From NCBI GenBank assembly GCA_015067675.1, contig SVMB01000006.1:1-64000 (forward strand): 64,000 nt of DNA. Direction: 5' to 3'. This DNA is from Oscillospiraceae bacterium (lineage in GTDB: Bacteria; Bacillota; Clostridia; Oscillospirales; QAMX01). Both the position numbers and the translations under genes were made by a program. Shown here one piece after another: positions 1 through 64,000 of this stretch. Numbering within the stretch: the stretch's first letter is position 1; every line of letters starts with the position of its first letter. The notes under the pieces are model-generated. The model worked only from the letters and a program-made list of their open reading frames with translations. It was not told the DNA's origin and did no database searches.

Positions 1-1572
1 CACGCCGTTGTCGGTCTTGATTTTTTCAATGCCCACAAAGCGTCCGATACCATGCAGATCGTGAACGATCAGATCGCCCACCGACAGATCCTGCCAGGAC
101 TGAATCTGCTCACGGTTTGACTTTTTGCGCTTTTCCTTCTTCTTGCGGGTACTCTCGGCCAGAATCTGACCCTCGGTAATCACCGCCAGCTTCACGCCGG
201 GGTATTCCATACCGCCGGAAAGATTGCCCACGGCAATGGTCACAACACCCGCCGGCGGCAGCGTACCCAGCGCATAGTCAAGGCTTGAGCCGTCGATCAT
301 ATTCTGCAGTCCCTGAGCACGCCGCTCGGTGGCTGCCAGCAGAATGATCGTATAACCGTCCCTGCGGTAATGCTCCACGTCCTGCACCGCAGTCTCGAGG
401 CTCCCGCCGTAGCTGGGCAGCTGTTTGCACATCACGGTGAGCAGGCTCTTGGGTTTGGGATCCAGCTGTGCGCTGATAAAGGTCTCCAGCAGCACCGTCG
501 AACGTGCTGCCAGCTTTGCGCAGAGCTCATCATACTCCCAGGCAAGATCCGTCTGATCAGGGCCTAAGGTTCCCGCCTCCAGAAGGCTTCGGATATCTTC
601 CTCCATCTGCCAGGCAAAGCCCTTCGCACGTTCCTTGACGCGTCCTGCATCATCCAGAAACCACACGGCATTGTCCGGCAGATAGGCAAATGCCGCCGTC
701 TTGTCGGGGTAAATCAGTTCCAGATACCGGTCGATGCTGGGCAGACTCCCCTGCTCCTGCAGACGTTCAGCATCGGCACGCAGGTTCTTCTCCAGCGCCT
801 CCGGCGCTTTCTTGCGGCGGGACGCCGCATCCGCAAGCTTACGGATTTTGGCAATCAGGCCGTCCTTTCCGTCGGGAGCCGCGTCACACAGCACCTCACC
901 GGCAGGCAGAATATCCGCCGACTGAATGTTCTCGGTGCGGCGCTGGCTTTCCGGGTCAAAAAGTCCCATGGCGTCGATCTCATCATCGAAGAAATCCACA
1001 CGCACGGGACTGTCATAGGCAGGTGAAAAGACATCGAGAATACCGCCGCGCAGGGCATACTGTCCTACGCCTTCCACACGGTCGCAGCGCAGATATCCGG
1101 CGGCATTCAGGCGCGCCGACAGTTCCCGCAGTTCATGCTGCTCCCCGACTTTAAGGCGCAGCGTATGCGCTTTCAGGGTTTCCTCCGGCATGGTGCGCAG
1201 AAGCAGTGCATCGGGGGTTGTGACCACGATGCCCGCGTGACCCATGCTCAGCTCATGAAATGCCCGCAGGCGCGCAAGCTCCCACTCGCGGGACGCCGAT
1301 TCCACGTTATGGAACATGCACTCACGGTAAGGAAGATTCAGCACATCCTCACCGGACAGCGCCTGCACGTCCGCCGCCATGCGGCGACAGGCGGTTTCAT
1401 CGGCGCACAGCACGACCAAAGGCCGTCCGGTGAAACGCCGGACGGCTGCAATGAAGTGTGCCTTATGGGGCAGGGACAGGCCGCCGACGGCGGTCACTGT
1501 CCCCTCCCCGATCTTTTTTAAGAGTGTTTCCAGCTCCGGCAGTTTCCGGAGCCCTTCACATAATCCCAGCAA
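1..1572 (-). CDS. mfd: Transcription-repair coupling factor Mfd, N-terminal part (gene runs off the left edge)
   Basis: Continuous minus-strand reading frame to the window edge, ending ...LSVGDLIVHDLHGIGRFVGIEKIKTDNG, typical of the Mfd RNAP-interacting region. Putative TTG start at 1572 with AGGAGA upstream. Not in the ORF track because the start is non-ATG and the gene is partial. Confidence 0.9.
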   Translation of the reverse strand, partial: MLGLCEGLRKLPELETLLKKIGEGTVTAVGGLSLPHKAHFIAAVRRFTGRPLVVLCADETACRRMAADVQALSGEDVLNLPYRECMFHNVESASREWELARLRAFHELSMGHAGIVVTTPDALLLRTMPEETLKAHTLRLKVGEQHELRELSARLNAAGYLRCDRVEGVGQYALRGGILDVFSPAYDSPVRVDFFDDEIDAMGLFDPESQRRTENIQSADILPAGEVLCDAAPDGKDGLIAKIRKLADAASRRKKAPEALEKNLRADAERLQEQGSLPSIDRYLELIYPDKTAAFAYLPDNAVWFLDDAGRVKERAKGFAWQMEEDIRSLLEAGTLGPDQTDLAWEYDELCAKLAARSTVLLETFISAQLDPKPKSLLTVMCKQLPSYGGSLETAVQDVEHYRRDGYTIILLAATERRAQGLQNMIDGSSLDYALGTLPPAGVVTIAVGNLSGGMEYPGVKLAVITEGQILAESTRKKKEKRKKSNREQIQSWQDLSVGDLIVHDLHGIGRFVGIEKIKTDNGV

Positions 1573-1598
1573 AACAGTCTCCTGTTCTTATCCAACGC

Positions 1599-3014
1599 TT
1601 ACGCGCGGCGCCACTTGACGCCCTGGGCGGTATCCTCAAGGATGATGCCCTGCTCCTTGAGTTCGTTGCGGATGCGGTCGGCCTCGGCGTAATTCTTGGC
1701 CTTCTTGGCAGCGGTACGGGCCTCGATCATGGCGATGATGGCGGCATCCTCCTCGGCGTGAGCCGCATTGCGCTCCTCGCGGAGCTTCGCAGCAGCCTCG
1801 CAGAGGTCAAGGGACAGCACGGTATCAAACTCGGCAATGAGCGCAAACTTGGCAGCGTCGCTCAGAGAAGATTTCAGCAGATCGTAAACGGCAGTCAGCG
1901 CAAGAGAGGTGTTGAGGTCGTTGTCCATCGCGGCCTTGAAGCCCGCGCGCTGGGCATCCATACCTGCCTCATCCAGCTCACCCTTACCGGGCTCGAGGGC
2001 GGCAATACGCTCAATGAGCTTATTGTAGGTGGCGGTGGCATTGTCGAGAATCTCGTAGCTGAACTGCAGCGGACGGCGATAGTGGGACTGCAGGCAGAAG
2101 AGACGATAGGCCAGAGGATTATAACCCTTGCTCTCCAGCAGGGAGACGGTTAGGAATTCGCCCTTGGACTTGCTCATCTTGCCGTCGCCGGTGAGCAGAT
2201 GCATGACGTGGAACCAGTAGTTGCACCACTTATGGCCGATATAGGCTTCGCTCTGGGCAATTTCGTTGGTATGATGGGGGAAAGCATTGTCGATACCGCC
2301 GCAGTGGATATCCAGATACTCGCCCAGATGCTTCATGCTGATGCCGGAGCACTCAATGTGCCAGCCGGGATAACCCAGACCCCAGGGGCTGTCCCACTTG
2401 AGCTCCTGATCCTCGAACTTGGACTTGGTGAACCACAGCACGAAGTCTTCCTTATTACGCTTGGAGACGTCTTCCTCAACGCCTTCACGCACGCCGGACA
2501 TCAGGTTTTCCTTCTCATGCTTATTGAACACATAGTATTCATCCAGCTTGGAAGTATCAAAGTACACGTTGCCCTCGGAAATATAGGCATAGCCCTTCTC
2601 CAGCAGGGTGCTCACCAGATCGATGTACTCTGCGATGCAGTTGGTAGCGGGCTCGACCACGTCGGGACGCTTGATGTTGAGCTTCTTGCAGTCGGAGAAG
2701 AAGGCATCGGTATAGAAGGCCGCAATTTCCATGACGGTCTTTTTCTCACGGCGGGCGCCCTTGAGCATCTTATCCTCGCCGGTATCGGCGTCACTGGAAA
2801 GATGGCCGACGTCGGTGATGTTCATAACACGCTTGACGTCGTAACCGGCGTAGCGCAGGTACTTCTCCAGCACGTCCTCGCAGATGTAGGAGCGCAGGTT
2901 GCCGATATGGGCATAGTGGTAAACGGTGGGGCCGCAGGTATACATGGCGACCTTACCGGGCACGTTGGGGACAAATTCTTCTTTTGTATGAGAAAGGCTG
3001 TTATAGAGCTGCAT
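1599..3014 (-). CDS. cysS: Cysteinyl-tRNA synthetase
   Basis: 471 aa; CGPTVYHYAHIGN (HIGH-type) and KMSKS motifs. Confidence 0.97.
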   Translation of the reverse strand: MQLYNSLSHTKEEFVPNVPGKVAMYTCGPTVYHYAHIGNLRSYICEDVLEKYLRYAGYDVKRVMNITDVGHLSSDADTGEDKMLKGARREKKTVMEIAAFYTDAFFSDCKKLNIKRPDVVEPATNCIAEYIDLVSTLLEKGYAYISEGNVYFDTSKLDEYYVFNKHEKENLMSGVREGVEEDVSKRNKEDFVLWFTKSKFEDQELKWDSPWGLGYPGWHIECSGISMKHLGEYLDIHCGGIDNAFPHHTNEIAQSEAYIGHKWCNYWFHVMHLLTGDGKMSKSKGEFLTVSLLESKGYNPLAYRLFCLQSHYRRPLQFSYEILDNATATYNKLIERIAALEPGKGELDEAGMDAQRAGFKAAMDNDLNTSLALTAVYDLLKSSLSDAAKFALIAEFDTVLSLDLCEAAAKLREERNAAHAEEDAAIIAMIEARTAAKKAKNYAEADRIRNELKEQGIILEDTAQGVKWRRA

Positions 3015-3026
3015 AACAAAAACTCC

Positions 3027-3596
3027 TTATTTATCGATTCCTGTTTTAATCAGGGAGCGGTTGGACCAGAAATAATCAATGCCGGACCAGAGGGTGATCA
3101 GCGCCAGCGCCCAGCCCAGGATATGCTCCATCACCAGCGGCAGGGGCAATCCCAGCAGCGGCAGACCCATCATCACGCAGATGACCACCATCTGCGCCGC
3201 GGTCTTGAGCTTACCGGACCATCCGGCGGCCATGAGCTTGCCCTCGCCCATTGCGACGACACGCAGGGAGGACACGGCAAATTCACGGGCGATGATGATC
3301 GTCACGGGTGCAACGCCGATGCGGCCCTGCTGCAGAAAGATCAGCAGCGCTGCCGTCACCAGCAGCTTATCCGCCAGCGGATCCATGATCTTGCCAAAAG
3401 AGGTGATCTGATTGTTTTTTCTGGCAAGATAGCCGTCCAGCTTATCGGTGATGGATGCCAGCAAAAATGCCAGAAACGCGGCCCAATCCGTACCGATCGT
3501 ACCTTTGAGCGCCAGAAACATATAAACCGGCACCAGTACAATGCGCACAATCGTCAGCATATTGGGCAGAGTCATACGGGAACCGCCGTTTTTCAT
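3027..3596 (-). CDS. pgsA: CDP-diacylglycerol--glycerol-3-phosphate 3-phosphatidyltransferase
   Basis: 189 aa membrane protein with the CDP-alcohol phosphotransferase motif DKLDGYLARKNNQITSFGKIMDPLADK; start overlaps the rimO stop. Confidence 0.93.
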   Translation of the reverse strand: MKNGGSRMTLPNMLTIVRIVLVPVYMFLALKGTIGTDWAAFLAFLLASITDKLDGYLARKNNQITSFGKIMDPLADKLLVTAALLIFLQQGRIGVAPVTIIIAREFAVSSLRVVAMGEGKLMAAGWSGKLKTAAQMVVICVMMGLPLLGLPLPLVMEHILGWALALITLWSGIDYFWSNRSLIKTGIDK

Positions 3597-4954
3597 GCCT
3601 CTTCCACCAATTCACCGACGAGATCGCCGTCCAGATCCTCAATGATGCGGATTTTCACAAAGTCGCCGTCGTTGGGACGGTTTTTCTCGGGCTTCATGAA
3701 GAAAATCTTGCCGTCAATATCCGGGCTTTCGCCGTAGGAACGGCCAAAGTAGCAGCCGCCGGCGCGGTCATAGCCTTCCACCAGCACTTCGCGCACGGTA
3801 CCCAGCGCACGCACGTTGCGGCGGGCAGTCACGCGCTCCTGCACCTTCATCAGGGTCTCGGCACGCTTGACCTTGACATCTTCCTCTATCTGACCGTCCA
3901 TTTCAGCCGCGGGAGTGCCCTCTTCCTGAGAATACGGGAACACGCCGAGGCGGTCAAACTTCTGCTTTTCGATGAAATTGGCAAGCTCGGCAAACTCTTC
4001 CTCGGTCTCACCGGGCAGACCCGCGATGAGGCTGGTGCGCAGGATAAGGTCGGGAATGCGCTTGCGCAGACGCTTGATGGTATCCTCGATGGAAGCCTTG
4101 GTATCGCGGCGGTTCATAGAGGCGAGAATGCGGTCATTACAGTGCTGAATCGGCACATCCAGATAGTGCAGCACCTTGGGTTCGGTGGCAATGACGTCGA
4201 TGAGTTCCTCGGTGATGTCGGAGGGATAGAGATAATGCAGGCGGATCCAGCGAATACCCTCGATTTTGGCAAGCTCACGCAGAAGCTCGGGCAGTTTGTG
4301 CTCACCGTACAGGTCAATACCGTAGCGGGTGATGTCCTGCGCGATGATGATGAGCTCCTTGACACCGTTTTCGGCCAGAACCTTCGCCTCCGCCAGCAGC
4401 GCTTCCATCTTACGGCTGCGGTAGCGGCCGCGCAGGGACGGAATCACGCAGTAGGCACAGTGATTGTCACAGCCTTCGGCGATCTTGAGGTAAGCGGTAT
4501 AGGCAGGGGTAGTCTGCATACGGGGAGATTCGGGCAGCACGGTATTGATGTCATCAAAGCACATCAGCTTTTCCATCTTGCCCTGCTCGGCGGTCTCCAG
4601 CAGCGTATCACAGACCTGCACGATGTTGAGAAAGCTCGCCGTACCCACCAGAGCGTCGGCCTCGGGGATCTCCTTGAGCACTTCTTCCTTATAACGCTCA
4701 GCCATACAGCCGGTGATCACCAGCGCGACCAGTGCGCCGGTCTTTTTGCACTCGGCAAGCTCAAGAATCGTCTCGATGGATTCCTTCTTCGCATCCTCGA
4801 TGAAGGAACAGGTGTTGACGATGGCCACATCGGCCTCGTCGGGGTCTTCCACAAATTCGTAACCTGCTTCAAACAGCTTTGCAAGCATCTGCTCGGCATC
4901 CATGAGATTCTTGGCGCATCCCAGGGACTGCAGGGTAAATTTCTTCGTCGTCAT
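3593..4954 (-). CDS. rimO: Ribosomal protein S12 methylthiotransferase
   Basis: 453 aa; N-terminal UPF0004 domain (SLGCAKNLMDAEQM), radical-SAM CDNHCAYCVIP, C-terminal TRAM region. Confidence 0.95.
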   Translation of the reverse strand: MTTKKFTLQSLGCAKNLMDAEQMLAKLFEAGYEFVEDPDEADVAIVNTCSFIEDAKKESIETILELAECKKTGALVALVITGCMAERYKEEVLKEIPEADALVGTASFLNIVQVCDTLLETAEQGKMEKLMCFDDINTVLPESPRMQTTPAYTAYLKIAEGCDNHCAYCVIPSLRGRYRSRKMEALLAEAKVLAENGVKELIIIAQDITRYGIDLYGEHKLPELLRELAKIEGIRWIRLHYLYPSDITEELIDVIATEPKVLHYLDVPIQHCNDRILASMNRRDTKASIEDTIKRLRKRIPDLILRTSLIAGLPGETEEEFAELANFIEKQKFDRLGVFPYSQEEGTPAAEMDGQIEEDVKVKRAETLMKVQERVTARRNVRALGTVREVLVEGYDRAGGCYFGRSYGESPDIDGKIFFMKPEKNRPNDGDFVKIRIIEDLDGDLVGELVEEA

Positions 4955-4957
4955 GGT

Positions 4958-5437
4958 TTATGTCTCCGTTTCTTCGGGAAAATCCTCCCGAAAGCGTTGG
5001 GCCGCACTGCGGATCTGTTCGCCGGAGAATCCCCGGCGGTAAAGCGCCGCCGTTGCGCGGCGCAGACTGGCTTCATCGGTTTTCCCCCGCAGAAGCCGTC
5101 TGAGCATATCGTCCGCATCCGGCGATTCCCAGCTTTCCAGCACAGCCTCCGCCGTTTCCCGGTCGATTCCGTGCTGCGCAAGCTGCGCGGCAACCGCGCG
5201 TTTTCCGTATCGGCTGCCATAGCGTCTGACCAGACTCTGTGCATACTGCTCATCGTCCAGAAAATGCGCATCCACACAGCGGTTCACCGCGTCCTGTGCT
5301 TCTTCGGGTGTATAGTCTTTCGCAATCAGTTTATCGTAGAGCTCCCGCCGGGACTGCGCTCTTGCCGACAGCAGCCGCAGAGCCGCGGCATAAGCCGATG
5401 GCCTTTCGCGTCCTTCGGGAGAGGACTTACTGCTCAT
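4958..5437 (-). CDS. recX: Regulatory protein RecX
   Basis: ORF 4958-5461; best start is ATG at 5437 with AGGA upstream ([13 protein letters not shown]...). RecX-like helical repeats; immediately downstream of recA, overlapping its end. Confidence 0.85.
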
Positions 5438-6548
5438 CGTCCTCCATGAAGTCGTCGGCATCGACGCTCACGGGCTTGATCTCGGCAATGGGCTCTTCAG
5501 CCGGTGCATCCTCTGTATGCTTGGTGGCAGCAGCCAGAATGCGCTCACGCAGGGATTCGGCCACATCGGGATTGTCCTTCATGAACTGAATGGCCTTTTC
5601 ACGACCCTGACCCAGACGCTCACCGTCCATGGCAAACCAGGAACCGCTCTTCTGCACAAAGCCGTAGTTGAGACCCATATCAATGAGCTCTGCCTGCTTG
5701 GAGATACCCTCACCGTAGATGATATCGCACTCGGCAATGCGGAAGGGAGGCGCCACCTTATTCTTGACGACCTTGATCTTGACATGGTTACCGATATTTT
5801 CGCCGCCGGACTTAACATATTCGGTACGGCGGATATCAATACGGACACTGGCGTAATATTTCAGCGCACGACCGCCGGTGGTGGTTTCGGAAGGACCGCC
5901 GTAGCTCATGCCGCCGATCTTCTCACGCAGCTGGTTGATAAAGATAACGATGCAGTTGGTCTTGGCGATGGCGCCGGTGAGCTTACGCAGTGCCTGAGAC
6001 ATCAGACGCGCCTGCAGGCCGACATAGGTATCGCCCATCTCGCCTTCGATTTCGGTACGGGGAACAAGGGCTGCAACGGAGTCCACGACGACCACGTCCA
6101 GCGCGCCGGAGCGCACCAGAGCTTCGGTAATCTCCAGCGCCTGCTCACCGTTATCCGGCTGAGAGACGAGGAGCGAGTCGATGTCAACACCCAGAGCCTT
6201 GGCATAGACCGGATCCAGCGCATGCTCGGCGTCGATGAAGGCCGCCTCTCCGCCCATCTTCTGGGCAGAGGCCACAACCTGCAGCGCAAGCGTCGTCTTA
6301 CCGGAACCTTCGGGACCGTAGATCTCCACGATACGGCCGCGGGGCACGCCGCCGATACCCAGAGCAATATCCAAAGACAGAGAACCCGTGGAAATGGCCT
6401 CCACGTTCATATTCAAATTGTCGCCCAGACGCATGATCGCGCCCTTACCATAGGAGCGTTCGAGCTGCGCCAGCGCGTTTTCCAGCGCTTTCTTCTTGTC
6501 TTCTACCTGAACATAACCGATTTCACTGCTTTTCTTTCTCTCAGCCAT
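5427..6548 (-). CDS. recA: Recombinase RecA
   Basis: [43 protein letters not shown], Walker [47 protein letters not shown]. Confidence 0.98.
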
Positions 6549-6564
6549 TCTGATTCCCAGCCTT

Positions 6565-7437
6565 TCAATCCACAGGTCTGACTGCGCGGACATAGCGTTC
6601 ATGTTCCGCCAGGTCATGACCGATTTCTACTTCAATCCAGCCGTTTTTCTCAAAGAGCTGCGCCACTTCATGGGCCTGCGTCGCGCCGCATTCGGCAACA
6701 ATCATGCCGCCGGGCACCACCGCATCCTTCCACCACGCCGAGATCGTGCGGTAGAAATTCAGTCCGTCGTAGCCGCCATAAAGGGCCGTTGACGGTTCAA
6801 ACGCCGCCACTTCCACGTCCAGCACCGCCATCTCGTCGGAGCTGATGTAGGGGGGATTTGTGATAATCATATCAAACTGCCCCAGATCCGCCGGCGGTTC
6901 GTCCAGCGCATCCAGTTCTCGCACCTCGGCGCGATCCTGCAGCTTGTAGTATTCAACATTCTCGCGGGTGATCGCCAGTGCATCCTCTTCGATATCGCCG
7001 AAGCACACCGTCGTATCCTCGCAGGAGTCCAGCACCGCAATGCCGATGCAGCCTGAGCCGCAGCACAGGTCGAGAATCCGCTTTGCGCCGCGCTTTTCAA
7101 TCTCACCGATGGCGTATTCCACCACATCCTCCGTATCGGAGCGCGGAATAAGCACCGCAGGCGTCACGCGCAGCGTGATACCGTAGAAATCCCACTCGCC
7201 CAGCAGATAGGCAAGCGGCATGCCGGACAGACGCTTTTCCAGCAGCTGTGTCAGCGTATCGTAGGCTGCGTCAGGGGCATTGGAGGAACGCTTTTTGCGT
7301 ACGCTGTCAGCATCCTCCTGCGCGCCGCAAAGGCGTGCGGCAAGCGCCACCAGTTCGCGCGCCTCCAGATCCGCCATGTTCAGATGCGCCAACGGTTCAT
7401 AGGCGTAATCATAGAGTTCCTTATAGGTTTTTACCAT
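6565..7437 (-). CDS. prmC: Release factor glutamine methyltransferase
   Basis: 290 aa; SAM motif [13 protein letters not shown] and NPPYI catalytic motif. Confidence 0.95.
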
Positions 7438-8366
7438 TTATCGCTGCCCTCCTCTTCGGGAATGACAGCTTTCAGGGCCGTAATCGCCACTTCCACCATG
7501 CTGTCGTCGGGTTCACGGGTGGTCAGATGCTGCATGAGCAGACCGGGAGCGCGCACGATGCGGGTGAAGGCATTGTCATGGCGGCCAATCCAGCGGTTGC
7601 ATTCGTAGCTGATACCCACCACCACCGGCAGCAGCGCAAGTCGGATGACCACACGCCACAAGGGCGAGCTTACCTCGATGAAGGAAAACACGAGGATACT
7701 GATGACCATAACCACCAGCAGAAAGCTCGTGCCGCAGCGGGGATGCTCCTTCGGGAAGGACTGCACATTTTCAACCGTCAGTTCTTTCCCGCTCTCGTAG
7801 CAGTGAATACTCTTGTGCTCGGCGCCATGATACTCAAACGTGCGCTGAATATCCTTGGTGCGGGACACGGAGAACATGAAGATGATGAAGATAATGATGC
7901 GGATAAGTCCCTCGATGAGATTTCGCAGAACACCGGTGCCGATGGAATCATCGAGGAAGCCTGCCAGCAGTGTGGGCAGGATAAAGAAGAGCACCACCGG
8001 GATGGCAATGCCGAGGATTCCCGAAATACCCATCGCAATGTCGTCCACGCGCTTCTTGCCCAGCTTCTTCTCCCAGAACCCCTGCGGTGCATCATCCGGC
8101 TCTTCAAAGGCAACATCAGCGGAGTAAAAAAGCTCCTTGACGCCGTCCTTCATGGCTCCCGCAAAGTTATAGACGCCGCGAATGAAGGGCCACTTGAGGA
8201 TGGCAGGCTTATCCTTACCCGAGCGCAGAGGACGGGTGGTGGTTACCATGGTTTTATCGGGCTTGCGCACAACGGTTGCACTCTTGTCCGGGCCGCGCAT
8301 CATGATACCTTCGATGAGCGCCTGACCGCCGATCACGGTCCGAAAGCATGTTTGGTTTTTGTCCAT
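7431..8366 (-). CDS. DUF1385 domain-containing membrane protein
   Basis: MDKNQTCFRTVIGGQALIEGIMMRGPDKSATVVRK..., a family often next to prmC; ATG at 8366 with AGGAGATA RBS. Confidence 0.9.
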   Translation of the reverse strand: MDKNQTCFRTVIGGQALIEGIMMRGPDKSATVVRKPDKTMVTTTRPLRSGKDKPAILKWPFIRGVYNFAGAMKDGVKELFYSADVAFEEPDDAPQGFWEKKLGKKRVDDIAMGISGILGIAIPVVLFFILPTLLAGFLDDSIGTGVLRNLIEGLIRIIIFIIFMFSVSRTKDIQRTFEYHGAEHKSIHCYESGKELTVENVQSFPKEHPRCGTSFLLVVMVISILVFSFIEVSSPLWRVVIRLALLPVVVGISYECNRWIGRHDNAFTRIVRAPGLLMQHLTTREPDDSMVEVAITALKAVIPEEEGSDKW

Positions 8367-8582
8367 GAATATCTCCTGTCTGCAGTGCTTCCCTCCCCCG
8401 CCGATCCGGTCCGGTATCCGCCGTATGCCGCCAAAAAGCGGTAAATTCCCCCGATGGGCAGAGAGGGCATTATGAATTACTTTATCAGAGATATTATAAC
8501 AAATCTGCGGCGTTATTGCAACAGCTTTTATACACAGATTCCACGCCCCGCCGCGCATATGGTACAAACGTTCTGTCCAAAG

Positions 8583-8613
8583 AAGCCCGGGAAACTTGCC
8601 GTTTCCCGGGCTT
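8583..8613 (-). terminator. Intrinsic terminator downstream of the Gfo/Idh gene
   Basis: 13-bp perfect stem AAGCCCGGGAAAC/GTTTCCCGGGCTT with a 5-nt loop. Confidence 0.75.
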
Positions 8614-8647
8614 TGATGATCGCATTTACTGTAAAGACCTGCTGCAC

Positions 8648-9640
8648 TCAGGCGCGGTCGGCCGCAGCCTGAATTTCCAGCGCGACGCGGGAGGATTCCA
8701 GCACCACAGCAGTGTTGAGATCGGTGGCCTTGCCGGCGAGCTCATCCATAAAGTAATCCAGGATCTTTCCGCGGGGAGCATCGTCCACAGGCAGGATGAT
8801 CGGGCCGTCGCCGCCTTCCAGCGCCACGGTGATCTGCGGATCGAGGTTGCCGCCAAACTCCATGACGCCCTTCTCGCCCCAGATAGTGAAGCGCCAGTAA
8901 TAGGGCAGCTTGAAGCCGCAGCTGGAAGGCGCGGCATAGGTCACGTCGGCCATGAGACCGGCGCCGTTGGACATCTCGACCATGAACATACCGGCATCCT
9001 TGAAATTGGGCTCCTTGGTGGCAAAAGCATTCCAGCAGCGGGCTGCATTGATCTTTGCAAACTTCAGGCCGGTCAGGTAGGGAATGATATCGATGCCGTG
9101 GATGGCGATATCGTTGATGGTGCCGCCCTGCTTGCCGTCTTCGAAGTACCAGGAAGCACGGGTACCGTAGTTGAGGGGATGCTGAGCGGTGAAGCAGATG
9201 TTATGGACCTCACCAAGCTTACCTTCCAGGATGAAATTGCGCACGGGCTGCACCCAGGCAGACAGACGCAGATCAAGCATGCAGCCGACCTTCAGGCCCT
9301 TCTCGGCGCTGAGCTTCTCAATTTCATCGAGCTCAGCGAGGCTGGTGCACAGGGGCTTGTCGGCGATGACATGCTTGCCGGCCTTCAGGGCAGCGATGGC
9401 GCGGCTGCCGCGGATACCAAAGTAGTCGCCGATGGCAATGACGTCGGCGCCGGACTCAGCCAGGAGCTTATCATAGCAGTCATAATTAAAGTTAACGCCA
9501 AGGCTTTCGGCAACGGCAGTACGGGCCGCATCATCGGCTTCGAACGCGCCGACGATCTCGACTTCGGGATTCTCCACAGCCTGCATATACAGACCGTTGA
9601 TATGACCGTGACGGAAACCTGCAAAAGCAATTTTCAGCAT
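8648..9640 (-). CDS. Gfo/Idh/MocA family oxidoreductase
   Basis: 330 aa; LKIAFAGFRHGHINGLYMQAV Rossmann N-terminus, ADKPLCTSLAELDEIEKL motif. Confidence 0.9.
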   Translation of the reverse strand: MLKIAFAGFRHGHINGLYMQAVENPEVEIVGAFEADDAARTAVAESLGVNFNYDCYDKLLAESGADVIAIGDYFGIRGSRAIAALKAGKHVIADKPLCTSLAELDEIEKLSAEKGLKVGCMLDLRLSAWVQPVRNFILEGKLGEVHNICFTAQHPLNYGTRASWYFEDGKQGGTINDIAIHGIDIIPYLTGLKFAKINAARCWNAFATKEPNFKDAGMFMVEMSNGAGLMADVTYAAPSSCGFKLPYYWRFTIWGEKGVMEFGGNLDPQITVALEGGDGPIILPVDDAPRGKILDYFMDELAGKATDLNTAVVLESSRVALEIQAAADRA

Positions 9641-9685
9641 GAAAATATCCTCCTGTAATTGTATGAATACGTCCTTTGGACGAAA

Positions 9686-11059
9686 TCAGCGCAGATTGGT
9701 AATCGGACGGGGCTGGACATCACCGGGAATCGGGCAGACATAGGGCGGCTGCTCCTCGCGGTGCACGCGCCACATCTCCTCGATGAGTTCGGGATGGTCA
9801 ATCAGATCCAGAGCGGTTCCGGTCATCACCTTAGCCGCGGCAATCATGCCCTTATGGGCATAGGAAGTCTTGCCGCAGGTATTGGTCTGCCAGCTATGAC
9901 CGGGTGTGCCGATGGGCTTGGTGGACATATAGACATAGCCCGTCGGACAGATCTTACTGACGTCACCGATATCGGTGGAGCCGCCGCCGGTGGAGGCTGC
10001 CTCCGCAAGAGGCGAAATATCCTCGTTATAGGGCTCTCCGTCCTCGTCGGTATAGCTCTTTCTCAGCTCACGACCGAAAGCTTTTTCCTCTTCAGTGGCT
10101 TTGACGCCGCCGACCAGCTCCAGATTGAGCTGCACAAGCCGGTTCATCGGCCAGTTATTGACCAGATCCGAGCACGCCTTGATGAAATCGATCTCCACGC
10201 GGGTACCGGTCATAAGAGCCGCACCCTTTGCAATATCATTTACACGCTCATAGAGCTCCGGCAGCTCTTCCACATGGGCCATACGCATCAGGTAAAGCAC
10301 AGAGGCGTATGCCTGCACCACGTTGGGCGAATAGCCGCCGGTATCGGTGATGGCGTAATGAATGCGGGCCGTAGACGGGATATGCTCACGCAGATACTGC
10401 ACGCCGGTATTCATCAGCTCCACTGCATCCAGCGCCGAACGTCCGCGGAAGGGATCACCTGCCGCATGGGCAGCCTTGCCGTAGAAACGATAAAGCACCT
10501 GATAATTGGCCAGCGATTCTTCGGTAGATACGCGGCATCCCGCGCTGGGATGCCATGCAAGCGCTGCATCCAGGCTGTCAAACAAACCTTCACGGGCCAT
10601 GAACGTCTTTCCGGAGCCGCCTTCCTCGGCAGGGCAGCCGAAGTAAATCAGCGTACCGGAGCGTCTGCCCTCGATCATGGCACGGCGGGTGGCAACAGCC
10701 GCTGCCAGAGAACCTGCGCCCAGCAGATTATGGCCGCAGCCGTGACCGGGAGCACCGGCCTGTATCGGATTATGCTGTGTCTCGCCGCCGACCTGAGAAA
10801 GGCCTGACAGGGCGTCGTACTCTCCCAGGAAGCCGATCACAGGCTTGCCGGAACCCCACGTCGCTGTGAATGCAGTCGAAATACCGGCAACGCCGCGCTC
10901 TACGGTAAAGCCTTCCGCTTCCAGTGCGGCAGCCAGCACCTCGGCAGATTTATCTTCATGAAATGCCGTCTCGGCATATTCCCAGACCTGGTCGCTCAGA
11001 GCGGCAAAGTCAGCAAGACGACCGTCAAGATAGGCAAAACAACGTTCTTTCTCAGTCAC
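9686..11059 (-). CDS. M20-family amidohydrolase / AbgB-like peptidase
   Basis: ORF 9686-11191; likely GTG start at 11059 downstream of AGGAGG. GFLGEYDALSGLSQVG...GHGCGHNLLGAGSLAAA and AWHPSAG typical of AbgB-like M20 amidohydrolases. Confidence 0.88.
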   Translation of the reverse strand: MTEKERCFAYLDGRLADFAALSDQVWEYAETAFHEDKSAEVLAAALEAEGFTVERGVAGISTAFTATWGSGKPVIGFLGEYDALSGLSQVGGETQHNPIQAGAPGHGCGHNLLGAGSLAAAVATRRAMIEGRRSGTLIYFGCPAEEGGSGKTFMAREGLFDSLDAALAWHPSAGCRVSTEESLANYQVLYRFYGKAAHAAGDPFRGRSALDAVELMNTGVQYLREHIPSTARIHYAITDTGGYSPNVVQAYASVLYLMRMAHVEELPELYERVNDIAKGAALMTGTRVEIDFIKACSDLVNNWPMNRLVQLNLELVGGVKATEEEKAFGRELRKSYTDEDGEPYNEDISPLAEAASTGGGSTDIGDVSKICPTGYVYMSTKPIGTPGHSWQTNTCGKTSYAHKGMIAAAKVMTGTALDLIDHPELIEEMWRVHREEQPPYVCPIPGDVQPRPITNLR

Positions 11060-11152
11060 GCACTTTAAACCTCCTGTCTGTATAGAACCATTAAACCACA
11101 GCCGGGCCATAATTTCAAGTACAAATCGGACAGATATTTTCCATTTATGAAA

Positions 11153-11201
11153 AAAGTATACCGTGAAACCGGGGCAAGTCCCCTGCTTCACGGTATACTT
11201 T
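11153..11201 (-). terminator. Long perfect hairpin, probable terminator of the aromatic operon
   Basis: AAAGTATACCGTGAA (11153-11167) / TTCACGGTATACTTT (11187-11201): 15-bp perfect arms plus an inner GGGG/CCCC stem. Confidence 0.7.
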
Positions 11202-11208
11202 CAAAACT

Positions 11209-11607
11209 TTATCCGACTTTCCGGAATCCGGAAATACCCACGTTTGCCACCAGCGTTCCCAGCTCATCCTTCACTTCAATGAGGAAAAAACAGGTGCTGC
11301 GGCCTGATTTGACGCATTTTGCCTCGGCAATGAGCTCTTTTCCCTTCGCGCCGCCCAGATAGGTCACGGTACCCGTCTGGGAAACGGTCAGAGGATTGCC
11401 GGTATTGGCAGCCACCGCAAAAGTAAAATCTGCCAGCGTATAGATTGCGCCGCCCATGACGGCGCCCGCCGCGTTCTGATGCTTCTTTTGGATGGTCAGG
11501 CGGCATTTTGCGTAATTGACGTCGGCCTCCTCGATGACAATCCCCGTCGCCTCGGTGGCGAAGAGATCCTCTGCAAAACGCGCTCTCGCCTCTTCCAGAT
11601 AACTCAT
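11209..11607 (-). CDS. PaaI-family hotdog thioesterase
   Basis: 132 aa; NAAGAVMGGAIYTLADFTFAVAAN hotdog signature. Confidence 0.85.
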   Translation of the reverse strand: MSYLEEARARFAEDLFATEATGIVIEEADVNYAKCRLTIQKKHQNAAGAVMGGAIYTLADFTFAVAANTGNPLTVSQTGTVTYLGGAKGKELIAEAKCVKSGRSTCFFLIEVKDELGTLVANVGISGFRKVG

Positions 11608-11619
11608 TGTTTCCGCTCC

Positions 11620-12777
11620 TTACACCTCGGAGAAGCAGCCCAGGAATGCAAACTGCTCGCTGCCGCTTTCCAGCTCACCCAGCAGACGGATGGCCTCGTC
11701 GGAATAAGCGGAAGCTTCCAGGTCAAAGTAGAACATGAACTCAAAGTCGCGTCCGGCGATGGGACGGCTCTCGAGCTTGACAATATTGAGACCCATAGCG
11801 AAGAACCGGGCGATCATGCGGTACAGCGCACCGGGCTGATGGGGCAGGGTGAACATGATGCTGATGCGATTGGCGCCGGGATAGATGGCCATATCCTTGG
11901 CGATACAGATGAAGCGGGTGAAGTTATTCTCGCTGTTCTGGATATGCTCGGCAACAACCTCCAGGCCGTAGAGCTCGGCGCAGTTGTAGGAAGAGATCGC
12001 CACGATATCCGTACGACCGGACTCGGAGACAAGCTTTGCCGCCACGGCGGTATTTTCACAGACCGTAACCGTAACGTCACCCAGGCTCTTGACAAAGGCG
12101 GAGCACTGACCCAGGCCCTGCTCGTGGGAGATGATCTCACGCACGCCGGAGAGCTTCGTGCCGGGATTACCCAGCAGCGCATGCTGAACGGGCAGCTTCA
12201 CGCTGCGTACAATATGGAAGTTATGCTGACGCATCAGGTCATAGACAGCGTTGACGCTGCCGTGGGAGCTGTTCTCGATGGGCAGAACGCCGTACTGGCA
12301 CAGACCCTTTTCAACCGCGTTGAACACGCCGTCAAAGTTGCGGAAATACATGATATTGGCATAAGGGAAGATCTTTTCGCAGGCTTGCTGAGAGTAGGCA
12401 CCCTCGACGCCCTGACAGGCAACAATACCCTTCTTGGGGAAGATCTTCGGGGTGTTTTCGCGGGCATTGCGGATACGGTCCACCAGAGGCGTGTCCTTAC
12501 CCAGAAGACGGGCCTGGTAGGCACGGCTCAGATCAAAAATGGTATGATAGAGAAGCCGGGTGTACTCATCCATCTCATCGCCGCCCAGAGCACTTGCCTG
12601 ATCGCCCACGCGCTGCAGAATGGCACGCTCGCGAGAGGGCACATAAATCTGCATATTGTGCTCAGCCTTATACTGCGCCACCTGAGCAGACAGCTGCATA
12701 CGCTTGATAAAAAGCTCCGTCACCTGATTGTCGATGACGTCAAGCTGTTCACGAATATTATTGAGATCCAGTTCCAT
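11620..12777 (-). CDS. pheA: Bifunctional chorismate mutase / prephenate dehydratase
   Basis: 385 aa; N-terminal chorismate mutase helix (LNNIREQLDVIDNQVTELFIKRM), prephenate dehydratase domain (GVEGAYSQQACEKIFP), C-terminal ACT domain (ESRPIAGRDFEFMFYFD). Confidence 0.95.
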   Translation of the reverse strand: MELDLNNIREQLDVIDNQVTELFIKRMQLSAQVAQYKAEHNMQIYVPSRERAILQRVGDQASALGGDEMDEYTRLLYHTIFDLSRAYQARLLGKDTPLVDRIRNARENTPKIFPKKGIVACQGVEGAYSQQACEKIFPYANIMYFRNFDGVFNAVEKGLCQYGVLPIENSSHGSVNAVYDLMRQHNFHIVRSVKLPVQHALLGNPGTKLSGVREIISHEQGLGQCSAFVKSLGDVTVTVCENTAVAAKLVSESGRTDIVAISSYNCAELYGLEVVAEHIQNSENNFTRFICIAKDMAIYPGANRISIMFTLPHQPGALYRMIARFFAMGLNIVKLESRPIAGRDFEFMFYFDLEASAYSDEAIRLLGELESGSEQFAFLGCFSEV

Positions 12778-12795
12778 TTTACTCTCTCCTTATTT

Positions 12796-13872
12796 TCAAT
12801 CCAGGATCAAATCCAATATCACTGCCGCGCAGACTGCCTCCGCCACCGGTACGGCGCGGGGCACGATGCACGGATCATGCCGGCCGTGCACGGCGAGGAT
12901 GGCATTCTCACCGCGGGACAGGCTCACGGTATTCTGTTCCTGCGCAATGGAAGGGGTAGGCTTGATGGCAATGCGGGCAATGAGAGGCATACCGCTGGTG
13001 ATGCCGCCGAGAATACCGCCTGCGTGGTTTGTATCGGTGACGATCTGTCCGTTCTCCATCCGGAAGGGATCGTTATTTTCAGAGCCCCGCAGTCCGGCGA
13101 CATCAAAACCTTCGCCAAACTCCACGCCCTTGACCGCCGGAATGCCAAACAGTGCCTGCGCCAGCCGGTTTTCCACGCCGTCGAACATCGGCGCTCCCAG
13201 CCCCGCAGGCAAACCCACGGCGCCGATTTCGATGATGCCGCCCACGGAATCCTTCTGTGCCGCAGCGTCGAGAATCGCCCGCTGCATGGCCTCACCTGCC
13301 GCGTCGTCAATGACGGCAAAGGGCTTGCTGCCGGGGTTTTTCAGCATTTCCGCCGTCAGCCCCACCGGATCAAAGCGGCTGTCGCAGACACCGGCGATGC
13401 GCTCGATATGTGCGCCCACCGTGATGCCGCGGTTTTCAAGAATCTGCAGACAGATGCCGCCGGCGATGCACAGCGGCGCCGTCAGACGACCGGAGAAATG
13501 ACCGCCGCCGCGCATATCAGCCGCACCGCCCCACTTTTTCCAGGCGGTGAAGTCGGCATGAGCGGGCCGGGGCTTATCCAGAAGCTCTGCATAATCCTGC
13601 GAGCGGGTGTTGGTATTGAAAATAATGCCGCAAAGCGGCGCAGCGCAGGTTTTGCCGTCCACAAGACCGGACACGATGCGCACCTCGTCAGGCTCCTTTC
13701 GGGAAGTGGCCGTTTTGGCACGTCCCGGCGCACGGCGCTCCATAAATGCCTGCAGCGCGTCCAGATCGATACGCTCTCCCGCCGGAAGTCCGTCAACAAG
13801 CACGCCGATGGCCTCGCCATGGGATTGTCCGAACACGGAAATACGAATATTACGTCCAAATTCAGACGACAT
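12796..13872 (-). CDS. aroC: Chorismate synthase
   Basis: MSSEFGRNIRISVFGQSHGEAIGVLVDGLPAG; RGGGHFSGRLTAPLCIAGGI; start trimmed to ATG at 13872. Confidence 0.96.
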   Translation of the reverse strand: MSSEFGRNIRISVFGQSHGEAIGVLVDGLPAGERIDLDALQAFMERRAPGRAKTATSRKEPDEVRIVSGLVDGKTCAAPLCGIIFNTNTRSQDYAELLDKPRPAHADFTAWKKWGGAADMRGGGHFSGRLTAPLCIAGGICLQILENRGITVGAHIERIAGVCDSRFDPVGLTAEMLKNPGSKPFAVIDDAAGEAMQRAILDAAAQKDSVGGIIEIGAVGLPAGLGAPMFDGVENRLAQALFGIPAVKGVEFGEGFDVAGLRGSENNDPFRMENGQIVTDTNHAGGILGGITSGMPLIARIAIKPTPSIAQEQNTVSLSRGENAILAVHGRHDPCIVPRAVPVAEAVCAAVILDLILD

Positions 13873-15121
13873 GAGCCTTTCCTCCCAGCTTTTTAAAATC
13901 ATCGAAGAAATGCGGATAGGATTTTCGTACCGCATGGGCGTCGGAAATCCGGGTTTCACCGTCAGCTCTCAGCGCCGCTGCGGCTGCGGCCATCACCATG
14001 CGGTGATCGTTGAAGCCTTCAACACAGGCTCCGTGCAGCACATCCCTGCCTTCAATTTCCAGCGCGTCGGGGTATTCCGTGACACGCACGCCCATAGCGG
14101 TGAGAATCTGCGTGGCAGCTGCCAGCCGGTCGCACTCTTTCAGTCGGACACGGGCAGCGTTTTCCAATCTGCTCACGCCTTTTGCGCAGGCTGCGACCAC
14201 CGCCAGAATCGGAGCAAGGTCCGGAATCTCTCCCACATCAATCGTCTGCGCGGAAAGCTCTGCCGGGGATACGGTAAAGCGGGTACCGTCCTGTTCCACC
14301 TTCGCACCGAAACGCTCCAGCAGCGTGACAATGGCACGATCCGGCTGCGCGGAATCCATATGCAGGTTCTCCACCGTGACCGGCGCGCACAGCGCACCTA
14401 TCGCCAGCGGAAATGCAGCACCCGACCAGTCACCTTCCACCCGGATGCCCTCAGGCGCGTGATACGTCTGATTGCCGGGGATTCTCCAGCCTGTGTCCGT
14501 TGCCTGCACGGTCACGCCGAAGCGCGCCATCGTGCGCAGGGTCATGTCCACGTAGCCCACTGACTGCAGCGGTGAAGTCAGACAGATCTCGCTGTCGCCG
14601 TCAAGAATGGGCAGGGCAAAGAGCAGGCCGGTCACGTACTGGGAGCTGATGTTGCCGGGCAGACAGAAGCAGCCCGCCGTCAGTTTTCCCGAGATACGCA
14701 GCGGCAGATGATCGCTCGAAAAGATACTATTATGTGCCGTCAGAGCTCCAACCAGCTCCGAAAGCGGCCTTTCCGGCAATTTACCGGAACCGATAAAGTC
14801 CGTCGTGGTTCCCAGCGCCGCCGCCACCGGCAGCATGAAGCGCAGGGTCGAGCCGGATTCGCCGCAGTCGGCAGTGCCGCCGTTTTCCGGCGTCCCGATG
14901 GGCGTTACCTGTATGGAATCCTCCTCCGGGAAGGCAAAGGACGCGCCCAGCGCCTCAAGGCAGCGCAGCGTCGCATCGATATCTGCGTTGCGCGCACCCA
15001 CATGCAGCGTACAGCCGTTATCGGCAAGCGCTGCACAGATGAGCGCCCTGTGGGCGTCCGACTTGGAGGTCGGGGCGGTCAGGATGCCGCCTGCAAAGCC
15101 CGGATGCACAATTGCTTCCAT
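13862..15121 (-). CDS. aroA: 3-phosphoshikimate 1-carboxyvinyltransferase (EPSP synthase)
   Basis: 419 aa; SKSDAHRALICAAL, DCGESGSTLRFMLPV, KECDRLAAA, FNDHRMVMA. Confidence 0.96.
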   Translation of the reverse strand: MEAIVHPGFAGGILTAPTSKSDAHRALICAALADNGCTLHVGARNADIDATLRCLEALGASFAFPEEDSIQVTPIGTPENGGTADCGESGSTLRFMLPVAAALGTTTDFIGSGKLPERPLSELVGALTAHNSIFSSDHLPLRISGKLTAGCFCLPGNISSQYVTGLLFALPILDGDSEICLTSPLQSVGYVDMTLRTMARFGVTVQATDTGWRIPGNQTYHAPEGIRVEGDWSGAAFPLAIGALCAPVTVENLHMDSAQPDRAIVTLLERFGAKVEQDGTRFTVSPAELSAQTIDVGEIPDLAPILAVVAACAKGVSRLENAARVRLKECDRLAAATQILTAMGVRVTEYPDALEIEGRDVLHGACVEGFNDHRMVMAAAAAALRADGETRISDAHAVRKSYPHFFDDFKKLGGKAHVV

Positions 15122-16186
15122 TTATGCTTCCTCCCCGTCGCGAATCCAGCTTTCAAGCTCCTCCACGGGGATCGTGTGGAGTGTACATGCGCCGATCTTT
15201 TCAGGCAGCACCAGCGTAATCCTGCCGCCGCGGCGCTTTTTATCAGAGAGTGCTGCATCGGTCAGCTCCCTGACCGTACAATTGACGCTGACCGGCAGAT
15301 TGTTGGCCGTCAGAACCTTTCGCAGCGTATCGGCAACGCCTGCCTCACAGATGCCGTGTTTCTCGGCAGCCCGGGAGGCCATCACCATGCCCACCGCCAC
15401 CGCATGACCGTGAGTCAGGGCGTGATGAGTGCTCTTTTCGATGGCGTGACCAAAGGTATGACCGAGATTCAAAAGCTGACGCAGGCCGGATTCCCGCTCG
15501 TCGGCGGCGACAATGCGCGCCTTGAACTTCACGCACTGAGCCACAATCGATGCAATCCGCTCCCGGCAGTCCGGCTTTTCAAATTCCGCAAACAATGCCG
15601 GATCATCAATGATACCGGCCTTGATGGCCTCGGCAAGACCATCGGCAAACCGATCCTCATCCAGTGTCGCAAAGCAGTCCGTATCACAGATCACCAGCGA
15701 CGGCTGCCAGAAGGCGCCCGCGAGATTCTTTCCCGCGCTCAGGTTTACGCCGGTCTTGCCGCCCACGGAGGAATCCACCGCCGCCAGCAGCGTAGTCGGC
15801 ATCTGTACAAACTCAATGCCGCGCAGATAGCTTGCCGCGGCAAAGCCTGCCATATCGCCGGTGATGCCGCCGCCCAGGGCAACAATGATATCCGAACGGG
15901 TCAGGCGCTCAGCTGCCAGAAATTCCAGCATTCCGGCAAATGTCGCCAGGCTTTTGTTCTCCTCGCCGACTGGGAATGCAAAACGCACCACCCGGAATCC
16001 GGCGGCTTCCAGGCTTGCCGCCGCACGGTTGCCGTACAGCGCATCCACGGTTTCATCGCTGATGAGCGCCGCCGTCGCTGCGCGATCGCCCAGGGTTTCC
16101 CGGATCATGGTACCTGCCTTGTCCAGAAGACCTGCGCCGATGCACACGTCATAAGCTCTGCCCGTCTCCACTTGAATGGTTTCCAT
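15122..16186 (-). CDS. aroB: 3-dehydroquinate synthase
   Basis: 354 aa; ALGGGITGDMAGFAAASYLRGIEFVQMPTTLLAAVDSSVGGKTGVNLSAGKNLAGAFWQP; LLNLGHTFGHAIE. Confidence 0.97.
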   Translation of the reverse strand: METIQVETGRAYDVCIGAGLLDKAGTMIRETLGDRAATAALISDETVDALYGNRAAASLEAAGFRVVRFAFPVGEENKSLATFAGMLEFLAAERLTRSDIIVALGGGITGDMAGFAAASYLRGIEFVQMPTTLLAAVDSSVGGKTGVNLSAGKNLAGAFWQPSLVICDTDCFATLDEDRFADGLAEAIKAGIIDDPALFAEFEKPDCRERIASIVAQCVKFKARIVAADERESGLRQLLNLGHTFGHAIEKSTHHALTHGHAVAVGMVMASRAAEKHGICEAGVADTLRKVLTANNLPVSVNCTVRELTDAALSDKKRRGGRITLVLPEKIGACTLHTIPVEELESWIRDGEEA

Positions 16187-17031
16187 CAGCGTTTGCCTCC
16201 CTTGTCAACCTCCGCCTTGATGCGGGTACCTTCCTCCAGCAGAGCCCTCAGCGCGTCTTCGTTCCTGGTACGAATGGCGATGGCGTATTCCATCAGCCGT
16301 GCCGCCAGCGCTTCGACTTCCAGTGCCAGAGGCCCGGAATTTGCCAGAAACAGCTCCGTCCACATATTCACATTCATCGTGGCAACACGGGTCATATCCC
16401 GGAAGCTGCCGGCGGAAAAGCCCTGATGACGCAGCGCCGAGGGGCTCTTGACGTAGGCACTGGACAGCACATGGGCAAGCTGGGACGTATAGGCAATCAT
16501 ATGGTCATGTTCATCGGGCGTTGAGATACGGATACCGCCAAAGCCCATGGACATGAACAGTTCACTGGCATCCCGGATTGCGGATTCATCCGTATCGTAC
16601 TCCGGAGTCAGAATCATGGACGCGCCCAGGAAGAGTTCGGCCGAGGTATTGTCAAAGCCCGACTTCTCCTTACCCGCCATCGGGTGACCGCCCAGGAATC
16701 GCCAGCCGTAACGTCTGGCAATCGGACGCACACCGTCGCATACCGGGCGTTTGACGCCTGCACAGTCAACCACCAGCGTACCGGGCATGATCTTTGCGCC
16801 GTTGGCTTCCAGCCAGTCCACCACGTTCTGCGGATAGAGCGCTACCAGGATCACCTGACAGTCGCCGATGTTACTGTCATCCAGCACGCCGTCCATGGCG
16901 TTGATATCCGCGGCCTTCTCCAGGGCAGACGGATCACGGTCGCAGGCAAAAACCGTGTGCTTTGTATTGATTTTCAGCGTTCTCGCCAGAGAACCGCCGA
17001 TGAGTCCCATACCAACGATTCCGATGTTCAT
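16186..17031 (-). CDS. tyrA: Prephenate dehydrogenase
   Basis: 281 aa; [49 protein letters not shown]. Confidence 0.94.
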   Translation of the reverse strand: MNIGIVGMGLIGGSLARTLKINTKHTVFACDRDPSALEKAADINAMDGVLDDSNIGDCQVILVALYPQNVVDWLEANGAKIMPGTLVVDCAGVKRPVCDGVRPIARRYGWRFLGGHPMAGKEKSGFDNTSAELFLGASMILTPEYDTDESAIRDASELFMSMGFGGIRISTPDEHDHMIAYTSQLAHVLSSAYVKSPSALRHQGFSAGSFRDMTRVATMNVNMWTELFLANSGPLALEVEALAARLMEYAIAIRTRNEDALRALLEEGTRIKAEVDKGGKR

Positions 17032-18032
17032 ACCCGCATAGCCTCCAGAATGCGCCCGACATCGCCGGCAACTTCCTTATAAGCGTCCGGCGTCAGGGAC
17101 TGGGGACCGTCGCAGAGCGCGGCGGATGGGTTGTTGTGAACCTCGATGATCAGACCGTCGGCGCCGGCAGCCGCAGCTGCGCGGGACATGGGACGGACAA
17201 ACCGGGCATAGCCCGTGCTGTGGCTGGGGTCGATGACCACCGGCAGGTGGGTCAGTTCCTTGAGCACCGGAATCGCAGACAGATCCAGCGTATTGCGGGT
17301 GTGCGTCTCGAAGGTACGGATGCCGCGCTCGCAGAGGATGATTTCCTCGTTGCCGCCGGCCATGATGTACTCGGCACTCATGAGCAGCTCATCGATGGTG
17401 CTGGACAGGCCGCGCTTGAGCAGGATGGGCTTATTGAGCTTGCCAAGCTCACGCAGCAGGGTGAAATTCTGCATATTGCGGGCGCCGACCTGAATCATAT
17501 CCACTTCTTCAAACAGCGGAAGCTGGGAAAGATCCATAATTTCGGTAACGATGGGCAGTCCCGTGACCTTTTTGGCCTCCAACAGCAGCTCAATGCCGCG
17601 GTTATGCAGGCCCTGGAAAGCATAGGGAGAGGTGCGGGGTTTGAACGCGCCGCCGCGCAGCATCGTGGCGCCCGCCGCCTTCACGCTCTGGGCAACACTG
17701 AGGATCTGCTCCTCGGATTCCACCGAGCAGGGGCCCGCGATCATGGCGAAATTGCCGCCGCCGGCCTTCATGTCGCCCACCTGAATCACCGTCGGATCGG
17801 GATGGAAACGGCGGTTTGCCTTCTTATAAGGTTCCTGAATACGCTTGACCGTATCAACGATATCCAGCGCCTGAATCAGGTCAATATCAATAGCAGAGGT
17901 GTCGCCGACCAGGCCGAGGATGGTCTGAAGCTTGCCTTCCGTGACATGAACATCCAGATTCATACCGCGCAGCCACTGAATCAGCTGTTCTCTCTGAGCC
18001 ATATCCGTATTGGACTTCAATAACACTACCAT
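17028..18032 (-). CDS. aroF: 3-deoxy-7-phosphoheptulonate synthase (DAHP synthase)
   Basis: Start trimmed to ATG 18032 ([26 protein letters not shown]); [13 protein letters not shown]...[26 protein letters not shown]. Confidence 0.95.
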
Positions 18033-18089
18033 AACCGAAAATTCCTTTCTTTTCTTCCGTTCTGCCGTACTGCGGGAAAACTTCAGACG

Positions 18090-18122
18090 AAAAAAGTCCC
18101 GCAGCATTCACTGCGGGACTTT
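18090..18122 (-). terminator. Attenuator/terminator between the Phe/Tyr leader ORF and aroF
   Basis: Minus strand: AAAGTCCCGCAG-TGAATG-CTGCGGGACTTT followed by UUU; 12-bp perfect stem (18111-18122 / 18093-18104). Confidence 0.88.
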
Positions 18123-18162
18123 GGCAACCTGATAATTCCTTGCAGGTATTTCCTTGATTCCC

Positions 18163-18255
18163 TTACTTTGCAGCGAACGCCGAATAAGCCTTACCGAAGT
18201 AAAAGCCGGTAAAGCTAAAGTAAAAGTATTCGGCTGCAAAGTTCGTGCGGGTCAT
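18163..18255 (-). CDS. Phe/Tyr-rich leader peptide (30 aa) of the aromatic operon
   Basis: ATG ACC CGC ACG AAC TTT GCA GCC GAA TAC TTT TAC TTT AGC TTT ACC GGC TTT TAC TTC GGT AAG GCT TAT TCG GCG TTC GCT GCA AAG TAA = MTRTNFAAEYFYFSFTGFYFGKAYSAFAAK*. 7 Phe and 4 Tyr in 30 residues; AGGAG upstream; promoter just upstream and terminator just downstream. Confidence 0.85.
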   Translation of the reverse strand: MTRTNFAAEYFYFSFTGFYFGKAYSAFAAK

Positions 18256-18286
18256 AATCAAGAACACTCCTGTTTTTTCTGATGCC

Positions 18287-18315
18287 AGTATACCACCGGC
18301 TCAACCGATTGTAAA
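18287..18315 (-). promoter_or_regulatory. Sigma-A-type promoter of the aromatic operon leader
   Basis: Minus strand TTTACA (18310-18315) - 17 nt - TATACT (18287-18292). Confidence 0.75.
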
Positions 18316-18433
18316 GTGTTTTTTTCCTGTCTTTTTCACTTTTGATGGTTTCCACAAAGCCGTCGGCGAATCAGGAGTGAGAGCTGTATAATTATGCACA
18401 CACTATCCGCGGTGCAAAGAAGTGACTTACAGC

Positions 18434-19351
18434 TTATAGTGCGAGTTCTGTCACAGCCTCAAAGCAGATGTCACGGCAGCGAATCGTCAAATAGCGCAGC
18501 GCCGGTATCGTCCACAGCAGCATATGCACCTCATACATCCCGGCTTCCCGGTACAGTTCCCCGTAGAGGTACTGACAGTTGGACTGCCGCCGTCCCTGTT
18601 CATTCTCGCCGATTTCCAGCTCCATACCCTCTTCCCGCTCCATTCGATCAACGTCTGAGAAGGTCACCTTTACATAGTCCGTATCCCCATCAACGTCATC
18701 CAGATACAGTACCACATCGCGTCCAACCGTTTCAACGGCATAGACCCCTGCATCGTGAAAATGAAAACGTGCGCGTATATCTTCCGGGATATCCTGCTGT
18801 TCCCAAGCAGTCCGGGCTTCTTCTTCGGCAGCCCGAAAAGCCTGCCATCTTGCCTCGGAATCCTCCTTCATGCGGCAATAAAGACTCTCCGGGACTCTGC
18901 GCAGCGCCAGAAGCCTATGATCCACCGTTTCCCTTACCCATTGCGGATATGCCTGCCCCCCATACTGCAGCAGCGCTTCATACATATCCTGAAAATCTTC
19001 AATCGTCTCCGCCGGATCAAAGGGCGGACGATTGGCATACTCCGCCTCGCGCCGCAGCCGTTCCTGCGCCATATGCTCTCTTGCCTCTTCCAGTGACGCC
19101 GGGTGAGACACTTCGCCCGTCTGCTCGTTGAAAATGATGACCTGTCGTGGATCCTGTAATTCCTCCTCCACGCCAAAAGAAGGAGGGGTTTCGTAATCCG
19201 TATGTGCCCGTCGGATCGCTTCTTCCAGATCCGCGTCATAGAAGGCCTGTATCTCCGCATCCGAGTATAGCTTGTCCGCAATAACCCGAAGATCCTCCAC
19301 ACTGTAGAGTTCCTGCATCTGTTCATACCATTCCTTGGTGTAGTAACGCAC
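18434..19351 (-). CDS. DUF4085-like hypothetical protein
   Basis: Likely GTG start at 19351 preceded by AAAGGAGG; (V)RYYTKEWYEQMQELYSVEDLRV... resembles the DUF4085 N-terminus. The longer upstream ORF extension overlaps the tRNA and is not credible. Confidence 0.65.
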   Translation of the reverse strand: MRYYTKEWYEQMQELYSVEDLRVIADKLYSDAEIQAFYDADLEEAIRRAHTDYETPPSFGVEEELQDPRQVIIFNEQTGEVSHPASLEEAREHMAQERLRREAEYANRPPFDPAETIEDFQDMYEALLQYGGQAYPQWVRETVDHRLLALRRVPESLYCRMKEDSEARWQAFRAAEEEARTAWEQQDIPEDIRARFHFHDAGVYAVETVGRDVVLYLDDVDGDTDYVKVTFSDVDRMEREEGMELEIGENEQGRRQSNCQYLYGELYREAGMYEVHMLLWTIPALRYLTIRCRDICFEAVTELAL

Positions 19352-19454
19352 GTTTTTTCCTCCTTTCAGCTTTATTCTCATTATAGGCAGCACCGTTTCC
19401 ACTGTCAAGCTTTTGCCTGCGCTCAAAATTTTTTGAAAAATCCAAAAATACCCC

Positions 19455-19483
19455 TTGACAAATCCGGATCTATCGCTTATAAT
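19455..19483 (+). promoter_or_regulatory. Consensus promoter of tRNA-Ser
   Basis: TTGACA (19455-19460) - 17 nt - TATAAT (19478-19483). Confidence 0.85.
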
Positions 19484-19533
19484 AAACAGGCAGCCAATGA
19501 GTGAACAGCTTTGACCGACTGTTCGCGATATCT

Positions 19534-19625
19534 GGAGAGATGGCTGAGCTGGTCTAAGGCGCACGACTGGAAATCGTGTGAACCCTATAAAGGTTCCGAG
19601 AGTTCGAATCTCTCTCTCTCCGCCA
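19534..19625 (+). tRNA. tRNA-Ser(GGA) with encoded CCA
   Basis: GGAGAGA acceptor stem pairing with TCTCTCC; anticodon loop CTGGAAA (GGA); long variable arm; GTTCGAATC T-loop; encoded CCA. Confidence 0.95.
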
Positions 19626-19629
19626 TGAA

Positions 19630-19660
19630 AACCCACTTGCTTTCGCAAGTGGGTTTTTGT
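19630..19660 (+). terminator. Terminator of tRNA-Ser
   Basis: AACCCACTTGC-TTTC-GCAAGTGGGTT followed by a T-rich tract. Confidence 0.88.
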
Positions 19661-19756
19661 TTTGTATTTGTCGCTCTTGCACCGGAGTGCACACATCGTC
19701 AGGACACACCGTTCTTTTTCTGCTATTCTTGACTCACACGGAAAGGAGGAATTCCC

Positions 19757-20629
19757 ATGGACTGGATCAGCGGCATTGGGCGCGCCATCGATTATATCGA
19801 GGCCCACATCACCGAGGAGCTTGACTATTCAGAAATTGCACGGCAGGCCGCGTGCTCACCCTTCTACTTTCAGCGCATCTTCGGCGTACTGTGTGGTCTG
19901 TCGCTGGGCGAATACATCCGCGCACGGCGGCTTACCCTTGCCGGCAGCGAGCTGCAGCGTACGGATATCCGCGTCATCGACGCCGCGCTCAAATACGGCT
20001 ACGAAAGTCCCGAGAGCTTCACCCGCGCCTTTGTGCGCTTTCACGGCATCACGCCGTCGGAGGCCAGAAAAAACGGCGCGGTGCTGAAATCATTTTCCCG
20101 CCTGTCCGTGCAGATTGTATTGAAAGGCGGCAGTATCATGGACTACAAAATCATCGAAAAGGACACTTTCTGCGTCATCGAACGTGCAGAACAGCACAGT
20201 ATCATCGACTCCGAGAACAAAAACACCATCCCCGACTTCTGGACCCGCGCACGCGGCGACGGTACGCTCAGGCGTCTGCAGGAGATTGCCGGGGTCGGTG
20301 AGCCTATCTTCGGCATCTGCCACAGCGGCGTCAAAGACACCGATGAGCAGCATTTCACCTATGGCATCGGAGTTCCGTGTGCTCCCGACGCACCCGTTCC
20401 CGCAGGCTTTCGCCGCAGCATAATCCCCGCCGGAACCTGGGCCGTATTTGGCTGCACAGGCGCCATGCCCCACGCGATTCAGGACATGCTGCACCGCATC
20501 TACTCAGAATTTCTCCCGGCAGCCGACTGGCGTATCGCCTCCGAGACGGAGCTTGAGGTCTACTACCCCGGTGACATGGGAGATTCCGCTTATTACAGCG
20601 AGATCTGGATCCCGGTGATCAGGAAGTAA
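19757..20629 (+). CDS. AraC-family regulator with C-terminal GyrI-like effector-binding domain
   Basis: 290 aa; two-HTH AraC domain (LSLGEYIRARRLTLAGSELQ...YGYESPESFTRAFVRFHGITPSEAR) followed by a GyrI-like domain. Confidence 0.9.
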   Translation: MDWISGIGRAIDYIEAHITEELDYSEIARQAACSPFYFQRIFGVLCGLSLGEYIRARRLTLAGSELQRTDIRVIDAALKYGYESPESFTRAFVRFHGITPSEARKNGAVLKSFSRLSVQIVLKGGSIMDYKIIEKDTFCVIERAEQHSIIDSENKNTIPDFWTRARGDGTLRRLQEIAGVGEPIFGICHSGVKDTDEQHFTYGIGVPCAPDAPVPAGFRRSIIPAGTWAVFGCTGAMPHAIQDMLHRIYSEFLPAADWRIASETELEVYYPGDMGDSAYYSEIWIPVIRK

Positions 20630-20645
20630 GCGCATTACAGCAAGA

Positions 20646-20680
20646 AAACCCGCCGCAGAATGCTCTGCGGCGGGTTTTTT
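20646..20680. terminator. Bidirectional terminator between convergent araC-type gene and tyrS
   Basis: AAACCCGCCGCAGA-ATGC-TCTGCGGCGGGTTT followed by TTT. Confidence 0.88.
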
Positions 20681-20699
20681 CACATCTTTTGATGCAGTT

Positions 20700-21923
20700 T
20701 TAGCCGATGATAGCCTTGTGGTAGACCTTCTTGCCCTTGCGGATCTTGACACCGTTGCGCAGCTGCTCCTCGCTGACAGTGGCGTCGGGAGCGGCAACCT
20801 TCTCGCCGTCCACGAACACGCCGCCCTGCTGGACCAGACGGCGGCCTTCGCTCTTGGAGGGGATGAGCTTGCAGGCAGAGAGCAGATCGAGGATGCCGAT
20901 CTTGCCGTCGGTGAGGACGGAAGCATCCAGCTGGGTGGTGGGCATATTGGAATCGTCGTCGCCGCCGGCAAACAGAGCGCGGGAGGCGGCGCGGGCCTTG
21001 TCAGCCTCTTCCTCGCCGTGGACGAGCTTGGTCAGCTCATAGGCCAGGATATCCTTGGCATCGTTGAGCTGGGAGCCTTCCCACTTGTCCATAGCATTGA
21101 TCTCTTCCAGAGGCAGGAAGGTCAGCATACGGATGCACTTGAGCACGTCCTGGTCGCCCACGTTGCGCCAGTACTGGTAGAAGTCGAAGGGAGAGGTCTT
21201 GTTGGGATCAAGCCACACAGCACCGTTGGCGGTCTTGCCCATCTTCTTGCCCTCGGAATTCATCAGCAGGGTGATGGTCATGGCGTAGGCATCCTTGCCC
21301 AGCTTCTTGCGGATGAGCTCGGTGCCGCCCAGCATGTTGGACCACTGATCGTCGCCGCCGAACTGCATATTGCAGCCGTAGTTCTGGTACAGGTGGTAGA
21401 AGTCGTAGGACTGCATGATCATGTAGTTGAATTCGAGGAAGGACAGACCCTTCTCCATACGCTGCTTGTAGCATTCGGCACGGAGCATATTGTTGACGGA
21501 GAAGCAGGCGCCGACTTCGCGCAGCAGCTCAATGTAGTTGAGCTTGAGCAGCCAGTCGGCATTGTTGACCATGATGGCCTTGTCCTCACCGAACTCGATG
21601 AAGCGCTCCATCTGCTTCTTGAAGCAGTCGCAGTTGTGCTGGATGGTTTCGGGGGTCATCATGCTGCGCATATCGGTACGGCCGGAGGGGTCGCCGATGT
21701 AGCCGGTGCCGCCGCCGATGAGCACGACGGGCTTGTTGCCGGCCATCTGCAGGCGCTTCATCAGACACAGAGCCATGAAGTGACCCACGTGCAGGGAATC
21801 GGCGGTGGGGTCAAAGCCGATGTAGAAGGTTGCCTTGCCGGTGTTGATCAGTTCGCGGATTTCCGCTTCGTCGGTGACCTGGGCAATCAGGCCGCGGGCC
21901 ACGAGTTCCTCATAAATCTGCAT
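20700..21923 (-). CDS. tyrS: Tyrosyl-tRNA synthetase
   Basis: MQIYEELVARGLIAQVTDEAEIRELINTGKATFYIGFDPTADSLHVGHF; KMGKT; C-terminal S4 domain. Confidence 0.96.
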   Translation of the reverse strand: MQIYEELVARGLIAQVTDEAEIRELINTGKATFYIGFDPTADSLHVGHFMALCLMKRLQMAGNKPVVLIGGGTGYIGDPSGRTDMRSMMTPETIQHNCDCFKKQMERFIEFGEDKAIMVNNADWLLKLNYIELLREVGACFSVNNMLRAECYKQRMEKGLSFLEFNYMIMQSYDFYHLYQNYGCNMQFGGDDQWSNMLGGTELIRKKLGKDAYAMTITLLMNSEGKKMGKTANGAVWLDPNKTSPFDFYQYWRNVGDQDVLKCIRMLTFLPLEEINAMDKWEGSQLNDAKDILAYELTKLVHGEEEADKARAASRALFAGGDDDSNMPTTQLDASVLTDGKIGILDLLSACKLIPSKSEGRRLVQQGGVFVDGEKVAAPDATVSEEQLRNGVKIRKGKKVYHKAIIG

Positions 21924-21957
21924 GGTTATATCTCCTTTCAAATCAGAAACAACTTAA

Positions 21958-22262
21958 AAGCGCCCTCCGCAGCGGGCGCTGCAGAGGGCGTATATACGCG
22001 GTACCACCTCTGGCTGAAACACGCATCGCTGCGCATTTCCTCGGTAAGTGACGAAGCACAGCACGTCTGCCGTACGGTATCACTCTCTCGCTTTAACGGG
22101 CGAACCCGGCTGCGCCTACACAATCGCTCTTCGGGCAGCGGCTCGGGGAGGTATTCAGCCTGTGCAAGACCTGCGCCCTTACACCATCCGGACGCTCTCT
22201 GCGAAGTCCCCGCACTGCTTACTTGTTCCCGTCACAGCCTCTTGTCATATACATGCTCTGAC
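21958..22262 (-). ncRNA. T-box leader upstream of tyrS (probable Tyr/UAC specifier)
   Basis: Minus strand contains AGAGGTGGTACCGCG (21997-22011), a T-box antiterminator sequence; terminator stem CGCCCTCTGCAGC/GCTGCGGAGGGCG then CTTTT; candidate specifier UAC in GGCTGAATACCTCC (22151-22153); distal-loop-like GGATGGTG. Confidence 0.9.
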
Positions 22263-22273
22263 ATAACGGAATC

Positions 22274-22302
22274 AGTATACCAGACTTTTTATTATTTGTA
22301 AA
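22274..22302 (-). promoter_or_regulatory. Promoter of the T-box/tyrS transcript
   Basis: Minus strand TTTACA - 17 nt - TATACT. Confidence 0.75.
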
Positions 22303-22333
22303 GCCCCGATTTCAGCGCATATTCACCAATAAT

Positions 22334-22877
22334 CTATGGCATTAACGACAACGATAGAGTGAATAATGCAAATGCACAAAGAATCATTATACCAAAGCTA
22401 TTCTTGTTTTTCAGTTTAATAAAATCTGCGCCCACGAACCAAGCTGCTGTAAACAGTATACTCTGAACAGCAAAAACGATACTAGGTAACAAATAGCGTA
22501 TATTATATTTACTATTATTGATTCCACTAGCAGTAAATATAAAACAAATTACCGCACACATAATCAATAACTTACTCAGTTTTTCTTTTTTGAACCCATC
22601 AATATTTGCATTTTCTTCTCGCTTTTTTTCGATTTCAATTTCATGTTTTAGTTTTCCCGATTCCAAATGTTGTTTTCCAAGTTCGATATCTTTATAGGTT
22701 TGTGATTTGATCCGTTGTATTTTTACTGCATCATTTTCAACTATCAGTTCCTTGGATCCTCAATACGGACAGCAAATAATTGTCCTATCTTCCTCAACAT
22801 TAAGTTGTCCATCACAGTTTTTGCATTTCAGTTGAATACGTTCAGTTTTTTTCATCCTATCTTTCCCTCTGCTCATA
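22334..22877 (-). pseudogene. Zinc-ribbon / membrane protein gene interrupted by in-frame TGA at 22760-22762
   Basis: Reading through: MSRGKDRMKKTERIQLKCKNCDGQLNVEEDRTIICCPY[TGA]GSKELIVENDAVKIQRIKSQTYKDIELGKQHLESGKLKHEIEIEKKREENANIDGFKKEKLSK + 3 hydrophobic segments. One frame apart from the single stop at the expected Cys of CPYC. AT-rich. Confidence 0.6.
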
Positions 22878-22894
22878 ATTAATATCCTACTTTG

Positions 22895-23695
22895 TCAGAC
22901 CTTATCCCCGGCCTGCTGCACCATGTCCCGTACACGCTGTATCCGCGCAAGAGCCAGCGCAAGCCAGGTTTCCCCGTCGAGGTTTTCATAGGACGCTGCA
23001 CGGCGCACCTCCAGCGAAAGGCATCCGTCGTAGTGGAGTGCTGCAAGCTGCCCTGCAATCCGCGCAAAGTCAATCGTACCGTCGCCAGGCAGCCCGTGGG
23101 TATCCACATCGCCGGGGTTGTCATGAATATGGGTACAGAAAAGCCGCTTGCCAAACTCCGCTAAGCAGTCATGCTCCGGCATATAGACAGCGTTATGACC
23201 GGTATCCAGACAGAAGCCTACGTGGGTCTGTGTGAACGTATCAAGCACGAGCCTGAGGCAGTCATAGGACTTTACATCCTCAAAGGCCAGTTTCACGCCC
23301 GCATCTCCGGCGTATTCCACCACCCGGCGCAGCCGTGAAAGCCCCGCGTCGATGCTGTATCCGCCGTTTTCCGGAAAGCTCGGGTGAATCACGAGAATCG
23401 GCACCGACACCGCCCGGCAGTTGTCGATGCAGGTTTTGAGCACGTCCACGTACCCTTCCCCCGTCGGGTCATCGGCTTTCCACAGTTCTTCGCAGCCTGG
23501 GATGTAGGAATGGGACGTTTCATAGTACAGTCCGTACCGGTCGGCCAGCTCACGACATTTCTGCATACGTTCAAGGCTGCGTCCGGTGCCCATGTTGCTG
23601 AAAAAGCCGTCAAAGCCTGCTGCAGCAGCTTTAGGCAGCAGATCCTCATAGCCCACAAAGCCCGAGAAAGTGTCGATACACAGCTTCATATCCAT
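22895..23695 (-). CDS. Sugar phosphate isomerase/epimerase (xylose isomerase-like TIM barrel)
   Basis: 266 aa; MKLCIDTFSGFVGYEDLLPKAAAAGFDGFF...FCLDTGHNAVYMPEHD...CTHIHDNPGDVDTHGLPGDGTIDF. Confidence 0.88.
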   Translation of the reverse strand: MDMKLCIDTFSGFVGYEDLLPKAAAAGFDGFFSNMGTGRSLERMQKCRELADRYGLYYETSHSYIPGCEELWKADDPTGEGYVDVLKTCIDNCRAVSVPILVIHPSFPENGGYSIDAGLSRLRRVVEYAGDAGVKLAFEDVKSYDCLRLVLDTFTQTHVGFCLDTGHNAVYMPEHDCLAEFGKRLFCTHIHDNPGDVDTHGLPGDGTIDFARIAGQLAALHYDGCLSLEVRRAASYENLDGETWLALALARIQRVRDMVQQAGDKV

Positions 23696-23835
23696 CCCCC
23701 GCTCTCTTGTGGTCGTTACATGTTCAGTTTAGCACAAACCAAAGCTTTGTCAAGGGTGACAACCCCTGACCTTCTGTGGTATAATGGTATCAAAGAGCTT
23801 TAAAGATCAGTTGAAGCCGAAAGAAGGAAGCTATT

Positions 23836-25656
23836 ATGAAGCTCAAGCGAGTCGTGTGCCTGCTGCTGACCGCCCTGACGGTCTTTTTCCTGCTGTCCGG
23901 CTGCAGCATTCCGGAAATATATCCCCGCGGCATGGTGTCCGTTGACGATCCCGTGACGGTACAACCCAATCCTGGGATCCTGACAGAGGAACTGCTGGCA
24001 AAAGCCGCCGGAAATCCTGTAATCACCGCAGAAAATCATCCCAGATGGACCGGGTTTACCCTCGGGTATTTTGACAGCCTCGGTGAGGCCGGCACAACGC
24101 CGCGCACGGTGGAGCTCTGCGCCGAATGGGGCTTTAACTCTGCCCGTGTGGCGCTGGAATACGATGAGCTCTTCAGCCCGGACATGACCGAGGCCAACAT
24201 GAATGCCTTCTGCATACTGGACAGCATGGTAGCCGCCGCAATCAAGCATGACATCCATCTCAACATCGCAACGTACTCTCTGCCAGGCCGCAATGTTAAC
24301 GAGGCCTGGACAGGGAATGACTTTATTTCCACCGCCGAGCTTGACCTCTTCATCAACGAAGAAAAGCAGGCGATGGCAAACAAGGTGCTGTCCATCATCG
24401 CCTCCCGCTACAAGGATGTGCCCAACTTCAACCTTTCCATCTCTCCCCTGTATGAGCCAACCAACAAAAACCTCAGCACCGGACTGCCCTCTCCGGATTA
24501 CACATGGATAGATACAGCCACATACCTTGGCAGGGCAATAGACGCGATTCGTGCCGAATCTCCCGACAGGCTTATCATATACGAGGCCAGCAACGCAAAC
24601 GATCAGTATACGATCGTTTATGAGTCTGCCCCCGCCAAGGCCGTTGCGGACGAGAAGGGCAATGTGATCATCATGTATAACTTCTGCCAGAATGCCTACG
24701 TTTATGCCTGCATGACGGAAACCGAAGGTTTTCACATCGACAACATGAACAGCAGTATGTTCATCCCGGAATACCCGAATTATGTTTACCTGGTGCCGGA
24801 GCATATCTGCCACGGGCAGGATGAGGACGACCTTGCCATCACCCTTGACGGCCTGCTGCCCGAAGGGACTGTGCTGACGATGCAGATCAGATCAAGCATC
24901 GGCGGTACGCTGGATATCAGCGCCGACGGCATAAGTCTTTACAGCGAAGAACTTGCTGCAGCGGAGTATGCAATCAGCGAATCGCTTTCCAGATTTTATC
25001 CGTATCGCGTCAGCGAAAAGAGCGTGTCCGCTGTACTCCCTCACGATGCGGAAACCGTGGTCATTTCCTGCAGAAACGGCGCCTACGATATCTGCGGCAT
25101 CACGCTTGATCTGCCCGAGGAATACGCTGTGGAAAAGTGGTATTATGCGCAAGCCTACGATGTATATCAGGGACTTGAAGAACAGGAAGGCATTGTGAAA
25201 AAATCCACCTCGCAGGTTATGATCTGCCCCAATGACTTTGACCGCGGGCAGCTTGTGACCATTCATGACGACATGACCTACACCTCACGCAATCCAGAAA
25301 ATACCGACCAGCGCACCTGGGTGGAAAATGACTTTTACTGGGATATGGCAGACCGCACCACCATTGACCAATGGAGCAAAGCAATCTCGGAGTTTGACGC
25401 AAACTGCGTCATTCGCTTTGAGCGTGCCGACTTCAGCGGCGGTATCTGGCCAGAGATGAAGGAATACTATGAGGACCTGCTGATGAGCTTTGAGGAATAC
25501 GGCTACAGTTGGTGGTCAAACGACTGGTGGCTGATGACCGAGGAATATCCGCATACGAAGATCATCGCCGAATGCCCCAGTGTGGCCTATGAAGGATACA
25601 GCCATTTTAACCTTGAAATGCTCGAGCTTTTCCAAAAATACCAAAGCAAAGACTAA
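23836..25656 (+). CDS. Lipoprotein with GH5-like (cellulase-type) TIM-barrel domain
   Basis: 606 aa; signal peptide/lipobox LLSGCS; HPRWTGFTLGYFDSLGEAGTTPRTVELCAEWGFNSARVALEY resembles glycosidase clan A barrels. Confidence 0.6.
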   Translation: MKLKRVVCLLLTALTVFFLLSGCSIPEIYPRGMVSVDDPVTVQPNPGILTEELLAKAAGNPVITAENHPRWTGFTLGYFDSLGEAGTTPRTVELCAEWGFNSARVALEYDELFSPDMTEANMNAFCILDSMVAAAIKHDIHLNIATYSLPGRNVNEAWTGNDFISTAELDLFINEEKQAMANKVLSIIASRYKDVPNFNLSISPLYEPTNKNLSTGLPSPDYTWIDTATYLGRAIDAIRAESPDRLIIYEASNANDQYTIVYESAPAKAVADEKGNVIIMYNFCQNAYVYACMTETEGFHIDNMNSSMFIPEYPNYVYLVPEHICHGQDEDDLAITLDGLLPEGTVLTMQIRSSIGGTLDISADGISLYSEELAAAEYAISESLSRFYPYRVSEKSVSAVLPHDAETVVISCRNGAYDICGITLDLPEEYAVEKWYYAQAYDVYQGLEEQEGIVKKSTSQVMICPNDFDRGQLVTIHDDMTYTSRNPENTDQRTWVENDFYWDMADRTTIDQWSKAISEFDANCVIRFERADFSGGIWPEMKEYYEDLLMSFEEYGYSWWSNDWWLMTEEYPHTKIIAECPSVAYEGYSHFNLEMLELFQKYQSKD

Positions 25657-25716
25657 ATATTTTTTCTTCCATCACCGTGCGGCAGCCGAAAGGCTCCCGC
25701 ATTCCCGTTTCGACGC

Positions 25717-25745
25717 TTGCCATCAGATATCCGGCATGCTATAAT
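25717..25745 (+). promoter_or_regulatory. Promoter upstream of the M14 - serine hydrolase - GH92 genes
   Basis: TTGCCA (25717-25722) - 17 nt - TATAAT (25740-25745). Confidence 0.65.
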
Positions 25746-25779
25746 AAAGAAAATAATCCATATATAAGGACGTGATGAT

Positions 25780-26844
25780 ATGCAGATTACCGCCGATTTC
25801 ATCGGAAGCAATGTCAAACTCATCGATATACAGGATGACCGTGTCGTCTTTCATCCCGATATGCGCGATTCGGAGAATAAATGGTTCTACTGGGCCTTCT
25901 GCGTCAAAGGCGCTGCAGGCCGCACCGTGACCTTTGACACCGCTCCCCTCACCTGGATCGGCCGTCACGGCCCCGCCGTCAGCCATGATCTGGAACACTG
26001 GCACTGGGGCGGCGGCGAACAGGACGGGCACGCTTTCACCTACACATTTGGCCCGGACGAGGACTGCGTATACTTCGCCCACGATATGCTCTACCATCCC
26101 GCCCGCTTTGAGAGAACCGCCGCCCGTCTGGGACTGCGCCGCGAAACGCTCTGCATCTCCGAAAAGGGCGCAGACGTGCCGGTTTATCACTTCGGCGAGG
26201 GTGAGCGGCAGATTCTGCTGACCGCACGCCATCACTGCTGCGAGGCTACCGGTGACTATGTGCTGGAAGGCGTGCTGGAATCCCTCTGCGCAGCAGCCAT
26301 CCCCGGCTGGCGCATTACCATCGTCCCCTTCGTGGACTACGACGGTGTTGTCGCCGGTGATCAGGGCAAGAATCGCCGTCCTCACGACCATAACCGCGAC
26401 TATCTCGACGAGCCGCTGTATGCAAGTATCCGCGCCATTCAAAGCATCATCCGCGATCCTGCCACCGTCGCCGCGCTTGACTTCCATTCTCCCTGGCATC
26501 AGGGTGAAAGCAACGACTATGTCTTTATCGTGCGCAAGACGGCGTCCACGCTGCCTGAGCAGATTCGCTTCGGAAAGCTCTTCATGGAGGAGCTGACCGA
26601 CGACGCCTTCCCCTATGACACCGCCAACGACTTCCCGCCCAACACCGGCTGGAATCAGGATGCCACGATGGCGGTATCCTTCACCGGTTATTGCAACCGT
26701 CAGCCCCATATGGAGCTGTGCTGCACGCTGGAAACCACCTATTTCGGTCTTCCCGAGTGCCCCGTGTCCCAGGATAACCTGGTTTCCATGGGACGTGCCT
26801 TCGGCCGCGCACTGGCAGGCTGGATGCGTGAGCGTTCCGTATAA
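25780..26844 (+). CDS. M14-family zinc carboxypeptidase-like protein
   Basis: 354 aa; TARHHCCEATGDYVLEG (HxxE), PHDHNRDY, ALDFHSPW consistent with M14 metallopeptidases; no signal peptide. Confidence 0.78.
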   Translation: MQITADFIGSNVKLIDIQDDRVVFHPDMRDSENKWFYWAFCVKGAAGRTVTFDTAPLTWIGRHGPAVSHDLEHWHWGGGEQDGHAFTYTFGPDEDCVYFAHDMLYHPARFERTAARLGLRRETLCISEKGADVPVYHFGEGERQILLTARHHCCEATGDYVLEGVLESLCAAAIPGWRITIVPFVDYDGVVAGDQGKNRRPHDHNRDYLDEPLYASIRAIQSIIRDPATVAALDFHSPWHQGESNDYVFIVRKTASTLPEQIRFGKLFMEELTDDAFPYDTANDFPPNTGWNQDATMAVSFTGYCNRQPHMELCCTLETTYFGLPECPVSQDNLVSMGRAFGRALAGWMRERSV

Positions 26845-26855
26845 GGAGAAAGACG

Positions 26856-27872
26856 ATGAAAGCTCTTGAACAGCGTCTGGACACGCTGATTCGTGAAAAA
26901 AACGTCCGCAACATCATGATCCGCGTGGGACGCGGCGATGATATCCTGTACGATGCCTGCAAAACCGTCGAGGATCGGGTTTTAACCGATCAGACGCTCT
27001 TTGATATGGCCTCGGTGACAAAAATCGTCGTCACCACGAGCCTTGCGCTCATCGCGCTGGACCGAGGACTCCTTTCCGTCACCGATCCCGTCAGCCGCTT
27101 CTTCCCTGTGCCGGAGGATAAGGAAAATCTCACCGTTTTTCATCTCCTGACCCACACCATGGGCATCGGTCACAAGAATCTGACCTCCGCCGCCGATATT
27201 GCCAACATTGAGGCGCACATTCTCTCCATTCCTTCCGATATTCCCATCGGCTCCGACACCCGCTACAGCTGCCCCGGCTTTATCCTGCTCGGACGCATCC
27301 TGGAAAAGCTTTACGGCCAGCGTCTTGACGAGGCTTTCACCGCGCATGTTGCGGCGCCTCTGGACATGGTTTCCTCGGGATATCATCCCGGCCAAACCCT
27401 CGACATCGTCAACGCCAACCAGACTTCCGAGCTGTGCGGCGTGGTCAATGACTACAACTGCCGCTTCCTCGGCGGCATCGCCGGTAACGCCGGTCTTTTC
27501 TCAAATCTTGCCGACATGACCCGCTATGTGCGGATGCTGAGAAATGACGGTGCACCCATCATCACCCGTGATACATTTGCCGAAGCCTGCCGCAATCATA
27601 CGCCCGGTATGAACGATGCCCGTGGGCTTGGCTATCTCTTCGTGGATGAACGCTATGCTCAGACAGGCGGCCTCTTCCCCACCGGCAGCATCGGCCACTG
27701 CGGTCACACCGGCCAGTCGGTCTTTGTGGATCTGCAGTCCGGGCTGTACGTGATCATCCTCTCCGATGCCACGGCAAGCGTCACGCTGAAATACGGCGGC
27801 GAAAAGTACGCCGAGGTCATGCAGATGCGTCACGACATCCACGCGGCGATCAAAGAAGATCTGAACCTGTAA
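26856..27872 (+). CDS. Serine hydrolase, class C beta-lactamase family
   Basis: 338 aa; TLFDMASVTKIVVT (SxxK), HTMGIGH, GHCGHTGQSVFVD. Confidence 0.88.
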   Translation: MKALEQRLDTLIREKNVRNIMIRVGRGDDILYDACKTVEDRVLTDQTLFDMASVTKIVVTTSLALIALDRGLLSVTDPVSRFFPVPEDKENLTVFHLLTHTMGIGHKNLTSAADIANIEAHILSIPSDIPIGSDTRYSCPGFILLGRILEKLYGQRLDEAFTAHVAAPLDMVSSGYHPGQTLDIVNANQTSELCGVVNDYNCRFLGGIAGNAGLFSNLADMTRYVRMLRNDGAPIITRDTFAEACRNHTPGMNDARGLGYLFVDERYAQTGGLFPTGSIGHCGHTGQSVFVDLQSGLYVIILSDATASVTLKYGGEKYAEVMQMRHDIHAAIKEDLNL

Positions 27873-27902
27873 CTTATTTTCCAACAGAAAGAAGATAGAA
27901 TC

Positions 27903-30038
27903 ATGAAACGCAATTACGTTGATCCTTTCCACGGCTGCGGCAACTGCACGCTTCCCTCTCCCCGCGGCATCGCCGCCACCTGGTTCTTCCCCAAAGCTCA
28001 GACCGGCAACACCCATCCCGGTGCCGCCGTTCCCTTCGGCCCCATGTGCGTCATCCCCTACTCCGGCGGCTATCCCACCGGCTACGGCGTCAACCGTCCC
28101 ACCTCCTATGGCCCCGCACCGCTCATGGATGTGGAACTCAAGCTCAAGGGCTTCACCCATATGGCCCATTCCGGTACCGGCGCCATCGGATATTACTATA
28201 ACTATGCCCGCTTTGTGCCCCTTGGCACCGATGGTCTTGCGGGTCTTGACACTGCCTGTGCCATCGCCGACGAGCATGCCGAACCCGGCTTCTACTCTGT
28301 CCGTTTTCCTGAGCGCAAACTGCTGGTGGAGCTGACCGCCTCCCGTCTTGCCGCAGCCCATCGATATACCTACGACGAAGGCAAGGCCGTCATCGCCGTG
28401 GATTTTGCCGCTGCCGGACTCAATCCCGCTTTCGGTCAGCGCTTTACCGCCGCCTCCGACGGCATGGAGCTCAAAATCGCTGATGACGGCGTCTATGCCC
28501 ATGTCTGCTTCCACACCATCCATATCTATTTCTACGCCGCCATCGAAAACGCTGCCGCGCAGCTCTTCCGCAGCGGTGAACTGTTGGGCGCGGACAGCCT
28601 GACCCTCGGCGGCGAAGTCCGTGAGCATGTGGGCGCTGTCTTTACCTGTGACGGTGCTGTTGCCAACTGCCGCCTCGGCGTATCCCTGCGCAGCTTTGAG
28701 CGTGCCCGCGCCAATGCGCAGGCAATCGGTTCCTTTGACGAGGTCTGTGAAGCTGCCAAGTCCGTCTGGGACCGTGTTTTTGACCTCATCGACATCGATA
28801 CCGACCGTGCCGATGTCCGGGAGATCTTCTGGTCCTGCCTCTATCACAGCCTTATCAAGCCTGTAAACTTCCACGGTGAGTCCTACGACTGGGAGGACGA
28901 CGCCTGCTGGACCGACTACGCCACCTTCTGGGATATCGCCAAGACTCAGCTTCCTCTGTGCTTCACCCTTTTCCCCGAGGAGGGCGCCGATATGGTGAAG
29001 AGCTGGCAGAATTTCTTTGACAATGCAGGTCTCTATCCCCCGTCCCTGACGCTGACCCGTGCGTATACACTGGAAAGCGTGCAGTCCCGCGCTCTGATCT
29101 GGCTGTGCACGATTGACGCCTGGAAGCGCGGCATCAAGGTGGACGTGGAGCGGGCGATTGACACCTTCAAGCGTGATCTGCAGCGCGATTTCAACCGTGA
29201 CTTCACCGAAACCGGCGTCTGTCCGCTGTATCTGCACATCATCGACCTGTCCGAGGCCTGCTGCCGTGCAGCCGAGTTCTGCCGTATGACGGGTCATGAC
29301 GAGGATGCCGCCTACTTTGCGCAGTATGCGGATAACTGGCGCAATGCTTTCGACGCCGAAACCGGGCTTCTCAGCACAAAGTCCAACTACTATGAGGGAA
29401 CTCACTGGAATTATTCCTTCCGTCAGACCGGTGTTCTGGCCGATCGCATCGAGCTTGCCGGCGGCCGTGAGCGTTTCACCCAGCTTCTGGATCAGTTCTT
29501 CGGCTACGGTGCACAGCCTGCTTACCGCCTCAGCGATGCCGGCGACGCCGAAACCATGCTTGCCGGTCTTGAACTGCACCGCTTCGAGGGCTTCAACAAC
29601 GAACCCGACATGGAAATTCCCTATACCTATACCTTTGTCGGCCGTCACGACCGCGTCTGCGAGATCGTGCGCGCCGGTATGCGCGATATGTTCACCACCG
29701 GCCGCGGCGGTATCCCCGGCAATGAGGACTCCGGTTCGCTGAGCTCCCTGTACGTCTGGAATGCCATGGGTATCTTCCCCACCTTCGCAGGCGACTGCAT
29801 GCTCATCGGCTCTCCGGTGCTGAAATCCGCGACGATCCATCTCCCCTCCGGTCATGACTTCGCAATCCGCACCGTCAATCACAGTGACGACAACATCTAC
29901 GTCTCCTCCATCACCTTCAACGGTGTCAGGCTTGACCGCGCCTGGCTGACGCTGGATGAGTTCTATTCCGGCGGCGAGCTGGTTCTTGAGATGTCTGCCG
30001 AGCCTGCGTCCGAGCCTTTCAGAAGCCCGCTGGACTGA
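27903..30038 (+). CDS. GH92-family glycoside hydrolase (alpha-mannosidase type)
   Basis: 711 aa; FEGFNNEPDMEIPYTYTFVGRHD and GGIPGNEDSGSLSSLYVWNAMGIFP are GH92 signatures; no signal peptide. Confidence 0.88.
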   Translation: MKRNYVDPFHGCGNCTLPSPRGIAATWFFPKAQTGNTHPGAAVPFGPMCVIPYSGGYPTGYGVNRPTSYGPAPLMDVELKLKGFTHMAHSGTGAIGYYYNYARFVPLGTDGLAGLDTACAIADEHAEPGFYSVRFPERKLLVELTASRLAAAHRYTYDEGKAVIAVDFAAAGLNPAFGQRFTAASDGMELKIADDGVYAHVCFHTIHIYFYAAIENAAAQLFRSGELLGADSLTLGGEVREHVGAVFTCDGAVANCRLGVSLRSFERARANAQAIGSFDEVCEAAKSVWDRVFDLIDIDTDRADVREIFWSCLYHSLIKPVNFHGESYDWEDDACWTDYATFWDIAKTQLPLCFTLFPEEGADMVKSWQNFFDNAGLYPPSLTLTRAYTLESVQSRALIWLCTIDAWKRGIKVDVERAIDTFKRDLQRDFNRDFTETGVCPLYLHIIDLSEACCRAAEFCRMTGHDEDAAYFAQYADNWRNAFDAETGLLSTKSNYYEGTHWNYSFRQTGVLADRIELAGGRERFTQLLDQFFGYGAQPAYRLSDAGDAETMLAGLELHRFEGFNNEPDMEIPYTYTFVGRHDRVCEIVRAGMRDMFTTGRGGIPGNEDSGSLSSLYVWNAMGIFPTFAGDCMLIGSPVLKSATIHLPSGHDFAIRTVNHSDDNIYVSSITFNGVRLDRAWLTLDEFYSGGELVLEMSAEPASEPFRSPLD

Positions 30039-30108
30039 TTGGGCAATTCCGTCACAGAGCACGTCGCTTTCCCGCTTTAGTTCGTTAAAGTTTTCCGTTC
30101 ATTTTTAC

Positions 30109-30137
30109 TTTACAATCTACCTGATTTGTGGTACAAT
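30109..30137 (+). promoter_or_regulatory. Promoter upstream of hisA
   Basis: TTTACA (30109-30114) - 17 nt - TACAAT (30132-30137). Confidence 0.7.
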
Positions 30138-30177
30138 AAAGTAATATCAATACCCGTATATCAAGGACAGATTTGTT

Positions 30178-30891
30178 ATGCTGATTTTACCCGCTATCGA
30201 TCTCAAGGACGGCCGCTGCGTACGTCTGCTGCGCGGCGACTTTGATACCGCGCATACCGTGGCTGACAGCGCCGTGGACACCGCCCGCAGTTTTCTGACG
30301 GCCGGTGCTGAGCTGATTCATATGGTAGACCTGGACGGTGCCAAGACAGGCGCCGGCAAAAACCGCGAAGTGGTGGCTCAGGTCATCCGTGAAACCGGCG
30401 CCCGGGTGGAACTGGGCGGCGGCATCCGTACGATGGACGACATCGAAGCAGTGCTGGCGCTGGGTGTTTCCCGCGTCATCATCGGCTCCGCCGCAGTGCA
30501 CAATCCCGAGCTGGTACGGGAAGCCGTTGCCAGATACGGCGAGAAGATTGCCGTGGGCATCGATGCACTGAACGGTACCGTGCGTACCCAGGGCTGGCTG
30601 GACGATGAAGGCATCGATTATCTCGATTTTGCCCGGAAAATGGAAAGCTTCGGCGTTCAGACCATCATCTGCACCGATATCGCCAAGGACGGTCTGCAGG
30701 AAGGCCCCAGTTTTGCCTCTCTGAAGGCTCTGCGGGAGGCTGTTTCCTGCGCCATCGTCGCCTCCGGCGGCGTGACCACGCTGGATGACGTCAAAACCCT
30801 GCGCGACATGGGCATCGACGCCGCCATCGCCGGCAAGGCAGTCTATTCCGGTGCGCTTGACCTGCCTGCCGCCGTGCAGCTTGCCCGCTGA
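30178..30891 (+). CDS. hisA: ProFAR isomerase
   Basis: 237 aa; [22 protein letters not shown]. Confidence 0.96.
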
Positions 30892-30922
30892 ACGGTCAAT
30901 CAAACGTAAGGAGCTTTCTGGC

Positions 30923-31678
30923 ATGCTTGCAAAACGTATCATTCCCTGCCTCGACGTGCGCGAAGGCCGTGTCGTCAAGGGCGTTCACTTTGAAAACCTG
31001 CGGGATGCAGGTGATCCCGTGGAGCTTGCCCGGTTCTACTCCGAACAGGGTGCCGACGAGATCGTTTTCCTCGACATCACCGCAACCCACGAGGAGCGCC
31101 GCACCATCGTTGACGTGGTGGAGCGCACCGCCCGTGAGGTGTTCGTGCCCCTGACCGTCGGCGGCGGCATCCGCACGCCCGACGATTTTCAGGAGCTGCT
31201 GCGCGCAGGCGCGGACAAGATTTCCATCAACTCCGCCGCCATCCGCAATCCCGACCTGATCAACCAGGCAGCCGAGCGTTTCGGCAACCAGTGCGTGGTC
31301 GTGGCCATTGACGGCCGCAAGAAGGAAGACGGCAACTATGAAGTCGTCATCAACGGCGGACGCATCGGTACCGGCATTGATCCGGTGAAGTGGGCCGTGG
31401 AATGTGAGCAGCGCGGCGCCGGTGAGATTCTGCTGACCTCCATGGAAACCGACGGCACCAAGGCAGGCTACGATCTGGAGCTGACCCGCATGATCGTGGA
31501 CGCCGTGAGCATCCCGGTCATCATGTCCGGCGGCTGCGGCAGCCTTGAGCATTTCTACGAAGGCTTCACCGAAGGCGGCGGCGATGCAGCCCTTGCCGCG
31601 ACGCTGTTCCACTACGGTGAGCTGACCGTTCCCCAAGTCAAGGAATATCTGAAAGGACGCGGCGTTCCCGTCCGCTGA
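30923..31678 (+). CDS. hisF: Imidazole glycerol phosphate synthase cyclase subunit
   Basis: [36 protein letters not shown]; start trimmed to 30923 after TAAGGAGC. Confidence 0.97.
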
Positions 31679-31687
31679 AATATCGCT

Positions 31688-32011
31688 ATGATCACACCCG
31701 ATTTCAAGAAATCCGAACTGATTCCCGCCATCGTCCAGCATGCCGATACCGGCAAGGTTTTGATGCTGGGCTATGTCAACGAAGAAGCGCTTGAGCTGAC
31801 AAAAAAGACCCGTACCGCCTGGTTCTGGTCCCGCAGCCGCAATAAGCTCTGGAACAAGGGCGAGAGCTCCGGAAACTTCCTGCACGTGGAAAAGATTCTG
31901 CTCGACTGCGACGGCGATACCCTCATCTACGTCAGCCATCCCGACGGCCCCACCTGCCACACCGGTAATGAAACCTGCTTCTTCACCGAAATTGCCATGG
32001 AGGATAAATAA
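31688..32011 (+). CDS. hisI: Phosphoribosyl-AMP cyclohydrolase
   Basis: 107 aa; MLGYVNEEALELTKKT...FWSRSRNKLWNKGESSGN...CDGDTLIYVSHPDGPTCHTG. Confidence 0.96.
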   Translation: MITPDFKKSELIPAIVQHADTGKVLMLGYVNEEALELTKKTRTAWFWSRSRNKLWNKGESSGNFLHVEKILLDCDGDTLIYVSHPDGPTCHTGNETCFFTEIAMEDK

Positions 32012-32013
32012 CC

Positions 32014-32337
32014 ATGAGTGCTCTGAACCATCTTTTCGAGGTCGTTTCCGACCGTCGTGTCAATCCCCAGGAGGGTTCCTATACCTGCTATCTGTTTGAA
32101 AAAGGACTTGACAAGATCCTGAAGAAGGTCGGCGAAGAAGCTGCCGAGACCATCATTGCCGCCAAGGGCGGCAAGAAGGACGAGATCGTCCTGGAGATCT
32201 GTGATCTGCTCTACCATCTGGTGGTTCTGATGGTGGAAGCTGGCGTCAGCGTCGAGGAAATCGAAGCGGAGCTTACCCAGCGCAGCCTCAAGATCGGTAA
32301 CCTCAAGACCTTTCACCAGACTGACAAAAATTCCTGA
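32014..32337 (+). CDS. hisE: Phosphoribosyl-ATP pyrophosphatase
   Basis: 107 aa; GSYTCYLFEKGLDKILKKVGEEAAETIIAAK. Confidence 0.95.
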   Translation: MSALNHLFEVVSDRRVNPQEGSYTCYLFEKGLDKILKKVGEEAAETIIAAKGGKKDEIVLEICDLLYHLVVLMVEAGVSVEEIEAELTQRSLKIGNLKTFHQTDKNS

Positions 32338-32352
32338 TCGGAGGATAAAAAT

Positions 32353-33531
32353 ATGAGCCGGCTTCGCGTTGCCCTGATGGGCGATATCTGCATGGAAGGC
32401 ATTCAGGAGCGCATGAATCCTGCTTATGCAAAGCAGCTTCTGGCTCCCATGCAGAAGCTCCTGCAGTCCTGCGACCTGCGCGTGGCAAACCTTGAGAATG
32501 CCATCTGCTCACCCGACACTCCCATCCGCAAATGCGGCCCCAATCTCTGGCAGACTCCCGAAAACCTCTGTTTCCTCAGGGAAGCCGGAATTGACTGCAC
32601 GGTTCTTGCCAACAACCACGTCGGCGACTTCGGCCCCGAGCCCGTAATGGCCACCATCGATGAGCTTCACCGCGCCGGATTCCCCACCGTCGGCGCCGGT
32701 GCAAACCTCGACGAGGCCTACATTCCCTGGATCACCGAGAAAAACGGCATTCGTCTCGCCGTTGTGGCCGTCTGCGAAAACGAATTTGGCGGCGCGACGC
32801 TGACCGAGGCCGGTACTGCGGCCTACGATCTGCATCGTGTGGCAAAGACCCTCAAGGCCGCACACACGCAGGCTGATTTTGTCGTGCTGGTCATGCACGG
32901 CGGCAACGAATATAATCCCCTGCCCAGTCCCCGCGTGCGCGCCCGCTACCGTACCTTCGTCGATCTGGGTGCCGATGCCGTCATCGGCATGCATCCGCAC
33001 TGCATTCAGGGCTATGAGATCTACGAGGGTTCCCCCATCGTCTACAGCACCGGCAACTTCCTCTTCCCCGGCTTTCCCTCCTCCCAGCCCTCATGGTTCC
33101 GCGGCTATGTGCCGGAGCTGACCTTGGAAAAGGGTAAGCCCATAGAGATCACCGTCCATCCCTACAGTTTTGATAAGGGTCCTGACGCCATCACGCCCGA
33201 CGAGGGTGAAACAAAGGCCACCATGCTTGCCTACATCGATAAGCTCTCGGCCTACATCGCCGATGAAGCCGAGATCCGCCGCCTCTTTGACGGCTGGACC
33301 ATGATTACCGGTCCTGATCATGCCGCCCTCGCCGGACGTTTTGAGCCGGAATATGAGGCGCTCACCGATGTCCCCAAGGGTCATCCCATGTACGCCGTGC
33401 GCAATATCCGCACCTGCGAAGCCCACAACGAGCTTGTCACCAACTACTGCCGCATGATCGTTGAAGGCCGTATCGCGGCAGGCAAGATTGCCGCCGGTGA
33501 GGTCCGCGCTCTGCAGAAAATGCCCGTATAA
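32353..33531 (+). CDS. CapA-family (poly-gamma-glutamate synthesis-type) metallophosphoesterase-like protein
   Basis: 392 aa; ALMGDICMEG...NLENAICS...LANNHVGDFG...VVLVMHGGNEYNPLPSPRVRARYRTFVDLGADAVIGMHPHCIQGYEIYEG. Confidence 0.88.
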   Translation: MSRLRVALMGDICMEGIQERMNPAYAKQLLAPMQKLLQSCDLRVANLENAICSPDTPIRKCGPNLWQTPENLCFLREAGIDCTVLANNHVGDFGPEPVMATIDELHRAGFPTVGAGANLDEAYIPWITEKNGIRLAVVAVCENEFGGATLTEAGTAAYDLHRVAKTLKAAHTQADFVVLVMHGGNEYNPLPSPRVRARYRTFVDLGADAVIGMHPHCIQGYEIYEGSPIVYSTGNFLFPGFPSSQPSWFRGYVPELTLEKGKPIEITVHPYSFDKGPDAITPDEGETKATMLAYIDKLSAYIADEAEIRRLFDGWTMITGPDHAALAGRFEPEYEALTDVPKGHPMYAVRNIRTCEAHNELVTNYCRMIVEGRIAAGKIAAGEVRALQKMPV

Positions 33532-33591
33532 CCTGTTCTGTCTGCGTTTTTCAGACAGACTCAACCCGATATATTGAAAAGAGGTACTTAA

Positions 33592-34614
33592 ATGGCGAAA
33601 ATTGTTACATTTGGTGAAATCATGATGCGTCTCAACCCCGCCGGTTACGGACGTTTCGTGCAGGCTCACTCTTTTGAAGTCTGCTACGGCGGCGGCGAGG
33701 CCAATGTTGCTCTTTCCCTGTCCAACTACGGCATGGACGCTGCTTTCGTCACCAAGCTTCCCGAAAACGATCTGGGTCAGTGCGCTCTCAACAGCCTGCG
33801 TCAGTTCGGCGTCGATACCACCAAGATCGTGCGCGGCGGCCCGAGACTCGGCATCTACTTCCTGGAAAACGGCGCTTCCCAGCGTCCTTCCAAGGTTGTC
33901 TACGACCGCGCCGGTTCTTCCATCGCCCTTGCCAAGCGCTCGGACTTTGACTGGAATGCCATCCTCGACGGTGTGGACTGGTTCCACTTCACCGGCATCA
34001 CCCCCGCTCTGGGCGGCGAGCTGCCCGAGATCTGCCTCGACGCCGTGAAGGTCTGCCGTGAGCGCGGCATCAAGGTCAGCTGCGACCTCAACTACCGCAA
34101 GAAGCTGTGGACCCGTGAGGAGGCCGGCCGCGTTATGGCTACCCTCATGCCCTATGTCAACGTCTGCATCGCCAACGAAGAAGACGCCGCCGATGTCTTT
34201 GGCATCCGCGCCGCCAACACCGATATCGAGGGCGGCAAGCTCTCTCACGAAGGCTACATCAGCGTTGCCCAGCAGCTCATCGACCGCTTTGGCTGCGAGA
34301 AGGTCGGCATCACCCTGCGCGGCAGCATCTCCGCTTCCGATAACGACTGGGCCGGAATGCTCTACGACGGCGAAAACGCCTACTTCTCCCCCACCTACCG
34401 CATCCACATCACCGACCGCGTCGGCGGCGGCGACAGCTTCGGCGGCGGCCTGATCTACTCCCTGCTCTCCGGCTACGACTGCCAGCATGCCATCAACTTC
34501 GCCGTTGCGGCCTCCTGCCTCAAGCAGACCATCGCCGGTGACGTCAACCTCGTCAGCGCGCCTGAGGTCGAGAGCCTCGCCGGCGGCAATGCCTCCGGCC
34601 GCGTCCAGCGCTGA
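33592..34614 (+). CDS. PfkB-family sugar kinase (2-keto-3-deoxygluconate kinase-like)
   Basis: 340 aa; KIVTFGEIMMRLNP...GGGEANVALSLSNYG; RVGGGDSFGGGLIY. Confidence 0.88.
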   Translation: MAKIVTFGEIMMRLNPAGYGRFVQAHSFEVCYGGGEANVALSLSNYGMDAAFVTKLPENDLGQCALNSLRQFGVDTTKIVRGGPRLGIYFLENGASQRPSKVVYDRAGSSIALAKRSDFDWNAILDGVDWFHFTGITPALGGELPEICLDAVKVCRERGIKVSCDLNYRKKLWTREEAGRVMATLMPYVNVCIANEEDAADVFGIRAANTDIEGGKLSHEGYISVAQQLIDRFGCEKVGITLRGSISASDNDWAGMLYDGENAYFSPTYRIHITDRVGGGDSFGGGLIYSLLSGYDCQHAINFAVAASCLKQTIAGDVNLVSAPEVESLAGGNASGRVQR

Positions 34615-34631
34615 GTATCCGGGACTGTTAT

Positions 34632-36524
34632 ATGATGACAACTCATCTGGGTGCACGCGCATTCCGCGTGGAAACCGCCCGTTTTACAATTGATTCCCTT
34701 GAAATCGGTGCATACACCCTGACGCGCACCTACGCCTTTGAGCCGGTGGCCAATACGGGTGACTGGAACGCTGAAAAGCTTTCCAAAGGCGCATCCTTTG
34801 CCTGCGGCAACTATTCTCTCGAGGCCCGCGAGGTCAAAAACGGCATCTGCCTGCGTGCCTCCTTCACCAATACCGCCGACGAGCCCGTAAAGATCTTTAC
34901 GTTCCGCTTCACCGGCCGCTGGCCGACTCCCATCAGCCGCTGCGTGCGTTTTGGCTCTGAGGATTCCCCCTTCAAGCTCTACAATAACATGGGAAGTCCC
35001 GTGGAAACCATCGCCATGCTTCCTCAGACCCATGTTTCCGGCTGCGATCTGATGCCCTTCCGGGATGACAACGGTGTTTGCGGCGTGTTGGGCTTTGCCA
35101 CCAACTTTACTTACTTCTCCGACCTGAAGCTGAGTCAGAACGGCTCCTTCAGCGCCATGCAGAACGTCGAGGCCCGCGCCATCGAACCCGGTGAGACCAT
35201 CACCACCGACTGGTTCTACCTCGGCTGCGGCGATACCCCCGATGCAGCACTCTCTGATTATGCGGATACGCTGGCTTTTATGTCCGGCGTCAAGGATCTC
35301 CCTGCCGAAGTGCCCACCGGCTGGTGCACCTGGTACTACTATCTGGGAAATCTGGATCAGGGTGATGTTCGCGAGGGACTTTCCTTCCTTGCAGATCACA
35401 AGGAAGAGCTTCCCGTGCGCTATGTCCAGATTGACGACGGCTGGTTCATCAACTGGGGCGAGTGGGAAGAAAACGAAAAGTTCAGCGACGGCATGAAGAA
35501 GCTGGCCGACGAGATCCGTGCCGAGGGCTTCATCCCCGGCATCTGGCTGTGCCCCTTCTCCGCCAACAAGGGTTCCAAACTCTTCCGTGAGCATCCCGAG
35601 CTTCTCATTGGTAAGCCCGACGGCTCCGGCCCTGTCTCCATCGCCAACGGCGGTTCTCTCTTTGCCATCGACCCCACCAATCCCGTCATGGAAGAGAAGA
35701 TGCGCAAGCTCTACCATCGCCTGACCTACGACTGGGGCTACGGCTACATCAAGATGGACTACATGATCTCCGGCAATGTCGCCGGCGTTCACTATGACAA
35801 GCGTGCCACCACCGTCTCCTCCATGCGCCGCGGCCTTGAGATCATCCGCGAGTCGGTCAAGCCCGGTACCTTCCTGCTGGCCTGCTCCAGTCCGCTTGCT
35901 CCGCCCATCGGTCTTGTGGACGGTATGCGCACCTCCTGCGACATCTTCCACAACTGGAATTCGGTCAAGGAATGCTTCCTGCGCAATCTCAAGCGGTATT
36001 TCTACCACAAAAAGGTCTGGATCAACGATCCCGACTGCATCCTGGTACGCAACCATGAGCATGAGGATGAGAAATGTATGCGTCTGTGCACCCGCACCGA
36101 CGATGAAATCCGCGTGTTCCTGACGGTGACGGCCGCCACCGGCGGCATCGTGATGCTCTCCGACAAGCTGCCGCTGCTCACCGACGAGCGCATCTCCTGG
36201 CTCTCCGCTCTGTTCCCGGTACCGCCCCGCGCTGCAGTTCCCCTTGACTACTTCGACACCGACTGCCCCGGCATTCTGGATTTCGGCGAAGTGAACGGCG
36301 CCCGCATCGTCGCGCTGGTCAACTGGGAGGACGAGGCCTGTACCATGACCGTTCCCGCCGCCTGTATCGACGGCGAAAAGCATGTCTTTGAGTTCTGGAC
36401 GCAGGAAAATCTCGGTACCGTATCCGGTGCTCTCAGCACTGTCATCCCCGCTCATGCCGCGCGTATCTTCTATTTTGAGGATGCGCCCCGCCAGAGCTCC
36501 AAATCCATCATTCCGGCCGAATAA
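34632..36524 (+). CDS. GH36-like alpha-galactosidase / melibiase
   Basis: 630 aa; PTGWCTWYYYLGNLDQGDVREGLSFLADHKEELPVRYVQIDDGWFINWGEWEEN; YIKMDYMISG. Confidence 0.88.
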   Translation: MMTTHLGARAFRVETARFTIDSLEIGAYTLTRTYAFEPVANTGDWNAEKLSKGASFACGNYSLEAREVKNGICLRASFTNTADEPVKIFTFRFTGRWPTPISRCVRFGSEDSPFKLYNNMGSPVETIAMLPQTHVSGCDLMPFRDDNGVCGVLGFATNFTYFSDLKLSQNGSFSAMQNVEARAIEPGETITTDWFYLGCGDTPDAALSDYADTLAFMSGVKDLPAEVPTGWCTWYYYLGNLDQGDVREGLSFLADHKEELPVRYVQIDDGWFINWGEWEENEKFSDGMKKLADEIRAEGFIPGIWLCPFSANKGSKLFREHPELLIGKPDGSGPVSIANGGSLFAIDPTNPVMEEKMRKLYHRLTYDWGYGYIKMDYMISGNVAGVHYDKRATTVSSMRRGLEIIRESVKPGTFLLACSSPLAPPIGLVDGMRTSCDIFHNWNSVKECFLRNLKRYFYHKKVWINDPDCILVRNHEHEDEKCMRLCTRTDDEIRVFLTVTAATGGIVMLSDKLPLLTDERISWLSALFPVPPRAAVPLDYFDTDCPGILDFGEVNGARIVALVNWEDEACTMTVPAACIDGEKHVFEFWTQENLGTVSGALSTVIPAHAARIFYFEDAPRQSSKSIIPAE

Positions 36525-36562
36525 TCGGCTCAAACCATACTTTATTAACGGAGGATATACAC

Positions 36563-36925
36563 ATGAAAGGCAGTAAGAATTGGGTCTTTGCCGACGGCGA
36601 TCTGCCTCCCAAGGACGGCGGCGCAATGGAAGCCCACGAGGCGCTGATGGTTTTCAATCTCGGTAAGACCGACGTCACCGCCAAGGCTACCTTCTATTTT
36701 GAGGACAAGGAGCCCGTGCGTGACATCACGCTGAAGATCCCCGCTGAGCGTATCCGCTGCTATCATCTGGACCAGCCCTTCGGCGAAGAACAGTACAAGG
36801 TGCAGTTTGGCCAGTACGCTCTGGTCGTGGAAGCCGATGCTCCCGTTTTCTGCGTCTTTGGCAGACTGGATACCCGTCAGGCCAACATGGCTTACTATTC
36901 CGTTCAGGGTCATACGTTCGACTAA
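36563..36925 (+). CDS. Anabaena sensory rhodopsin transducer (ASRT)-family protein
   Basis: 120 aa; NWVFADGDLPPK...EAHEALMVFNLGKTDVTAKATFYFEDKEPVRDITLKIPAERIRCYHLDQPF...FGRLDTRQANMAYYS aligns by eye with ASRT/TM1070-type proteins. Confidence 0.8.
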   Translation: MKGSKNWVFADGDLPPKDGGAMEAHEALMVFNLGKTDVTAKATFYFEDKEPVRDITLKIPAERIRCYHLDQPFGEEQYKVQFGQYALVVEADAPVFCVFGRLDTRQANMAYYSVQGHTFD

Positions 36926-36974
36926 TACAGAGAATAACGGACAATTACGCCGTTTTGACTCTGTAATGGGCAGC

Positions 36975-37012
36975 GGCGGCGAGACTATCAAGGCTCGCCG
37001 CCTCTCCTGTTT
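36975..37012 (+). terminator. Intrinsic terminator after ASRT-family gene
   Basis: GGCGGCGAG...CTCGCCGCC followed by TCTCCTGTTTTTT. Confidence 0.75.
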
Positions 37013-37156
37013 TTTCCGAGTATCGCAAACTTTTTTATGGTGCTATAAATTATTGTATTGCTTGTGTGCAATATGCCTTTCAGCAGCGCATCCATCTGTC
37101 CCCGGCGTCCGCTGCGGTATCAACAGTCACTGCCGCGGATATACTTTAGAAATACG

Positions 37157-38602
37157 GTGATTACTTTGTACGACTGCATTATCATCGGCGGCGGTATTAC
37201 CGGCTGCGCTGCCGCCTATGAGCTTTCCCGCTACGATCTGCGTATTCTTCTCCTTGAGAAGGAAAATGACGTGGCCTGCGGCACAACCCGAGCCAATTCT
37301 GCGATCATTCACGCCGGTTACGATCCCATCCCCGGCTCCAACATGGCCCGTACCAATGTGCGCGGCTGCGCCATGATGCCCGAACTCTGCCGCCGCCTGA
37401 ATGTCCCCTTCAAGCAGGTGGGTTCTCTGGTTCTGGCCTTCAACGAAGAAGATCTGGCCCACATCCGCAAGCTCTACGACCGCGGCTGTGAAAACGGCGT
37501 CCCCGGACTGAAAGTTCTGACCCGTGAGGAAACCCTCGCCATCGAACCCAATATCGAGGACGAAGTCTGCGGCGCTCTCTACGCCCCCACCGCCGGTATC
37601 GTCAGCCCCTGGGAGCTGGCGCTGGCGCTGGCTGAAACCGCTGCACGCAACGGCGTGGAATTTGCCTTTGAAAGCCCCGTCACGGCGATCGAGCGCAGTG
37701 ACGCCTGCCTGACAGTCACCACTCCCAACGCAACCTACGAGACCCGCACCATCATCAATGCCGCCGGTCTCTATGCCGATAAGATCCATGCCCTCATCGG
37801 CGGCACCGGCTTTGAGCTGCATGCCGACAAGGGCGCTTACTTCCTGCTTGACAAGAATCAGGGTAAGCTCGCCCGTCAGGTAGTCTTCCAGTGCCCCTCC
37901 GAAAAGGGTAAGGGCGTGCTTGTCTCCCCCACCGTCCACGGCAATCTCATCGTCGGCCCCGACGCCGTGCCCGGCAATCCTCCTGAGGACGTGTCTGTGC
38001 AGGCCGAAAGCCTTGCCATGATCCGCGCCGCTGCCTGCCGCAGCATCCGCGGTATCGATTTCCGTGAAAATATCCGCAATTTCGCAGGCAACCGTGCAAG
38101 AGGCCTGTCCGACTTCCTCATTGAAGCCTCTCCCGTGGATGCCCGCTTCATCAATCTCGCCGGTATCCAGTCCCCCGGACTGTCCTCCGCGCCTGCCATC
38201 GCCGAAGAGGCTGCCCAGCTGGTCGCCAAGGCCGGTGTGGAGCTTACCGCAAAGAAAACCTTCATCGATACCCGCGAAAAGATCGTCTTTAAGGAGCTCT
38301 CCCGCGAGCAGCAGGCCGAGGTCATCGCCAATAATCCCTTATACGGCCGCATCGTCTGCCGCTGCGAGACCATCACCGAGGGTGAAATCGTGGACGCCAT
38401 CCATCGTCCGCTGCCGCCTCACACCGTTGACGGCGTCAAGCGCCGCTGCGGCAGTGGTATGGGGCGCTGCCAGGGTGGTTTCTGTGGTATCCGCGTACAT
38501 GAAATCCTCGCCCGCGAGCTGAATGTCCCGATGGAAGCCATCGTCAAGGATCGTCCGGGCAGCTACATCATTCTGGGTGAAACGAAAGGAGGTGCCGTCT
38601 GA
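37157..38602 (+). CDS. FAD-dependent glycerol-3-phosphate dehydrogenase-like oxidoreductase with C-terminal BFD-like [2Fe-2S] domain
   Basis: Frame 37058-38602; likely GTG start 37157 (VITLYDCIIIGGGITGCAAAYELSRYDLRILLLEK); C-terminal ...GRIVCRCETITEGEIVDAIHRP...RCGSGMGRCQGGFC. Confidence 0.85.
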   Translation: MITLYDCIIIGGGITGCAAAYELSRYDLRILLLEKENDVACGTTRANSAIIHAGYDPIPGSNMARTNVRGCAMMPELCRRLNVPFKQVGSLVLAFNEEDLAHIRKLYDRGCENGVPGLKVLTREETLAIEPNIEDEVCGALYAPTAGIVSPWELALALAETAARNGVEFAFESPVTAIERSDACLTVTTPNATYETRTIINAAGLYADKIHALIGGTGFELHADKGAYFLLDKNQGKLARQVVFQCPSEKGKGVLVSPTVHGNLIVGPDAVPGNPPEDVSVQAESLAMIRAAACRSIRGIDFRENIRNFAGNRARGLSDFLIEASPVDARFINLAGIQSPGLSSAPAIAEEAAQLVAKAGVELTAKKTFIDTREKIVFKELSREQQAEVIANNPLYGRIVCRCETITEGEIVDAIHRPLPPHTVDGVKRRCGSGMGRCQGGFCGIRVHEILARELNVPMEAIVKDRPGSYIILGETKGGAV

Positions 38603-39858
38603 TGAAAGCTGATGTCGTCGTGATCGGTGCAGGCCCCGCAGGTCTTGCCGCCGCTCTCGCCGCACATGAAGGCGGCGCCGAAAAAATCCTCATCCTCGAA
38701 CGCGCCGGTGAACCCGGCGGTATCCTCAATCAGTGTATCCACAACGGCTTCGGTCTGCACCGCTTCGGCGAAGAGCTCACCGGCCCCGAATACGCCGGAC
38801 GCTTCATCGACAAACTGGAAGGTACCGGCATCGAGTGCCGTTACGATACGATGGTGCTCTCCATCTCCACCGACCGTGTGGTGACCGCCATCAATCCCAG
38901 GGACGGCCTGTTCACTGTTGAGGCCGGTGCCGTCATCCTCGCCATGGGCTGCCGTGAGCGTACCCGCGGCGCCATCGGCGTGCCGGGTGATCGTCCTGCG
39001 GGCGTATTCACCGCCGGTGCTGCCCAGCGCTACCTCAATATCGAAGGCTATCAGGTCGGTAAGCGCGCCGTCATCCTGGGTTCCGGCGATATCGGCCTCA
39101 TCATGGCCCGCCGCATGACCCTGGAAGGCGCCAGCGTCGCCGCCTGTGTCGAGCTCATGCCCTATTCCAACGGCCTCAACCGCAACATCGTCCAGTGCCT
39201 CAACGACTACGACATTCCGCTGTATCTGGCCCACACCGTGGTGCAGATCATCGGCCGTGAGCGTCTGGAAGCCGTCGTCATCGCCAAGGTCGATGAAAAC
39301 AGCCGTCCCATCCCCGGTACGGAGTTCCGCATCGACTGCGATACGCTGCTGCTCTCCGTCGGCCTGATCCCCGAAAACGAGCTGACCCGCGGCGCAGGTA
39401 TCCCCATCGATCCCCGTACCCGCGGTCCTGAGGTTTACGACAACATGGAAACCATGGCCCCCGGCGTCTTTGCCTGCGGCAACGTGGTTCATGTGCATGA
39501 TCTGGTGGATTTCGTCTCCGCCGAGAGTGAACGTGCAGGTGCCGCCGCCGCGGCCTTCGTCAAGTCCGGCAGCCCTGCCGGTGAAGAGCTCTCCCTCATC
39601 CCCGGCGATGGCTTAGGCTATATCGTGCCCCAGAAGCTGCGCAAATCCGCTAACGACGGCGAGGTTACCCTCTTCTTCCGCGTGAGACGGCCCTGTCCTA
39701 AGGGTGAAATCGTGGTTACGGCGGGTGATCGTGTCATCCTGCGCAAAAAGCGCCGCCATATGACCCCCGGCGAGATGGAGCATCTGCCCCTCAAGCGGGA
39801 ACTGCTGCGCGATGTGAATGAGCCCATCACCGTGACACTGGTACGAGAGGAGGCATAA
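38602..39858 (+). CDS. NAD(P)/FAD-dependent oxidoreductase (glp-type partner)
   Basis: 418 aa; DVVVIGAGPAGLAAALAAHEGG...LERAGEPGGILNQCIHNGFGL; coupled to the upstream gene by overlap. Confidence 0.87.
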   Translation: MKADVVVIGAGPAGLAAALAAHEGGAEKILILERAGEPGGILNQCIHNGFGLHRFGEELTGPEYAGRFIDKLEGTGIECRYDTMVLSISTDRVVTAINPRDGLFTVEAGAVILAMGCRERTRGAIGVPGDRPAGVFTAGAAQRYLNIEGYQVGKRAVILGSGDIGLIMARRMTLEGASVAACVELMPYSNGLNRNIVQCLNDYDIPLYLAHTVVQIIGRERLEAVVIAKVDENSRPIPGTEFRIDCDTLLLSVGLIPENELTRGAGIPIDPRTRGPEVYDNMETMAPGVFACGNVVHVHDLVDFVSAESERAGAAAAAFVKSGSPAGEELSLIPGDGLGYIVPQKLRKSANDGEVTLFFRVRRPCPKGEIVVTAGDRVILRKKRRHMTPGEMEHLPLKRELLRDVNEPITVTLVREEA

Positions 39859-39861
39859 ATC

Positions 39862-40206
39862 ATGAAGGAACTCATCTGCATTCTCTGCCCCAACGGCTGC
39901 CACCTCAAGGTTGACGACAATCTCAACGTCACCGGCAACACCTGCATCCGCGGTGAGGCCTATGCAAAGAAGGAGCTGACCTCCCCTGAGCGTACGCTGA
40001 CCTCCACGGTGCGTCTGGAGGGCTCGGCCCTGCGCCGTCTGCCCGTGCGTACCGCTACCGACATTCCCAAGGGCAAGCTTTTTGAGGCAATGCGTGAACT
40101 GGATACGCTCTGCGTGCAGGCGCCCGTCCGCCGCGGTCAGGTGCTCATTGAAAGCATCGCCGGAACCGGCGTTGCCCTGATTGCCACCCGCGACGCGCTG
40201 GTTTAA
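39862..40206 (+). CDS. DUF1667 domain-containing protein
   Basis: 114 aa; KELICILCPNGCHLKVDDNLNVTGNTCIRGEAYAKKELTSPERTLTSTV; usual third gene of this FAD module. Confidence 0.9.
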   Translation: MKELICILCPNGCHLKVDDNLNVTGNTCIRGEAYAKKELTSPERTLTSTVRLEGSALRRLPVRTATDIPKGKLFEAMRELDTLCVQAPVRRGQVLIESIAGTGVALIATRDALV

Positions 40207-40402
40207 ACACTCATTTTTGCCCACATTGGGATTTCATGGTCGAAACGCCCGATTTCTTTTCACTTCCGCCCCGAATTCCTGCCATTCTTTCCATAGCTAT
40301 TTTGGCATTTCGGAAGTATAATAACTAAGAATGCATAGGTATATCCATACCGTTGTGTTCCAGCTTTATATCGTAATTTTTTTAATGGAGGAAGATAAAC
40401 GG

Positions 40403-41806
40403 ATGAAAGCCAAGAAAGTCAACATCACCGAAACCGTATTGCGCGACGCCAATCAGTCTCTGATTGCTACCCGTCTGCCCTTCGAGAAGTTCGAGCCCAT
40501 CCTTGCCAAGATGGACAAGGCCGGCTACTACTCTATGGAGTGCTGGGGCGGCGCCACCTTCGATTCCTGCCTGCGTTACCTGAGCGAGGATCCCTGGGAT
40601 CGTCTGCGCAATATCCGCAAGACCGTTAAGAACACCAAGCTCCAGATGCTTCTGCGCGGCCAGAACCTGCTGGGCTACAAGCACTATCCCGACGACGTCG
40701 TGCGTGAGTTCATCAAGCACACCGCCGACTGCGGCATGGACATCGTCCGTATTTTCGACGCCCTCAACGACCTGCGCAACATCGAAGTCTGCGTCGACCA
40801 GACCAAGAAGTCCGGCATGCACGCTTCCGGTACCATCTGCTACACCGTCAGCCCCATCCACACCCTTGAAAACTATGTCAAGACCGCCAAGACCCTGGAG
40901 AACATGGGCGTTGACTCCCTGTGCATCAAGGATATGGCCGGTATCATGAGCCCCAAGGAAGCCTACGACCTGGTCAAGGCTATCAAGGAAACCGTTAAGC
41001 TGCCTGTCGTCCTGCACACCCACTCCACCACCGGCCTTGGCCCGATGACCCTGCTCAAGGCTGTTGAAGCCGGCTGCGACACCATCGATACCGCTATCTC
41101 CTGCTTCTCCAACGGTACCTCCCAGCCTCCCACAGAGAGCATGGTCTACACCCTGGAGCAGATGGGTTACGACACCGGCGTCGATCAGTCCATCACCAAG
41201 GAAATCAACGACTACTTCAAGCCCATCCAGGCTGATTACCTCAAGAGCGGTCTGCTCGATCCCATCGTCATGACCACCAAGACCGAAGCTCTGGTTTACC
41301 AGATCCCCGGCGGCATGCTCTCCAACCTCGTTGCCCAGCTCAAGGCCCAGAAGGCTCTTGATCGTCTGGAAGAGGTTCTGCTCGAGACTCCCCGTGTCCG
41401 CGAAGACCTGGGTTATCCGCCCCTCGTTACTCCTATGAGCCAGATGGTCGGCGTTCAGGCTGCCACCAACGTCCTCGTCGGCGAGCGCTACAAGAACGTC
41501 TCCAAGGAAGTCAAGGCTTACCTGCGCGGTGAGTACGGCCAGGCCCCCGGCGAAGTCAACGCTGACCTCGTCAAGAAGGTTCTCGGCGACGAGAAGCCCG
41601 TTACCTGCCGCTTTGCCGATACCCTCGCTCCCGCTCTGGATTCCACCAGAGAGGCCGTCAAGAAGGAACTGGGCGATCTCGTGCGCAACGATGAGGATCT
41701 GCTGTCCTACATCGCCTTCCCCCAGGTTGCCGAGAAGTACTTCAATGCCCGTGAAGAGAAGGAAAGCCGCTGCGTTAAGTACACCGTCACCCGCGTTGAC
41801 GACTAA
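40403..41806 (+). CDS. Oxaloacetate decarboxylase alpha subunit / pyruvate carboxylase subunit B-type carboxyltransferase (no fused biotin domain)
   Basis: Start trimmed to 40403; KVNITETVLRDANQSLIATRLPFEKFEPILAKMDKAGYYSMECWGGATFDSCLRYL; ends without an AMKM motif. Confidence 0.9.
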   Translation: MKAKKVNITETVLRDANQSLIATRLPFEKFEPILAKMDKAGYYSMECWGGATFDSCLRYLSEDPWDRLRNIRKTVKNTKLQMLLRGQNLLGYKHYPDDVVREFIKHTADCGMDIVRIFDALNDLRNIEVCVDQTKKSGMHASGTICYTVSPIHTLENYVKTAKTLENMGVDSLCIKDMAGIMSPKEAYDLVKAIKETVKLPVVLHTHSTTGLGPMTLLKAVEAGCDTIDTAISCFSNGTSQPPTESMVYTLEQMGYDTGVDQSITKEINDYFKPIQADYLKSGLLDPIVMTTKTEALVYQIPGGMLSNLVAQLKAQKALDRLEEVLLETPRVREDLGYPPLVTPMSQMVGVQAATNVLVGERYKNVSKEVKAYLRGEYGQAPGEVNADLVKKVLGDEKPVTCRFADTLAPALDSTREAVKKELGDLVRNDEDLLSYIAFPQVAEKYFNAREEKESRCVKYTVTRVDD

Positions 41807-41823
41807 TTAAAGGAGGCTCCATC

Positions 41824-42201
41824 ATGACTCTTACCATTCCGGAGATCCTGATCTACTCCGTCGTCGGTATTCTGGTCGTTATCGCTTTCCTTGCGGTTCT
41901 GGCCATTGCGGTTACCCTGATCTCCAAGGCTATCCGTGCCATGACCGATAAGGCCGAAACCAAGGAAGCCCCGGCTGCTGCTCCCGTTGCCGCCGCTCCC
42001 GCAGCTGCTCCTGTGGCTGCTGCTCCTGTGGCCGCTGCTGCTCCCGCCTCCAATATCGTTGGCACCACCGGCGAGCTCAAGCTGCGCGGCGTCGATGATC
42101 AGACCGCCGCTATCCTGATGGCCATCATCAGCGACACCACCAAGATCCCGCTCAATCAGCTGCGCTTCAAGCGCATCGTCCGCGTCGATTCCGACAAGTA
42201 A
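41824..42201 (+). CDS. OadG-family sodium pump decarboxylase gamma subunit
   Basis: 125 aa; single N-terminal TM, Ala/Pro-rich linker, position between oadA- and carrier-type genes. Confidence 0.82.
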   Translation: MTLTIPEILIYSVVGILVVIAFLAVLAIAVTLISKAIRAMTDKAETKEAPAAAPVAAAPAAAPVAAAPVAAAAPASNIVGTTGELKLRGVDDQTAAILMAIISDTTKIPLNQLRFKRIVRVDSDK

Positions 42202-42224
42202 TTTTTACAGGAGGAAAAACAATC

Positions 42225-42971
42225 ATGAAATATCGTGTCACCTTAAACGGTAAGACTTACGAGATCGAAGTCGAACAGGGCGAAGCTCAGGTTCTGTCCG
42301 TTGCCGATGCCGTGGCCGCTCCCGTTGCTGCCGCTCCTGCCGCTGCCCCTGTGGCTGCTGCTCCCGCCGCTCCCGCTGCTCCCGTGGCTGCTGCCCCCGC
42401 CGCTGCCGGCGCCGGTGCCCGCGTTGTCGCTCCCATGCCCGGTACCATCCTGAAGGTCGCCGTTGCCAACGGTGAGACCGTCAAGAAGGGCCAGCTGCTC
42501 GTCGTCCTCGAGGCCATGAAGATGGAAAACGAGATCGTCGCTCCCTGCGACGGCGTCGTCACCTCTCTGGCTGCCAATAAGGGCGCTTCCGTCAATACCG
42601 ATGACCTGCTGCTGACCATCGGCGGCGCCGGTGATCCCGTTGTGACCGCCGCTCCCGCCCCTGTCGCTGCTCCTGCTCCCGTGGCCGCCCCCGCTCCGGC
42701 TCCTGTCGCTGCTCCCGCTCCCGCCCCTGTGGCTGCTGCTCCCGCCGCTGCCGGCGCCGGTGACCCCGTTGTCGCCCCCATGCCCGGTACGATCCTGAAG
42801 GTTGCCGTTTCTGCCGGCGCTGCCGTCAAGAAGGGTGAAGTTCTGGTCATTCTGGAAGCCATGAAGATGGAAAATGAGATCGTTGCTCCCCGTGACGGTA
42901 CTGTCACCTCTGTTGTTGCCTCCAAGGGCGCTTCCGTCAACACCGACGATCTGCTGCTGACCATCCAGTAA
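42225..42971 (+). CDS. Biotin carrier protein with two tandem biotinyl domains
   Basis: 248 aa; two copies of VVAPMPGTILKVAV...LEAMKMENEIVAP...KGASVNTDDLLLTI joined by Ala/Pro linkers. Confidence 0.9.
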   Translation: MKYRVTLNGKTYEIEVEQGEAQVLSVADAVAAPVAAAPAAAPVAAAPAAPAAPVAAAPAAAGAGARVVAPMPGTILKVAVANGETVKKGQLLVVLEAMKMENEIVAPCDGVVTSLAANKGASVNTDDLLLTIGGAGDPVVTAAPAPVAAPAPVAAPAPAPVAAPAPAPVAAAPAAAGAGDPVVAPMPGTILKVAVSAGAAVKKGEVLVILEAMKMENEIVAPRDGTVTSVVASKGASVNTDDLLLTIQ

Positions 42972-42986
42972 TCGGGAGGCACAGAC

Positions 42987-44159
42987 ATGGAAGTATTACA
43001 GACTGTAGGCGCGCTGTTTACCAGCTCCGGCCTTGCCAGCATGACCTGGCAGCAGGGTGTTATGATCCTGGTTGCGTTCGTGCTGCTCTATCTGGCCATC
43101 GTCAAGAAGTATGAGCCCCTCCTGCTGCTGCCCATCTCCTTCGGTATGCTGCTGACCAACCTCCCCATCTCCGGTCTTTATCATCCCGAGCTGTGGAATG
43201 CCGCTGAAGGCATCAGCTACTCCGACGTCCTCCATCACGGCGGACTCATCGATATCTTCTACATCGGCGTCAAGACCGGTATCTACCCGACTCTGATGTT
43301 CCTTGCCATCGGCGCCATGACCGACTTCGGTCCCATGATCGCCAACCCCTCCAGCATGCTGCTGGGTGCCGCTGCTCAGCTGGGTGTTTTCACCTGCTTC
43401 TTCGGCGCCAACCTCCTGGGCTTTACTCCTCAGGAAGCTGCCTCCATCGGTATCATCGGCGGCGCTGACGGCCCCACCGCCATCTTCGTCACCACCAAGC
43501 TTGCTCCCCATCTGCTGCCTGCCATCGCGGTCGCGGCCTACTCCTATATGGCCCTGATCCCGATCATCCAGCCTCCGATCATGCGCCTGCTGACCACTCA
43601 GAAGGAGCGCGAGATCAAGATGGTCCAGCTGCGCAAGGTTTCCCAGACCGAGAAGATCATCTTCCCGATCATGGTTGCCACCCTGGCCATCCTCTTCCTG
43701 CCTGACACCGCTTCCCTGCTGGGTATGCTGATGCTGGGTAACCTGTTCAAGGAGTCCGGTGTTGTTGATCGTCTCTCCGACACCGCTCAGAACAATCTCT
43801 GCAACATCATCACCATCCTCCTCGGCCTCAGTGTCGGTGCCACCGCTGTCGGTGCTAACTTCCTGCGTACCGAGACTCTGCTCATCATTGCCCTGGGTCT
43901 CATCGCCTTCTGCTTCTCCACCGTCGGCGGTCTGCTCTTCGGCAAGCTGATGTGCGTCATCACCAAGGGCAAGATCAATCCCCTCATCGGCTCCGCCGGC
44001 GTCTCCGCCGTTCCGATGGCCGCCCGTGTTTCTCAGGTTGAAGGTCAGAAGGCCAATCCTTCCAACTTCCTGCTGATGCATGCCATGGGCCCCAACGTTT
44101 CCGGCGTTATCGGCTCCGCTGTTGCCGCGGGCTTCCTGCTCAAGATCTTCGGCGCATAA
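42987..44159 (+). CDS. Sodium ion-translocating decarboxylase subunit beta
   Basis: 390 aa polytopic; IGAMTDFGPMIANPSSMLLGAAAQLGVF...SIGIIGGADGPTAIFVT signature of OadB/GcdB/MmdB. Confidence 0.93.
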   Translation: MEVLQTVGALFTSSGLASMTWQQGVMILVAFVLLYLAIVKKYEPLLLLPISFGMLLTNLPISGLYHPELWNAAEGISYSDVLHHGGLIDIFYIGVKTGIYPTLMFLAIGAMTDFGPMIANPSSMLLGAAAQLGVFTCFFGANLLGFTPQEAASIGIIGGADGPTAIFVTTKLAPHLLPAIAVAAYSYMALIPIIQPPIMRLLTTQKEREIKMVQLRKVSQTEKIIFPIMVATLAILFLPDTASLLGMLMLGNLFKESGVVDRLSDTAQNNLCNIITILLGLSVGATAVGANFLRTETLLIIALGLIAFCFSTVGGLLFGKLMCVITKGKINPLIGSAGVSAVPMAARVSQVEGQKANPSNFLLMHAMGPNVSGVIGSAVAAGFLLKIFGA

Positions 44160-44177
44160 GTTCTCAAATCTCCTATG

Positions 44178-44210
44178 AAAGGGCAGTAGCAATCGCTACT
44201 GCCCTTTTGA
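44178..44210 (+). terminator. Intrinsic terminator of the decarboxylase operon
   Basis: AAAGGGCAGTAGC-AATC-GCTACTGCCCTTT TGA; 13-bp perfect stem. Confidence 0.82.
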
Positions 44211-44224
44211 TTGGCGAATGCCCG

Positions 44225-45004
44225 TTATCCACCCGTCAGGGCAGCTCTCAGCCTCTCCATGGCTCGTTTTTCAATCCGCGACACCTGCACCTGCGACACG
44301 CCGATCACCTTCGCCGTGCGTTCCTGGGTCCAGCCCCGGTGATACCGCAGTAAAATCACCTGCCGTTCCCGCTCGGGAAGGGCCTGCACAGCCGAGCGCA
44401 GAGATAAGCTCTCGGTAATTCCCTCTTCGATCCCATCGCCGCCCAGTACATTCTCCAACGTCAGCGATTCATCCTCTCCTCCAACCGGACTCTGCAGCGA
44501 TGCAGGCGATGCCACGGCACTTTCGCAGGCTGCGATCTCTTCGCGGCCGAGTCCCGTACGTTCGGCAAGCTCCGAGATAAGCGGCGTGCGGCCCAGCTCT
44601 CGCTCCAGCTCGTCCCGCGCACGCATGATCCGCCATGCTGTATCCTTAATGCTGCGGCTGACCTTTACCGGCCCGTCATCCCGCAGAAACCGCCGTATTT
44701 CACCGGCGATTTTGGGTACTGCATAGGTGGAAAACTGCGTACCGAAGGCCGGATCAAACCCACGCACCGCTTTGAGAAAACCCATACAGCCAAGCTGATA
44801 CAGATCGTCGCTTTCCAGACCTCTGCCGTAATACCGACGTACAATACTCCATACCAGCCCTGCGTTTTCCTCCAGAAGCTGCGCACTGGCCTCGGGATCC
44901 CCCTCCCGTGCACGTGCAAGCAGCTCACTGTCCGGTGCAAGCCTGCGAATCTCCGGACTTTCAGCTTCCTGCAGTTCCGGACAGGACTGTACCGCCCCGC
45001 TCAT
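44225..45004 (-). CDS. sigF: Sporulation sigma factor SigF
   Basis: 259 aa sigma-70; QLGCMGFLKAVRGFDPAFGTQFSTYAVPKIAGEIRRFLRDDGPVKVSRSIK; third gene of spoIIA. Confidence 0.93.
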   Translation of the reverse strand: MSGAVQSCPELQEAESPEIRRLAPDSELLARAREGDPEASAQLLEENAGLVWSIVRRYYGRGLESDDLYQLGCMGFLKAVRGFDPAFGTQFSTYAVPKIAGEIRRFLRDDGPVKVSRSIKDTAWRIMRARDELERELGRTPLISELAERTGLGREEIAACESAVASPASLQSPVGGEDESLTLENVLGGDGIEEGITESLSLRSAVQALPERERQVILLRYHRGWTQERTAKVIGVSQVQVSRIEKRAMERLRAALTGG

Positions 45005-45444
45005 GAGCGTGCATCACGGCGCCGTTTGAGCTGCCGGGTCATGATTACCGTCGTACCGGTACCGGGAGATGAGCGAACCTTCACCGTATCCATAAAGCTC
45101 TCCATCACCGTAAAGCCCATGCCGGAACGTTCCGCGCCGCCTGTTGTAAACAGCGCTGTGCGCGCCTGCTCCACATCCGTAATGCCGATCCCGCGATCCC
45201 TGACCGCAATGCGTGCAAACCCGGCTGCATCCACCCGAACCGAAATATGTATGCTGCCGATCCTGTCGGGATAGGCATGCACGATGCAGTTGGTCACCGC
45301 TTCGCTGACCGCAGTTTTGATGTCGTTTAACTCCTCCAGCTCCGGGTCAAGACGCGCCAGAAATGCACCTACCGCTGCTCTGGCAAAGCCTTCATTCACC
45401 GATTTGCTCTCGATCTCGAGCTTCATCGTGTCGTATTCCTTCAT
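45001..45444 (-). CDS. spoIIAB: Anti-sigma F factor SpoIIAB
   Basis: 147 aa; KLEIESKSVNEGFARAAVGAFLARLDPELEELNDIKTAVSEAVTNCIVHAY, GHKL-kinase motifs. Start could be 45426. Confidence 0.94.
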   Translation of the reverse strand: MKEYDTMKLEIESKSVNEGFARAAVGAFLARLDPELEELNDIKTAVSEAVTNCIVHAYPDRIGSIHISVRVDAAGFARIAVRDRGIGITDVEQARTALFTTGGAERSGMGFTVMESFMDTVKVRSSPGTGTTVIMTRQLKRRRDARS

Positions 45445-45764
45445 GCCGTTTCCCCTCCCTGTTCCACCGGGATCAGCCGCTCAATCCTGGCTGCCCGGAA
45501 CACTTTCATCGGCTGCGGCTGCACACCCCGCAGGCGTACGCCGCCGTCCAGCTCCCGCATACGTCGGTAGGACCCCAGTACCACAGCCAGCCCGGAGCTG
45601 TCTGAAAAGCTCAAGCCCGACAGGTCCAGACACAGGGTTCTCGGCATGCACAGATCGATCACGTCGTCAATATAGGCAAGCGTATCCCTGGCGGTGTGAG
45701 AGTCCAGCTCTCCGCCGATGTAAACCGTTGCCGTCCCGCCGTCAAATGTATGGGAATAATTCAT
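45441..45764 (-). CDS. spoIIAA: Anti-anti-sigma factor SpoIIAA
   Basis: 107 aa STAS domain; LCLDLSGLSFSDSSGLAVVLGSYRRM. Confidence 0.93.
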   Translation of the reverse strand: MNYSHTFDGGTATVYIGGELDSHTARDTLAYIDDVIDLCMPRTLCLDLSGLSFSDSSGLAVVLGSYRRMRELDGGVRLRGVQPQPMKVFRAARIERLIPVEQGGETA

Positions 45765-45849
45765 ACGGTATTCCCGCCTTTCCTTGGTTTGATTTGAGTA
45801 TAACCCATAGTCTATGGTGGAATTTAGTTTTTTATGCAGGAGAATGAAT

Positions 45850-46359
45850 ATGAAAAAGCTCCTTTTCTGTCTGTGTGCTCTGATGCTGCTTTCCGGCTGT
45901 ACGTTCTGGGACAGCGCCGCCCCGCAGGATCATTCTTCGGTTCTTGAACAGGAGAAGGAATTTAAGGCAATCATCAAGTCTGTTGAAAACCTGCTGGCGG
46001 AAAAAGATCTGCCGGAACATGAAGCCTGTACCGGAAACAGTGATACCGCAGCCTGCTACGGCTTTAAGGCCGAAGCGCTGCGCGACGGTTGGGTGCTTTC
46101 CTCAACCTATGCACTGGAAGCCTTTGAAATCGCCTTGTTTCACGCAAAATCTGAGGCAAACGTGACCATTATTGAAGAAAAGCTGCATACATATCTGGAT
46201 GACCTGGAAGAAAAATATGCATCGGCAGCCCCTCAGACCGCCGCAGTCGTGCGCCGCGCCGCAATTGTAAGCCGCGGCAGCTTCTGTGCGCTCATCGTCT
46301 GTGATGATGCTCTGCAGACGGAGGTTCTTGCCGCGATAAACGCAGAAATTTCCGATTGA
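45850..46359 (+). CDS. DUF4358-like lipoprotein
   Basis: Start at 45850 (MKKLLFCLCALMLLSGCTFWD lipobox) with AGGAG upstream. Confidence 0.65.
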   Translation: MKKLLFCLCALMLLSGCTFWDSAAPQDHSSVLEQEKEFKAIIKSVENLLAEKDLPEHEACTGNSDTAACYGFKAEALRDGWVLSSTYALEAFEIALFHAKSEANVTIIEEKLHTYLDDLEEKYASAAPQTAAVVRRAAIVSRGSFCALIVCDDALQTEVLAAINAEISD

Positions 46360-46386
46360 CATTTGAAAATAAAGTAAATCTGTCTC

Positions 46387-46415
46387 TTTACGAACGGACA
46401 ATTACATGATACAAT
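46387..46415 (+). promoter_or_regulatory. Promoter of Gfo/Idh copy 1, preceded by shared AATCTGTCTC element
   Basis: AATCTGTCTC-TTTACG - 17 nt - TACAAT. Confidence 0.65.
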
Positions 46416-46469
46416 AGACATAGACTGAACCAGTCCGTCCAAATTTTTCATATGAAAGGAAGTACTCAC

Positions 46470-47723
46470 ATGAAGCTCAAGTACGCCTTTGCAGGTGCCA
46501 GCGGCCGCGGCCTCGGCATGTTCTGCAAGCCCATGCTCAAGGATTTCCAGGACGCTTGTGAGATCGTCGGCGTCTACGACATTAACCCCGGCCGTGCCCA
46601 GCAGTTTGTTAAGAGCTGCGAAGGCAACTTCCCGGCTTACGATGATTTCGAGACCATGATCAACGAGACCAAGCCTGATCGTGTTATCGTTACCACCGTC
46701 GATGCTTTCCACAGCGATTACATCATCAAGTCCCTGGAGATGGGCTGCGACGTTATCACCGAGAAGCCCATGACCATCGATGCCACCCGCTGCCGCGCCA
46801 TCCTCGACGCCGAGAAGCGCACCGGCCACAAGGTCACCGTTACCTTCAACTATCGCTATGCTCCCTTCATGACCAAGATCCGTGAGATCATCGCCAACGA
46901 TGAGATCGGCGAAGTCTACAGCGTCCACTTCGAGTGGCTGCTCACCCGCAACATGGAGTACGGCGCCCATGGTAAGTCCTACTTCCATCGCTGGAACGCC
47001 CGCATGAAGAACTCCGGCGGTCTGCTGGTTCATAAGTCCACCCATCATTTCGACCTGATCAACTGGTTCATCGACCAGCGTCCCTCCAAGGTCTCTGCTT
47101 TTGCTCAGCTGCGTCTCTACGGCCCGAAGAACTATCCCTTCGATGATCCCGAAGGCGAGCGTCCCATCCGCTGCTCCACCTGTAAGCATGCCGACGAGTG
47201 CGAGTTCTGCCACAAGTTCTCTGAGTCCGAACTGGAAATGTTCGTTCCCTACGAGAAGTACGACGGTTACATGAAGGACAACTGCATCTACGCTTCCGAC
47301 ATCGACATCTATGACACCATGGCTGTCACCGTTCAGTACGACAAGGGTGCGGTCCTCACCTACTCCCTGAATGCCACCACGCCTTACGAAGGCTGGCGCT
47401 GCGTCATCAACGGCTCCAAGGGCCGTCTGGAAGCCACCAACTATGAGACCGGCGTTCTGTCCAAGGTTCCCCAGAACCACATCAAGGTCTTTGACCTCAA
47501 GGATAACGTCACCGATTACGCCATCACCAAGGCTACCGGCGGTCACGGCGGCGGCGATACCCGTCTGCGCAAGATGCTGTTCCTCGAGAACCAGCCCGAT
47601 CCCATGCACCATGCTGCCGGCTCTGCCGACGGTGCTTACTCCATCATCGTGGGCGCTGCTGCCAACATCTCCATCGCGGAAGGCCGTGTTGTCGACGTCG
47701 AGGAGCTTCTGGGCAACAAGTAA
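46470..47723 (+). CDS. Gfo/Idh/MocA family oxidoreductase, copy 1
   Basis: MKLKYAFAGASGRGLGMFCKPMLKDFQDACEIVGVYDINPGRAQQF...ITEKPMTIDATRCRAIL; start trimmed to 46470. Confidence 0.9.
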   Translation: MKLKYAFAGASGRGLGMFCKPMLKDFQDACEIVGVYDINPGRAQQFVKSCEGNFPAYDDFETMINETKPDRVIVTTVDAFHSDYIIKSLEMGCDVITEKPMTIDATRCRAILDAEKRTGHKVTVTFNYRYAPFMTKIREIIANDEIGEVYSVHFEWLLTRNMEYGAHGKSYFHRWNARMKNSGGLLVHKSTHHFDLINWFIDQRPSKVSAFAQLRLYGPKNYPFDDPEGERPIRCSTCKHADECEFCHKFSESELEMFVPYEKYDGYMKDNCIYASDIDIYDTMAVTVQYDKGAVLTYSLNATTPYEGWRCVINGSKGRLEATNYETGVLSKVPQNHIKVFDLKDNVTDYAITKATGGHGGGDTRLRKMLFLENQPDPMHHAAGSADGAYSIIVGAAANISIAEGRVVDVEELLGNK

Positions 47724-47748
47724 ATTCAAACGCAATTTTTGCACACAC

Positions 47749-47786
47749 AAAAGGGGCTTCTGCACCACGCAGAAGCCCCTTTTTTC
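47749..47786 (+). terminator. Terminator after Gfo/Idh copy 1
   Basis: AAAAGGGGCTTCTGC-ACCAC-GCAGAAGCCCCTTTT TTT. Confidence 0.88.
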
Positions 47787-47840
47787 AATCACTCTATCAA
47801 AAAACGCAGGATTGTCCGATTAAGACCGAAAATCTGTCTC

Positions 47841-47869
47841 TTTACGCGGAGTGTATAGTGTGATACACT
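47841..47869 (+). promoter_or_regulatory. Promoter of Gfo/Idh copy 2, same AATCTGTCTC element
   Basis: AATCTGTCTC-TTTACG - 17 nt - TACACT. Confidence 0.65.
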
Positions 47870-47913
47870 GTTTTCAGCACTACAAATCAACTCACTGGAA
47901 AGGATGTAAACAC

Positions 47914-49167
47914 ATGAAGCTCAAGTACGCTTTTGCAGGTGCCAGCGGCCGTGCCCTGGGTATGTACTGCAAGCCCATGCTCAAGGATTTCCAGGACAAC
48001 TGTGAGATCGTCGGTATCTACGATATCAACCCCGGCCGTGCCCAGCAGTTTGTCAAGCACGTGGAAGGCAGCTTCCCGGTCTATGATGACTTCGAGACCA
48101 TGATCCGCGAAGCCAAGCCCGATCGCGTCATCGTCACCACCGTCGATGCTTTCCACAGCGATTATATCATCAAGTCCCTGGAGATGGGCTGTGACGTCAT
48201 CACCGAGAAGCCCATGACCATCGATGCCACCCGCTGCCGCGCCATCCTCGAGGCTGAGAAACGCACCGGCCACAAGGTCACCGTTACCTTCAACTACCGC
48301 TATGCTCCCTACAACACCAAGATCCGTGAGATCATCGCCCGCGGCGAGATCGGCGAGGTCTACAGTGTTCACTTCGAGTGGCTGCTCTCCCGCAACATGG
48401 AGTACGGTGCCCACGGTACCTCCTACTTCCGTCGCTGGAACGCCCGCATGAAGAACTCCGGCGGTCTGCTGGTTCATAAGTCCACCCATCACTTCGACAT
48501 GGTCAACTGGTTCATCGACCAGCGTCCTGCCAAGGTTTCCGCTTTCGCTCAGCTCCGTCAGTACGGCGCCAAGAACTATCCCTTCGATGATCCCGAAGGC
48601 GAGCGTCCTATCCGCTGTTCCACCTGTAAGCATGCCGGCGAGTGCGAGTTCTTCCGCGAGTTCACCGCAGGTGAGCTGGAGTTCTTCGTTCCCTACGAGA
48701 AGTACGACGGTTACATGAAGGACAACTGCGTCTACGCTCCTGACATCGACATCTATGACACCATGGCTGTCACCGTCCAGTACGACAAGGGCGCGGTTCT
48801 CACCTACTCCCTCAACGCCACCTCTCCCTACGAAGGCTGGCACTGCGTCATTAACGGTTCCAAGGGCCGTCTGGAAGCCACCAGCTACTCCAACGGCGTC
48901 CAGTCCAAGGTTCCCGAGAACCACATCCGTGTCTTTGACCTCAAGGACAACGTCACCGATTACGCTATCACCAAGTCTACCGGCGGTCACGGCGGCGGCG
49001 ATGAGCGTCTGCGCAAGATGATCTTCCTTGAGAATCAGCCCGATCCCATGCACCATGCTGCCGGCTCTGCCGACGGCGCTTACTCCATCATCGTGGGCGC
49101 TGCCGCGAACATCTCCATCGCGGAAGGCCGCGTCGTTGACGTCGAGGAGCTCCTGGGCAACAAGTAA
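47914..49167 (+). CDS. Gfo/Idh/MocA family oxidoreductase, copy 2 (tandem paralogue)
   Basis: MKLKYAFAGASGRALGMYCKPMLKDFQDNCEIVGIYDINPGRAQQF; near-identical along its length to copy 1. Confidence 0.9.
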   Translation: MKLKYAFAGASGRALGMYCKPMLKDFQDNCEIVGIYDINPGRAQQFVKHVEGSFPVYDDFETMIREAKPDRVIVTTVDAFHSDYIIKSLEMGCDVITEKPMTIDATRCRAILEAEKRTGHKVTVTFNYRYAPYNTKIREIIARGEIGEVYSVHFEWLLSRNMEYGAHGTSYFRRWNARMKNSGGLLVHKSTHHFDMVNWFIDQRPAKVSAFAQLRQYGAKNYPFDDPEGERPIRCSTCKHAGECEFFREFTAGELEFFVPYEKYDGYMKDNCVYAPDIDIYDTMAVTVQYDKGAVLTYSLNATSPYEGWHCVINGSKGRLEATSYSNGVQSKVPENHIRVFDLKDNVTDYAITKSTGGHGGGDERLRKMIFLENQPDPMHHAAGSADGAYSIIVGAAANISIAEGRVVDVEELLGNK

Positions 49168-49184
49168 ATCGATTCCGACATACC

Positions 49185-49221
49185 AAAAAGAGCCTGCAGC
49201 ATAAGCTGCAGGCCCTTTTTT
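49185..49221 (+). terminator. Terminator after Gfo/Idh copy 2
   Basis: AGAGCCTGCAGC-ATAA-GCTGCAGGCCCTTTTTT. Confidence 0.78.
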
Positions 49222-49235
49222 CACTCCAATTGTCG

Positions 49236-50006
49236 TCAGATCAGTCTCTTGCCTTCCCACTCACGTGCCGGGGCAATGCCCATGACGGCAGCAATCGTAG
49301 GCGCGAGATCCAGCAGGCTCACGCCGGTCAGCTCTTTACCCGCCTCGAAGTCGGTGCCGATGAAGAACTGCGGGATCGTCATGTCCTCGGGCATCTCGGT
49401 ACCGTGGCCACGGTCGTGACCGCCGTGGTCAGCGGTGACAATGATGGTATACTCATCTCCGCAGGCTTCCCAGACACGGCGCACATTGTCGATGGCGGCA
49501 GAGACGATATCCAGATAGCCCTGCGTCATCCAGCCGCAGTCATGGCCGCCCTTTTCGTCAGTCTCGACCATGTAGAGGAACACAAATTCAGGTTTGCTCT
49601 CAGCGATGCGTGCAATGGCAAGATCGGTCAGGGCTGCATCGGAGGCATCCTGGGAGTAGGCGTTGATATAGCCTGCCCACTTCAGCGAGCCGGGGCGGGA
49701 CACGTCGCGCAGAGGCTCCCAGCCGTAGTACATGGCGCTGTATCCACCGGCAGCAGCAACCTGTTCAAAGAGGCCAGGCAGCGGACGAACAAGAGGCGCA
49801 TACAGGTTGGTGGTGATGCCGTGGCGTTCCGGCGGTACGGAATGAAACATCGACATATGACAGGGCAGGGTCACAGACGGAAATACGGTGCGGGTCGTGA
49901 GGGACCATGAGCCCATCTCCATCATTTTCTTAACAAACGGATTGCCGCAGGCCATCACGCCGTCGGGGCGCATGCCGTCAATGGAACAGAGAACGACTTT
50001 CTTCAT
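49236..50006 (-). CDS. Alkaline phosphatase superfamily / type I phosphodiesterase-nucleotide pyrophosphatase-like protein
   Basis: 256 aa; LCSIDGMRPDGVMACGNP...FPSVTLPCHMSMFHSVPPERHGI...TADHGGHDRGHGTEMPED. Confidence 0.88.
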   Translation of the reverse strand: MKKVVLCSIDGMRPDGVMACGNPFVKKMMEMGSWSLTTRTVFPSVTLPCHMSMFHSVPPERHGITTNLYAPLVRPLPGLFEQVAAAGGYSAMYYGWEPLRDVSRPGSLKWAGYINAYSQDASDAALTDLAIARIAESKPEFVFLYMVETDEKGGHDCGWMTQGYLDIVSAAIDNVRRVWEACGDEYTIIVTADHGGHDRGHGTEMPEDMTIPQFFIGTDFEAGKELTGVSLLDLAPTIAAVMGIAPAREWEGKRLI

Positions 50007-50077
50007 GAGCGCTTCTCCTTATCTGTTATGAAGTTAATTTACCTGCATTGTACCACATACATTTCCGGAATGCAAGG

Positions 50078-52120
50078 TCAGATTGTGACCGTCTCGCCGA
50101 TGCGGGCACGGCAGATCCGCTCGCCGACGCACACCTCAAAGGCATCCCCGCGGATGTCCACCGAGAAGACCTTGCCGCAAAGCCTGGCATTGTCGATGTA
50201 CATATTCTGTGCGGGACGCACCCGGACAGGCGAGATGCTCACCCTGCCGTCAAAGTGCGGCGTGATGCCGCAGATATAGAAAAAGATCATCTGCGCACAG
50301 GAAACGGAACTGATATCACCCTGCAGTGGCGTGATCTCCCGGTTGAGCATCATGTTGGCCGCGCAGGAATCACCCAGATAGGGCATCCGTTCGCCCCACC
50401 AGTAAATACGCTGCAGGATATCCGTCGCCTTTTCGTCATAGCCCATTTCATACAGTTGCGCGCAGATCTGTGCTGCGAAATGCGTACAGGTACCTCCGCC
50501 GCCGTTGTCGATGTCATCCTGATCGTACTGGGTATCGAGCTTGGACATGCTGTGCAGACCGAACTTCGACAGAAATTCCCGGTCGTTGAGGTGGGAGATC
50601 AATCCCTCACGTTCGTGGGCGTCGATGACGCCGCTGTTGAGGAACTTGAACATCTGCACGGTATAACGGATATCCCTGTTGCCTTGGGCATCGATGAAGT
50701 CATACCATTGCGCATCCTCATTCCAGAGATCTTTCAGCTTTTCTTTCAATCCCGCTGCACGCTCTGCGAGCCGCTCATCGGGCTCGCCCGCCAGCACCGT
50801 GAGCTCATAGACACGCATATAGTTAAGCCAGCGTCTGGCGTTGAGGTCGGGCATGATCCCGTTGTAGGGCCCGTTGTGGAAGAACATCAGCTCCAGATGA
50901 TGGTCGCCCTCCTGACCGTAATCATAAAGCTCTACGTCACGGGACAAATCGTCGCAGACATAGGCGTGGTACTTCATCCATTCAAGCACCGTGCGCTCGC
51001 CCACCGTCTCCCGCAGGAAATCCACCTCGCCGGTGGCGCGGACATGGTGGTACACCATCAGCGTGATTTTCTCCTGATTGATCTGGTACCACGGGCCATC
51101 GGGACCGCCGTTGACCGGATTGACCGCAAAAGACTGGGTCAGGTCATTGCGCAGATAAGCACGCAGCTGCTTTTTATTGCCTTCAGGATCGTAGACCGGA
51201 TGCAGCATCAGACCGCCGCAGTAGTCCCAGAGATAGGAGCACATACAGGAGCCGTTGACACTGCCGGTGCTGTAATAGGGCACCACGCAGAGATCGGGAT
51301 TCTCCCACCTGCAAAGGATGTAGGTCACAAGAGAACGGTAGTAAAGCCGGTCAAGCTCCGGGCAGTCGGAAGTCAGGTGCGGAAGATTGGCTTCAATCCG
51401 TTCGGTTTCGCACAGCAGATAGGCAAAGGAGCTCTCCAGCAGCTCTTCATAATGCCCGACTGCCGCCTGTGCCTCTGCAAGGCTGCGCGTTTCCTCTCCC
51501 ATATGAGCAGAAATATAGAACGTGACAGACTCCCCTGCCGGGATCGTGATCGCGCCCTCCCAGAGATAGGCACGCCGGAAATGCGTGATGCCCTCAAGAG
51601 AGGTGGTGAGCCGCAGCGCACAGCCGTCGTGGACACCGGAGAGTATCTGTCCCTGCACGCTGAAATCCTCCCGGGCGCAGACCTCGGGTACCGGGATGGA
51701 AAAACGCCAGATCTCATCCCTGCGCGTCCTGCCCCGATACATGATCTCCACCGGAGCCTGAATATCGTGGTCAACCAGATTCTTCACCGTGATCTTTTCC
51801 ACCATGCCGCGCTGTCCAGGAATCATGGCCGTCAGAGTGATCACTTCGATATCGCGGCCTTTACCCCACCGCAGCATGGCGTTGGGTAGCCACTTCCACC
51901 CAGCAGCACGCACCCGCTCGCCGTCGATGATGACATCGTTTTTGAAGGAAGTACAGGTATAGGGACAGCCCTGAAAGCATTCTGTCTGCGTCACGGAGCG
52001 TTCCGGAGTCAGAAGAGAGGCAATATCACCCGTAATGCCCAGATCCTTCTCATCCATAACATTCATCGCGCCGTCAAAGGCATAAACACAGGTATCAAAC
52101 AGTTCAAGATAATTTTTCAT
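50078..52120 (-). CDS. (alpha/alpha)6-barrel glycoside hydrolase-like protein (GH63/MGH1-like)
   Basis: 680 aa; YYSTGSVNGSCMCSYLWDYCGGLMLHPVYDPEGNKKQLRAYLRNDLTQSFAVNP...NGIMPDLNARRWLNYMRVYEL. Confidence 0.65.
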   Translation of the reverse strand: MKNYLELFDTCVYAFDGAMNVMDEKDLGITGDIASLLTPERSVTQTECFQGCPYTCTSFKNDVIIDGERVRAAGWKWLPNAMLRWGKGRDIEVITLTAMIPGQRGMVEKITVKNLVDHDIQAPVEIMYRGRTRRDEIWRFSIPVPEVCAREDFSVQGQILSGVHDGCALRLTTSLEGITHFRRAYLWEGAITIPAGESVTFYISAHMGEETRSLAEAQAAVGHYEELLESSFAYLLCETERIEANLPHLTSDCPELDRLYYRSLVTYILCRWENPDLCVVPYYSTGSVNGSCMCSYLWDYCGGLMLHPVYDPEGNKKQLRAYLRNDLTQSFAVNPVNGGPDGPWYQINQEKITLMVYHHVRATGEVDFLRETVGERTVLEWMKYHAYVCDDLSRDVELYDYGQEGDHHLELMFFHNGPYNGIMPDLNARRWLNYMRVYELTVLAGEPDERLAERAAGLKEKLKDLWNEDAQWYDFIDAQGNRDIRYTVQMFKFLNSGVIDAHEREGLISHLNDREFLSKFGLHSMSKLDTQYDQDDIDNGGGGTCTHFAAQICAQLYEMGYDEKATDILQRIYWWGERMPYLGDSCAANMMLNREITPLQGDISSVSCAQMIFFYICGITPHFDGRVSISPVRVRPAQNMYIDNARLCGKVFSVDIRGDAFEVCVGERICRARIGETVTI

Positions 52121-52285
52121 GAATGTCAGCTCCTTCCTGATGGGATCGATTGCATTTTACACCGCCCGATACAGCTTGTCAATTGCGAAAGTATCTATTT
52201 CCCCTAATTTTTTTAAATACACTTCCAAACGATACACATCTGTGCTATAATTTTCTTATAATCCGATCATTATGGAGGAATCATC

Positions 52286-53629
52286 ATGATTCAGAAAGCA
52301 CTGGGAGCACCTTATTGGCTCACCCGCGGCGCAGTCTATCAGATCAATCCCCGTACGTTCACGTCTGAGGGTACCATCGCCGCCGTTACCCGGGAACTGC
52401 CGTTTCTGGCAGAACTGGGCTTTGCCACCATCTATCTCTGCCCGATCTTTGAGGCAGATCCTTCCGAAAACCGCGCCAACTGGAGCATCCGTCAGAAGGC
52501 CTCCAATACCGAAAATCCCCAAAACCCCTATCGCATGAACGATTACTACAAAATCGACGAAGAATACGGCACCATGGATGACCTTGCCGCCTGCGTAAAG
52601 GAATGCCATCGTCTGGGTATGCGCCTGCTCCTCGATCTGGTGTATCTGCACATCGGCCCCAATGCGCCTATTCTGCAGCAGCATCCTGAATTTGCCAAGC
52701 AGAACGCCGACGGCAGCTTCATCTACGGCTACTGGAATTTCCCGCTGCTTGACTTCAACCATCCCGGACTGCGCGAATACCTGTGGAGCAACATGGTGTA
52801 TTATATTGCCGTTCTGGACGTTGACGGCTTCCGCTGTGATGTGGGTGACGGCGTACCGCTGGATTTCTGGGTTGAAGGACAGCGCCGTATCACCGCCGTT
52901 AAACCTGACGCGATTCTCATCAACGAGGGCAGCAGCGGCGAATCGCTGCTGGCAGGCTTCAATGCCATCTACGGTTTTTCCTGGCATGTGGCCCTGTATC
53001 AGGTGATGGTTGAGGGTAAACCCGCCGCCGAGCTGCGCAAAAACTGGGAAGAAGTGCTTGGCGGCTATCCCAAGGGAAGCCTGATCCTGCGTGACATGGA
53101 TAACCATGACACCGTTACCGACTGGCCCGGACGCATCGAGACACTGGCCGGTCATGACGGCATGGACCTGATTTTATCCCTGAACGCCGTTATCGACGGC
53201 ATTCCCATGGTCTACTGCGGCAATGAGCTGGCTGACGAAGCCGTGCTGAGCATGTTTGCAAACCGTTTCCATCCCGGCAGATTTGAGTTCACCCGCCGCG
53301 ATGCGGATGCCAAACAACAGCCTGCTGCACAGAAGCGTCAGACTCTCGTGCGGCAGCTCAACGCGCTGCGCCGTGAGAATAGCCTCATCCGCGACGGCAA
53401 GACCTCATGGCTTGAGCACAACTGCCCCGATACCGTCGCCGCCTTCTCCCGTGAGTATGAGGGAAAACATCTGTGGTTTATCGGCAACACAAGCCGCGAC
53501 ACCGTCACCGTCACGCTGGAGACAGCTATCCCCGCATCGGCAAAGCCTGAGATCCGCTCGGATGCAGAGTTTGCCGACGGCAGCCGTCTGACTCTTGCTC
53601 CTCACGGCTTTATCATACTGATGGATTGA
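52286..53629 (+). CDS. GH13 alpha-amylase-family protein
   Basis: 447 aa; LAELGFATIYLCPIFEAD, GMRLLLDLVYLHIG, VDGFRCDVGDGVPLDFW, INEGSSGESL, DMDNHDT. Confidence 0.92.
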   Translation: MIQKALGAPYWLTRGAVYQINPRTFTSEGTIAAVTRELPFLAELGFATIYLCPIFEADPSENRANWSIRQKASNTENPQNPYRMNDYYKIDEEYGTMDDLAACVKECHRLGMRLLLDLVYLHIGPNAPILQQHPEFAKQNADGSFIYGYWNFPLLDFNHPGLREYLWSNMVYYIAVLDVDGFRCDVGDGVPLDFWVEGQRRITAVKPDAILINEGSSGESLLAGFNAIYGFSWHVALYQVMVEGKPAAELRKNWEEVLGGYPKGSLILRDMDNHDTVTDWPGRIETLAGHDGMDLILSLNAVIDGIPMVYCGNELADEAVLSMFANRFHPGRFEFTRRDADAKQQPAAQKRQTLVRQLNALRRENSLIRDGKTSWLEHNCPDTVAAFSREYEGKHLWFIGNTSRDTVTVTLETAIPASAKPEIRSDAEFADGSRLTLAPHGFIILMD

Positions 53630-53675
53630 GTGTAGCGCTGAAAAGTTATCCATTATAATGCACTGAAGAGTTTTT

Positions 53676-53710
53676 CGTGAAGGGGCATGAGTAAATCATG
53701 CCCCTTCACG
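53676..53710. terminator. Bidirectional terminator between convergent GH13 and EamA genes
   Basis: CGTGAAGGGGCATGA-GTAAA-TCATGCCCCTTCACG, 15-bp perfect stem with T/A tracts on both sides. Confidence 0.9.
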
Positions 53711-53740
53711 ATTTTTGCAGAGACAGCTGAATGCCCTCTT

Positions 53741-54589
53741 CTATTTTCCGGAACACTCGCACCGGATCGCTCCCCCAATAATCAAAACCGCGCCGATGAT
53801 CTGCAGCGGCAGCAGCTTCTCATTCAGAAAAATAACGGAGAAAAGTACAGCCGACAGCGGTTCCAGATATCCGCAGATCGCAACTGTCTGAACAGGGATT
53901 TTTCCGATAGACGAGAAATACAGGTAACACCCAATTCCGGTGTTGAGCAGACCGAGTACCAAGACGGGAATAATACTCTCTGCCGGTATTTCGATCATGA
54001 ATCCCTGCCTGAATCCGACAAAAACGGCAACGGCCGCAAATGCAATGAACAGCTGCAGCACAGAATTCTCAAGACCGGTAATCGCCGCTGCTTTCTTATT
54101 GAAGATCACCATGAAAGCATACATCACAGCCGATGCAAGTCCGCACAGGATTCCGAAGCGATTGACAGCTGCCGCACCATAACCGTTCACGAGAAAAATA
54201 CCAATCAGCACTGCCAGGAAGCCGAGTATTTTGGTAGGTGTCAGCTTTTCTTTGAACAGAAGCGGCGCCAAAATCATCACAATCACCGGTCCGCAATAAT
54301 AGCAGAGAGAGGCAACGCTGACGCCGATCTGTGCATATGCTTCATACAGAAACATCCAGCTTGTTCCCATTGCAACGCCGGACACCGCGAGAAAAGCAAA
54401 ATCCTTTTTGTGCTTCCGCAGCATCAGCTTTCCTCTGTTCAAAACAAAAATGGCAATCAGCAGGATGCTGCCGATCATTGTTCGCAGGAATACAATCTCA
54501 TAGCTGTTCAAATCAATGCGGCTGGCCACAATTCCGTTTGAGCCAAACAAAATCAGAGCGAAAATATACTTAAAAAAAACTCTGCTCAC
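53741..54589 (-). CDS. EamA/DMT-family transporter
   Basis: 282 aa, ten hydrophobic segments, duplicated EamA domains. Confidence 0.88.
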   Translation of the reverse strand: MSRVFFKYIFALILFGSNGIVASRIDLNSYEIVFLRTMIGSILLIAIFVLNRGKLMLRKHKKDFAFLAVSGVAMGTSWMFLYEAYAQIGVSVASLCYYCGPVIVMILAPLLFKEKLTPTKILGFLAVLIGIFLVNGYGAAAVNRFGILCGLASAVMYAFMVIFNKKAAAITGLENSVLQLFIAFAAVAVFVGFRQGFMIEIPAESIIPVLVLGLLNTGIGCYLYFSSIGKIPVQTVAICGYLEPLSAVLFSVIFLNEKLLPLQIIGAVLIIGGAIRCECSGK

Positions 54590-54707
54590 AGATAATTTCC
54601 GTCCTTTCGTTGATTTTTTTGCAGGAATAGTATATCATATAATTATTCATGAAAATAGCGAATGTTTTTCATGTTTTAAATCACAAAACCAGATGGAGCA
54701 GAGTCGT

Positions 54708-55574
54708 ATGGATAAAAATCTTCTTAAATACTCAGCTTTTGTCAAAACAGTCGAATACGGCAGCTTTACAAAAGCGGCGGAGCTTTTAAATTATTCACAA
54801 TCGGGCATCAGCCGCATGATAAACGATCTTGAAACGGAATGGAAAGTTACGCTTTTGGAAAGGAATAAAACCGGAGTCAGGCTCACAAGTGACGGGCTGA
54901 AAATTCTGCCCCATGCCAAAGCGATAGTCGGTGAATATGAAAAGCTGCAAATGGAAGTGGATGCTCTGAATGGTCTGCAATCCGGTATTATCCGAATCGG
55001 AACGTTTTCAAGCGTAGCTACCCATTGGCTACCCAATATCATCAGGGAGTTTCAAAAGGATTATCCAAACATCGACTACGAATTGCTGCTTGGCGACTAC
55101 ACGGAAATCGAAGAATGGATTCACACCGGCAGAGTTGATCTCGGCTTTTTGCGCCTGCCTACTTTACCGGAATTTGAAACCCATTTTTTAGAGAAAGACG
55201 AGCTTATGGCAATTATCCCCGAAGGACATCGTTATGCCGACAGCGATTCTTTCCCGGTGGAAGCGTTATGTGATGAACCGTTCATGCTTCTTGAAAAGGG
55301 CGCAAAAGCGGAAATATCCGCAATCTTTGAACAGCACAACCTTACACCCAAGGTACATTTCACAACATGGGATGATTATGCAGTCATGTCCATGGTTGAA
55401 AGCGGGCTCGGCATCAGCATCCTGCCCAAACTCATTCTGAAGCGGATTCCATACAGGATCGTCGCCAAGCCACTAACTGTTCCGGCGTACCGTAACATAG
55501 GCATTGCGCTGAAAAGCAGCAGGACAGCCTCTCTTGCTGTAAGAAGATTCATGGAATACCTGCCATTCAGATGA
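54708..55574 (+). CDS. LysR-family transcriptional regulator
   Basis: Start trimmed to 54708; MDKNLLKYSAFVKTVEYGSFTKAAELLNYSQSGISRMINDLETEW; divergent from EamA. Confidence 0.92.
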   Translation: MDKNLLKYSAFVKTVEYGSFTKAAELLNYSQSGISRMINDLETEWKVTLLERNKTGVRLTSDGLKILPHAKAIVGEYEKLQMEVDALNGLQSGIIRIGTFSSVATHWLPNIIREFQKDYPNIDYELLLGDYTEIEEWIHTGRVDLGFLRLPTLPEFETHFLEKDELMAIIPEGHRYADSDSFPVEALCDEPFMLLEKGAKAEISAIFEQHNLTPKVHFTTWDDYAVMSMVESGLGISILPKLILKRIPYRIVAKPLTVPAYRNIGIALKSSRTASLAVRRFMEYLPFR

Positions 55575-55599
55575 TCTTTTCTTAATCCCCCAAAAACAA

Positions 55600-55641
55600 A
55601 AACGGCGATCCCCGGGGCATAAAACCCAGGGATCGCCGTTT
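55600..55641. terminator. Bidirectional terminator between LysR gene and hydrogenase operon
   Basis: AAACGGCGATCCC...GGGATCGCCGTTT, 13-bp arms. Confidence 0.82.
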
Positions 55642-55734
55642 AACTTTTCATATTCCAATACGTCAGCTATCCAACGTCAGTAATGCTTTCATACGATTTC
55701 AGGAGAAGTCACTGACACTGTCAGCTCCTTTTTC

Positions 55735-57171
55735 TCATCCGTTGATGCCCGGGATAATCCCGCGGGCATCGGCAATGCGCTTTTCCGAGGCCAGCCGGCC
55801 ATACTGGTCCACCTCGTTTTTGTTCTTCTCACCATGGGTCAGACAGCCTGCGCCGCCGATGCAGCCGCCGATGCAGGCCATACCCTCGATGAAGTTGGCA
55901 GGCAGTACGCCCTTGGATGCGCGCAGCAGCGCCGTGCGGCAGGCTTCGATACCGTCGCAGGAGATGGGCTTGAACTCAAACTCCGTCTCTCCCCGCTCGG
56001 AAAGCGCCTGCTTCACCGCATCCGCCAGACCGCCGCTGCGGGCAAAGATGCGGCCATAGTAGGACGCATTGTCCAGCGGTTCCTCCGGCAGCGAGGCAAG
56101 ATCGATATCCCGGCTGTCGATGAGCGCCTGCAGTTCTTCAAACGTCAGCACGCAGTCCACCAGTTCCCGTACACTTTCCTTCTGATACTCCATCTTCTTG
56201 GCTGTACACGGACCGATGAATATCACCTTTGCGGTTGGGTCGGTTTCATGGATAATCTGCCCCATGCGTGCCATGGGAGAGAGATTGTGGGAGACCTTTT
56301 CCCTGAGATCCGGGAACTGCTTTTCGATGTAGTCCACAAACGCCGGGCAGCAGGAGCTGGTCAGGAAGCCCTTCTCCACAAGCTCCCCCGCTTCGTCCCA
56401 GGCAACCAGATCCGCGCCAAGCGCCGCCTCCACAACCGTGTGGAAGCCCAGAACCTTCAGCGCACTGATCACCTGCCCCAGCTTTGCATACCGGAACTGG
56501 CTGGCAATACTGGGCGCCACCACTGCATACACCTTGCAGGCGGTATTGTCCGCACTCTCTTTCAGGATCCGGATGGCATCAAGAATAAAGGACTTCTCCG
56601 AGATTGCGCCGAAGGGACACTGATACACACAGGCGCCGCAGGAAATGCATTTGTGGTTATCAATCTGCGCCGCCTTGTCCTCGTTCATGTGAATTGCCTT
56701 GACCTTGCAGGCATTTTCACAGGGACGCTTGCGGCTGACAATGGCAAAGTAGGGGCAGACCTTGGCACACATACCGCATTCGATGCACTTGTCCTTGTCA
56801 ATATGCGCCTTCTGATGACGGTCAAAGCTGATGGCGCCGCGCTTGCACACATCCTCGCAGCGGTGGGCAATACAGCCGCGGCAGGCCTCGGTCACTTCAA
56901 AGCCGCCCACGGGGCATTCATCGCAGGCAATCTCGATGACCTCGATAACGTTGGGATTCTCCGAATCACCTCCGGAGGCCAGTTTGATGCGCTCGGCGAT
57001 GATCGCTCTTTCCTTATAGATGCAGCAGCGCATCGTAGGCCGCGGTCCGGGAACCAGGATCTTGGTGATATCGTTGTAACGCTCCACCAGCTTATCCTCC
57101 CAGGCGGCGCGGGCAACCTCCCGCAGAACCCGGTATTTCAGGTGCTGAACCTTTGTATCGAATTTGCGCAT
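55735..57171 (-). CDS. [FeFe]-hydrogenase (group B-like) with multiple N-terminal 4Fe-4S clusters
   Basis: 478 aa; CX2CX2CX3C ferredoxin motifs; H-cluster motifs TSSCCPAFVDYIEKQFP, GPCTAKKMEY, EGMACIGGCIGGAG. Confidence 0.88.
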   Translation of the reverse strand: MRKFDTKVQHLKYRVLREVARAAWEDKLVERYNDITKILVPGPRPTMRCCIYKERAIIAERIKLASGGDSENPNVIEVIEIACDECPVGGFEVTEACRGCIAHRCEDVCKRGAISFDRHQKAHIDKDKCIECGMCAKVCPYFAIVSRKRPCENACKVKAIHMNEDKAAQIDNHKCISCGACVYQCPFGAISEKSFILDAIRILKESADNTACKVYAVVAPSIASQFRYAKLGQVISALKVLGFHTVVEAALGADLVAWDEAGELVEKGFLTSSCCPAFVDYIEKQFPDLREKVSHNLSPMARMGQIIHETDPTAKVIFIGPCTAKKMEYQKESVRELVDCVLTFEELQALIDSRDIDLASLPEEPLDNASYYGRIFARSGGLADAVKQALSERGETEFEFKPISCDGIEACRTALLRASKGVLPANFIEGMACIGGCIGGAGCLTHGEKNKNEVDQYGRLASEKRIADARGIIPGING

Positions 57172-57200
57172 GGAAACCTCCGTTGAACAGTTGATAAAGG

Positions 57201-58373
57201 TTAAAAGTGGCTGACTTTGATGTTTTTACCCATTTTCTTCAGGCATTCGGCCAATTCATCGACCAAACGCATCTTGATACTGAAGTTGATGGGAAGATCC
57301 GGGTTCTGATGAGCCGGATTGATGGCGCGGCCGACGTAGAAGTTGATGTCGGTGGCCTCTTCAAAGAGCAAACGGGCAATCTGGGACGCTCCGTCCTTTT
57401 TGTAGCTCCATTCGGTATACTTTTCGTTGTCTCTGAGGTAGTTTTTGGCGTATTCCAGCACGCGGTTGATGGTCACCACGCCCTCCGTGACCAGATCAAC
57501 GCCCTGAATGGTGGCTATCGGCGGAATCTCCGGGTCAATATAGAGAAGCGTCGTCTCCACGGTCTTTCCCAGGAACTGTGCAGCCAGGGTCGAGGTCGTG
57601 CCGCCGCATACGATGTGCTTGCCTTCCTTGGCAAAGAACAGCGACATCATCTTATCCACATCCTCGGGCTTTGCAGGCGGTCCGATCATCAGGTTCATGG
57701 GCCTGCGTTCCCGCAGCTTGATCGCGCACACCGTCGTATCATCACCGGGATGACCACCGTAGAGACGGTTGCACTCATCCAGCAGGATCGTAACCAGCGT
57801 CTTTGCCGTGAAGGTCGGGTCATACATCGTCTCGAGAAACTCGATGATATTGTCCCGCTGCCAGCCGAAGTTGAGCGCCATGCCGACACCGGCGTGGATG
57901 GCACCGTCGGAGATGGCAATGAGGGTATCATCCTCACGCAGGGTAAACCGTGAACGATAGATCTGCTTGCCGCCGATGACCGTTTCGTACATGGCATAGT
58001 CGCAGCGCTTGCCGTCACGCAGCAGAATCACATGGGGATTGTCGTACTGCATGATCTCCACTTCACGGAAGTTGATGAAACGCAGGATCGTGAAGGTCGA
58101 ATATGCCACGCCACGCACTTCGCATACCGGCAGGGTCGCCGCGATGGTCGCCACGCAGTCCTCGATGGACAGTCCCGAACCCAGCATCGTGGAGAGAATC
58201 TTGGACGTCAGGGTGGAAAGAATGCTTGCCTTGACACCGCTGCCCAGACCGTCCGCCAGCACCACAATCGTCTCACCCGGTCTGGGTTCCACCACCTCGA
58301 TGTGATCACCGCAGAGCTGCTCGCCGTGCTTATTGAGGCTGAGGTAGCCGATATCGGTACACAGGTTAGTCAT
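57201..58373 (-). CDS. SpoIIE-family (PP2C-type) protein phosphatase
   Basis: 390 aa; LADGLGSGVKASILSTLTSKIL...LIAISDGAIHAGVG...GHPGDDTTVCAIKL. Confidence 0.85.
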   Translation of the reverse strand: MTNLCTDIGYLSLNKHGEQLCGDHIEVVEPRPGETIVVLADGLGSGVKASILSTLTSKILSTMLGSGLSIEDCVATIAATLPVCEVRGVAYSTFTILRFINFREVEIMQYDNPHVILLRDGKRCDYAMYETVIGGKQIYRSRFTLREDDTLIAISDGAIHAGVGMALNFGWQRDNIIEFLETMYDPTFTAKTLVTILLDECNRLYGGHPGDDTTVCAIKLRERRPMNLMIGPPAKPEDVDKMMSLFFAKEGKHIVCGGTTSTLAAQFLGKTVETTLLYIDPEIPPIATIQGVDLVTEGVVTINRVLEYAKNYLRDNEKYTEWSYKKDGASQIARLLFEEATDINFYVGRAINPAHQNPDLPINFSIKMRLVDELAECLKKMGKNIKVSHF

Positions 58374-60042
58374 TGTTCAGCGACTCCTTCAGCTTTGTCA
58401 GTGCAATCTTGGTCTCCGCCGTCGTCTCGCCCAGCAGCGAGGCAATTTCCTGCACGACGCGCATCTGCTTTTCAATGACCTTATCGGTAATATCCACCGT
58501 CTGACGGCGCAGCTCCGCCTGAGAAAGCGCCACATTCTCCTCATCCGTCACGTCGCGCATGACGCAGATGAGAATATGATAGCTGCGGTCATAGATGATG
58601 GATTCTTCCACATAACGGTCATATTCGGCCAGATACACACGCTTATCGTGTACATCACGGCCGCGCTGCAGCACATCAAAAAAGATCTGCGGATCCAGAA
58701 TGCGCACCACCTGCTCACCCAGCACGTCATGGACATCGCGGATGTTCATGATATGACGGGCGGCGGCATTGATCTGCTGTACCTCAAGGTTTTCATTGAG
58801 GACGATGATGCCGTTGGGGGTATTGTTGATGATGGTATCGGAAAAGCTCTCGGCCTTTTCCTTGAGGAAGGGCAGACACATGGTCAGATCAGCCTTGCCC
58901 TGCAGAACGGCAATGGCCTTCTCGCGGCAGGTATTGTAGCCGCAGGAGCCGCAGTTGAGCTCCTGAGAGGCATTCTGCTTGCCCATCTTGCGCAGGATCT
59001 CCTCAATGGCGGAGCTGCCGGGCATCATCTTATGGGTACCCAGGAAGGGATACTCCCGGGACAGGGTATCAAATGTCGGCTGGGACGCATCAAACTCCCC
59101 ACGTCCTGCATAGCGGTTGACCGCGACGGCATCGCTGATGGGCAGGCGGCGGTTTTTGGCCATGGCAGGGCCGCCGATGCAGGAACCGATACAGGATGAC
59201 ATCTCGATAAAGCAGTGGCTGAGTTTCCCCTCGAGGATATCATGCAGGGCATTGATGCAGTTTTCCATGCCGTCGATGGCAATGTAGGTATAGTCCTCCG
59301 CCTTGCAGCTCATGGAACGCAGAATACCGCCGGTCAGCGGGAACAGACGGGATCTGCCGGGCTGTTGGATATCGTCAGCGGGTTCCAGCGCCATCTTTTC
59401 CTCGGTCAGCCATTCCGACAGTTCTTCAAAGGTCAGCACGCAGTCGATCATGCCCGGATTGCGGGCTGCTTCGTCCTTTTTGGAGATGCAGGGACCGATA
59501 AAGACCGTATGGGCACCGGGATGGCGCTCTTTGAGCAGCTTTCCGTGAGCCAGCATGGGAGAGAGCACCTTTGCAAGGTAGGGCAGCGCCTCGGGATAAT
59601 GCTTCTGTATGAGCAGATTGACCGAATGGCAGCAGGAAGAGATGATCACATTGTGCTCGCCTCCGGCACACATCTCATCGTACGCATTCTTGACCAGCTG
59701 CGCACCCACCGCCGTCTCCTCAACACCGGCAAAGCCCAGACGCAGCAGCGCTTTCTCAAGCGAGCGGATGGTCAGGCCATCGTAATTGGCCACGAAGGAA
59801 GGGGCGATGCTGGCATACACCGGCGTACCGGACGCGATGAGCGCACGTGCAACCCCTATGTCACTGCGGATTTCCTTGGCATTCTGCGGGCACGCCACAA
59901 AGCACTGACCGCAGAGTACGCATTCATCATTGACAATATAGGCCTGATTATCGGCAAAGCGGATGGACTTCACCGGGCAATGGCGGATGCATTTATAGCA
60001 GTTTTTGCAGTTTGATTTTCTCAGCTTCAGATAATCGCTCAT
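58366..60042 (-). CDS. Putative sensory [FeFe]-hydrogenase (HydS/group C-like) with C-terminal PAS domain
   Basis: 558 aa; N-terminal 2x4Fe-4S, H-cluster-like SSCCHSVNLLIQKHYP, GPCISKKDE, MSSCIGSCIGGPA; Cys cluster CGSCGYNTCREKA; PAS-like INNTPNGIIVLNENLEVQQINAAA. Confidence 0.85.
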   Translation of the reverse strand: MSDYLKLRKSNCKNCYKCIRHCPVKSIRFADNQAYIVNDECVLCGQCFVACPQNAKEIRSDIGVARALIASGTPVYASIAPSFVANYDGLTIRSLEKALLRLGFAGVEETAVGAQLVKNAYDEMCAGGEHNVIISSCCHSVNLLIQKHYPEALPYLAKVLSPMLAHGKLLKERHPGAHTVFIGPCISKKDEAARNPGMIDCVLTFEELSEWLTEEKMALEPADDIQQPGRSRLFPLTGGILRSMSCKAEDYTYIAIDGMENCINALHDILEGKLSHCFIEMSSCIGSCIGGPAMAKNRRLPISDAVAVNRYAGRGEFDASQPTFDTLSREYPFLGTHKMMPGSSAIEEILRKMGKQNASQELNCGSCGYNTCREKAIAVLQGKADLTMCLPFLKEKAESFSDTIINNTPNGIIVLNENLEVQQINAAARHIMNIRDVHDVLGEQVVRILDPQIFFDVLQRGRDVHDKRVYLAEYDRYVEESIIYDRSYHILICVMRDVTDEENVALSQAELRRQTVDITDKVIEKQMRVVQEIASLLGETTAETKIALTKLKESLNND

Positions 60043-60302
60043 GCCTGTGCCTCCGGTGCATCATTCAGACGCTCGAGAATCTCTTTCTGAAAGAACGCAT
60101 CCACTGTGTCCGGGCTGACGGAATAGTTTTCATCATCCACCGAAACACAGACGCCTTTCATGCAATTGCCGGTACAGAAGGTTCCCTTGAGCTGAACGGT
60201 TTCTTCCAGGTTCTTCTGGGTAATAAGGGTCTGCAGACGCTCGACAATCGGGCGTGCACCCTTGAGATGACATGAACTTCCGATGCAGACAGTGACAACC
60301 AT
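60039..60302 (-). CDS. Thioredoxin-like [2Fe-2S] ferredoxin
   Basis: 87 aa; VCIGSSCHLKG...KGTFCTGNCMKGVCVSV. Confidence 0.88.
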   Translation of the reverse strand: MVVTVCIGSSCHLKGARPIVERLQTLITQKNLEETVQLKGTFCTGNCMKGVCVSVDDENYSVSPDTVDAFFQKEILERLNDAPEAQA

Positions 60303-60314
60303 GCTGTTACCTCC

Positions 60315-60962
60315 TCAATTGCTTTCCCGATCCAGACGCTGGGTCAGATGTTTGGACAACAGTGCCAGTGAAGATGCAATGTTTTCGTTATGAACAAGAA
60401 TATCGTCCGGCACTTCCAGATGTGTCGGTGCAAAATTCCAGATCGCAAGAATACCCGCCGATAGCAGCAGATCACAGGCAGCCTGTGCCTGATCCGCCGG
60501 GACCGTAATGATGCCGATATGTACATGGGCTCTGCGGCACAGCTCCGCCAGGTGCTCGGGCTCCAGAATCCTCTTTCCGTTGATTTCCGTACCGATCAGC
60601 GCAGGATCAATATCCCCCGCCGCCAGAATTTACAGACCGTATCCCGAAAAACCCTTATAGGACAGCAGCGCTCTGCCCAGCGCTCCCGCACCGATGAGCA
60701 CAGCGTTGTTGACATCGTCATATCCCAGAAAATGCTCAATATCACGAACCAGTTCTGCCACAACAAAGCCGGTTCTCGGCTTGCCGGCCGTATGACTGAC
60801 CGCTGCCAGATCCTTGCGCACCTGCACTTCATTGAGCCCCAGCGCCGCGGCAACGGTGGGCGCCGATACATTTTGAATCGCACTGGCCTCCAGCTTTTTC
60901 AGATAGCCCAGATAATACGGCATCCGTCCAAGCGCCTGTCTGGAAATCGAGGTATTGTCCAC
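60315..60962 (-). pseudogene. rex: Redox-sensing repressor Rex, interrupted by in-frame TAA at 60630-60632
   Basis: N-terminal 110 aa (GTG start 60962) is Rex winged helix plus start of the Rossmann fold (...VLIGAGALGRALLSYKGFSGYGL*); the same frame continues ILAAGDIDPALIGTEINGKRILEPEHLAELCRRAHVHIGIITVPADQAQAACDLLLSAGILAIWNFAPTHLEVPDDILVHNENIASSLALLSKHL, the rest of Rex. Confidence 0.85.
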
Positions 60963-60984
60963 GGCGATACTCCTTCATTTTTTA

Positions 60985-61002
60985 TCGATATTTCTATATC
61001 AA
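60985..61002 (-). promoter_or_regulatory. Candidate Rex operator just downstream of the -10 box
   Basis: Minus strand TTGATAT-AGAA-ATATCGA: near-perfect 7-4-7 inverted repeat like the Rex operator layout TTGTTAA-N4-TTAACAA. Confidence 0.5.
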
Positions 61003-61003
61003 T

Positions 61004-61032
61004 ATTATACGCAGCATTCCGGATCATGTCAA
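61004..61032 (-). promoter_or_regulatory. Consensus promoter of the rex-hydrogenase operon
   Basis: Minus strand TTGACA (61027-61032) - 17 nt - TATAAT (61004-61009). Confidence 0.85.
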
Positions 61033-61191
61033 GAGAAAACCGACAATTGGGTGAAATTTGGCATTTTATACATTTTACAGTACCTTTTCGTGCATTTCCT
61101 CAGCATTGGAGCCGTGCATCAAAACCGCAGAAGCCGCGGCTGAAAAACCGCGGCTTCGCAAGAATATCAAAAAACAGTCAGAAACGATGAT

Positions 61192-62238
61192 TTACAACGT
61201 GATATACTCGCCCTTTTTATCCGCACTTTCCATTTCGGCAAGCGCAATACGCACATTTTCCATCGCATCCTCGGGCGTGCAGCGATCAAAGGGATAGCCC
61301 TCGCGCACACCGTCTAGGAAGTAGACGATCTCACGGTAATAGGCGGACTGATCATCCCGCTCGACGATCTCAGGCTCCTCGCCCTCGGGCATAATCGTGA
61401 GCTGACCACCCTCGTAGACCATGGTACCGCGTTCAAAGTTCACGGTATAGCCATAACGGAAACCGTAGCTGCCCTTATAGCAGGTATTATCATGGGCAGA
61501 GACGATGAGATCCTCGTCGTCGAAGAAATACTGGGTGGTGCAGATATCGTAGGCGCTCTTGGGATGAATCGTGCGGCCGACGGTACGCACGGCCTTCGGG
61601 GTACCGAAGATCCAGCGGATGGCATCGATATCGTGGATATGCTGGTCAAAGAGACCGCCGCCGCCGAGCTTACGGTCAATGATCCACTGCTGCCAGGAGG
61701 GATTGGTATGGATATTCTGTGCGCCGCCGCGATAGAAGTAGGCGTCGTTGCACTTGCCGAATCTGCCGGACTTCATGATATCGGCCAGGATAACGTACTC
61801 CTTCCAGAAATGCAGGCACTGACCGATCATCAGACGCTTGCCGGTTTCACGGCTCACCGCGATCATCTCCGCGCACATTTCAGGCGTCAGAGACATGGGC
61901 TTTTCACACAGGACGTTCACGCCTGCGCGCAGGCACTGCATGGCGGCATCGGCATGCAGATAGGTAGGGATGACCACATCCACCACGTCCAGTTCTTCCT
62001 TTTCAAGCATCTCGGTGATGGAGGTATAGCAGTGGTAACCGGAGTAATCGGTGGCCGAGGTGACGCCGGCGGCCTTGCCGATGTTGAGGGCATAGGAGTT
62101 CTTGCCGGCAAACTTTTCTTCATCCACATCGCAGAGGGCAACCAGCTTCACAGGATAGCCTTCCCGCTCCAGCTGCTGATAAACGGAGATATGACCACGG
62201 CCCATACGTCCGGCACCGATAACGGCTGCTTTCAACAT
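61192..62238 (-). CDS. Gfo/Idh/MocA family oxidoreductase (inositol 2-dehydrogenase-like)
   Basis: 348 aa; KAAVIGAGRMGRGHISVYQQL; LCEKPMSLTPEMCAEMI; GGGLFDQHIHDIDAIRWIFG. Confidence 0.9.
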   Translation of the reverse strand: MLKAAVIGAGRMGRGHISVYQQLEREGYPVKLVALCDVDEEKFAGKNSYALNIGKAAGVTSATDYSGYHCYTSITEMLEKEELDVVDVVIPTYLHADAAMQCLRAGVNVLCEKPMSLTPEMCAEMIAVSRETGKRLMIGQCLHFWKEYVILADIMKSGRFGKCNDAYFYRGGAQNIHTNPSWQQWIIDRKLGGGGLFDQHIHDIDAIRWIFGTPKAVRTVGRTIHPKSAYDICTTQYFFDDEDLIVSAHDNTCYKGSYGFRYGYTVNFERGTMVYEGGQLTIMPEGEEPEIVERDDQSAYYREIVYFLDGVREGYPFDRCTPEDAMENVRIALAEMESADKKGEYITL

Positions 62239-62291
62239 AAACGATACTCCTTTTCCGTATATTTCTTTATGCAGGTTCCGATTTCATCCAC

Positions 62292-63548
62292 TCAGCGCAG
62301 CTTTTCGGCCTGCGCAAGGATCAGTTCCTCATTCTTCGGTTCAAAACCCTCGCGGTTATAGTAACACACGCAGCTGCCTTCCGGCTCATAGCCGCCTTCC
62401 GGATACATGGCAGCCGTACAGATATAGCCGGGGTTGCCGTTGGAGTAGCCGGTGGTGACGACCTTGCGGCCCTCAAACAGCTTTGCCATGTGGTACTCAT
62501 ACTCCACGCAGACCTCGCCCTCCATACCGATAATGCTCAAAGCATCGCCGATATCCAGCCGCTGCATCGAGTAAGGCTTTGTATCGGGCATGGTATCGTA
62601 GTTGTCCACATACCATTTGGCAATCCAGGCATCCAGCGCGTTCGCGCTTGCGGCACCTTCCTCATAGAACGCCTTATCCTTTTTGGGCTGAATGGGCAGC
62701 TCAAAGTAGATCTTGCGGGCAGAGAGAGCTCCCCTGACCTCGGTCATGGGGCCTGCGAGCACCTTTGCCGCGGCATCCGCCAGCAGCGTGCCAAAGCGTT
62801 CCACATCCGTAAAGTCACCGCCGGAAAATTCGTTATCCTTCACCGTGCGCACGCGGATATTGCCGCAGCAGCCCTGCATGAAGAAGGCCATGGTGCCGGG
62901 ATTGCGCGCCTCGACCAGCGCTCTTGCCGCTCCCGGATAATCACCGCTTGCGTAATCGGTACCGACGGTGGTGGGATGGCAGGAATATTTCATGACAACA
63001 GCCTTGAGTTTACCGCCGCACTCAGCCTTCATAATGAGCGTCTCATCGTTGCGAAGCCCTTCCTCGTAGGGAGCAAATTCATAGTACCCCTTGGACATAC
63101 GACGACGGTTGACGCCGATGCCACAGCAATCGGTGAAACCGTAGGAGAGAGTGCCCTCTTCCAGATCGTCATTTGCCTCGACGATCACCTGTACCACCTG
63201 CTCATACCACCAGTCGGCGTATTCCGGGAGATAGGCGCCGATGGTAGGCGTGGCTGTAGTCTGCACCTGTGGGGCTGAATGGGTATGGGATGCGTTGAAG
63301 AGGATGTTTCCCACGGGAATGCCGGTCTTTTCATACACAACGGGCGCGATGGAGGCGATGCGGTCATGCTCAAAGCCCAGCGCATCACCGGTTACGATGG
63401 CGAGCCTGCGGCCATCCTGCTCGATCACCATCGCGCGCACCCAGATATCATCGTGAATCCCCAGGAAGGTGCGCTTGGGATTGCCGAAGCCTGCCAGTCT
63501 GACAGGTAAAGTGGTATTGGTACAGCGTTTGGCGACGCCTATCTTCAT
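62292..63548 (-). CDS. Neutral/alkaline ceramidase N-terminal-like protein
   Basis: MKIGVAKRCTNTTLPVRLAGFGNPKRTFLGIHDDIWVRAMVIEQDGRRLAIVTGDALGF...NILFNASHTHSAPQ; start trimmed to 63548. Confidence 0.75.
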   Translation of the reverse strand: MKIGVAKRCTNTTLPVRLAGFGNPKRTFLGIHDDIWVRAMVIEQDGRRLAIVTGDALGFEHDRIASIAPVVYEKTGIPVGNILFNASHTHSAPQVQTTATPTIGAYLPEYADWWYEQVVQVIVEANDDLEEGTLSYGFTDCCGIGVNRRRMSKGYYEFAPYEEGLRNDETLIMKAECGGKLKAVVMKYSCHPTTVGTDYASGDYPGAARALVEARNPGTMAFFMQGCCGNIRVRTVKDNEFSGGDFTDVERFGTLLADAAAKVLAGPMTEVRGALSARKIYFELPIQPKKDKAFYEEGAASANALDAWIAKWYVDNYDTMPDTKPYSMQRLDIGDALSIIGMEGEVCVEYEYHMAKLFEGRKVVTTGYSNGNPGYICTAAMYPEGGYEPEGSCVCYYNREGFEPKNEELILAQAEKLR

Positions 63549-63673
63549 ACAGGAACCCTCCTTACAGCAAAACATCATATCAGCCGGATTCTTTGGTTAT
63601 ATTGTAGCCTGTAGCGCAGCATTTTTCAAGAGGGTTGCAGTATTTTTTCCCAAAAATACTGGTCTGGACAAGA

Positions 63674-63706
63674 AAAAGGAAGCCATTCCAAAAACAGCTT
63701 CCTTTT
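63674..63706. terminator. Intrinsic terminator downstream of PfkB-type kinase
   Basis: AAAAGGAAGC...GCTTCCTTTT. Confidence 0.65.
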
Positions 63707-63727
63707 ATATTTGCACAGCAGATATTG

Positions 63728-64000
63728 TTATGCTTCCACGTCGTTTGAGGCAATCATCGCCTCGATATCGGCACGATTGGGGCAGGATGCGGCGCTGCCC
63801 AGTCTCGTCACACTGATGGAACCGGAGGCAAGACCCCAGCGCAGGCAGTCATCCAAAGAAAGACCGCGCACAAAAGCTGAGAGGAAGCCTGCGTTGAATG
63901 CATCTCCCGCACCGGTGGTATCCACGGGCTTGCCGCGATAGGCAGGCAGTTGGATGAAGGTATCGCCGGTGCAGACGCAGGCACCGCGCTTGCCCCACTT
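63728..64000 (-). CDS. PfkB-family carbohydrate kinase, C-terminal part (runs off right edge)
   Basis: KWGKRGACVCTGDTFIQLPAYRGKPVDTTGAGDAFNAGFLSAFVRGLSLDDCLRWGLASGSISVTRLG; DTTGAGDAFNAGF is the PfkB signature 2. Confidence 0.9.
   Translation of the reverse strand, partial: KWGKRGACVCTGDTFIQLPAYRGKPVDTTGAGDAFNAGFLSAFVRGLSLDDCLRWGLASGSISVTRLGSAASCPNRADIEAMIASNDVEA

Follow-up and report, generated by a model that had tools for sequence, protein, structure and literature searches.

How is the aromatic amino acid operon of this Oscillospiraceae bacterium controlled? In Firmicutes, control by T-boxes, TRAP or repressors is usually described where enterobacteria use leader peptides. In the stretch of DNA that we analysed (hereafter the window, positions 1 to 64,000 of contig SVMB01000006.1), a short unlisted ORF rich in Phe (F) and Tyr (Y) codons lies upstream of aroF, and the question is whether it is the sensor of an attenuator.

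Layout of the leader and its operon

All features of the leader and operon are on the minus strand. A sigma-70-type promoter, TTTACA-17-TATACT, occupies 18287..18315 (10/12 matches in a consensus scan, confirmed by direct reading), with the -35 element TTTACA at 18315-18310, a 17-nt spacer, and the -10 element TATACT at 18292-18287 preceded by the TG of an extended -10. The Shine-Dalgarno AGGAG, read from the sequence at 18267..18271, begins 15 nt past the -10 element. The leader ORF (18163..18255) encodes MTRTNFAAEYFYFSFTGFYFGKAYSAFAAK in 30 codons plus TAA, with the ATG at 18255 and the TAA ending at 18163, and an F/Y-rich ORF is conserved here in relatives. The peptide has seven Phe, four Tyr and no Trp (W), and eight of the 11 residues of the control codon run YFYFSFTGFYF (18196..18228) are Phe or Tyr, a run supported by its enrichment over shuffles and by F/Y retention in pairs of related leaders (see below). 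Since there is an in-frame TTG 6 nt and a GTG 12 nt upstream of the ATG, the exact start is undecided; the Shine-Dalgarno lies 11 nt from the ATG but only 5 nt from the TTG. An intrinsic terminator hairpin of 12-13 bp (18093..18122), with a T tract running to about 18090, was detected by scanning and is supported by covariation.

An initial annotation of the window had described a promoter, an AGGAG, a 30-codon ORF, a terminator and then aroF on this strand, with Phe/Tyr making up 11 of 30 residues and 8 of 11 in the core, no Trp, and a 12-bp terminator with a T tract 40 nt after the ORF. All of this held. The sole correction is small: the distance from the -10 element to AGGAG had been given as about 25 nt and is 15 nt by the sequence. 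The annotation saw the terminator and missed the alternative pairings, that is, the RNA switch.

The gene order downstream is aroF-tyrA-aroB-aroA-aroC-pheA: aroF, a type I-beta DAHP synthase (17028..18032, NCBIfam PRK08673/TIGR01361), tyrA, prephenate dehydrogenase (16186..17031, NCBIfam), aroB (15122..16186, TIGR01357), aroA (13862..15121, TIGR01356), aroC (12796..13869, TIGR00033), and pheA, chorismate mutase/prephenate dehydratase (11620..12777, Pfam PF00800 and NCBIfam). A gene for a PaaI-like hotdog thioesterase (11209-11607) ends the operon.

Alternative pairings in the leader RNA

Segment 1 (CTTTGCAGC-CGAATA, 18241-18227) lies at the start of the ORF and segment 2 (TATTCG...GCTGCAAAG, 18186-18166) at its end. 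The two are complementary, and all 15 pairs between them (9 + 6 bp) are standard in this sequence. The control codons sit in the loop between them, and the leader stop is directly 3' of segment 2. The part of segment 2 at 18180-18170 (GCGTTCGCTGC) also pairs with segment 3 (GCAGTGAATGC, 18104..18114) as an antiterminator of 11 bp, two of them G-U, and segment 3 covers the 5' arm, the loop and the first 3'-arm base of the terminator (3:4). Segment 1 is supported by direct reading, the MFE fold and the cognate pairing test given below, segment 2 by standard pairs, the cognate test and the ribosome model, and segment 3 by standard pairs in the sequence and the cognate test. The leader fulfils the attenuator criteria of a translatable short ORF between the promoter and the first gene, a run of end-product codons, and an intrinsic terminator ahead of the structural genes. 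From sequence alone we infer that the 1:2, 2:3 and 3:4 pairings form a classical attenuator, in which the criterion of mutually exclusive 2:3 and 1:2 pairings is met as well.

The terminator is present in all 69 aroF loci with a called leader (see below), and it reaches -15 kcal/mol or lower in 93% of leaders versus 2% of shuffles. Over 17 relatives, 10 of the 12 pairs in its stem have changes on both sides, above all shuffles. For the other pairings we used an alignment-free cognate test, in which the spacer of each leader was paired either with the terminator arm of that leader or with those of the others. The 2:3 pairing gave -13.9 kcal/mol with its own partner and -11.5 kcal/mol with non-cognate partners (z -8.1), and the 1:2 pairing -19.7 versus -15.7 kcal/mol (z -9.7). 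The 1:3 control was weaker yet not zero (z -2.9), so composition or relatedness contributes some of the pairing signal. Aligned 1:2 pairs are conserved (68% paired, versus 34-42% when slid), but we looked for excess column covariation in them and did not find it, and the support for 1:2 therefore rests on the cognate test.

We also modelled the ribosome, using the partition function of a leader RNA whose transcription has reached segment 3, with a footprint on the first control codons or on the stop. The number of segment-3 nucleotides predicted to pair with the spacer was 4.4 with no ribosome, 9.2 with a stalled ribosome, and 3.6 with a ribosome at the stop. The gain on stalling was 4.7, falling to 0.7 when the spacer was shuffled. 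For some leaders (e.g. L101 and L113), the unconstrained truncated RNA already favours 2:3, and in these readthrough would be expected without a ribosome.

Conservation across the Clostridia

To follow the leader in other genomes, we gathered aroF orthologues in the family and in named GTDB genomes, and took -700/+8300 regions for 83 loci, which belong to 71 genomes. Of these 83 loci, 66% have an ORF with seven or more Phe/Tyr in 12 codons upstream of aroF, versus 0.5% of 8,300 dinucleotide shuffles, a more than 100-fold enrichment. The 191-nt leader in the window folds at -72.9 kcal/mol (z -6.7 versus shuffles), and together these two results place the observation beyond chance. When all 190 amino acid pairs were compared, F+Y was the most enriched upstream of aroF; Trp was not enriched. 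A clear leader is absent at 14 of the 83 loci. For the class as a whole we drew genomes evenly and took 60 of the better-matching aroF loci, 42 of which have a dense F/Y/W ORF.

The leader peptides differ greatly in length and sequence, and F/Y richness is their sole general trait, although the C-terminal words GKAYS and SWGYFYFSAGY are common to some. A peptide search across the family gave only one distant match because the peptide diverges, and the device was found through aroF synteny instead. Where F/Y codons have changed between related leaders (26 independent pairs), 55 of 103 still encode Phe or Tyr (34 synonymous, 21 exchanges of F and Y), versus ~25% expected from single-step mutation (p 7e-10). 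The initial annotation had held that loss of the ORF or of its F/Y codons in close relatives would refute the idea; the ORF survived, and most orthologues have an F/Y-rich ORF and a terminator. A pattern search for other F/Y leaders in the same genome gave 18 matches versus 46 in a reversed control, which is no evidence for further copies.

F/Y-rich leaders before aroF-pheA operons were also seen in metagenome-assembled genomes labelled Lentisphaerae or Lentisphaeria (L142, L163, L169) and Planctomycetia (L159). The aroF genes of three Lentisphaerae-labelled genomes form a clade of their own in the aroF tree. The taxonomic labels of these genomes are unverified.

Leader composition follows the genes served

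We consider the strongest evidence for an attenuator to be that the composition of the leader follows the genes it serves: Tyr-rich before aroF-tyrA, Phe-rich before aroF..pheA, and mixed before operons with both. The mean F/(F+Y) is 0.19 before aroF with tyrA and without pheA (6 loci), 0.55 before operons with both genes (40 loci), and 0.65 before operons with pheA and without tyrA (10 loci). Compared with the operons that have both, p is 6e-5 for the tyrA-only and 6e-3 for the pheA-only loci; these and our other tests were not corrected for phylogeny. Three of the six Tyr-type loci are on short contigs, where position alone does not rule out a pheA beyond the contig end. For two genus g8 genomes, pheA was located with the other aroF.

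Genomes with two aroF copies allow comparison within one organism. In G047, KYYYVSYQGYYY, with no Phe at all, precedes aroF-tyrA, and SYFYFFFQGFYFF precedes aroF-aroBAC-pheA. In genus g8, the leader of aroF-tyrA is YYGYYYGFAYDY and that of the pheA-linked copy is FFAAEYFFYFYF. In G022 and G023, one aroF has KYYYVLY or FAYYYALY, and the second has FYFTF or FTFTFTF. On the aroF tree, the Tyr-type copies form several widely separated groups (between-group distances 0.66-1.2), suggesting that leaders have been retuned repeatedly. The paired aroF isozymes of G022 (L151/L181) and G023 (L131/L180), where a Tyr leader serves one copy and a Phe leader the other, are reminiscent of the aroF/aroG division in E. 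coli.

Trp in the leader core tracks trpE, which is present in 11 of 16 genomes with W leaders versus 10 of 58 with W-less leaders (Fisher p 1.6e-4). Anthranilate synthase (PF04715) was not found in the genome studied here, which is 73% complete, nor in 18 of 20 family relatives, and its absence from the former fits a leader without Trp. In both trpE-bearing genomes of the family the sequence ends at or near the trpE start, so Trp leaders there could not be assessed. We conclude that the proportions of F, Y and W in a leader go with its operon and with the biosynthetic capacity of the genome. The genomes lacking PF04715 are probable Trp auxotrophs that retain the branches to Phe and Tyr. In aroF leaders from more distant Clostridia (L217, L226, L240, L242, L244), a core like FSWGYFYFSAGY recurs, with one Trp among Phe and Tyr, which might possibly be a three-amino-acid sensor.

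Proposed mechanism

Based on these results, we believe that the leader very likely senses charged tRNA-Phe and tRNA-Tyr, as a transcription attenuator mediated by the ribosome. The sequences themselves show the ORF with its biased codon use, the terminator, the alternative pairings, and the match between composition and operon; translation, stalling and readthrough are inferred, without wet-lab evidence. In the proposed mechanism, a ribosome would trail RNA polymerase through the leader ORF. With ample charged Phe- and Tyr-tRNA, it would pass the control codons and reach the stop directly after segment 2, which would be covered or re-paired with segment 1, so that the 3:4 terminator would form and transcription would end before aroF. 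When either charged tRNA is short, the ribosome would stall on the F/Y codons of the 1:2 loop and keep segment 1 apart, segment 2 would pair with segment 3, and with the terminator blocked, aroF-tyrA-aroBAC-pheA would be transcribed. The initial annotation had likewise proposed that Phe/Tyr-tRNA limitation stalls the ribosome and allows readthrough into aroF-pheA, which the comparative evidence supports, although stalling and readthrough remain inferences. It had not included the exclusive pairings as a switch, the operon-linked F:Y:W composition, or the class-wide rather than local nature of the device.

The best reading, in the absence of wet-lab evidence, is a new and widespread clostridial variant of ribosome-mediated attenuation. 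A bolder reading, which we regard as likely, is that much of the class Clostridia controls aromatic amino acid synthesis by leader-peptide attenuation as a rule. One modular device would be retuned repeatedly by codon swaps (Phe+Tyr, Tyr-only, Phe-only, Phe+Tyr+Trp) according to auxotrophy and gene content, would give duplicated aroF isozymes separate Phe and Tyr sensors, and would operate beside the T-boxes of tRNA synthetases in the same cells. In many clostridial families, gut commensals included, a major pathway appears to be under the control of a leader peptide, and many unannotated short ORFs acquire a likely function. The natural Tyr-only, Phe-only and mixed leaders make sensor specificity directly testable, and DNA alone could reveal which aromatic amino acids uncultured gut bacteria make and sense.

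T-boxes in the window and the genome

The tyrS gene (20700-21941) is directly preceded by a T-box (RF00230, 21981-22244, minus strand) scoring 90.8 bits, slightly short of the gathering score (93); its likely specifier loop carries UAC, and it has the T-box word GGTGGTACCGCG. With this T-box at tyrS and the leader at aroF, Tyr-tRNA is apparently read in two ways ~4 kb apart. The genome has about a dozen T-box matches, including a tandem pair upstream of a threonine deaminase-like gene, ilvA (L253, G000:C40:3659-4115). At one locus (L115), a T-box considered as a control of aroF was rejected, as it lies more than 6 kb downstream of that gene; a scan of 54 other loci found none ahead of aroF.

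Alternative explanations

The abundance of T-boxes in this organism, one of them before tyrS in the window, is the argument for a T-box or another tRNA- or metabolite-binding riboswitch at aroF, with the ORF incidental. However, this would leave the enrichment of F/Y codons and the tuning of F:Y unexplained, and a search of 18090-18315 with Rfam families, including RF00230 and the Proteobacteria leaders, gave no match at the gathering threshold or at E <= 1; we think it very improbable. It could also be argued that T-rich DNA upstream of a terminator yields an F/Y-rich frame by chance, and single cases do arise in this way at 0.5-2.5%. The enrichment in the 83 and the further 60 aroF loci is far above that in shuffles of the same dinucleotide content, and together with the composition tests this refutes the chance frame, leaving that explanation all but ruled out.

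The peptide itself might instead be what matters. If free Phe or Tyr bound in the ribosome caused arrest or release at a conserved motif of the peptide, in the way that TnaC responds to free Trp, the C-terminal words common to some leaders could reflect a constraint at the peptide level. Yet the peptides are highly variable with only F/Y richness in general, F and Y exchange freely (the 21 swaps above), and the composition tracks operon content as expected of codon sensing, so we give such a nascent-chain sensor very little credence. We also hold it very improbable that the product of the ORF is a small hydrophobic or aromatic protein that acts in its own right, the terminator giving constitutive attenuation. 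The Shine-Dalgarno and start codons are real and aromatic-rich peptides could be membrane-active, but there is no peptide conservation beyond F/Y content and no NCBIfam match, F:Y tracks tyrA/pheA linkage and W tracks trpE, and the segment pairing overlaps the ORF.

Comparison with known systems

We found no description of a clostridial Phe/Tyr leader family or of its tuning in Rfam or in the open-licence literature searched, the latter being weak evidence of absence. The nearest published item is the uORFC-13-1 motif upstream of aroF, with 24 representatives from only Acholeplasma and unassigned environmental sequences (PMC8632094). Like our leader, it has a uORF with Phe codons and a terminator immediately before aroF; unlike ours, it is described with at least one Phe codon, and no Tyr, operon tuning or class-wide distribution is reported (PMC8632094), a comparison based on the text only. 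Among Firmicutes, leader-peptide attenuation has genetic support in Staphylococcus aureus, where the ilvD attenuator peptide is rich in leucine (PMC5794164), and histidine leader peptides are predicted before hisS*/hisZ in bacilli (PMC2965389). Until they found these hisS cases, the authors of that 2010 survey were aware of no such system except in Proteobacteria and Actinobacteria (PMC2965389). The Leu and His cases involve other amino acids and other genes, and both are from the class Bacilli. The T-box riboswitch (PMC2494555) also senses tRNA charging and controls terminator readthrough in aromatic and tRNA-synthetase genes of Firmicutes, but it binds the tRNA directly without an ORF, and in the window it serves tyrS, with none found at aroF.

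Leader-peptide attenuation is textbook knowledge from the enterobacterial pheL-pheA, trpL, hisL and ilvGMEDA leaders. The clostridial leader resembles these in having a short ORF rich in codons for the product, mutually exclusive pairings, and an intrinsic terminator before the first gene. It differs in that it occurs in another phylum and does not match the Rfam leader families, in that its control codons are in the 1:2 loop, after segment 1, and in that it is a dual Phe+Tyr (or +Trp) leader before aroF, in contrast to enterobacterial pheL, which uses Phe alone before pheA.
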